The notes under the pieces were generated by a model that worked only from the letters and a program-made list of their open reading frames with translations, was not told the DNA's origin and ran no database searches. Position numbers and translations under genes: made by a program. 36,864 nt of DNA from Bifidobacterium breve. Its GTDB lineage: Bacteria > Actinomycetota > Thermoleophilia > Gaiellales > F1-60-MAGs149. Location of the stretch: the NCBI GenBank assembly GCA_945877865.1, contig CAMDVX010000003.1, positions 1 to 36,864 on the forward strand, written 5' to 3'. Shown here one piece after another: positions 1 to 36,864 of the stretch (the stretch's first letter is position 1; each line of letters starts with the position of its first letter).

Positions 1-3000
1 GGCAGCGACCGCTCGCCGGCGACGTTGACTGCGATCGTCGTAAACCAGTACGTCGTCCCATCGACGAGGCCTGTGATCGTGCACGTCCCGCTCGCTCCGC
101 TGATCCCGCACGAGTGCACCCCATCGCTCGCCATGATGGTCAGCGAGGCGGCACCCGCGACGGGTGACGCAACAGTCACCGTGGCTGTCCCCGGGCTGAC
201 GACCGCCGTCGGGGCCACCGTCGGGCCGGCGAAGGTGTAGTTGATTGGCCACGTGCCGTAGGTCCCCGGCACGGTGCCCCAGCCGGTCGCCGAGCGCAGG
301 ACGTGAATGGTGGCGTTAGGCGCGGTGCCGTAGACGCTGCTACCGCTGCTTGATGGCGAATCGCCTCGAAAGTAGATATCGCGGAGGTTGGGAACGTCAA
401 GAAAGTAGATTCCCCGGTGATCACTTGTCGGCCGGGCGGTGGTGAGGCCGCTGCCGAAGCTGACCCAGGCGAGGTTCGGTATGCGGTGGAAGTGGTCGCC
501 GATGAAGGTGACGCTGTCAGGCAGCGCGACGCTGCGCAGCCGTGCCGCGTCGGAAAACGTGCCCCATCCCAGGCTCGCAATACCCTCTTCGACTACGACC
601 GTCAGCATCGTCGCTCCGCCGAAACCCGAGTTCTGAATCGCGCGCACCGTCAGCGGCGATCCTCCGGGCGGCGTTACGGTCGCCGGCACGACGACGTGGT
701 CGGGCAGGTCTGCGGTATAGCCATTGCTCGGTACGTACGCCACCGAACCCGGCGTGACGTACACGTACTTGATGCCGCCCTGCACGAGGGTATGGCCCGT
801 GATGGGATCCGACGCCGGCGACACCGGTGAATCGCCGCTCGAGTTGCGCCCAACCGCCGTAAACGTGTGCGCCACATCGTCCGCGAGCGCGTTCAGAAAG
901 CACGATCCCGACTGGCCGGTGATGGTGCAGGTAGCACCACCTGGACTAGCCGTGACTACCACCGACAGCGCATTGTGCACCGGCGTCGCGACCGTCACCT
1001 TGACGATCGCCGTCGTCCAGCCCTGATTGCACGCTTGGAGGTTCTCGGAATCTGCCAACGAGCACATCTCGACCGTCGGCTTGACCGGCGCCGTATCGGG
1101 CGTGGGGGTGATCGGCAGCGCAGCGGTCATCACATTCCCGCTCGTCGAGACAGCGACGAAGCGACCCTCCCCGAACGTGAGGCTCGACCACCCGCTTGAG
1201 TAATCCCTGCTGCTGTTGCCGCTGTCGCCAAGCTCCTCCTGCCAGGTAATGCCATCCCTGCTGGACGCCACCATGTCGTGCCAGTTGAGGACCCACTGGC
1301 CGATCTGCGTCCACACGCCGTTGCCATACTCCGACCCCCCCCACGGGAGCATCCACCGCATGGCCGGCGGAGAGCGTAGCGTCCAATTGACCCCATCGGG
1401 GCTCCACTTGATGATGCCGTTCTGAGCAGCCCAGAGGTAGTTCCCGTTGCCGTAGGAGATGTGCGAGCCCGAGTCGTACTGACCGAGATAGCTACTTGAC
1501 TGTATCGTCCAGACGATGCCGTCCGGGCTCGTCGCAACGTGTTGGTAGGCGACCGCTACGAAGAGGTTATCTCCGTACACCACGTCATTCCAGATGTCTA
1601 AGCTACCCGTATCGGCCCGCAGAGTCCACGAGGCTCCATCCGTGCTCGTCATGAAGCGCCCATTCCGCCCCACCACCACGAATCGCCCATTGCCGAACGT
1701 GAGATGTGAGCCCCAGTCGATCATGGTGCGGTTGCCTGACGACCACGTGTCGCCATGATCCGTCGTCACGGCCCAGTCGTCGCCGCTCATCACGACAAAC
1801 CGCCCGTTGCCATAGGCCACGTCGATCGAGCCGTCCCAGCTGAGTCGCCAGGCCGGCCCGGTCTTCGTCGTCCAGGTGACACCGTCCGGGCTGGTCATGA
1901 CGGCCCCGCTTGGGCCAATCGCCATGAAGATGCCATCCCCGTAGGTGACCGCTTTCCACCAGCTCAAGCTCGCCGGTGTCCGGACCGTCCAGCCCGCGTC
2001 GGTCCAGGCAAGCGGGATGCCACCGATCGTGCCCGGGACCACCCAACCGTCCGTGTACGTCGAGACGTGCGCAGTCGCAGCAGCGTGGCTGCCAGCGAAC
2101 GCGTCGGCTGCAGCCGTCGGCGCGCTGCCAAGCAGGCTCACGTTCGTCAGCGTCGGAATGCTTGCAAACGCCTGCGCACCAATCGTCGCGACATCCGCAG
2201 CCAGCGTCACTGCACCCGTTAGCCCCGTCGCGCCGCTAAATGCGTTCGCGCCAATCGTCGTGACGCCCGCCGGAATCGTCAGCGACCCCGTGAGACCCGT
2301 ATCGCCCGCGAACGCACCCGCACCGATGGCGGTGACCGCACAGCCCGCCGCGCACACCGTGCCCGCCACGGTCGCGCTCGTCGGCAGCGTCCAATCGTGC
2401 GCCACGACGCTGCTTGGCCCGGTCAGCGTAATCGTCTCCGGTCGCGTGCCATTGGCCGACCACGCCACGCCGCTGACAGGATCCGTGCCCGTCGTGGGGT
2501 TCGGCGTGACTGCCGACGAGGCGCTCGATGGCGCCGAATCCGTCGAGCCGTTGTTCGCCTTCGCCGTAAACGCGTACGACGCACCATTTACGAGACCGCT
2601 AATCGTGCAACGATCCGCCGTCGCGCTGATGGCGCACGTCGTCGTCGGATCACCATTGACGGCAATCTGCACCGAGTAGCCCGCGCTGACCGGCGCACCC
2701 ACGACGACCACCGCAGCCGCATTACGCGCAATTGCCGTCGGTGCAGACGGCACCGCAATTGGCCGCACCCCTGCCGAGGCAGGCGACGGCGACGAGGAAC
2801 CATCCGCATTCGACGCCACCACGACAAACCCGTACGCCTGATTGCCGAGCCCCGACACCGTGCAGCTCGTCGCCGGCACCGTCACCGTGCACGTGCGCCC
2901 CTCGGGGACTGACGTCACCACGTACGCGGTGGCAGGCGCGCCGCTCGACGCCGCGGTCACCGTCACAGCCGCCGACGCAGCGCCTGCCACCGCCGACGGC

Positions 3001-6000
3001 GCCACCACCGCATCGGGCGCCAACATGTCCGACGTCGCCACGACCGACGAGCCTGTTCCAACCGCCGCAAACACCCCGTTGCCATACGCCACGCCCATCC
3101 AGCTCACGCTGCCCGGCAGCGTCTCGCTCGACCACGTCACCCCATCTGCGCTCGTCATCGCCCGATTCGACGCAGGCCCATCCGACACCGCCACAAAGCG
3201 ACCGTTGCCATACGCCACGGATTCCCACTGCGAGGCGGCCGCCGCCGCCCGTGGGGACCACGCCACGCCATCCACGCTCGTCATCACCTGCCACTGCAGC
3301 GAGTCATACCCCACCGCCACATACACGCCCCCACCGTATGCCACGGACCGCCAATCGCTAAACACGCCTCGGCTCGACGACCAGGACACGCCGTCATCCG
3401 TGCTGACTGCCACCCGATGAGCACCACTCGTCGCAACCGCCACAAAGCGCCCGTCGCCGTACGTGACCGCGCGCCAGCTATCTCCCGCATCGCCGCCCAA
3501 CACCGCCCGCAAGGTCCAGCTCGCACCATCGGTGCTCGTCATCACCGCGCCCGCCAGCCCGACCGCCACGAACGTTCCGTGCCCAAACGCCACGCTGCGC
3601 CACGACGCCACCGGAGCCGTCTGACGCACCCAAGTCGCACCATCGCTGCTCGTCATCACCGCGCCCGCCTGCCCGACCGCCACAAACTGCCCCGCGCCAA
3701 ACGCAACCCGATACCACGCCGCCGCCGACCCCGGCACCGTTCGCGCCGTCCACGTCAACCCGTCGACGCTGCTCATCGCCCCACCATCAAGACCGACCGC
3801 CACAAAGACCCCACCGCCGAACGCGACATCAGACCAGGTATGCACTCCGGCTGCATGCGCAATCCAGCGGCTCGGCGTCACGCTCGCCGATGCGGCCGAT
3901 GCCGCCGACGCACCATCCGCATTCGACGCCACCGCCGTAAACGTGTAGGCCGTCCCGTTGGCCAGACCTGTCACTACACACGATCCTGCTGCACCCGACA
4001 CCACGCACGTCTGCGACCCGCTGCCGCTCGCGGTCACCAGATACGACACCGGCACGCCACCCGAGCCCGCTGCCATCGTCACCGTCGCCCGAGCATTCCC
4101 CGCGTAGACGACCGGCGTCACCGGCACGCCCGGCGGATACAGCGGCGTCACGCTGTTGGAGGCCACGGAAGCCGACGAGGTGCCCGCGCTGTTGGTCGCG
4201 GTCGCGGTAAACGTATGCGGCACAATCGACAGCCCCGACACCACGCAGCTACCCGACGCGCCCGTCACCGTGCACGTCGCCCCACCCGGGCTTTCCGTCA
4301 CCAAAAACGACGCTGCCACCCCACCCGAGCCCGACCCTGCAGCCACCGTCACCGTCGCGCTGCTACTGCCCCGCACCGCCACCGGCGCCGCCGGCACATC
4401 CGGCACCGGCAACGGCGTCGCTGCGCTCGACGCCAACGACGCCGACGTCGCACCCGCCAGATTCGACGCCACCGTCGTAAACGTATACGCCACACCATTC
4501 GTCAAGCCCGACACCTCACACATGCCCGAAGCACCCGACACCGAACACGTAACCGCGCCAGGCGACGACGTCACCACAAACCCCGTCGGCGGCCCACCCG
4601 ACCCCGACCCCGCACCCACCGACACCCGCACAGCCCCATCACGCGCCACCACACCCGACACCACCGGTCGATCCGGCACCACATCCGGCACCACGCTATT
4701 AGACGCCGGCGACGCCACCGAATCACCCACCGCACTGCGCGCCACCGCCGAGAACGTATACGACTGATACCCAAGCCCACTCACCACACAGCTCGTCGCC
4801 GGCACCGTAATCGTGCACACCGCACCGCCCGGACTCGCCGTCACCAGATACGACACCGCCTGCGGACCATCCACCGCCGGCACCACCGACACCACCGCCG
4901 ACGCCGTCGCCGCCACCGCCACCGGCGCCGCCACCGGAGTCGGCTCCACCGTATTCGACGTCATCACCACCGAACCACTCATACCACCCAGCTGCAACGC
5001 CACGAACGTGCCATGCCCATACGCCACCGCATGCCAATTCGCCGATAGGCCCATCGACCCCGTCGTCCACGTGATCCCATCAGCGCTCATCATGTAAGCG
5101 GCCCCAACCCCATACACCGCCACAAAATGCCCATTGCCAAACGCAATCGACTGCCCATTCTGACCACCCGACACCGCGCGCCTCGTCCACGTCACCCCAT
5201 CCGGACTCGTCAGCGCATCGTCGGCGTGATCATTCGTCACCACAAACAGCCCATTGCCATACGCCACCCCAGCAAACGTTGACGAAATCGGCGTCGCCCG
5301 CGCCGTCCACGACACACCATCCGTGCTCGTCATCACCTGATCAACCGCCGGCACGCTCGACCCCGTCTGCGCCACCGCCACAAACCGCCCATTGCCATAC
5401 GTCACCGCCTGCCACGGATTGCTCGCCGCAGCCACCCGCGCCGTCCACGTCACCCCATCCGGACTCGTCATCACCCGATTACCCGACCCACCCGCCGCCA
5501 CCGCCACAAACTGACCACCGCCATACGTCACCTCGGCCCAATACATCGACGCTGCCGACGAAGGCGACGACCGCGCAGTCCACGTCACACCATCCGGACT
5601 CGACGCCACCACCCCATTCGCACCCACCGCCACAAACACACCAGCACCAAACGCAACCGAGTAATAATCCCCACTCGCCAAACCACTCCGCACCGTCCAC
5701 GTCACCCCATCGTCATCACTCGACATCGCCCGCGGCTCACTGTTCTCATAAATCCTGACAGCCACAAACCGACCCACCCCCGACCCCACACCCGGCCCAT
5801 ACGCCACCCCAGCCCAACTCCCCGCCACACCCGTCCGCTGAATCCACTCCGCCGGCGTCACGCTATTTGACGCCACCGACGCCAACGACGAACCATCCGC
5901 ATTCGACGCCACCGCCGTAAACGTGTACGCCGTCCCATTCAAAAGCCCCGACACCACACACGAACCCGCCGCACCCGACACCACACACGTCTGCGACCCA

Positions 6001-6545
6001 CCACCACTCGCCGTCACCAGATACGACACCGGCACGCCACCCGACCCCGCCACCACCGTCACCGACGCACTCCGCGAACCCGCCACCGCCACCACCGACG
6101 CCGGCACACCCGGCGGCGACAACGGCAGATAGGTATACGCCCCTACCTCCGTCACAGCGGCGCCAGCCTGCGTCACGGTCACATCAACCAGCCCCGAGGC
6201 CGCGCCCGCCGGCGTCGTAAACGTCACCTGCGTCGCGGAATCCACCGAGACGCCCGTCGCTGCCACACCATCGACCGTGACCGTCACGGGTGCGGCAAAG
6301 CCCGTGCCCGCCATCCTCACCACGGTGCCACCCGCAACGCTCCCCGCTGACGGCGTCAGCGTGCTGATGGTTGGCGGCACCGGGCTCGCATCAGCGGTCG
6401 CCGCGATCAGCACGAGCACGAGCATCACGCAGACCGCAAGCAGCTCCGACAGGCCAAACGGCAGCCGCCGCCGCCAGCGGCCACCACGGCTCGGCTCAAG
6501 CGAGCCGCCACCGTCGACCCGATCGGCAGCTCCACCGGGCTCCAT
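1..6545 (-). CDS. Giant modular membrane-anchored/secreted protein (TIG + FN3-like + beta-propeller-like + BspA-like LRR repeats), C-terminus beyond window
   Basis: Manual reverse-strand translation is one uninterrupted frame from ATG at 6545 (MEPGGAADRVDGG...LPFGLSELLAVCVMLVLVLIAATADASPVPPTISTLTPSAGSVAGGTVV...) to base 1 with no stop; absent from the ORF track because it has no stop in the window. Repeated SWRSVAFGHGTFVAVGLAGAVMTSTDGASWTLR and TCTVTGASGSCVVSGLxNGTxYTFTAVASN motifs. Confidence 0.92.
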   Translation of the reverse strand, partial: MEPGGAADRVDGGGSLEPSRGGRWRRRLPFGLSELLAVCVMLVLVLIAATADASPVPPTISTLTPSAGSVAGGTVVRMAGTGFAAPVTVTVDGVAATGVSVDSATQVTFTTPAGAASGLVDVTVTQAGAAVTEVGAYTYLPLSPPGVPASVVAVAGSRSASVTVVAGSGGVPVSYLVTASGGGSQTCVVSGAAGSCVVSGLLNGTAYTFTAVASNADGSSLASVASNSVTPAEWIQRTGVAGSWAGVAYGPGVGSGVGRFVAVRIYENSEPRAMSSDDDGVTWTVRSGLASGDYYSVAFGAGVFVAVGANGVVASSPDGVTWTARSSPSSAASMYWAEVTYGGGQFVAVAAGGSGNRVMTSPDGVTWTARVAAASNPWQAVTYGNGRFVAVAQTGSSVPAVDQVMTSTDGVSWTARATPISSTFAGVAYGNGLFVVTNDHADDALTSPDGVTWTRRAVSGGQNGQSIAFGNGHFVAVYGVGAAYMMSADGITWTTGSMGLSANWHAVAYGHGTFVALQLGGMSGSVVMTSNTVEPTPVAAPVAVAATASAVVSVVPAVDGPQAVSYLVTASPGGAVCTITVPATSCVVSGLGYQSYTFSAVARSAVGDSVASPASNSVVPDVVPDRPVVSGVVARDGAVRVSVGAGSGSGGPPTGFVVTSSPGAVTCSVSGASGMCEVSGLTNGVAYTFTTVASNLAGATSASLASSAATPLPVPDVPAAPVAVRGSSSATVTVAAGSGSGGVAASFLVTESPGGATCTVTGASGSCVVSGLSIVPHTFTATATNSAGTSSASVASNSVTPLYPPGVPVTPVVYAGNARATVTMAAGSGGVPVSYLVTASGSGSQTCVVSGAAGSCVVTGLANGTAYTFTAVASNADGASAASAASASVTPSRWIAHAAGVHTWSDVAFGGGVFVAVGLDGGAMSSVDGLTWTARTVPGSAAAWYRVAFGAGQFVAVGQAGAVMTSSDGATWVRQTAPVASWRSVAFGHGTFVAVGLAGAVMTSTDGASWTLRAVLGGDAGDSWRAVTYGDGRFVAVATSGAHRVAVSTDDGVSWSSSRGVFSDWRSVAYGGGVYVAVGYDSLQWQVMTSVDGVAWSPRAAAAASQWESVAYGNGRFVAVSDGPASNRAMTSADGVTWSSETLPGSVSWMGVAYGNGVFAAVGTGSSVVATSDMLAPDAVVAPSAVAGAASAAVTVTAASSGAPATAYVVTSVPEGRTCTVTVPATSCTVSGLGNQAYGFVVVASNADGSSSPSPASAGVRPIAVPSAPTAIARNAAAVVVVGAPVSAGYSVQIAVNGDPTTTCAISATADRCTISGLVNGASYAFTAKANNGSTDSAPSSASSAVTPNPTTGTDPVSGVAWSANGTRPETITLTGPSSVVAHDWTLPTSATVAGTVCAAGCAVTAIGAGAFAGDTGLTGSLTIPAGVTTIGANAFSGATGLTGAVTLAADVATIGAQAFASIPTLTNVSLLGSAPTAAADAFAGSHAAATAHVSTYTDGWVVPGTIGGIPLAWTDAGWTVRTPASLSWWKAVTYGDGIFMAIGPSGAVMTSPDGVTWTTKTGPAWRLSWDGSIDVAYGNGRFVVMSGDDWAVTTDHGDTWSSGNRTMIDWGSHLTFGNGRFVVVGRNGRFMTSTDGASWTLRADTGSLDIWNDVVYGDNLFVAVAYQHVATSPDGIVWTIQSSSYLGQYDSGSHISYGNGNYLWAAQNGIIKWSPDGVNWTLRSPPAMRWMLPWGGSEYGNGVWTQIGQWVLNWHDMVASSRDGITWQEELGDSGNSSRDYSSGWSSLTFGEGRFVAVSTSGNVMTAALPITPTPDTAPVKPTVEMCSLADSENLQACNQGWTTAIVKVTVATPVHNALSVVVTASPGGATCTITGQSGSCFLNALADDVAHTFTAVGRNSSGDSPVSPASDPITGHTLVQGGIKYVYVTPGSVAYVPSNGYTADLPDHVVVPATVTPPGGSPLTVRAIQNSGFGGATMLTVVVEEGIASLGWGTFSDAARLRSVALPDSVTFIGDHFHRIPNLAWVSFGSGLTTARPTSDHRGIYFLDVPNLRDIYFRGDSPSSSGSSVYGTAPNATIHVLRSATGWGTVPGTYGTWPINYTFAGPTVAPTAVVSPGTATVTVASPVAGAASLTIMASDGVHSCGISGASGTCTITGLVDGTTYWFTTIAVNVAGERSL
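1115..2005 (-). repeat. Propeller-like block 3: seven more divergent repeats
   Basis: Seven units (SWWKAVTYGDGIFMAIGPSGAVMTSPDGVTWTTK ... GWSSLTFGEGRFVAVSTSGNVMTAA). Confidence 0.75.
3040..3875 (-). repeat. Propeller-like block 2: seven repeats
   Basis: Seven consecutive units (TWSDVAFGGGVFVAVGLDGGAMSSVDGLTWTAR ... SWMGVAYGNGVFAAVGTGSSVVATSD). Confidence 0.8.
4940..5860 (-). repeat. Propeller-like block 1: seven ~40-aa 'W..VAYGNGxFVAV...MTS.DGVTWT' repeats
   Basis: Seven consecutive repeat units read from translation of the minus strand. Confidence 0.8.
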
Positions 6546-7250
6546 CACGCTGCCAGCCAGGTCAGTCAACCGCAAAATCCAGTGGCCCGGGCAGGTCCGT
6601 CGACTGCCCACCAGCCACGCCGGTCCGTCCTGCCATCCACGACCTTGATCCGTGGGGAGCGACTCAACCGGCGAGCATGGTGCGCGCTCCTGCAACCGCT
6701 CATGGCTTGCGATCGCTCGCTGCGAAGCGCCGCGTGCCACGCAAACCGCGCGCTGGCGGTGCGCAAGGCAACATAGTGTGAGAGCACGCGTTTCACAGGT
6801 GTCACTACGCTTCTGGCGGAGGAAATCCTGCCCACCCGACGGCGACGGCCGCCCTCATCAGCGAGCGAGCGCGGACGCTCACTGCGCGCACCCGCAAGGC
6901 CCGCGTGTGCAGGGCCATTTTGCGCGCGACACAGAGGCGAACGAGCGGACAGGAAGGCCATCCGCGACCCGCGAAGGGCCGCAACGGCCACAGGCGCGCG
7001 ACGCACGCAGATCCTGCCGCTCCTCCCGCCAAAACCTCTTGTCACAGCGATCTCCTCGCCGATGTCGTTCGGGCTGCCCCATCACCGAATGCGACAGCTC
7101 CCTAATAGCGGCGATCAACCGCGATGTTCACTCCCCCCAATGTAGCAGGATAAAAATCACAAGTGTGTGCAAGAAGTCAACCTGTCGCTAGACCACGCAC
7201 CCACGCACGAGTCCCGCTACCGCTCCACAGACCGAAACGCGCCCGCAGGC

Positions 7251-8054
7251 TCAGCCCTTCGGCGTGATCGGCGAATGCCGAAACATCCCCGGCGCCAGCG
7301 ACTCGCCGCCGTCAAGCACGAGCGTCTCGCCCGTCACGTACGACGCGTCGTCAGACAGCAGGAAGCGCGCCGAGCCGACGATGTCCGCGAGCGTGGCGAA
7401 CCGTCCGAGCGGAATCTCGCTCGTCATCGCATCGCGAATCGCGTCCGTGGGAAACAGGTTCGCCGAGGCCGCCTCCGTCTCGGTCGGGCCGGGAGCCAGG
7501 CAGTTGACGCGCAGACCAAGCGGCGCCCACTCCACGGCCAGGCTCTTCGTCAGGTTCCAGACGCCCGCCTTGGCCGCCGCCGAGTGCGCCGTACCGGGGT
7601 TTCCCGTCCACGCATACGTCGCGATGATGTTGAGAATCGAGCCGGTCGCAGCCGTCGCCTGCGGAAAGCCAAGCGCGAGCGCACGCGAGCAGTAGAACGT
7701 GCCGTTGAGGACGATGTCGATGACGGCCCTCCAGCCGTTTGGCGACAGGTCGACGGCGTTCGCGACGAAGTTGCCAGCCGCATTGTTGATTAGCGTGTCG
7801 GGCGCACCAAAGCGCTCCGTCACGCCGGCGAAGAAGGCCTCAACTTGGGCCGGATCGCGCACGTCGCACGTCAGCGCGACAGCCGTGCCACCCGCCGACT
7901 CGATCAACGCGACGGTCTCCTCCAGCGGCTCCACGCGGCGACCGCAGACAGCGACGCTCGCACCAAGCCCAGCCAGGTCGACGGCCATGGCGCGACCCAT
8001 GCCGCTCCCACCGCCCGTGATGGCAACTACTCGCCCCTCGATGCCTCGGCTCAT
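7251..8054 (-). CDS. SDR family oxidoreductase (2,4-dienoyl-CoA reductase-like)
   Basis: TGGGSGMG Rossmann motif, NNAAGNF, catalytic S/Y/K-type region (Y..K replaced by AHSAAAKAGV context), C-terminal YVTGETLVLDGG. Confidence 0.88.
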   Translation of the reverse strand: MSRGIEGRVVAITGGGSGMGRAMAVDLAGLGASVAVCGRRVEPLEETVALIESAGGTAVALTCDVRDPAQVEAFFAGVTERFGAPDTLINNAAGNFVANAVDLSPNGWRAVIDIVLNGTFYCSRALALGFPQATAATGSILNIIATYAWTGNPGTAHSAAAKAGVWNLTKSLAVEWAPLGLRVNCLAPGPTETEAASANLFPTDAIRDAMTSEIPLGRFATLADIVGSARFLLSDDASYVTGETLVLDGGESLAPGMFRHSPITPKG

Positions 8055-8827
8055 CTCAGCTCCTCCACGTCGTCGCCCCCGGCCAGCGGCACGAGGTAGT
8101 GCTCCAGCACATCATCAGCGAAGGCCGCAGCCGGGCCCATCGCACCCTCCACCGCCTGACGAAAACGATCGGGCGAGCCGTCACGCGAGAGAATGCGGAT
8201 CGCGGCCCACAGCGACTGCGCAAGCTGCTCCAGCGGATCGCTGCCCTGTCCGGTCAGCCGAGCAGAGACCTGGCCCGCCTCCTCCTTGAGCAGCTCAAAG
8301 CGATCGCCCAGCAACGCTGCCGCATCCGCGAGCCGGTCAAGGTAGGTCGGATCCGCCACGCGCAGCCCGGTGACGAGCGGCTGCAGCGTCTCAACCGCCT
8401 GGTACGCGGCGTGCGTCGCCAGCTCGGCGCCAGCCTCGCCGAGCGACCCAGCCAGCCGCCACGCCTCCGCCAGCGCGGGCAGCGCCTCATCCACCGCCAA
8501 GGCGGCCGCCGACTCCTCCGCAGCCTCGCAGATGGCGGCGATTTCAACGACGCCGCGAATCCGCGCACGGTCGTCAAGCGGAGAGCCGGCAGCGTCGACG
8601 ACGACCCAGTCGAGCCCGTCGGAGCGTGGCACAGCACACACGAAGGACGCACCCAAGCCCGGCTGGTGCACCGGCACGATCGCCTGCGGCTGACGACCAA
8701 ATCGGCCCACAACCTGCGCTGCCGCCAGCTCGATGCCCGCCTCGTCCACGACGCGAGCGTAACCGCTTAGCGCGTTGTCCGCGCTGAGGGGAACCCCCGG
8801 GGACCGCTTGGGGTAGGATTGAGCCAT
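8051..8827 (-). CDS. Hypothetical protein
   Basis: ORF MAQSYPKRSPGVPLSADNALSGY...; ATG at 8827 with AGAGG upstream; 4-nt overlap with the downstream SDR gene. Confidence 0.65.
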   Translation of the reverse strand: MAQSYPKRSPGVPLSADNALSGYARVVDEAGIELAAAQVVGRFGRQPQAIVPVHQPGLGASFVCAVPRSDGLDWVVVDAAGSPLDDRARIRGVVEIAAICEAAEESAAALAVDEALPALAEAWRLAGSLGEAGAELATHAAYQAVETLQPLVTGLRVADPTYLDRLADAAALLGDRFELLKEEAGQVSARLTGQGSDPLEQLAQSLWAAIRILSRDGSPDRFRQAVEGAMGPAAAFADDVLEHYLVPLAGGDDVEELR

Positions 8828-9029
8828 GGCACCGACCTCTGAACAGCCAACTGCCGTTGTAACCATCTCCGACGCCGTCGTGGAGTGGCGACGCGAGACG
8901 CTCGAGCGCGCCGGCCTCGATAACGAGCGCGCTCAACGGATCGCCGCCTCCGATGCGGATCTGCACGAGGCGGTCCGCCTCCTTGAGCAGGGCTGCGCTC
9001 CCGAGCTGCTCGAGCGCATCCTGCTCTAG
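8826..9029 (+). CDS. Small conserved-looking actinobacterial-type protein (67 aa)
   Basis: MAPTSEQPTAVVTISDAVVEWRRETLERAGLDNERAQRIAASDADLHEAVRLLEQGCAPELLERILL; AGGA 7 nt upstream of ATG. Confidence 0.7.
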   Translation: MAPTSEQPTAVVTISDAVVEWRRETLERAGLDNERAQRIAASDADLHEAVRLLEQGCAPELLERILL

Positions 9030-9059
9030 CCGAGCAGGACGCCGCCTCGCGGCGACGCC

Positions 9060-9314
9060 CGCGCTCAGCGCTAGGAGGTTGCCTTGGGCGAGCGCCGGGC
9101 CAAACCAGCGCGCCGGATTCATTGCGCCACCGGTCAGCGGGCCACCCATCAGGATGTCGAAGAAGATCACGAAGCCGTGCGCGGCTGCGACTCCGACCAG
9201 CGTCCCTCCGTTCGTCCAGTCGGCGGCCGTCATGATCGCGCCCGCGCCGATGAAGCTCAGCGCAAACGTGCCCGCGAGCTCTGCGAGCAGTCGTGCAAGT
9301 GCGTTCTCCACCAC
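9060..9314 (-). pseudogene. Truncated MIP/aquaporin remnant
   Basis: GGAGGAGGCGC then GTG start; VVENALARLLAELAGTFALSFIGAGAIMTAADWTNGGTLVGVAAAHGFVIFFDILMGGPLTGGAMNPARWFGPALAQGN, after which homology-like sequence ends without a stop until 8574. Confidence 0.6.
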
Positions 9315-9408
9315 GCGCCTCCTCCCGGAATTGCCTCCGGCGTTGATGACCACGAGCCGCTCGCTGCCAGCCAGCCAGCTCCTGCCTGCTGCTACACCTC
9401 CGACTGCG

Positions 9409-10317
9409 ATGCGCGCCTTTACCCACGACCGCTGGACGTTTCCGCTCCAGCCAGGCAACCGCTTTCCGCAGGAGAAGTACCGGCTCGTGCGGGAGCGAGT
9501 CGAGCAGCTGGACGCCGTCGAGCTGCTCGAGGCCGCGCCGATCGCGTGGAGCGACGCCCTGCTCGTCCATGACGCAGAGTGGCTCCGTCGCATTCGCTAC
9601 GGGCTGCTGACGCGCCGCGAGGAGGCCGCGCTCGGGCTGCCGTGGTCGCCCGAGCTGGCTGAGCGCACGCTCCACGCGACGGGCTCGACGGTCGCCGCTG
9701 CGCGTGCTGCTCTCGCTGACGGCGCAGCCGCAGCGCTCGGTGGCGGCACGCACCACGCTCGGCGCAGCGTCGGACGCGGCTACTGCCTCGTCAACGACGT
9801 TGCCGTGGCGACGGCGCTGCTGCGGGCCGACGGCTATCGCGAGCGCATCCTCGTGCTCGACCTTGACGTGCACCAGGGCGACGGCAACGCCGACTGCTTC
9901 GCTGCCGACGCCAGCGTCGTCGTCGCCTCAATCCACGGCGCCCGCAACTACCCGTTCGAACGCATCCTCGGAGACCTCGACGTCGACGTCCCAGACCGTA
10001 CGGGCGACGCGGCCTACCTCGCTCTCGTGGAGGGCCTGCTCAGCGAGTGCGCCGCTCGCGGGCCATTCGGCCTCGTGTTCCTGCTCGCGGGGGCCGATCC
10101 CTGGGAGGGCGACCGGCTGGGGCGGCTGGCGCTCACCGAGGCCGGGCTCGTGGAGCGCGATCGCCGTGCCATCGCGTGGGTCCGCCAGCACGACGCGGCG
10201 CTCTGCGTCACCCTCGCGGGTGGCTACGGTGAGCCGATCGAAACGACGGCGGACATCCATGCCCGCACGATTGCCCTCGCCGCTACGCCGCCGGAACTGC
10301 TCCCCGCAGCTCGATGA
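9409..10317 (+). CDS. Histone deacetylase / acetoin-utilization family deacetylase-like protein
   Basis: GGGTHHA, GYCLVNDVAVA, LVLDLDVHQGDGNADCF, SIHGARNYPF, LLAGADPWEGDRLG, LAGGY motifs. Confidence 0.88.
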   Translation: MRAFTHDRWTFPLQPGNRFPQEKYRLVRERVEQLDAVELLEAAPIAWSDALLVHDAEWLRRIRYGLLTRREEAALGLPWSPELAERTLHATGSTVAAARAALADGAAAALGGGTHHARRSVGRGYCLVNDVAVATALLRADGYRERILVLDLDVHQGDGNADCFAADASVVVASIHGARNYPFERILGDLDVDVPDRTGDAAYLALVEGLLSECAARGPFGLVFLLAGADPWEGDRLGRLALTEAGLVERDRRAIAWVRQHDAALCVTLAGGYGEPIETTADIHARTIALAATPPELLPAAR

Positions 10318-11230
10318 AGTCTGGCCCGGGCGTGAAGCCCAGCGAGCGGTTGATGCCACGCATCGCCTCGTTGCCAACCGCGTTCTCTGCGCTCATTCGC
10401 TCGGCACCACGCTCGATCGCCCACCCGATTGCGGCCCGCTTGAGCGCCTTCGCAATGCCACGACCCCGCCAGGCGCGCCGCGTGCCGGTTAGCGCATGCC
10501 CGACGACGCGGCCGCGCTGCTCGTTGAGCAGCCGGCAGAAGCCGACCACGTCATCGCCGGCGACCGCGAGCAGGTAGCCGTCGAGCGGCCCGTCCGGCGT
10601 ATCGACGTCACGCAGCCGCCACTCCTCGAAGCTGCCTGCCAGCACGGGCTCAGGGTCCGGCAGGTCGGCGAAGATCTCGACGGCTGCCGCGTAGGCGCTC
10701 TCCCGTAGGGCTGGCTCAGCCGCCAGCGACGACAGGCGCACGCCCGCGGGCAGCACCACCTCAGGTGCGACGACCCCAGCCAGCGGCAGCTCGACGCGCG
10801 CCATGCGGTCGTACTCAACGAAGCCGCGAGCGGTCAGAAACCGCACCCCTTCGGGACGATCGCCGCTGCACGGCACCTGCAGGCGCGACTTGCCGAGCTG
10901 CGGCGCCGTCGCCTGTGACCACGCGAGCAGCGCCGACCCGACCCCACGCCCGCGCACCGCTGCGCGCACGCCGAGCTCGCACCAGGCCGACGGATCGTCG
11001 ACCGGAAACACCCAGATGCGACCGACCGTCCCAAACCCGACGGCCTCGCCGTCGAGCCGCGCGATCACCCGCCGCTGCGTCGGATCGAGTGCGAACGTGG
11101 CCAGCATCTGCTCCACCGAACGCGACGACTCCGGCGTGATCTCCAGCATCAGCTCGCTGAAGGCACCCAGCAGCTCGACGTCAGCACCGACGACGACGAG
11201 CTCGAGCCCGCTCGGCGGCGCAGGCGTCAC
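10283..11230 (-). CDS. GNAT family N-acetyltransferase (tandem GNAT-like)
   Basis: Two R/Q-G-x-G/A regions: VRGRGVGSALLAW and WRGRGIAKALKRAAIGWAIERG. Confidence 0.8.
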   Translation of the reverse strand: MTPAPPSGLELVVVGADVELLGAFSELMLEITPESSRSVEQMLATFALDPTQRRVIARLDGEAVGFGTVGRIWVFPVDDPSAWCELGVRAAVRGRGVGSALLAWSQATAPQLGKSRLQVPCSGDRPEGVRFLTARGFVEYDRMARVELPLAGVVAPEVVLPAGVRLSSLAAEPALRESAYAAAVEIFADLPDPEPVLAGSFEEWRLRDVDTPDGPLDGYLLAVAGDDVVGFCRLLNEQRGRVVGHALTGTRRAWRGRGIAKALKRAAIGWAIERGAERMSAENAVGNEAMRGINRSLGFTPGPDFIELRGAVPAA

Positions 11231-12000
11231 CGCCCGTGGAACTTGGGCTGCCGCTTCTCCGTGAAGGCCCGCAGGCCCTCCTTCGCATCCTCCGTGGAGA
11301 ACAGGATCGAGAAGAGGTCGGCCTCGACCATGTAGTTCGTCGCGAGATCACCGGCCAACGCCCGATTCGTCGACTCCTTCGCGTAGGCGATCGCGACGGG
11401 GCTCTTGGCGCTAATCTCGTGGGCCATCTTGAGCGCGCGCGGCATCAGCTCGTCGAGCGGCATCACGTGCTGCGCCAGACCGCGGGCTAACGCCTCGTCG
11501 GCCTTGACGCGACGACCCGTGAAGATCAGCTCCTTGGCAAAGCCCATCGACGTGGTGCGAGCCAGGCGCTGCGTGGCACCCCAGCCGGGCATGATGCCGA
11601 GGTCGACCTCAGGCTGCCCGAACACGGCGTTCTCCGAGCAGAGCCGGATGTCGCAGGCCAGCGCCATCTCCGAGCCGCCACCGAGCGCATAGCCGTTGAC
11701 GGCCGCGATCGTCGGTGCCCGCATGGTCTCGAGGTAGCGTGCGCACTCCTGCCCGAGGACCGCGTACGCGCGCGCCTCTAGCGGCGTCTTCGTTGCCATC
11801 TCCGCGATGTCCGCACCGGCGATAAACGCCTTGTCACCCGCGCCCGTCAGGATCAGACAGCCCACCGTGGTGTCTCCGGCGATTGCCGCCAGCTCGGAGC
11901 GGAGCTCCTCGAGCAGCGCCGACGACAGCGCGTTGAGCGCCTCCGGACGGTTGATGGTGAGAATGGCGACGCGCTCTTCTCGGCGGACCTCAATCGACAT
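11227..12000 (-). CDS. Enoyl-CoA hydratase/isomerase family protein
   Basis: Crotonase motifs AFIAGADIAEM, GYALGGGSEMALACDIRLCSENAVFGQPEVDLGIMPGWGATQRL. Confidence 0.92.
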   Translation of the reverse strand: MSIEVRREERVAILTINRPEALNALSSALLEELRSELAAIAGDTTVGCLILTGAGDKAFIAGADIAEMATKTPLEARAYAVLGQECARYLETMRAPTIAAVNGYALGGGSEMALACDIRLCSENAVFGQPEVDLGIMPGWGATQRLARTTSMGFAKELIFTGRRVKADEALARGLAQHVMPLDELMPRALKMAHEISAKSPVAIAYAKESTNRALAGDLATNYMVEADLFSILFSTEDAKEGLRAFTEKRQPKFHGR

Positions 12001-12009
12001 GCGCTTCCC

Positions 12010-12411
12010 CTAGGCCTCGGTTGCGGCCAGTGTGGCCAGAAACTCGACGATCGCGCCCGTTGGCGACCCGGGCGTAAACACCTCTGCGACGCCGAGGCGC
12101 TTCAGCTCCTCCGCATCGTCCGGCGGGATCGTCCCGCCCACGACCACGCAGACGTCATCGACGCCACGCTCCCTCATCAGATCGAGGATGCGCGGCACGA
12201 GCGTCATGTGGGCACCCGACAGCACGGACACGCCGAGCGCATCCGCGTCCTCCTCAAGAATCGTCTCGACGATCTGCTCCGGCGTCTGATGCAGGCCCGT
12301 GTAGACGACCTCCATGCCAGCGTCGCGGAGGGCACGGGCGATGACCTTCGCGCCACGATCGTGACCGTCGAGGCCCGGCTTGGCAATGACAACTCGAAGA
12401 TGGCGTTCCAT
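12010..12411 (-). CDS. Cobalamin B12-binding domain protein (methylmalonyl-CoA mutase small/C-terminal-type subunit)
   Basis: [38 protein letters not shown]...[10 protein letters not shown]...[11 protein letters not shown]; DxHxxG B12-ligand motif. Confidence 0.92.
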
Positions 12412-12466
12412 GACCGTGCAGTGTAGACGGCTACCGGGTTCGTGCTGCGCGCGTTAGCATACGGGC

Positions 12467-13021
12467 ATGGTTTCCTCGCTCCCGCGTCCCGCTCTGCTCC
12501 TCTGCCTGCTGCTCGCCGCGATCGGTACCGCCGCCTGCGGTGGTGGCGAGGATGCTCCGAAGTTCAATGACGCAGGTGCGCCGTTCGCGTTCTCGTACCC
12601 GGCCGACCTGCAGAAGGTCTTCGCGGATACCGGCCGGGAGATCAAGGGGCTCGAGCCGACGTTCCGCGTGGCCTACGGCACCGACGAGACGAACGTCGTG
12701 GTCGTTGCGACCTACGCGCTGCAGAAGGACGTCGCCAAGGTCAAGAAGACCGACCTCGCCGTCGCCGTTGAGCGGGCCGCCCGAGCCCTCGCCCGCGCGA
12801 TGAAGGCGGATGCGCCCAAGCGCAGCAAGGCCGAGCTGGGCCCGCTGCCTGCGACGCAGTACGACTTCGCCACGAACAGCGGCTCGCTAACGACGCGCCT
12901 GCTCTACGCCTTTCAGGGCAAGACGCAGTACTTCGTTCGCTGCCAGTGGGACGACTCGGGTGCCAAGGCGATCACTGCCGCCTGCGACGAGGTCGCCCAG
13001 AGCTTCTCCCTAGCGAAGTAG
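12467..13021 (+). CDS. Putative lipoprotein
   Basis: Signal peptide with lipobox-like LLLAAIGTAACGGGED. Confidence 0.75.
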   Translation: MVSSLPRPALLLCLLLAAIGTAACGGGEDAPKFNDAGAPFAFSYPADLQKVFADTGREIKGLEPTFRVAYGTDETNVVVVATYALQKDVAKVKKTDLAVAVERAARALARAMKADAPKRSKAELGPLPATQYDFATNSGSLTTRLLYAFQGKTQYFVRCQWDDSGAKAITAACDEVAQSFSLAK

Positions 13022-13046
13022 GGGCGCCCGCCGGCGACGCGCCACC

Positions 13047-13649
13047 CTAGCTGCGGCTGGCACCCGGACGCCACATTGCCTCGCCGCCCTCACCGTTGCC
13101 GGCGCGCGCCAGCACGAACAGCAGGTCGGACAGGCGGTTGAGGTACGTGATCACCTCGCGGGTGACGGGCTCCTGCGCAGCGAGCTCGACGGCGTCGCGC
13201 TCGGCACGGCGGCAGATCGTGCGGGCCACGTGGAGGTAGGCGGCCAGCGGCGTGCCGCCTGGCACCACGAACGACGTCAGCGGCGGCAGCGACGCATTGA
13301 CCGTGTCGATGCAGTCCTCGAGCCACGCGACCTGCTCCACGCTGACGCGCAGCCGCGAGCGGTTGCGCTGGTCGTCCTCGGGGGGTGGCGGCACGCAGAG
13401 GTCTGCCCCAACGTCGAAGAGGTCGTTCTGGATGCGCTCTAGCCACGCCGCATGCGCCGTGCCAGCGGCATGCAGGCGGGCGACGCCGAGCGCCGCGTTG
13501 AGCTCGTCGACCGTGCCGTAGGCCGCGACGCGCGGATTGTGCTTCGACACTCGGTGCCCGTCACCGAGGCTCGTCTCACCGAGATCGCCGCCACGGGTGT
13601 AGATGCGATCGAGGCGGACGACGACGTCATCGTTCGGCGCATCGCTCAT
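13047..13649 (-). CDS. Cob(I)yrinic acid a,c-diamide adenosyltransferase, PduO type
   Basis: IYTRGGDLGETSLGDG, YGTVDELNAALG, ICRRAERD, YLNRLSDLLFVLAR. Confidence 0.93.
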   Translation of the reverse strand: MSDAPNDDVVVRLDRIYTRGGDLGETSLGDGHRVSKHNPRVAAYGTVDELNAALGVARLHAAGTAHAAWLERIQNDLFDVGADLCVPPPPEDDQRNRSRLRVSVEQVAWLEDCIDTVNASLPPLTSFVVPGGTPLAAYLHVARTICRRAERDAVELAAQEPVTREVITYLNRLSDLLFVLARAGNGEGGEAMWRPGASRS

Positions 13650-13686
13650 GCGCGTGCCCCTGCAGCAGCGGTGCGCTCGGAGCAGC

Positions 13687-14868
13687 TCATGCCGGCAGGA
13701 CCTCCAGCACCATCGCGTCGCCCTGCCCGCCGCCCGAGCAGATCGTCGCCACGCCGATGCCGCCGCCCGCGCGGCCAAGCTGGTGCACGAGCGTGCCGAT
13801 CAGCCGCGCACCGCTCGCCCCAACCGGGTGACCGAGCGCGACCGCGCCGCCGAGGCAGTTGACGCGGTCCACGTCGATGCCCAGCGTCTTGACGGTATTG
13901 AGCGCGATCGAAGCAAACGCCTCGTTGACCTCGAGGCGATCAACGTCGCTGATGCCCAGCCCGGCCTTGGCCAGCGCCAGTTCGACCGCGACCGCTGGCG
14001 CGCAGGCGAGCCGGCGGGTGATGTCGGCGGCAACCGCCGAGGAGCGGACGATTGCCAGCGGCTGCAGCCCTCGCTGCGCAGCCACCTCCTCGGAGACGGC
14101 GACGACCATCGCGGCACCGTCGGTGACGCCCGGGCTGTTGCCTGCGGTGTGCGTGCCTCCGTCGGTCAGCGGGCCGAGCTTCGCCAGCGACTCCAGCGTC
14201 GACTCGGCACGCGGGCCTTGATCCTGCTCGACCACGCGCTCGGACCGACGCTCGCGGATCGTGACGGGCGTGATCTCCGCGGCAAACGAGCCGTCGCCCT
14301 GCGCCGCTACGGCGCGCTCGTGCGAGCGCAGCGCCCACGCGTCGAGCTCCTCGCGCGTCAGCCCAAGCTCTTCCGAGACCTCGTTGGCCTGGTCGTACAT
14401 GACGCGCTCCGTCCACGGATCGCGCAGGCCATCGTGCAGCACCGCGTCGACCAGCGCCGCGTCGCCAAAGCGCAGGCCCTGACGCGCGCCGAGCGCCATG
14501 TACGGGGCGCTCGTCATGGACTCCATGCCGCCCGCCAGCACGACGGCTGCCTCGTCGAGGCGAATCAGATAGTCCGCCAGCGCGATCGCCCGCATGCCCG
14601 ACGCGCAGACCTTGTTGATCGTCTCCGACCCGCTCTCGACGGGAATGCCAACGCGCGTCGTGACCTGCCGCGCCATCGCGTGCATCTGGCCTGCCTGCAC
14701 CACGGTGCCGATGAACGAGTAGTCGATGTCCGCACCCGCGAGGCCGGAGCGCTCAATCGCGGCGGCGGCGGCAGCAGCACCGAGGTCGACGGCCGAGGCG
14801 CCGGACAGATCGCCGCCGAGGCGGCAGAAGGGAGTGCGTGCGGCACTGACGATCACGGTGCGGGTCAA
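13687..14868 (-). CDS. Acetyl-CoA acetyltransferase (thiolase)
   Basis: TRTVIVSAARTPFCRLGG...NKVCASGMRAI...EVNEAFASIALN...GGAVALGHPVGASGARLI...ICSGGGQGDA; TTG start at 14868 preceded by GGAGG. Confidence 0.9.
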   Translation of the reverse strand: MTRTVIVSAARTPFCRLGGDLSGASAVDLGAAAAAAAIERSGLAGADIDYSFIGTVVQAGQMHAMARQVTTRVGIPVESGSETINKVCASGMRAIALADYLIRLDEAAVVLAGGMESMTSAPYMALGARQGLRFGDAALVDAVLHDGLRDPWTERVMYDQANEVSEELGLTREELDAWALRSHERAVAAQGDGSFAAEITPVTIRERRSERVVEQDQGPRAESTLESLAKLGPLTDGGTHTAGNSPGVTDGAAMVVAVSEEVAAQRGLQPLAIVRSSAVAADITRRLACAPAVAVELALAKAGLGISDVDRLEVNEAFASIALNTVKTLGIDVDRVNCLGGAVALGHPVGASGARLIGTLVHQLGRAGGGIGVATICSGGGQGDAMVLEVLPA

Positions 14869-14947
14869 GGCGCTGAAAGCCTCCGAAGACGTCGCCGTCG
14901 CAGGCTGCGACAACGACGGGAGGCTACCACGGAGATCAGCCAGTCGA

Positions 14948-14976
14948 TTGACAGATCCGCTCGCTCTTGACACGCT
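14948..14976 (+). promoter_or_regulatory. Candidate trp operon promoter (TTGACA-N17-CACGCT)
   Basis: TTGACA at 14948-14953, 17-nt spacer, CACGCT at 14971-14976 keeping the conserved A2 and T6 of a -10; predicted start falls near the trpL ATG. Confidence 0.4.
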
Positions 14977-14982
14977 GCACCT

Positions 14983-15045
14983 ATGCAGCGATTCCGCAAC
15001 GAGGCGTGGTGGTGGTGCCAGCTCGGGCGGGATCCCGTGCGCTGA
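14983..15045 (+). CDS. trpL: trp leader peptide with three tandem Trp codons
   Basis: atg cag cga ttc cgc aac gag gcg tgg tgg tgg tgc cag ctc ggg cgg gat ccc gtg cgc tga = MQRFRNEAWWWCQLGRDPVR, directly upstream of a terminator and trpE. Confidence 0.85.
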   Translation: MQRFRNEAWWWCQLGRDPVR

Positions 15046-15074
15046 CGCGCACAGCCGATCCGAACCGCCCGGGC
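15021..15074 (+). promoter_or_regulatory. Candidate antiterminator of trp attenuator
   Basis: GCTCGGGCGG (15021-15030) pairs with CCGCCCGGGC (15065-15074): 10 contiguous pairs with one G-U; overlaps the terminator 5' arm; nested GTGCGC-tgac-GCGCAC hairpin at 15037-15052. Confidence 0.75.
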
Positions 15075-15098
15075 TTCCCACAAGGGGAGCCTTTTTTT
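15072..15098 (+). terminator. Intrinsic terminator (trp attenuator)
   Basis: GGCTTCCC-ACAA-GGGGAGCC (8 bp with one G-U) followed by TTTTTTT. Confidence 0.88.
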
Positions 15099-15118
15099 AT
15101 GCCTCCGAAACGAACCAG

Positions 15119-16519
15119 ATGAACCCGACCCAGCCCAGACCGAAGCCCCTCTCCCGCCTCCGCCCCAGCGTGCGCGAGCTGCCGGCCGACCTGCTGACTC
15201 CGGTCGGGGCCTACCTGCGGCTGCGCTCGCTCGGCCCTGGCTTCCTGCTGGAGAGCGTCGAGGGCGGGCTGCAGGTCGGCCGCTACTCGTTTCTGGCAGC
15301 GGGCTGCGAGCGGCTCGACCTTGACCTCCAGGAGGCGGACGCCTTCGGTCCGCTGCGAGCGCGCCTCGCGGAGCACGCGGACCTCGACCTGTCGGGGCTG
15401 CCACCGTTCGCTGGTGGCGCCGTTGGCGTCGTCGGGTACGACGCAATCCCACGCTTCGAGTCGACGGTGCCGCTGCCTGCCGCCGAGCCGGGCGACCTTG
15501 CGCAGCCCGCCAGCTTTCTGCTGGCACCCGTCGTCGTGGCCTTCGACCACGTGCGCGCCACCGTCCAGGTGATCGCGCAGCCAGGCCACGAGGGGCTCGC
15601 CGACGACATCACAGCGCGCCTGCTCGGCCCCTTGCCCGATGGCGTGCAGCCCGTGCCCGCCCTCGTCGACGCCGGTACGTCCGTCGCGGACCTCGAGATC
15701 GACGAGTACATCGAGCGCGTCGAGCTCGGCAAGCAGCACATCACCGCGGGCGACGTCTTTCAGGTCGTGCTGTCGCAGCGCCACCGCCGCCGCACGCCGC
15801 GCAGCCCCGTGGCGATCTACCGTGCCCTGCGCGCCGTCAACCCCTCGCCCTACCTGTTCCTGCTCGACCTCGGCGACTTCGCCTTGATCGGCGCCTCGCC
15901 CGAGACCCACGTTGCGCTGTCGCGCGACGGCGAGGCCGAGCTGCGGCCGATCGCTGGCACGCGGCCCCGTGGTGCGGATGCCGCTGAGGACGATCGTCTC
16001 GCCGAGGAGCTGCTGGCCGATCCGAAGGAGCGGGCCGAGCACCAGATGCTCGTCGACCTCGCCCGCAACGACCTCTCTCGCGTCTGCGATCCGGGCACCG
16101 TCCGGCCCACCCGCCTGCTGGAGATCGAGCGCTACAGCCACGTCATGCACATCGTCTCGCGCGTCGTCGGCCGCCTCTCTGCCGACGAGGACGCCTTCAG
16201 CCTGCTGGCCGCGACCTTCCCCGCTGGCACCGTCTCCGGGGCTCCGAAGGTGCGCGCCATGCAGATCATCAGCGCGCTCGAGCCGCACCGCCGCGGCGCG
16301 TACGCCGGCGCAGTCGGCTACCTCGGTACGGACGGCGCGCTCGACACGTGCATTGCGCTGCGCACGATCCAGCTGCGCGATGGCGTCGCGACCCTGCAGG
16401 CAGGCGCCGGCATCGTCGCCGACAGCGACCCGGCCGAGGAGCACCGTGAGTGCCTCCGCAAGATCGCTGCTCTGCAGCGCGCCGTCGACCTCGCCGATGC
16501 CGGAGCGTACGGGCGATGA
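15119..16519 (+). CDS. trpE: Anthranilate synthase component I
   Basis: FALIGASPETHVALSRDGEAELRPIAGTRPRG, DLARNDLSRVC, FPAGTVSGAPKVRAMQII. Confidence 0.96.
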   Translation: MNPTQPRPKPLSRLRPSVRELPADLLTPVGAYLRLRSLGPGFLLESVEGGLQVGRYSFLAAGCERLDLDLQEADAFGPLRARLAEHADLDLSGLPPFAGGAVGVVGYDAIPRFESTVPLPAAEPGDLAQPASFLLAPVVVAFDHVRATVQVIAQPGHEGLADDITARLLGPLPDGVQPVPALVDAGTSVADLEIDEYIERVELGKQHITAGDVFQVVLSQRHRRRTPRSPVAIYRALRAVNPSPYLFLLDLGDFALIGASPETHVALSRDGEAELRPIAGTRPRGADAAEDDRLAEELLADPKERAEHQMLVDLARNDLSRVCDPGTVRPTRLLEIERYSHVMHIVSRVVGRLSADEDAFSLLAATFPAGTVSGAPKVRAMQIISALEPHRRGAYAGAVGYLGTDGALDTCIALRTIQLRDGVATLQAGAGIVADSDPAEEHRECLRKIAALQRAVDLADAGAYGR

Positions 16520-17100
16520 GCCGCGTGCTGCTGATCGACAACTTCGATTCGTTCACGTACAACCTCGCGCACGGCTTCGCCGAGGCGGGCGCGGACGAGG
16601 TGATCGTGCGCCGCAACGACGCGATCAGCGTGGACGAGGCGCTCGCGCTGGCCCCCTCGCACCTCGTCATCTCGCCCGGCCCCGGCACCCCCGACCAGAC
16701 CGGGGTGTCCGCCGACCTGATCCGAGCGTTCGACGGCCAGCTCCCGATCCTCGGCGTCTGCCTTGGCCACCAGCTGCTCGTCGAGCTCCACGGCGGCACG
16801 GTCGGCGCAGCCGTCCAGCTCGTCCACGGCAAGGCCGACGACATCACTCGCGTGGCACCTGATGCGCTGCTCGACCTCCTCGCTGAGCGCTTTCGCGCTG
16901 GCCGCTATCACTCGCTGGCAGCCCACGAGCCGATCCCCACGACGCTCATCGTGACGGCGCGTGCCGACGACGGGACGGTGATGGCGGTGCGCACCCCCGA
17001 CCGACCGACGCATGGCGTGCAGTTCCACCCGGAGAGCATCCTCACGCCCGACGGCCCCGTGCTGATGGCCGCATTCCTCGCGCTCGGAGCCGTCGCGTGA
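16516..17100 (+). CDS. trpG: Anthranilate synthase component II (glutamine amidotransferase)
   Basis: LLIDNFDSFTYNL, SPGPGTP, GVCLGHQ, GVQFHPESI; ATGA overlap with trpE. Confidence 0.96.
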   Translation: MSRVLLIDNFDSFTYNLAHGFAEAGADEVIVRRNDAISVDEALALAPSHLVISPGPGTPDQTGVSADLIRAFDGQLPILGVCLGHQLLVELHGGTVGAAVQLVHGKADDITRVAPDALLDLLAERFRAGRYHSLAAHEPIPTTLIVTARADDGTVMAVRTPDRPTHGVQFHPESILTPDGPVLMAAFLALGAVA

Positions 17101-18137
17101 GCGCGGCGGCGCTGCTCGAGGCGCTCCCGCGGCTGCTGGCTGGCGAGGACCTCACGCCTGCCGAGGCGCGCGCGGCGCTCGACGTGGTCATGCGTGGCGA
17201 CGCGACGCCCGCTCAGATCGCCGCGCTCCTCGTTGCGCTGCGTGCCAAGGGCGAGACGCCGGCGGAGATCGCCGGGTGCGCCGGGGCGCTGCGCGACCAC
17301 GCCGTCGCGGTCCGGCCGCTGCGCACCGACCTCGTCGACACGTGCGGCACGGGTGGCGATCGCACCGGGTCGTTCAACATCTCGACGGCCGCCGCTCTCG
17401 TGGCCGCCGGCGCGGGGGCAGGGGTGGCGAAGCACGGCAACCGCTCGGTCTCGTCCAAGTCGGGCAGCGCCGATGTGCTCGAGGAGCTCGGCGTCCCCGT
17501 CGAGGTGCCGCACGCTGCCGTGGCGGCGATGATCGATGCGCACGGCTTTGGCTTCCTCTTCGCACCGAGCCACCACCCGGCGATGCGGTTTGCGGGGCCC
17601 GTCCGTCGCGAGCTCGGCATCCCGACGATCATGAACCTGCTCGGCCCGCTCGCGAACCCCGTCGGCGCACGCTTCCAGGTCGTCGGCGTCCCCCGCCCCG
17701 ACCTCGTCGCCACGCTGTCTGAGGTGCTCCAGCTGCTCGGCACCGAGCGGGCGCTCGTCGTCCATGGCGAAGGCGGGTTCGACGAGATCACCCCGGGCGG
17801 CACGACGACGATTGCCGAGGTGACGCCCGCCGGCATCACCGTGACGACCTTCGACCCCGCCGCGATCGGCATCCCGCGGAGCCCGGCCGCTGCTCTGGCT
17901 GGCGCCGGACCCACCGAGAACGCCGCGATCATCCGCCGCGTCTTCGCCGGTGAGGCGGGTCCGCCACGCGACGCCGTGGTGCTCAATGCCGCAGCGGCGC
18001 TCGTAGCCTGCGGCATCGCCGACACTCTGGAGGCCGGCGCGGCCTTGGCGTGCGCGGCCATCGATAGCGGGCAGGCCGCGGCGGTGCTGGAAGCGGTTGG
18101 AGCGGCGGCCCGGGCGGCCGCGAAAGGAGGCACGTGA
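17097..18137 (+). CDS. trpD: Anthranilate phosphoribosyltransferase
   Basis: DTCGTGGDRTGSFNISTAAALVAAGAGAGVAKHGNRSVSSKSGSADVLEELG; GTG start. Confidence 0.96.
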   Translation: MSAAALLEALPRLLAGEDLTPAEARAALDVVMRGDATPAQIAALLVALRAKGETPAEIAGCAGALRDHAVAVRPLRTDLVDTCGTGGDRTGSFNISTAAALVAAGAGAGVAKHGNRSVSSKSGSADVLEELGVPVEVPHAAVAAMIDAHGFGFLFAPSHHPAMRFAGPVRRELGIPTIMNLLGPLANPVGARFQVVGVPRPDLVATLSEVLQLLGTERALVVHGEGGFDEITPGGTTTIAEVTPAGITVTTFDPAAIGIPRSPAAALAGAGPTENAAIIRRVFAGEAGPPRDAVVLNAAAALVACGIADTLEAGAALACAAIDSGQAAAVLEAVGAAARAAAKGGT

Positions 18138-18859
18138 TGGGGTACCTGCAGGAGATCGGCGCCTGGACGCACAACGAGGTCGCGCGGCGGCGGGAGACGC
18201 GGCCATTTGCCGGTGCTCTGCACGTCCCCGGCCAGACCCAGATTATCGCGGAGATCAAGCGCGCCTCGCCGAGCGAGGGACCAATCGCGCCGCTTGCCGA
18301 CGCGGCCGAGGTGGCCCGCCACTACGAGGCCGGTGGCGCCGCCGCGATCTCGGTCCTCACCAGCCCCAAGGACTTTGCCGGCTCGCTGCTCGATCTCGCC
18401 CGCGTGCGGGCCGTGACGAAGCTGCCGCTGCTGGCGAAGGACTTCTTCGTCGATCCGTACCAGGTCGTCGAGGCGCGCGCCCACGGGGCCGATGCGATCC
18501 TCGTGATCCTCGCGCTCGTCGACGACGCGCTTGCTCAGGACCTGATGCAGGCTGCGGAGGACCATCAGATGGACGTCCTCTGCGAGGTGCACGACGAGGC
18601 AGAGCTGGCTCGGGCGCTCGCGCTCGGCTGCCCGGTCATCGGCGTCAACGCGCGCAACCTCGCCACCCTCAAGATCGATCCGATCCTCCAGCGCAAGCTG
18701 CTCGCCGCCATCCCCACGGGCTTCGTCAGCGTCGCAGAGTCGGGCGTCACGAACCGGGCCGAGCTTGAGGCGGCCGCTAAGGCCGGCGCCTCCGCTGCCC
18801 TCGTTGGCACCGCGCTGATGCGCAATCCCTCGCTGCTCACGGAGCTGACCCGACCGTGA
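18134..18859 (+). CDS. trpC: Indole-3-glycerol phosphate synthase
   Basis: IIAEIKRASPSEGPI, ISVLTSPKDFAGS, PLLAKDFFVDPYQVVEARAHGADAILVILALV, VIGVNARNLATLKID; AAAGGAGG upstream; start 18134 (GTG) or 18137 (ATG). Confidence 0.95.
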   Translation: MMGYLQEIGAWTHNEVARRRETRPFAGALHVPGQTQIIAEIKRASPSEGPIAPLADAAEVARHYEAGGAAAISVLTSPKDFAGSLLDLARVRAVTKLPLLAKDFFVDPYQVVEARAHGADAILVILALVDDALAQDLMQAAEDHQMDVLCEVHDEAELARALALGCPVIGVNARNLATLKIDPILQRKLLAAIPTGFVSVAESGVTNRAELEAAAKAGASAALVGTALMRNPSLLTELTRP

Positions 18860-19461
18860 CCCTCGTCAAGGTCTGCGGGATGACGCGCGCCGACGACGTC
18901 GAGCACGCGGTCCGTCACGGGGCTGACATGATTGGCTTCGTGCTGGTGCCGTGGTCGCCGCGCGGCATTGACCTCGCCACGGTGCGAGCGCTCCGTGGCC
19001 ACGTGCCTGCTGACGTGGAGGCCATTGGCGTGCTGGCAGGCGAGACCGCGGAGCACGCGGCACACGTCCTCGCTGAGGCCCGGCTCGACCGCGTTCAGGT
19101 CTACGGGCCGCACGCGGGCGCGACCGCTGCGCTGCTCGGCGACCGGGCGCTCGTCGCCTGCCGGCTCCCCGACGACGATCCCGAGAGCGCAGACCCGGTC
19201 GTGCTCGACCGCCGCTTCGATGACGCGCCCGACCCCGACGCGCTCGCCGCGCACTGGGCGCTTGCTGCGCAGCTCGCCGACCAGGGCCGCCGCGTCATGC
19301 TGGCCGGCGCCCTCACGCCGAGCAACGTCAGCGCAGCAATCACGGCTGCCCGCCCGTGGGCCGTCGACGTGGCCCGCGGCGTCGAAGCGAGCCACGGTGC
19401 GAAGGACCACGACAAGCTATCGGCGTTCCTCGCCGCCGCGCGAGAAGGAGCAAGAGCATGA
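18856..19461 (+). CDS. trpF: Phosphoribosylanthranilate isomerase (diverged)
   Basis: [60 protein letters not shown]. Confidence 0.88.
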
Positions 19462-20678
19462 CCGACACGCACCTGTACACCGACGGCACGCCAGCCGATG
19501 CCTACCCGCCCGACGCGCTTGGTCGCTTTGGCGAGTTCGGCGGCCGCTTCGTGCCCGAGACGGTGATGGCCGCCCTCGACGAGCTCGAATCGGCGATGGA
19601 CGAGGCGTTCGCCGACCCCGCCTTTCACGCCGAGCGGGCGCTGCTGTCGCGCGACTTCGTCGGCCGCCCCACCGCGCTCTACCTTGCCGAGCGGCTCACC
19701 GCCGACGTCGGCGGTGCCCGCATCTGGCTCAAGCGCGAAGATCTGGCGCATACGGGCGCCCACAAGATCAACAACGCGCTCGGGCAGGCCCTAATCGCGA
19801 AGCGGCTTGGCAAGCAGCGGATCGTCGCCGAGACGGGTGCCGGCCAGCACGGCGTCGCAACGGCGACCGTCTGCGCGCGCTTCGGGCTGCAGGCCGTCGT
19901 CTACATGGGCGAGGAGGACATGCGTCGCCAGCGCCCCAACGTCGTGCGCATGCACTTCCTCGGCGCGGAGGTCATCCCGGTCACAAACGGCGCGGGCACC
20001 CTCAAGGACGCCCTCAACGACGCGATTCGCGACTGGATCGCCAACGTTGAGACGACGCACTACATGATTGGCACCGCCGCCGGCATGCACCCGTACCCCT
20101 ACCTCGTGCGTCGGCTCCAAGCGGTGATCGGCGAGGAGGCGCGCGCGCAGATGCTGGAGCGCGCCGGGCGCCTGCCTGACGCCGTCGTGGCCTGCGTCGG
20201 TGGTGGCTCAAATGCGATCGGCATCTTCCATCCGTTCCGCGACGACCCCGTGCGGCTCGTCGGCGTCGAGGCCGGTGGCGACGGCGCTGCGCTGCACGCC
20301 AAGACCTTGAGCGGTGGCCGCGTCTCGATCCTGCACGGCTCGCGCTCCTACGTGCTGTGCGATGCCGACGGCCAGGTCGTCGAGACGCACTCGATTAGCG
20401 CTGGCCTGGACTATCCGGGCGTCGGGCCAGAGCACGCGGCGCTGATGGCGTCTGGCCGCGCCGAGTACGTCGGCGTCTCCGACGAGGAGGCGCTCGTGGC
20501 GTTCGACCGCCTCTGCCTCCTCGAGGGCATCATTCCAGCGCTGGAGTCGAGCCATGCGCTCGTCATCGCTGAGCGCCTCGCCCGCGAGCTCGGGCCGGAC
20601 GCCGACATCCTCGTCGGGCTCTCCGGGCGCGGCGACAAGGACGTCGATCAGATCGCCGAGCGACGGGCAACGGCATGA
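19458..20678 (+). CDS. trpB: Tryptophan synthase beta chain
   Basis: [63 protein letters not shown]. Confidence 0.97.
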
Positions 20679-21421
20679 ACATCCCCCGCCCCTCGCTCGC
20701 GGTCTACCTGATGGCCGACGAGCAGGCCCCCGACTACGCCGAGGCCGCGGTCCGCGGTGGCGCCACCATCATCGAGCTCGGCATCCCGTACTCCGACCCG
20801 CTCGCCGACGGCACGACCATCCAGCGCGCCGCGCAGGCTGCGCTCGACGCGGGCATCACCCCCGTCCGCGCGCTCGAGCTGCTCGCGGAGATCAAGAGCC
20901 GCGTCAACGTCCCCCTCGTGCCGATGACGTACGGCGCCATCGTCGAGGGCTACGGCGAGGAGGGCTTCTGCCGCGATGCGGCTGCCGCTGGCGCTGAGGG
21001 TCTGATCGTCGCCGACATTCCACCGGAGGAATCGGGCCGGCTCCGCAGCGCTGCGGTGTCCGCCGGGATCGACCTGATCCACCTCGTCGCGCCAACCTCC
21101 CGGCCGGAGCGCATTGCCGCCGCCGCCTCTGCCAGCCGCGGCTTCGTCTACCTCGTGGCCGCCGTCGGCGTGACGGGCGCGCGCGAGCACCTCGACGACC
21201 GCGTGGCGGCGCTCGTCGAGCAGACGCGGGCAGCGGCAGGCGACACGCCCATCCTCGGTGGCTTCGGCGTGTCACGCCGCGAGCACGTCGCGGGCCTGAT
21301 CGCCGCCGGGGCGGATGGCGCCATCGTCGGCTCGGCGGCCATCGACGCGATCGACGCGGGCGGCGCCGAGGCGCTTGAGGCGCTCGTGCGCGAGCTGGCG
21401 GCCGGGCTCCAAGCCGTCTGA
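20675..21421 (+). CDS. trpA: Tryptophan synthase alpha chain
   Basis: [70 protein letters not shown]. Confidence 0.95.
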
Positions 21422-21762
21422 GCAGCCCCCTATCGGCAACGTCGGGATCTGACGGTTGGCGGTGAAGGCACGGTAAGTTGGCCCCCGTGCTGCACTTCGT
21501 CATTGGTGCGCGGTCCTGAACGGATTCGACGGCTGGTAGTGAAGCAAGAGCAGCACGAGGCCCTAACCACAGCACCGTGAAGCACAAGCACCAAATTCGG
21601 ATTGTTCAACCACAGGACGTGGTGCGTACCTCTCGATCAGATTCCACCCGGTCGAGTGCGGCCAGCTACGTCTCACAAACACCAAAGGTGGCCGTCAGAG
21701 CTGCGAGCCAGCAACCACTCGACTCTGACCACGCAAGATGGCCGCGAGCCGCAGTGACGTGA

Positions 21763-21951
21763 TCAAGCTAGCGTCAACGCAGTGGCAGTCCCCACAGCGA
21801 CGAGATAACAACCACCAGCGCTGGTCAGCTTGACCGTCACCGTGGCCGAGCCGGCCCCGAGCGCGACGCTCTTAACCGAGCCCAGCGTAGAGACCCCGTT
21901 CTGCGGCGCGGCGTGCTTGAGCGCAGCGGACTCCCGCGAGGCGCTGAGCCG
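21763..21951 (-). pseudogene. Possible C-terminal remnant of a secreted/beta-rich protein, no start codon
   Basis: Reverse strand reads ...ARLSASRESAALKHAAPQNGVSTLGSVKSVALGAGSATVTVKLTSAGGCYLVAVGTATALTLA*, with an in-frame stop directly upstream. Confidence 0.3.
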
Positions 21952-22051
21952 TGCTCAACCTTCGAGCCACCGACGATGTCCTCGGAGGCGTCGAAACTGG
22001 CCTATCGCCGACCCGGGCCGGCACCGTGGCCGACCCGGGTGACGATCGTGA

Positions 22052-24274
<2,223 letters not shown>

Positions 24275-24294
24275 TCACGGCACCCGCACTCCAC

Positions 24295-24403
24295 TCCCGA
24301 CCAAATCGGAGGGGATGACGTCTGGCTGCTGCACGTGTCCTGACGATAGTACGGATTGCCGTTGCGCGGCTCGCTCCCGACCATTGCTCGCTGGTCCCGA
24401 CCA
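24295..24403. promoter_or_regulatory. Three TCCCGACCA direct repeats between katG and the divergent membrane-protein gene
   Basis: Exact TCCCGACCA at 24295, 24375 and 24395 (spacings 80 and 20 bp). Confidence 0.45.
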
Positions 24404-24464
24404 CCGTCAACCATCAGCTGCCGACGTTGCCAAGGGGGAAGCCGCCATTGCTACGGTGGTGGGC

Positions 24465-25499
24465 ATGCCAGGGCTGCGGCTGATTGTGCTCGGGCTGCTG
24501 GGGCTGAGCCTCGGGCTGCCGGGCACCGCGCTCGCCCACGGCGGTGCCACGAGCGGTACCGATTACCGCTCGTCGCTCCTCGGCACGCCCGCGGGCATCG
24601 TCGCCCGCATCATCGGCGGTGATGACCGCATCCTGATCGAGCGCACGACTGCCCAGACCGTGGTCATCCTCGGCTACGGCGGCGAGCCGTACCTGCGGCT
24701 TGACGCGCAGGGCACCTGGCAGAACGCTCGCTCGCCCGCCGTCGCTCTCAACGCTGGTCGCACCACCACGGAGCCGCTCGCTGGCAGCAGCGCCACACCC
24801 GCCTGGCAGCGGCTTGGAACGGGCACGAGCGTCGTCTTCCACGACCACCGCAGCCACTGGATGGCTGCGCAGCCACCGGCGAGGGTGCGGGCAAACCCGG
24901 CCGCAAGCCAGCGCCTCTCCGCCTGGACGATCCCCGTCATCGTCGACGGCACGCCTGCCGCGATCCACGGCGACCTGACGTGGGTCGGCCAGCCACGGAC
25001 GTGGCTCTGGTGGTGCGTCTCCGCCCTGCTTGCGCTGTGCGCCGTGGCGGTTGGTTGGCGCAGCCAGCATCGGCTTGCCATCGCCACGGTCGGTGGCGTG
25101 GCCGCCGCCGCAATCACGCTCGTGACGGGCATCAGCCGCGCGCTCGACCTGCCCGACCCGACGACGCCGGTGATCATCGCCACGGCGATCGCTGGGACGC
25201 TGATCACCGCAGCCGTCATCGGCGCCTGGCTCGTGCGCCGTACCCCGGTTTACGGCGCGACGATCATGCTTCTGCTGGCGCTCATGACCAGTGGCGCAGA
25301 ATCAGTCGGGCTCGCTGCCTCGGCCTTCACCTCCGGCCTCGTCCCTGGTCCCCTGCCGACCACGCTGACGCGGATCCTGCTCGCCGTCGCGCTCGCAGGC
25401 ACCAGTGCGGCTGCCGCTGCGGCAGCCGGCGGCTGGCGTGCCCTGCTGACGACCGAGCGCCGAGCAGGCGGCGAGACGACCGCGCCGAAGAGCTGGTAG
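24465..25499 (+). CDS. Membrane protein of unknown function, secreted N-terminal domain plus C-terminal TM segments, in copper-type locus
   Basis: Signal peptide LIVLGLLGLSLGLPGTALAHGG, FHDHRSHWM motif, several hydrophobic helices. Confidence 0.78.
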   Translation: MPGLRLIVLGLLGLSLGLPGTALAHGGATSGTDYRSSLLGTPAGIVARIIGGDDRILIERTTAQTVVILGYGGEPYLRLDAQGTWQNARSPAVALNAGRTTTEPLAGSSATPAWQRLGTGTSVVFHDHRSHWMAAQPPARVRANPAASQRLSAWTIPVIVDGTPAAIHGDLTWVGQPRTWLWWCVSALLALCAVAVGWRSQHRLAIATVGGVAAAAITLVTGISRALDLPDPTTPVIIATAIAGTLITAAVIGAWLVRRTPVYGATIMLLLALMTSGAESVGLAASAFTSGLVPGPLPTTLTRILLAVALAGTSAAAAAAAGGWRALLTTERRAGGETTAPKSW

Positions 25500-25502
25500 C
25501 CG

Positions 25503-26093
25503 ATGCTCGCGCGCAGTCGCTCCTGTTGGCTGGTCATCCTGCCGCTGCTCGTGTCGGGCTCGCTGGCGGCGCACGCCGTTGCCTACCGCCTGGTCGGCGG
25601 CTCGGCAGCCGACGCGGACGAGCTGCTCGCCGCCACGGGCCACGGCTACCTCGCCGAGCTGCCCATCGGCACGATGATCGGTCTCGTCACGGTCGCCATC
25701 GGCGTCGTTGGTCTGGGCGTCGAGCGACGGCTCGGCCGCGCCAACCGGGCGGTGCCACCATCGGCCTACGCGTTGCTGCCGCTCGTTGGGTTCGCCATGC
25801 AGGAGCACCTTGAGCGGCTGTGCGCGAGCGGGGCGCTCTCCACGCACCTCCTCACCTCGCCGATCTTCCTCGTGGGGCTCGCGCTCCAGCTGCCCTTCGC
25901 AGCGGCAGCCTGGCTGCTGGTGCGTCTGCTCAGCCGAGTCGCCGACGTGGTTGCTGCGCTGCTGCCAGCGCCCACGCCCCCCCACGCTGGCGTTGCCCCA
26001 GCACGCGTGGTCGAGCGGGTGCAGCACAGCCGCGGTGCCACGATCGCCCGCCACCTCGCGCCGCGCGGCCCGCCCCCGCTCTGGGCACGCTGA
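25503..26093 (+). CDS. Multi-pass membrane protein of unknown function
   Basis: ORF with 4-5 hydrophobic segments (LVILPLLVSGSLAAHAVAYRL, YALLPLVGFAMQEHLERL, FLVGLALQLPFAAAAWLLVRLL), starting 4 nt after the previous stop. Confidence 0.72.
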   Translation: MLARSRSCWLVILPLLVSGSLAAHAVAYRLVGGSAADADELLAATGHGYLAELPIGTMIGLVTVAIGVVGLGVERRLGRANRAVPPSAYALLPLVGFAMQEHLERLCASGALSTHLLTSPIFLVGLALQLPFAAAAWLLVRLLSRVADVVAALLPAPTPPHAGVAPARVVERVQHSRGATIARHLAPRGPPPLWAR

Positions 26094-26150
26094 CGACTCC
26101 GCCACCGGCCAGCGCCGACGGCCTCACCGTAACCGATTGGAGCACCAACC

Positions 26151-26816
26151 ATGCGGAATCACCGCATCCTCAGCCTCGTAGCGTTTAGCGCCGCGCTGGC
26201 CTTCCCTGCCACGGCAGGGGCGCACGTCCACCTCGACCCGGAGCAGGCACCGGCCGCCGGCAGCATGATCTTCTCGATCGTCGTCCCGCACGGCTGCGAG
26301 GGATCGCCCACCACGGGCATCACGCTGCAGCTTCCCCCCGAGGTGCTGTCCGCCAAGCCGGCGCCGCTGGCCGGCTGGACGCTGAGCACTACGACCGAGA
26401 AGGTCGACCCGCCGCAGCCCGACGGCATCGGCGGCGAGCTCACGGAGCGCACCGCTACCATCGCGTGGAGCGGAGGCAACCTCCCCGACGGGCAGCTCGT
26501 CGAGCTGAGGGTGCAGCTGACGCTGCCAGACAGCGCAGGAACCACGCTCTACGTGCCCACCCTCCAGACCTGCAAGGAGGGGGAGACGCGCTGGATTGAG
26601 GTCCCCGCCGCCGGGCAGACGGAGGATGATCTCAAGGCACCTGCGCCGAGCATCCTGCTCGCGGCGGCCAGCGCGGGCCACGGCCACGGCGACGCTGCCG
26701 CGCCCCATCAGGACAGCCATGGCGTACCCATCGCGATCATCCTCGGCGCACTCGGTGCTGCCGCTGGCTGCGCCGGGCTCGTGCTCGGCCTACGCGGGCG
26801 CCGCCGGGCGAACTAA
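26151..26816 (+). CDS. YcnI / DUF1775 family copper-associated protein
   Basis: AHVHLDPEQAPAAGSMIFSIVVPHGCEGSPTTGI..., C-terminal TM helix, adjacent to CopC-CopD. Confidence 0.9.
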   Translation: MRNHRILSLVAFSAALAFPATAGAHVHLDPEQAPAAGSMIFSIVVPHGCEGSPTTGITLQLPPEVLSAKPAPLAGWTLSTTTEKVDPPQPDGIGGELTERTATIAWSGGNLPDGQLVELRVQLTLPDSAGTTLYVPTLQTCKEGETRWIEVPAAGQTEDDLKAPAPSILLAAASAGHGHGDAAAPHQDSHGVPIAIILGALGAAAGCAGLVLGLRGRRRAN

Positions 26817-26824
26817 GGGAACAT

Positions 26825-26852
26825 GTCCGGGCCGGCAGCTGCCGGCCCGGAC
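26825..26852. repeat. 28-nt perfect palindrome GTCCGGGCCGGCAG|CTGCCGGCCCGGAC
   Basis: Exact 14-bp inverted repeat with no spacer, filling most of the 42-bp gap between the YcnI-like stop and the likely CopC-CopD start. Confidence 0.9.
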
Positions 26853-26858
26853 CCCACC

Positions 26859-28487
26859 ATGCCACGCCACCTCCTCCTCATCCCAATCCTCCTCGCGGCG
26901 CTCGCCGTGCCGACCAGCGCGTCGGCGCACGCAGCGCTGGTCGCGGAGAGCCCTGTCGCCGACTCCGTCCTTGAGCGACCGCCGACCGCGATCGATCTCA
27001 CCTTCACCGAGCCAGTCAATGCCATCGGTGCGCGCGTTCAGATCATCGCCGCCAACGGCAAGCACTACGAGCGCGGGGCACCGACGGTTCGTGACCGCAC
27101 GCTCTCGGCGGGCCTCGACCCCGCGCTCCCTGCAGGCACGACGACGGTGGCGTGGAGCGCGATCTCCGATGACGGCCACCGCGTCAGCGGCGCCTTCACC
27201 TTCGCCGTCGGAGCCGCAACGACGGCTGCACCGAGCGCCACGAGGGCGGCTACGCGCCCCCGCGGTGCCGCCATGAGCAGCACGGTGCTGCGGGCCGCCC
27301 GCTTCGCAGCGATTCTGCTGCTGCTTGGCCTCGTGGCGCTCCTGCTGCTCGTCTGGCAGCCCACCGTGCGCCGTGGTAGCGAGCTCGCGCCGGCCGTTGC
27401 CGACGCTGCCGACGCGGCGTTTCGCCACGTGGCGCGCCGGCTCGCGCTGCTCGTGCCGCTCGCGCTCGCGGCAATCTGCGCGGTCTACCTCCCCGTCGAG
27501 GCCCGTGCCGACGGCATCTCCGTGGCTGAGCTGCTGCGCCTGCAGCAGGGCCGCATCGACGTGCTCGCGCTCGCCATCGCGCTCGCCATCCTGCCGTGGC
27601 TGTGGTGGGCGGCTCGCAGCGATGCTCGTTGGCCGCTGATCGCCGCTGGCCTGCTGGCGCTCGGCCTCGCCGTCACACCTGGGCTGGCTGGGCACGCCGG
27701 CGTGCAGGACCCGGCCTGGCTGGCTCTCCTCGTCGACGGCGTCCACGTGGCCGCGGCTGGCAGCTGGGCTGGCGGGGTGCTCGTGCTCGCGCTGGCTGCA
27801 CCAGCCGTCTTCCGCGCCACGAGCCCCGAGACCCGCGGGCCGCTGATCCACGGCGTCGTGCGGCGCTTCACGCGGGTTGCGCTGGCGGGGCTAGGCGCGC
27901 TCGTGATCACCGGCACCGTCGCCACCATCTCCCTCACGAGCTCCCTGACCGACCTCTGGCAGACGCCGTGGGGAACGATCCTGCTCGCAAAGCTCGCCGT
28001 CGTGCTGCTGGCCGTCGTCGCTGCCCGCTTCGTGCGCCGCGCCATCGCCAGCTTCGAGCGGTCCGTGCAGGTTGAGGCGATTCTGATCGTGACGGTCATC
28101 GCGCTGACCGGCGTGCTGACCGGGCTTGCCCCGCAGCTCAGCCCCGCCAGCCCAGCAGGCGGCCCGCTCCACCTAGAGCGGCGAATCGACGCGCGCACCG
28201 CACAGCTCGACATCGCGCCCGGGCAGGCCGGAGCACCGAGCGAGGTGCACCTCATCGTCGTCAACGACGTGGGACAGCCGGCCGTCGACGTGGCAGACGC
28301 CAGCGTGGAGCTGCGGTCCGAGCAGGCAGGCATCACGCTGCCGGTCACGCTGACGCGCATCGCTGCGGCGCACTGGGCCGGCACGATCACGATCCCCGAG
28401 CCCGGCGCGTGGACCGTCGTCGCTCGGCTCCGCATCGGCGAGTTTCGCGACGAGTCGATCACGACGACGATGACTGCGCTGCCCTAG
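26859..28487 (+). CDS. CopC-CopD fusion copper resistance protein with C-terminal beta-rich domain
   Basis: Signal peptide ending SASAHAALVAESP; SDDGHRVSGAFTFAV CopC motif; multi-TM CopD region; extracytoplasmic tail. Confidence 0.92.
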   Translation: MPRHLLLIPILLAALAVPTSASAHAALVAESPVADSVLERPPTAIDLTFTEPVNAIGARVQIIAANGKHYERGAPTVRDRTLSAGLDPALPAGTTTVAWSAISDDGHRVSGAFTFAVGAATTAAPSATRAATRPRGAAMSSTVLRAARFAAILLLLGLVALLLLVWQPTVRRGSELAPAVADAADAAFRHVARRLALLVPLALAAICAVYLPVEARADGISVAELLRLQQGRIDVLALAIALAILPWLWWAARSDARWPLIAAGLLALGLAVTPGLAGHAGVQDPAWLALLVDGVHVAAAGSWAGGVLVLALAAPAVFRATSPETRGPLIHGVVRRFTRVALAGLGALVITGTVATISLTSSLTDLWQTPWGTILLAKLAVVLLAVVAARFVRRAIASFERSVQVEAILIVTVIALTGVLTGLAPQLSPASPAGGPLHLERRIDARTAQLDIAPGQAGAPSEVHLIVVNDVGQPAVDVADASVELRSEQAGITLPVTLTRIAAAHWAGTITIPEPGAWTVVARLRIGEFRDESITTTMTALP

Positions 28488-28540
28488 CCCCCCGAGGGTG
28501 CGCGTCATCGCTATTCTTGCGCGATGCGAAAAGGATCTTT

Positions 28541-28876
28541 ATGGAGCTGACGCTGTGGCAGGAGATTCTGTGGGGCTGGGTCGTCATGACGATCGCCCCC
28601 AAGCTCGTGATCATTCCGATCTGGCGGTGGATGTGGCTCGCGCTGGAAGACACCCGTCGGCAGGATGAGATCGATGCCGCCTGGCGCGCCAGCCTGGAGG
28701 ACTCGGGCTCGGGGCCGGACGGCCGCCGCCGCCAGCGCCCGCGGCAGCCATGGAGCCGCGGACCGCGGCGTGGCCCGGGCGGCTCGGGCGGGGCGGCTGC
28801 TCGCGTGGCGCCGCGCCCGCCTAGCCGCTGCGAGGCACGCGCGCGGCGGCTGCCACGACCTACGCCATCGCGGTGA
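28541..28876 (+). CDS. Small membrane protein, Arg/Pro-rich tail
   Basis: AAGGA upstream of ATG; MELTLWQEILWGWVVMTIAPKLVIIPIWRWMWLALEDTRRQDEID. Confidence 0.6.
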   Translation: MELTLWQEILWGWVVMTIAPKLVIIPIWRWMWLALEDTRRQDEIDAAWRASLEDSGSGPDGRRRQRPRQPWSRGPRRGPGGSGGAAARVAPRPPSRCEARARRLPRPTPSR

Positions 28877-29496
28877 CGCCTCCGCCCGACGGGGCGTCTG
28901 TGCTGATCGACCTCCTCGCCGGCTGCGAGACGGGCCGCCTCTTTAACCCCTATCGAGCCGTGGACCCGCTGCACGACGCTGCCGACGGCGCGGCCACTCG
29001 CCGACGCAACCTCGCCACGTACCTCGCCGCCCGCAGCGCACCGCGGGCGCTCCTCGTCGGCGAGGCGATGGGCTGGCGGGGCGGTCGCTTCAGCGGCATC
29101 GCCTTCACCAGCGAGCGCCAGCTGGCCGACTGGGGCGCACCCTACGCGCAGTCATCGTGCCGCCCTGCGGGCTGGACCGAGGCGTCGGCGACGATCATCC
29201 ACGGCGTCCTCGCCGAGCTCGGCATCGAGGACAGCGTGGCCCTCTGGAACACCGTGCCGTTCCACCCGCACCCGCCCGACCGACCGCTGGCCAATCGCGC
29301 GCCGCTGCGCGGCGAGGTCGCGCTGGGCCTCGGGTTCCTCGACCAGGCGATCGCCCTCCTGCGGCCGGAGCGCATCATCGCGATCGGCCGGGTCGCCGAA
29401 GGCTCGCTTGGTGATCGTGCGACCGCACGCGTTCGCCACCCGGCGCAGGGCGGCGCGACGGCGTGCCGAGACGGCCTGCGTCGTCTGCTTGGCTAG
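28873..29496 (+). CDS. Uracil-DNA glycosylase superfamily protein
   Basis: GEAMGWRGGRFSGIAFTSERQL, LWNTVPFHPHP, NRAPLRGE, RHPAQGG; GTGA overlap with upstream gene. Confidence 0.82.
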   Translation: MTPPPDGASVLIDLLAGCETGRLFNPYRAVDPLHDAADGAATRRRNLATYLAARSAPRALLVGEAMGWRGGRFSGIAFTSERQLADWGAPYAQSSCRPAGWTEASATIIHGVLAELGIEDSVALWNTVPFHPHPPDRPLANRAPLRGEVALGLGFLDQAIALLRPERIIAIGRVAEGSLGDRATARVRHPAQGGATACRDGLRRLLG

Positions 29497-29505
29497 CGGC
29501 GCGGC

Positions 29506-30288
29506 TTAGGCGCTGGCGAGGCCGCGGGCGCACCAGTCGCTCCACGAGCCCGGGTACAGCTGCGCGTCGTCGCGTCCTGCATCAGCGAGCCGAAGAATCA
29601 GCGCGCAGGCGGTGACGCCAGAGCCGCAGTAGGCGATCGGCGCGTCAGCAGCGCCGAGCACGTCCGTCGTCACAGCATCGGCTGCGTCGAAGGGCGCGTT
29701 GCGTGCGCCCGCGATGTGGCCCGCGACGGGATCGACCGGCTCCACCTCGCCGCTGTAGCGCGCTGGCGCCCGCGCGTCGAGGACGAGGCGGCCCGCGCCC
29801 AGCGCAGCCTGCACGCCGGCCGCGTCGACGACATCGTTGGCGCGCTCCGCACCGAGCGTGAGGTCGCCCGGCTCGGCGTCAGGATCGCCCTGCGCGAGCG
29901 GCTCGAGCCACGCGGCGAGGCCACCCGCCAGCACGCGGCTGGCGACGCCGTGGTGGCGCAGCAGCCACCACGCGCGTGCTGCCCCGCCCATCCCGTCGTC
30001 GTAGAGCACGAGCTCGCGATCGGCGCGCAGCCCGGCGAGGCGCAGCGACGCCGCGAAGGCATCCCGCCCGGGCAGGGGGTGGCGCCCGCCGATGCGGTCC
30101 TCGCGGACGGGCGCGCTGAGGTCGTCGTCGAGGTCGAGCCGCAGGGCACCAGCGATGTGGCCCGCACGAAAGAGGTCGGCGCCCGCGCCGTGCTCGCCGA
30201 GCCGAAAGCGGCAGTCGACGACCTGGCCGCGGCCTGCGGCCAGCAGGTCGCCGAGCTCGGCTGCGTCGATCAACGGGCGGCTGCTCAT
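29506..30288 (-). CDS. Thiosulfate/3-mercaptopyruvate sulfurtransferase (tandem rhodanese)
   Basis: VVDCRFRLGEHGAG, LYDDGMGGAARAWWLLRHHG, AYCGSGVTAC active site. Confidence 0.93.
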   Translation of the reverse strand: MSSRPLIDAAELGDLLAAGRGQVVDCRFRLGEHGAGADLFRAGHIAGALRLDLDDDLSAPVREDRIGGRHPLPGRDAFAASLRLAGLRADRELVLYDDGMGGAARAWWLLRHHGVASRVLAGGLAAWLEPLAQGDPDAEPGDLTLGAERANDVVDAAGVQAALGAGRLVLDARAPARYSGEVEPVDPVAGHIAGARNAPFDAADAVTTDVLGAADAPIAYCGSGVTACALILRLADAGRDDAQLYPGSWSDWCARGLASA

Positions 30289-31214
30289 GGTGCGCTCCTT
30301 GGGGGCGTCAGCCGCGGCTGGATCGTGAGGCCGTTGGCGTGGTCGATGTCGATCTGGATCGTGGCATGGTCGATGCCGAACTCGTCTCGCACCACCGCCT
30401 CGATCGTGTGGAGCATGGCGTGCTGATCGACCCCGGCTTCGACGACGACGTGGGTGGCGAGCGCCGGAAACCCATCGGCGATCGTCCAGACGTGCAGGTC
30501 GTGCACGTCGCGAACGCCCGGGAGTGCAGCGAGGCGCCGACCGATCGCGGTCGGGTCGGTGCCGACCGGCGCCACCTCGAGCAGCACGCGAATCGCGTGT
30601 CGCAGCACGCGGACGGAGGCCACGATGATCAGCGCAGAGACGGCCACGCCGGCGACGCCGTCGGCCTCGTACCAGCCGCTGACGGCGATCACGACGCCGG
30701 CGACGACGGCAGCAGCCGACGCCAGCACGTCGCCCGCGAAGTGCAGCATCGTGGCGTTGAGGTTGAGGTTGTCGCGTGCCCCGGCTCGCAGGAGCAGGAT
30801 CACGGGCACGAGGTTGAGCACGACGCTAATCGCCCCCACCACGGCGACTCCTGAGCCACCCACGGTTGGCGGGTCGGCGATCCTGAGGGCCGACTCCCAG
30901 GCGAGCCAGAGGCTGAGCGCAATCAGGAAGCCCGCGTTGACGGTTGCCGCCAGCACCTCGGCGCGCTTGTAGCCGAAGGTGCGGGCTCCGCTGGCTGGTC
31001 GTCGCGCCAGCCAGGCTGCGCCGAACGCCAGGCCGACGGCGACCCCGTCGGACAGGTTGTGGATGGCGTCGGCTGCGAGCGCCAGCGAGTCGAAGGCGAT
31101 GGCCGAGCCGACCTGCAGCCCGCCGAGCGATACGGTCAGGACCAGCGAGACCCAGAGGGCGCGCCCGGCGCCGTGCGAATGGCCGTGCCCAGAATGGCTG
31201 TGATCGTGTCCCAC
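30285..31214 (-). CDS. Cation diffusion facilitator family transporter
   Basis: His-rich N-terminus GHDHSHSGHGHSHG, LAADAIHNLSDG, HLHVWTI-type DVHDLHVWTIADG; GTG at 31214 preferred to ATG at 31271. Confidence 0.92.
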   Translation of the reverse strand: MGHDHSHSGHGHSHGAGRALWVSLVLTVSLGGLQVGSAIAFDSLALAADAIHNLSDGVAVGLAFGAAWLARRPASGARTFGYKRAEVLAATVNAGFLIALSLWLAWESALRIADPPTVGGSGVAVVGAISVVLNLVPVILLLRAGARDNLNLNATMLHFAGDVLASAAAVVAGVVIAVSGWYEADGVAGVAVSALIIVASVRVLRHAIRVLLEVAPVGTDPTAIGRRLAALPGVRDVHDLHVWTIADGFPALATHVVVEAGVDQHAMLHTIEAVVRDEFGIDHATIQIDIDHANGLTIQPRLTPPRSAP

Positions 31215-31289
31215 GGAGAGAATCGTATCGTGTTGGTGTGTTTTCTTGGTTCCCGCGTATGCTGCACGCATTGAAGGTTTTGAAGGGGG

Positions 31290-32738
31290 ATGAGGGTGTC
31301 TAACAGCACAACGACCGTAACGCTGCTAGCTGGGGATGGTGTCGGCCCGGAGGTGACGGAGGCCGCTCGGCGCATCGTGGATGCGGCGGGCGTCAAGATC
31401 ACGTGGGAGGAGCACGAGGCCGGCGCTGAGGTCTTCAAGAAGGGCCTCGCGACGGGCGTGCCCGACGATACGATCGACTCGATCGAGCGGACGCGCGTCG
31501 TCCTCAAGGGTCCGCTAGAGACCCCGGTCGGCTTCGGCGAGAAGAGCGCGAACGTTACGCTCCGCAAGCTGTTCGAGACCTACGCCAACGTCCGTCCCGT
31601 GCGAGAGATGCCGGGCGTGCCAACGCCGTACTCGGGCCGTGGCATCGACCTGGTGGTCGTCCGCGAGAACGTCGAGGACCTCTACGCAGGCATCGAGCAC
31701 ATGGAGACCCCCGATGTTGCGCAGACGCTCAAGCTGATCTCCCGCAAGGGCTGCGAGAAGATCGTTCGCCTCGCCTACGCGCTGGCCGAGGCTGAGGGCC
31801 GCACGAACGTCGCCTGCGCCACGAAGGCGAACATCATGAAGATGTCCGAGGGCCTCATGAAGCGCACGTTTGAGGAGATCGCGCCCGAGCATCCTGAGAT
31901 CGATTCGTGGCACGTCATCGTCGATAACTGCGCGCACCAGCTGGTCAAGCGCCCCGAGCAGTTCGAGATGATCATCACGACGAACATGAACGGCGACATC
32001 CTCTCCGACCTGACGTCGGCGCTGGTTGGCGGCCTCGGCTTCGCGCCGTCGGCGAACCTCGGCACGGAGGTGGCGATCTTCGAGGCCGTCCATGGCTCCG
32101 CTCCGAAGTACGCGGGCAAGGACTCGATCAACCCGACGGCGATGATCCTCTCTGCTGTCTTGATGCTCCGCCACATCGGCGAGCTCGAGGCCGCCTCGCA
32201 GATCGAGAACGCGGTCATGGCGACGCTCGCCGACGGCGTGCGCACGCGCGACGTGCTCGGCGACGAGGGCAGCGTCGGGACGCGCGCGTACACCGAGGCC
32301 ATCATCGGCAACCTTGGCCGCTCTGCCGAGGCGTGGGAGGCTCGCCCGGTGCAGAAGATCAAGATGCCGGTGCCGAACCCGGCTGCTTCGCTCGTGCACC
32401 CTGATGTCGTCGAGCTGATCGGCCTGGACGTGTTCTTCCAGACGGAGGAGACGCCGGCAGCGGTTGGTGCGGCGGCGGCGGCGCTGGCCGAGGGCTCTGC
32501 GTTTGCGGTCAAGATGGTCGAGTGTCGTGGCACGCAGGTGTGGCCTGCCACGCACGCGCAGCTTGATCCGACGGACGTCATGCGCGCCCGCTTCATCACG
32601 CGCTCCAGCGTGGTGACGGACGAGGATATCCTCGAGCTGCTGCGGCGCTTCAACGAGCGCTTCAGCTGGGTGCACCTCGAGAAGCTGCGGACGTTTGATG
32701 GCGAGCCGTCGTTCTCGCGGGCGCAGGGCGAGTCGTAG
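31290..32738 (+). CDS. icd: Isocitrate dehydrogenase with C-terminal extension (Thermus/Rickettsia type)
   Basis: LLAGDGVGPEVT, VVRENVEDLYAG, NMNGDILSDLTSALVGGLGFAPSANLG, HGSAPKYAGKDSINPTAMI, about 140-aa C-terminal extension. Confidence 0.92.
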   Translation: MRVSNSTTTVTLLAGDGVGPEVTEAARRIVDAAGVKITWEEHEAGAEVFKKGLATGVPDDTIDSIERTRVVLKGPLETPVGFGEKSANVTLRKLFETYANVRPVREMPGVPTPYSGRGIDLVVVRENVEDLYAGIEHMETPDVAQTLKLISRKGCEKIVRLAYALAEAEGRTNVACATKANIMKMSEGLMKRTFEEIAPEHPEIDSWHVIVDNCAHQLVKRPEQFEMIITTNMNGDILSDLTSALVGGLGFAPSANLGTEVAIFEAVHGSAPKYAGKDSINPTAMILSAVLMLRHIGELEAASQIENAVMATLADGVRTRDVLGDEGSVGTRAYTEAIIGNLGRSAEAWEARPVQKIKMPVPNPAASLVHPDVVELIGLDVFFQTEETPAAVGAAAAALAEGSAFAVKMVECRGTQVWPATHAQLDPTDVMRARFITRSSVVTDEDILELLRRFNERFSWVHLEKLRTFDGEPSFSRAQGES

Positions 32739-32778
32739 CGGTTGCTACGGTTAGCCTTCCCGGCCAGGATGTGACGCG

Positions 32779-34098
32779 ATGATCTTCGAGCAGCTCATCA
32801 ACAGCGACCTCGGGTGCGCCTCGTACGTGGTTGGCTGCCAGCAGTCGGGCGAGGCGGTCGTGATCGATCCGGCGCTGGACACGCGGCCCTTGGAGCGCGC
32901 GCTAGAGCGGCACAATGCTCGGCTGATCGGGGTGATCGAGACGCATACGCATGCCGATCACGTCTCGGCGCACGGCATCTTGGCGTTGGAGCACGGCGTT
33001 CCGATCTGGGTGTCGCCGCTCGCCGACGTGGCGTTTCCGCACCAGCCGCTCGTCGATGGCGCCAGCATCAGCGTCGGCAACATCGAGCTCGTGGCGGTCC
33101 ATACGCCGGGGCACCGCCCCGAGCACACGGCGCTGCAGGTCATCGACCACACGCGCTCGGACGAGCCGTGGCTTGCGCTGACGGGCGACAGCCTCTTCGT
33201 TGGCGATGTCGCTCGGCCCGATCTCGCCGTGGCGGGCGAGGAGGGCGCGGTCGGTCTCTACCGGTCGCTGCAGGAGCGCCTGCTGACGATGGCGGATGGG
33301 GTTGAGATCTTCCCGGGGCACGTCGCCGGATCGCTGTGCGGCAAGGGCATGAGCGCGAAGCCATCGACCACGCTGGGCTTTGAGCGTCGCTTCAACGACA
33401 TGCTGCAGCCGATGGGCGAGGCGGCCTTCGTCCAGGCTGCGAACGCGGGGCTGGCACCGAAGCCGCCAAACCTGAGCCGCATCGTCGACCTCAACCGCGG
33501 CCCGCTCGTTGCGCGCCCGCGTCAGCCAGAGCGGCTGTCGACGCTTCCGACCGACGCGCCGCTGCTTGATGTCCGGGCCACGGCAGACGCCATCCATGGC
33601 CTCGTCGCCGGTGCCTACCACGTGCCGGTCAACCAGACGGGGTTCGGCATGCGCGCCGGCTTCCTGCTCAATCCGGACGCGCCTGTCGTGCTGATCGCCG
33701 AGAGCGAGGAGCAGGCGCTGCGTGCAGCTCGTGCGCTGCAGGCGATCGGGCACCTCGCGCAGCGCGGCTGGATCTTGGCCGCTGATGCCCATGGCACCGT
33801 GGTGCTGCCCGCGTTGACGGTCGATGAGTTTCTCGCGGAGCGCGCTGCGGTCCAGATCGTCGATGTCCGCACCGACGATGAGGTCCCTGCCGTGCTGGCG
33901 GGCGCGACGCAGATTCCGCTGCACGTGCTCCACACGGACGCGCTCGCCGGGCTCGATCCCGCGCGGCGCACTGCGGTGATCTGCCAGTCGAGCGCCCGCT
34001 CGGGCATTGGTGCGGCGATCCTCGCCGCGCGCGGCTTCAGCGACGTCCACCCGGTGGTTGGCGGCGGCATGGGCTCGCCGCAGTTCGCGTCTGCCTGA
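32779..34098 (+). CDS. MBL-fold hydrolase fused to two rhodanese-like domains (persulfide dioxygenase-like)
   Basis: THTHADHVSAH, LTGDSLFVGDVARPDL, PGHVAGSLCGKGMSAKPSTTLGFERR; C-terminal AVICQSSARSGIGAAIL. Confidence 0.9.
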   Translation: MIFEQLINSDLGCASYVVGCQQSGEAVVIDPALDTRPLERALERHNARLIGVIETHTHADHVSAHGILALEHGVPIWVSPLADVAFPHQPLVDGASISVGNIELVAVHTPGHRPEHTALQVIDHTRSDEPWLALTGDSLFVGDVARPDLAVAGEEGAVGLYRSLQERLLTMADGVEIFPGHVAGSLCGKGMSAKPSTTLGFERRFNDMLQPMGEAAFVQAANAGLAPKPPNLSRIVDLNRGPLVARPRQPERLSTLPTDAPLLDVRATADAIHGLVAGAYHVPVNQTGFGMRAGFLLNPDAPVVLIAESEEQALRAARALQAIGHLAQRGWILAADAHGTVVLPALTVDEFLAERAAVQIVDVRTDDEVPAVLAGATQIPLHVLHTDALAGLDPARRTAVICQSSARSGIGAAILAARGFSDVHPVVGGGMGSPQFASA

Positions 34099-34148
34099 CG
34101 CTCCTCGTCGCCCGCTGCCGGCGCTGCGCGGCCCGCAGCAAGCGCGCG

Positions 34149-35363
34149 TTAGATCGAGGTCCGCTCGGCGGGGTAGCCGCTTGCGCGAACCTGCTCGAGG
34201 ACCCGATCGCCGTGCGAGCGGTCCTTCGTCTCGACGGTAATGTCGACGGCGGTGTCGGTGACGCGCAGGTCGGTTCCGTCGCGGTGATGGAACATGTCGA
34301 CGATGTTGACGCGCTCGGCCGTGAGGATGTCGAGGAACTCGCGTAGCGCGCCGGGCCGGTCGATCAGGCGGGTGGTAAAGCGCATGTAGCGGCCGGCGGA
34401 TGTCAGCCCGTGCCGCATGATGCCTTGCAGGAGCAGCAGGTCGATGTTGCCGCCGGAGAGGACCACGACGACGCGCTTGCCGCGCACCTCACCAGCGGCT
34501 CCGCTGACGAGCGCGGCGACCCCGGCGGCGCCGGCGCCTTCGACGACGAGCTTCTGCCGCTCGACGAGGAGGGTAATGGCGGCTGCGAGCTGCTCGTCGT
34601 CGACCGTGAGCATGCGCTGCACGTGCTGCTGGACGAGCGGAAAGGTGATGACGCCGGGGCGCTTGACGGCGATGCCGTCGGCGATCGTCGCGGCGGACGT
34701 GGCCGAGCGGATGCCGCCGTCGGCGAGCGATTCGACGAACGGCGAGCAGGCGTGCGATTGGACGCCGACGACCTCCGTGCGCGGGCTGAGGGCCTGCACG
34801 GCCACCGCTAGGCCAGAGATCAGCCCGCCTCCGCCGCAGGGGACGATGACGAGGTCGGGGTCGGGCACCTGGTCGATCAGCTCGAGGCCGACGGTGCCTT
34901 GCCCGGCGATCACGTCCTCATCGTCGAAGGGGGAGATGAAGACGCTGCCTTCCTCGGCGCAGAGCTCCTTTGCTCGTGCGAGCGCATCGTCGAACGTCTG
35001 GCCGGCTAGCTCGATGCGGGCGCCGTAGCCGCGGGTCGCCTCGACCTTCGTTAGCGAGGCGTCGATGGGCATGCAGATGGTGGCGGGCACGCCGAGCGCG
35101 TGGGCGGCGAGCGCGACGCCTTGGGCGTGGTTGCCGGCGCTGGCGGCGATCACGCCGCGAGCGCGCTCGGCCGCGGTCAGCAGCTTGACGCGGTTGGAGG
35201 CGCCACGAATCTTGAAGGAGCCGGTGCGTTGCAGGTTCTCGGCTTTCAGCCAGACGTCCGCCCCCGTCAGATCAGACAGGTAGCGCGAGTGCAGCATTGG
35301 CGTGACGAGCGCGACGCCGTCGATCTCGCGGGCTGCGGCGCGAATTCGCTGCAGGTCGATCAT
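34149..35363 (-). CDS. ilvA: Threonine ammonia-lyase with C-terminal ACT-like domain
   Basis: KAENLQRTGSFKIRGASN, SAGNHAQGVALAA, VPCGGGGLISGLA, VEGAGAAGVAAL, C-terminal DRPGALREFLDIL. Confidence 0.93.
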   Translation of the reverse strand: MIDLQRIRAAAREIDGVALVTPMLHSRYLSDLTGADVWLKAENLQRTGSFKIRGASNRVKLLTAAERARGVIAASAGNHAQGVALAAHALGVPATICMPIDASLTKVEATRGYGARIELAGQTFDDALARAKELCAEEGSVFISPFDDEDVIAGQGTVGLELIDQVPDPDLVIVPCGGGGLISGLAVAVQALSPRTEVVGVQSHACSPFVESLADGGIRSATSAATIADGIAVKRPGVITFPLVQQHVQRMLTVDDEQLAAAITLLVERQKLVVEGAGAAGVAALVSGAAGEVRGKRVVVVLSGGNIDLLLLQGIMRHGLTSAGRYMRFTTRLIDRPGALREFLDILTAERVNIVDMFHHRDGTDLRVTDTAVDITVETKDRSHGDRVLEQVRASGYPAERTSI

Positions 35364-36316
35364 GCCTCACCCCGGACGCGCGCATCGAGGAGGCGCGCGA
35401 CGGCGAGCGGGTCGAGGTGGCCTGCTCGGAGCCCCGTGATGGCCACGCCGACCGCTGGGTCTGCGTCGATCGCCTGCTGCGCCCGCGCGCCGGCTCTGGC
35501 GGCGACGCCCGCGACGATCTCGCGCTCGAGCCCCGCTGCGCGCCGCGCTCGCACGCCGTCGTCTCCGAGCACAGCGCGCTTGCTCAGCACGGCGTCCCAC
35601 AGCTCTGCGCTGCCTTCACCGTTGACTGCGGAGGTCTCGACGAGGGCGGGCGCGCGCTCGGGGTCTGTGCCGAGCGCGAGGCGAAGCTCGCTTCGAAAGT
35701 GGTCCACGCCGGGCAGGTCTCGCTTCGTCAATGCGACGACGTCGGGGATTTCCATTACTCCAGCCTTGATGGCTTGCACGCTATCGCCGCTGCCGGGCTG
35801 GAGCGCCAGCACGACCACGTCGACGAGGTCTGCGATGCGGATGTCGGATTGCCCCGCACCAACGGTCTCGATCAGCACGACGTCGAACCCGGCGGCGTCC
35901 AGCACGGCCGCTGCGAGGACGGTGCCTTCGGCGATTCCACCGAGCCGTCCACGGCTCCCCATCGACCGGAAGAACACGGCGGCGTCGGTGTCGTGCTCCA
36001 CGAGCCGCACCCGATCGCCGAGGACGGCGCCCTGCGAGAACGGGCTGGACGGGTCGACCGCCACGACCCCGACGGTGCAGCCGCGTCGCCGTACCTCGCG
36101 GACGAGCGCTCCGAGCAGCGTCGACTTGCCGGCGCCGGGCGGGCCGGTGAGGCCGACGACCATGGCCCGACCGACGTGTGGCCAGATCGCGGCAACGAGC
36201 GCCGCAGCGGCCGGATGCTCGTCCTCGACCCACGAGATGGCGCGGGCGATTGCGCGCCGATCGCCCGCGACGACGAGCCGCGCGAGCTCCTCGGGTTCTC
36301 GGGTCAGCGCGGCCAT
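35360..36316 (-). CDS. meaB: MeaB/ArgK-type methylmalonyl-CoA mutase-associated GTPase
   Basis: GLTGPPGAGKSTLL, VAVDPSSPFSQGAVLGDRVRL, IETVGAGQSDIRIADLVD, ALTKRDLPG. Confidence 0.95.
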   Translation of the reverse strand: MAALTREPEELARLVVAGDRRAIARAISWVEDEHPAAAALVAAIWPHVGRAMVVGLTGPPGAGKSTLLGALVREVRRRGCTVGVVAVDPSSPFSQGAVLGDRVRLVEHDTDAAVFFRSMGSRGRLGGIAEGTVLAAAVLDAAGFDVVLIETVGAGQSDIRIADLVDVVVLALQPGSGDSVQAIKAGVMEIPDVVALTKRDLPGVDHFRSELRLALGTDPERAPALVETSAVNGEGSAELWDAVLSKRAVLGDDGVRARRAAGLEREIVAGVAARAGARAQQAIDADPAVGVAITGLRAGHLDPLAVARLLDARVRGEA

Positions 36317-36379
36317 GCCGACACGGTAGCGATGCGGGTGTCCGCTCCGCGCGGCTGCTTGGGTCTACTGTTCATTCAT

Positions 36380-36864
36380 ATGGCCGCTGACCTTCCAATC
36401 TTTCCACTCGAGCTCGTGCTTGTCCCCGGCGAGCCGCTGCCGCTGCATATCTTTGAGGAGCGCTATCAGGAGCTCGTCGCCCGCTGCGTCGACGACCACG
36501 AGCCGTTCGTAATCGTCCTCTCCGACCAGGATGGCATGCGCGACGTTGGCTGCACCGCCGAGATCACGGACGTCTCGGAGCGCTTCCCTGATGGCCGCTC
36601 AAACATCGTCGCGCTTGGCCGCAACGTCGTCCGGCTCAGCGGTGTCCATGACGATCACGCCTATCGCTCTGCCCTCGCCGAGGACCTCGCAGACGACCCC
36701 TCGGAGGCGCCGCAAGACCAGCAGGACGACGCGATCGCGATCTACGCCTCGCTCGCGATGGAGCTCGGCGGCTCCGTGCCCGAGGCCCCCACCCCTGGCC
36801 CCGGCCTGTCGTACGCGCTGATCGCCCGCGTCGACCTCGGCCTCGACGTCAAGCAGGCGCTGCT
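36380..36864 (+). CDS. Lon N-terminal (LON substrate-binding) domain protein, truncated by window end
   Basis: MAADLPIFPLELVLVPGEPLPLHIFEERYQELVARC...; open to last base, absent from ORF track because no stop is present. Confidence 0.9.
   Translation, partial: MAADLPIFPLELVLVPGEPLPLHIFEERYQELVARCVDDHEPFVIVLSDQDGMRDVGCTAEITDVSERFPDGRSNIVALGRNVVRLSGVHDDHAYRSALAEDLADDPSEAPQDQQDDAIAIYASLAMELGGSVPEAPTPGPGLSYALIARVDLGLDVKQAL

Follow-up and report, generated by a model that had tools for sequence, protein, structure and literature searches.

A giant, probably secreted modular protein with three predicted seven-bladed propellers of the short Asp-box type

The locus raises the question of whether a long reverse-strand frame at the end of a contig encodes three seven-bladed beta-propellers, and what such a protein might do. 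The window, meaning the whole stretch of 36,864 nucleotides that was analysed, covers the whole of contig C3 (positions 1-36864) in a 1.49-Mb draft genome of 114 contigs (83% complete). On its minus strand a single uninterrupted open frame runs from the first ATG (6545) to base 3, giving 2,181 codons; the frame also extends upstream to a GTG at 6740 and contains no stop before the window edge. Running into the contig end, the gene is cut short by the assembly and lacks its C-terminus, and the frame is absent from the list of open reading frames since that list demands a stop codon. Searches of the same genome for OmpA and FN3 domains gave no piece that could be linked to the gene, nor could any of the contig-end fragments compared on C74, C2 and C14. 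The fragment on C74 was rejected as the missing end since it resembles the terminal part of a protein of metalloprotease type such as C69 carries, and that on C2 because its Ig-like end shares no overlap of at least 12 bases with C3 and cannot be joined.

Outside three repeat blocks, named A, B and C from the N-terminus, we observed about nine FN3 domains, two BspA-type leucine-rich repeat (LRR) segments, an IPT/TIG domain and a signal sequence (Table 1). The FN3, LRR_5 and TIG matches all lay above their Pfam cut-offs, with LRR_5 scoring 49 against 27.7 bits in two stretches, and PDB 4gt6 matched the first LRR segment at 5e-10 (residues 1385-1483). The putative export signal, recognised by inspection and hydropathy, consists of an Arg-rich n-region and a hydrophobic helix at residues 21-54 followed by a small-residue end, and over the whole protein the hydrophobicity of 19-mers peaks at residues 30-53. 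A preliminary description of this DNA had proposed one reverse-strand frame of more than 2,180 codons missing from the ORF track, an N-terminal Arg-rich segment with a hydrophobic helix and a TIG-like domain, and FN3-like and BspA-like LRR segments between the blocks, and each of these features was recovered here. The protein is a probably secreted, modular protein of an already known kind, sharing LRR_5 segments and FN3 spacers with BspA-type LRR and FN3 surface proteins, but it differs from them in alternating these domains with propellers in one chain.

Table 1. Features of the truncated gene and its product, with positions in the window.
Feature	Position	Strand	Basis or remark
Giant modular, putatively secreted protein	3..6545	(-)	2,181 codons from ATG; C-terminus cut by contig end
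Putative Sec-type signal sequence: Arg-rich segment and hydrophobic helix (FGLSELLAVCVMLVLVLIA), end ATADA-S	6384..6545	(-)	sequence reading
IPT/TIG domain, residues 58-139	6129..6374	(-)	Pfam PF01833, 39.4 bits (cut-off 20.9)
FN3-like domain preceding propeller A	5850..6122	(-)	Pfam; repeat family D13
Predicted propeller A: seven blades, six with Asp-box, blade 7 completed by N-terminal EWIQR strand	4953..5849	(-)	HMM, AF2
Four tandem FN3-like domains	3873..4943	(-)	Pfam; repeat families D7, D9, D11
Predicted propeller B: seven blades, organised like A	3027..3869	(-)	HMM, sequence alignment
Two FN3-like domains	2496..3020	(-)	Pfam, repeat comparison
BspA-type LRR segment 1	2010..2492	(-)	PF13306, best stretch residues 1406-1485; PDB 4gt6
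Predicted propeller C: seven blades, more diverged than A and B, with TTDHGDTW as its one canonical Asp-box	1122..2009	(-)	HMM, AF2
FN3-like domain	811..1103	(-)	sequence; repeat family D14
BspA-type LRR segment 2	234..810	(-)	second LRR_5 stretch in Pfam count; position from sequence reading
FN3-like domain, cut by contig end	3..233	(-)	sequence

To count the repeats we used a blade HMM built from four propellers of the same genome and then iterated over related loci. The iterated HMM found exactly seven units in each block, at residues 237-531 (A), 900-1172 (B) and 1520-1807 (C), corresponding approximately to window positions 4953-5849, 3027-3869 and 1122-1991, in agreement with the coordinates given previously. 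Each block holds six motif-bearing blades and a seventh half-blade that ends before the motif, while blade 1 is preceded by a strand that contains an aromatic residue (EWIQR, RWIAH and GWTVR in A, B and C, respectively). This extra strand completes the seventh half-blade, which is the usual "velcro" closure of propellers. The count of seven is not a matter of chance, as the same HMM returned exactly seven units in 123 of 148 uncut arrays, mostly from related loci, with a further nine of the 148 holding 14, 21 or 28 units. The long arrays that we inspected consist mostly of groups of seven with linkers of about 30-130 residues between them, with exceptions among some viral arrays (L202 and one frame of L138). 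We also considered that seven might be an artefact of choosing hits to a seven-blade query, and rejected this because seven units were also counted in 70 of 82 arrays that, being outranked by another array at their locus, had not been selected for likeness to such a query. Of the 146 blocks holding a multiple of seven units, taken over all loci, 134 lack the box in the last blade and 139 have an aromatic residue ahead of blade 1.

AlphaFold2 models were obtained for two of the blocks. Block A was predicted as a closed ring of four-stranded blades with 28 strands (pLDDT 91.9, pTM 0.92, from 58 aligned sequences), and so was block C, also with 28 strands (pLDDT 87.2, pTM 0.89); block B, which was not folded separately, aligned with A along its full length at 45-47% identity. 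These models are not independent of the repeat count, since the input alignments consist of seven-unit relatives. Independent of the count are the closure signature and the match to Ycf48: the best PDB fold matches for both models were seven-bladed Ycf48 structures (2xbg, 5oj3, 5oj5, 8am5), and the sequence profile also reached Ycf48, at 3e-8, or at 3e-4 with a larger alignment. No solved structure nearer than Ycf48 was found in the PDB copy searched. The assignment of the three blocks as closed seven-bladed beta-propellers, modelled for A and C and extended to B by alignment, is thus well supported. The preliminary description had counted the motif seven times per block and had guessed three seven-bladed propellers; the profile count of 7, 7 and 7 and the models bear this out, and neither a non-propeller fold nor a count other than seven was obtained.

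Likeness to Ycf48, a photosystem II assembly factor, lies in the seven-bladed Asp-box propeller. However, the Ycf48 structures share only 12-18% identity with the window propellers in the aligned region, a distant similarity of sequence and fold that does not amount to orthology. Ycf48 is, moreover, the single stand-alone propeller of a lipoprotein, unlike the three-ring chain of the window. It also has canonical rather than short Asp-boxes.

The repeat motif of the window, S-x-D-G-x-T-W, lacks one residue relative to the Asp-box S-x-D-x-G-x-T-W and conforms to the short Asp-box (s-Asp-box), defined as S/t-x-D/n-x-x-x-W/f/y (PMC2716378). Judged by this motif, the blocks are Asp-box propellers. 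The preliminary description had given the motif without recognising it as the short Asp-box. With Asp-box beta-propellers at large the blocks share four-stranded blades that each bear the loop motif S/T-x-D-x-x-x-W, a ring with one motif fewer than blades (n-1) and velcro closure (PMC2716378), with six boxes to seven blades in all three blocks. All 18 complete window blades carry an Asp-box or s-Asp-box, mostly in the short form, and a canonical reading is possible for one blade per block, namely blade 1 in A, blade 4 in B and blade 2 in C. Across about 1,491 complete blades, with a pattern that gives precedence to the short form when a blade fits both, 1,447 had the short form with G, 16 the short form without G and 7 the canonical form. 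In the 2009 survey by Quistgaard and Thirup, s-Asp-boxes in propellers were found mainly in five-bladed GH32 and GH43 enzymes, usually in one or two copies, with one further s-Asp-box inside an Asp-box propeller, 3sil (PMC2716378). The present rings differ in being seven-bladed, almost wholly of the short form and without conserved catalytic residues. Our literature search found no paper other than PMC2716378 that uses the term s-Asp-box.

Weaker matches, though above cut-off, to DUF6242 (PF19755, 32.2 against 29 bits) and EPTP (PF03736, 24.5 against 21 bits) fall within the repeat blocks, and most bacterial relatives likewise match one or both families. The matches cover parts of these models, and a complete ring of short Asp-boxes is described by neither. 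LGI-type EPTP proteins are secreted by animals and combine LRR with EPTP domains.

We found about 160 related loci, 80 from the scan of genome contigs and 79 from that of viral contigs, with the bacterial ones spread over Bacteroidota, Actinomycetota, Acidobacteriota, Patescibacteria, Spirochaetota, Pseudomonadota and other phyla. Ten of 41 bacterial relatives carry a T9SS sorting tail, three an OmpA domain and one an IPTL-CTERM, and several have fn3, Ig, PKD-like or cadherin-like domains. The viral relatives match tail and tail-fibre families, and the fold search matched viral proteins whose names refer to endosialidase-type chaperone, tail collar or chitin-binding domains. The propeller family is widespread, little studied and present in phage tail proteins as well. 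A second, complete propeller protein of the same genome has a signal-like N-terminus, one seven-blade ring and a C-terminal OmpA domain of the peptidoglycan-binding type. A sister species (G002) encodes one protein with two rings plus FN3 and, on a second contig, one with a single ring adjoining an LRR-FN3 protein; both proteins end in a common domain of about 90 residues. Within the genus a propeller match was found in 2 of 13 genomes (19 of 199 in the class), and with such a patchy occurrence the window gene is probably dispensable. The three-ring layout is not unique, as L051, L055, L075, L101 and L118 also hold three rings in one chain. These relatives, together with the viral L129 and L140, have three to five seven-rings per chain, and L051 has FN3 besides its rings, but they differ from the window protein in phylum and in sorting tail, and no common order of spacer domains was established.

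The propeller fold is too versatile to fix a function by itself. Across 58 aligned propellers, every column conserved in 80% or more of the rows lies at a repeat position and holds one of V, G, W, T, F, A, M, S, D, Y or N; Arg, Glu, His and Lys have no conserved column. Over 1,729 blades, conservation falls on the strands and the Asp-box, and variability is highest at positions 10, 12 and 26. All of the conserved columns are structural. Taken with the signal and anchors of relatives and the viral tail families, this points to a secreted binding module and away from an enzyme. We therefore favour, with a probability of roughly two in three, an adhesin-like reading: a surface protein that is secreted and binds its ligand multivalently. 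The paralogue and relatives end in OmpA domains or sorting tails, and by analogy with them the window protein, whose own C-terminus lies beyond the contig end, would be displayed at the cell surface.

The steps would be as follows. The Sec signal would export the protein, and an anchor in the missing C-terminal part would attach it to the cell. The TIG and FN3 domains would form a long spacer that displays the three rings and the two BspA-type LRR blocks off the cell. The propellers would act as rigid rings whose conserved residues serve the fold alone, with the variable loops between strands as ligand-binding faces, and three rings per chain may provide avidity for a repeated ligand, e.g. a glycan, a polymer or the surface of another cell.

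The best-surviving alternative, which we consider unlikely, is a structural scaffold or assembly factor of the cell envelope that binds a partner as Ycf48 does, instead of ligands outside. The nearest solved relative by both profile and fold is indeed an assembly factor, and a place at the peptidoglycan would be expected of the OmpA-tailed paralogue. The low identity to the Ycf48 structures, a patchy occurrence in the genus that is ill-suited to a core envelope role, and the viral fusion to tail-fibre domains, which fits ligand recognition, speak against it. A secreted glycosidase of the sialidase or xyloglucanase type, with the propellers as catalytic domain, is very unlikely, even though Asp-box propellers are typical of GH33, GH74, GH32 and GH43 (PMC2716378) and one viral fold match bears the name xyloglucan hydrolase. 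The Asp of the Asp-box is the sole conserved charged residue in the 58 propellers, so that catalytic residues of the GH33 or GH74 type were not found and a catalytic function was rejected; no glycoside hydrolase family stood among the Pfam matches listed, and near-equivalent blades in a ring leave no special active-site blade. A decaying or misassembled, functionless array would suit a gene of misassembly-prone repeats cut at a contig end, but is hardly credible for more than 2,180 open codons with exactly seven units in every block and blades that have diverged to 30-43% identity within blocks while retaining the motif positions.

In itself, the window protein adds a further example to the modular proteins of the cell surface. 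What has changed is that a propeller guess made by eye is now a well-supported fold assignment, and that it leads to a large uncharacterised bacterial and viral family, without a close solved structure, built as seven-rings of the short Asp-box, a motif that the 2009 survey knew as propeller repeats only in five-bladed enzymes. This little-studied family and the fact that phage tail proteins share it are worth following, and structure work and ligand screens have a clear target in it. A more speculative idea, which we hold to be rather doubtful, is that the short-Asp-box propeller is a mobile recognition cassette common to bacterial surface proteins and phage tail fibres in many phyla, which would be transferred as a whole seven-ring and whose loops would diversify and so alter the ligand.

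Blocks A, B and C might have arisen by duplication of a whole propeller, but the blade data do not discriminate this from independent amplification: blades of the same index in A and B were no more alike (0.45) than shifted blades (0.41-0.45). The FN3 domains preceding propellers A and B, on the other hand, were 84% identical over 216 nt (D13) and 77% identical over 95 residues, far more alike than the rings, at only 45-47%, which suggests either that rings and spacers have different histories or that the spacers were homogenised by recombination.

Two FN3 spacers of the giant secreted propeller protein gene (window 3873-4088 and 5853-6068) were found to be 84% identical over 216 nt, whereas the propellers of this gene were only ~45% identical. 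The likeness of the spacers may reflect recent exchange or gene conversion.

In many long secreted proteins of the genus, among them proteases, LRR proteins and propeller proteins, we also observed a recurrent domain of ~90 residues located at the very C-terminus. Among eight genomes of the genus, seven had 3-13 matches each to this domain, and where a tail of 10-20 residues was present after it, the protein repeatedly ended in -VTG. The domain could be a sorting or anchoring signal.

A further secreted TIG-repeat protein in the window's own genome (G000), observed as an N-terminus, was likewise interrupted by a contig end. The mosaic frame of L220, at least 3,610 aa long, combined two short-Asp-box rings with other repeats, both propeller-like and Ig-like, and with a long collagen-like GATGSTG tract. 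On virus contigs, a single chain contained a maximum of 35 short-Asp-box blades (five rings), and other viral frames with such propellers matched tail or tail-fibre families.

Related loci (L), with genome (G) and contig (C)
Feature	Locus	Strand	Source
C-terminal domain protein	L043:2-1642	-	
C-terminal domain protein	L043:1659-3302	-	
C-terminal domain protein	L246:1815-4469	+	
C-terminal domain protein	L247:1293-4046	+	
C-terminal domain protein	L215:1-2121	+	
C-terminal domain protein	L245:1-590	+	
TIG-repeat protein, N-terminus	L006:3-701		G000 C14
Mosaic frame, same class as window genome	L220:3167-13999		G205 C37
Viral propeller blades	L129, L136, L138, L140, others		

The remainder of the window (7251-36316) had the appearance of ordinary chromosomal genes, including SDR, enoyl-CoA hydratase, thiolase, a catalase-peroxidase-type protein, CopC/CopD, isocitrate dehydrogenase and rhodanese, with trp operon-like sequences, as judged by eye, at ~14.7-21.4 kb.

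Follow-up and report, generated by a model that had tools for sequence, protein, structure and literature searches.

The question raised by this locus is how the tryptophan genes of the window (the whole stretch of 36,864 nucleotides that was analysed) are controlled, the preliminary description having placed a complete attenuator upstream of trp genes. Judging from the sequence, we consider it very probable that the element is a ribosome-mediated transcription attenuator of the trp operon (Table 1). On re-reading, the leader ORF with its three Trp codons, the terminator, the T7 tract and the nested hairpin were all found as described, and the genes downstream make up a complete trp operon; the gene upstream of the leader, an acetyl-CoA acyltransferase, runs in the opposite direction. 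Three aspects had not been part of that description, namely the probable leaderless start, the occurrence of the element across the order together with leaders before trpS, and the small overlap between the antiterminator (stem A) and the terminator. The genome from which the window comes is 83% complete (1.49 Mb, 114 contigs) and also holds a second chorismate-binding enzyme gene (G000:C10:22009-22773), which is less trpE-like, with 37% identity. In one relative (G005:C28, L095/L097) trpE is found in two overlapping pieces, probably reflecting a frameshift in the assembly or in the gene.

Table 1. Coordinates in the window of the predicted trp attenuator and the operon that it precedes.
Feature	Position	Strand	Details and basis
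Predicted promoter TTGACA, 17-nt spacer, CACGCT	14948..14976	+	sole such match in the window
Leader peptide ORF MQRFRNEAWWWCQLGRDPVR	14983..15045	+	ATG 14983, TGA 15043-15045, 20 codons; relatives; probably leaderless
Trp codons TGG TGG TGG, consecutive	15007..15015	+	read in the sequence; kept in relatives
Stem A (antiterminator), 5' arm	15020..15030	+	pairing; covariation across the order
Stem A, 3' arm	15065..15075	+	15072-15075 common to stem A and terminator
Inner GATC:GATC stem (4 bp), 5' arm	15031..15034	+	pairs with 15057-15060
Inner GATC:GATC stem, 3' arm	15057..15060	+	pairs with 15031-15034
Nested hairpin GTGCGC-TGAC-GCGCAC	15037..15052	+	leader stop codon in loop
Intrinsic terminator and T7	15072..15098	+	8-bp stem: GGCTTCCC 15072-15079, ACAA loop, GGGGAGCC 15084-15091; T7 15092-15098
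Regulated operon trpE-G-D-C-F-B-A, complete	15119..21421	+	NCBIfam matches

The spacing between the predicted promoter and the leader suggests that transcription starts at, or immediately adjoining, the leader ATG. A promoter with a TTGAC-like -35 element and a -10 element with A2/T6 ends 6-10 nt 5' of the leader start codon in 71 of 74 leaders; its score was equalled by 6% of mononucleotide shuffles of the upstream DNA, the start codon having been picked jointly with the promoter by best score, a procedure which is biased towards such pairs in real and shuffled DNA alike. None of the 71 leaders with this promoter is preceded by a Shine-Dalgarno-like site and, because of this and of the conserved promoter-to-start spacing, the leader is probably translated from a leaderless transcript. 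Leaderless transcripts have been mapped for trpL1 and trpL2 of Streptomyces lividans (PMC8079986), and in Sinorhizobium meliloti, a member of another phylum, the leader mRNA of trpLE(G) likewise begins with the trpL ATG (PMC7298713). Within the window TGGTGGTGG occurs three times against 0.31 expected, the other two occurrences lying elsewhere on the minus strand.

The preliminary description had proposed a 10-bp alternative stem (15021-15030/15065-15074); the pairing was upheld but the length was not, as A15020-U15075 extends stem A to 11 bp, including one G-U pair, and the GATC stem and the nested hairpin stack inside it. As a control for chance, 5000 dinucleotide shuffles of 15016-15091 were examined, amongst which 20 contained such a terminator stem and 39 a stem of at least 10 bp ending no more than 6 nt from the terminator start, whilst none contained both. 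Folding at equilibrium, computed for RNAs with the ribosome stalled or at the stop codon, was tried as a test of exclusivity and dropped as non-discriminating: even with the ribosome stalled, the terminator is predicted with P about 0.94, and the leaders of E. coli and Streptomyces-like genomes likewise give about 0.99.

Several small features were seen between the terminator and trpE. A 7-codon ORF (MPPKRTR, 15099-15122) lies directly 3' of the T7 tract, its stop codon overlapping the trpE start (ATGA); it is similar in the relatives L085 and L086, but not in other relatives. No obvious Shine-Dalgarno sequence precedes the trpE ATG at 15119 (15105-15121), and in many of the order's leaders the T-run gives way to TGCC(C) (15096-15103 in the window), a motif which may contain the trpE start codon in some leaders and not in others.

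Conservation of the element was followed outwards from the window's family to the phylum. Each of the 13 trpE loci read in the window's family, that of the window among them, has a Trp-rich leader, stem and terminator, and the Trp codons upstream of trpE, whose conservation the preliminary description had made a point to check, are kept at every one of these and in most of the order. With a scripted filter, a Trp-rich leader and a terminator-like T-run were detected before trpE at 74 of the 90 loci of the order; some of the 16 failures are losses to the filter (e.g., L120, where a leader is visible by eye), and others, including three loci of a fourth family (L178, L179, and L182), may lack the element. 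A covariance model built from the large sister family, R1, has matches in 68 of the 299 genomes sampled from the class, all of them within the order and none outside it, and gives no match in the window's own genome. Thirteen extra or weak R1 matches were examined: 12 precede trpS, and the remaining one (L219) lies within a coding sequence that has nothing to do with trp, and is probably a false positive. Trp-rich leaders of the same type thus stand before trpS in 12 genomes of the large family (L215-L218 and L220-L227), several of which (e.g., L215, L216, L217, and L220-L222) have no evident U-tract terminator, and a different mode of control is therefore possible there. At 14 trpS loci of the window's own family no sign of attenuation was seen. 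In 11 genomes from other families of the class no Trp-rich leader was found 5' of the best trpE match, and elsewhere in the phylum one was found in two of 29 genomes, a test which is not exhaustive, as three Streptomyces-like genomes were negative and yet carry a WWW leader elsewhere. The two leaders concerned, L248 (G369) and L249 (G359), are short and Trp-rich, reading MKDISGKAKLHSFWWGPR and MSRTRTVAAGQWWWSPPY respectively.

The preliminary description had also looked to compensatory changes in both stems, and these are present in both helices of the large sister family. In an alignment of 54 sequences, 88.8% of cells pair across stem A and the terminator, a figure which drops to about 50% when the partner is slid by one column; 13 of the 20 pairs change on both sides as compared with a shuffled mean of 5.9, a value reached in none of 500 shuffles, which ignore phylogeny. 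Within the window's genus stem A is 100% paired, with wobble changes only and no double changes, and support for stem A in this genus hence comes from the comparison between genera, where the arms co-vary (CGGGCGG:CCGCCCG in the window, AGGGCGGAC:GTCCGCCCT in G001, and GGCGAGG:CCTCGCC in G014).

The mechanism which we propose begins with RNA polymerase starting at or adjoining the leader ATG and a ribosome loading directly onto the leaderless message. Under a shortage of charged tRNA-Trp, this ribosome would stall on the three Trp codons, stem A and its inner stems would fold, the terminator would fail, and trpEGDCFBA would be transcribed. With tryptophan in good supply, the ribosome would instead reach the stop codon, open the nested hairpin and cover the inner 5' arm, so that stem A would be blocked and transcription would end at the T7 tract. 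A ribosome at the stop had earlier been thought to cover the antiterminator arm; with the usual footprint it would cover that arm in part, from about 15025 onward, and not as a whole. The arrangement of the parts is regular, with a median of 5 nt from the last Trp codon to stem A, and medians of -4 (window's family) and 2 nt (large family) from stem A to the terminator, these figures excluding stems shorter than 9 bp and resting on stems chosen by a scripted best-helix search, in which a few long-gap picks are probably wrong. The leader stop codon always falls within the loop of stem A, and the nested helix encloses it in 59 of 61 stems.

A classical antiterminator pairs with bases that belong to the terminator. 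Stem A takes four of the eight terminator pairs in the window (15072-15075), so that 4 bp of the terminator stem remain at a distance from the U-tract, and 3-5 of 7-9 pairs in 11 of the 12 sequences of the window's family, as would suit textbook attenuation and nothing more, in which stem A wins purely by competing for common bases and the bulk of the ribosome is irrelevant. In attenuators published for Actinobacteria, too, a short conserved triple is shared (PMC1262725), and this explanation is a serious one whose likelihood we would place somewhat short of even. It is at odds with the large family, where in 53 of 56 sequences stem A adjoins the terminator and takes none of its core pairs, and where cognate-specific complementarity of the leaders to the terminator arm was not found (0.50). 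The same leaders have a modest cognate-specific complementarity to the 3' arm of the stem (0.37). Base competition alone is thus doubtful where stem A overlaps the terminator so little. A second antiterminator was considered for the large family, between the GGGAGC region of the leader and the terminator 5' arm, and was rejected as not cognate-specific (0.50).

Since stem A takes no terminator pairs in the large family, it is proposed that it could act there as a cinch, its folding drawing the stalled ribosome up to the terminator, which would then be unable to fold at the polymerase exit. A coupled ribosome lowers termination at E. coli pyrL in vitro, where the ribosome itself prevents the terminator hairpin from folding, as proposed here for the non-overlapping relatives; pyrL differs in that it senses UTP through polymerase speed rather than tRNA charging, and has no cinching stem (PMC10135430). 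Extended to the order as a whole, this would amount to a class of attenuators in which the antiterminator leaves the bases of the terminator alone: a conserved stem holding the stop codon in a nested hairpin would fold on stalling, take up the greater part of the RNA that separates the ribosome from the terminator, and press the ribosome, or a helix next to the polymerase exit, against the terminator, which could then not fold. Such a class is put forward tentatively, as a possibility on the lesser side of the balance. Stem A may thus act by base competition, by cinching of the stalled ribosome, or by both.

Stem A might on the other hand serve mainly as a hairpin which pauses and synchronises the polymerase, with the stalled ribosome controlling termination in some other way. 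Pause hairpins belong to the E. coli trp model, and stem A is long, encloses the stop codon and reaches to just 5' of the terminator; however, control through stalling accounts better for its position so close behind the Trp codons, which makes a role chiefly in pausing unlikely. A constitutive terminator, or stems formed by chance with no regulatory role, is scarcely credible, for although GC-rich DNA readily forms stems and the overall fold energy reaches only z = -2, the Trp codons, stems, promoter spacing and gene context are kept across dozens of genomes, and stem and terminator never came together in the shuffles.

Ribosome-mediated trp attenuation is a kind of control already known, and on the best reading the present instance is new for its lineage. 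The suggestion of the preliminary description to that effect agrees with the literature searched, which places actinobacterial trp attenuators in Corynebacterium and Streptomyces only (PMC1262725, PMC8079986, PMC4046766), and with a comparison to Rfam, including the Trp_leader family RF00513, that gave no match at the gathering score or at E up to 1. Neither the lineage nor the non-overlapping layout was found in a search of largely open-access literature. The Streptomyces leaders trpL1/trpE (MFAHSTRNWWWTAHPAAH) and trpL2/trpS (PMC8079986, PMC1262725) are alike in having a leaderless leader, which is predicted here, a WWW triplet, a terminator, and positions before trpE and trpS. They differ in that the predicted antiterminator of three Streptomyces-like genomes takes seven bases of the terminator arm, against four of eight pairs in the window and none in most sister-family genomes, and in that Streptomyces has a trpS leader (trpL2) whereas the window's family is without one. 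The Corynebacterium attenuator, likened by description only, also has tandem Trp codons and a terminator and antiterminator 5' of trpE (PMC1262725, PMC4046766). With E. coli trpL (RF00513) the element would have in common that ribosome stalling on Trp codons selects between two RNA folds, whilst the leader in the window has no Shine-Dalgarno sequence and a different layout of stems.

The trp attenuators of this order are not covered by Rfam in the comparison made here, and the covariance model of the large family already detects leaders in unannotated genomes, that of the window excepted. With these results, trp attenuation would reach into an actinobacterial order that is largely uncultured, where it would govern the trp operon and, in the large family, trpS as well. 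The stem which abuts the terminator and does not overlap it makes a more general question testable, that is, whether an antiterminator must share bases with the terminator or whether a stalled ribosome lying adjacent to it may suffice.
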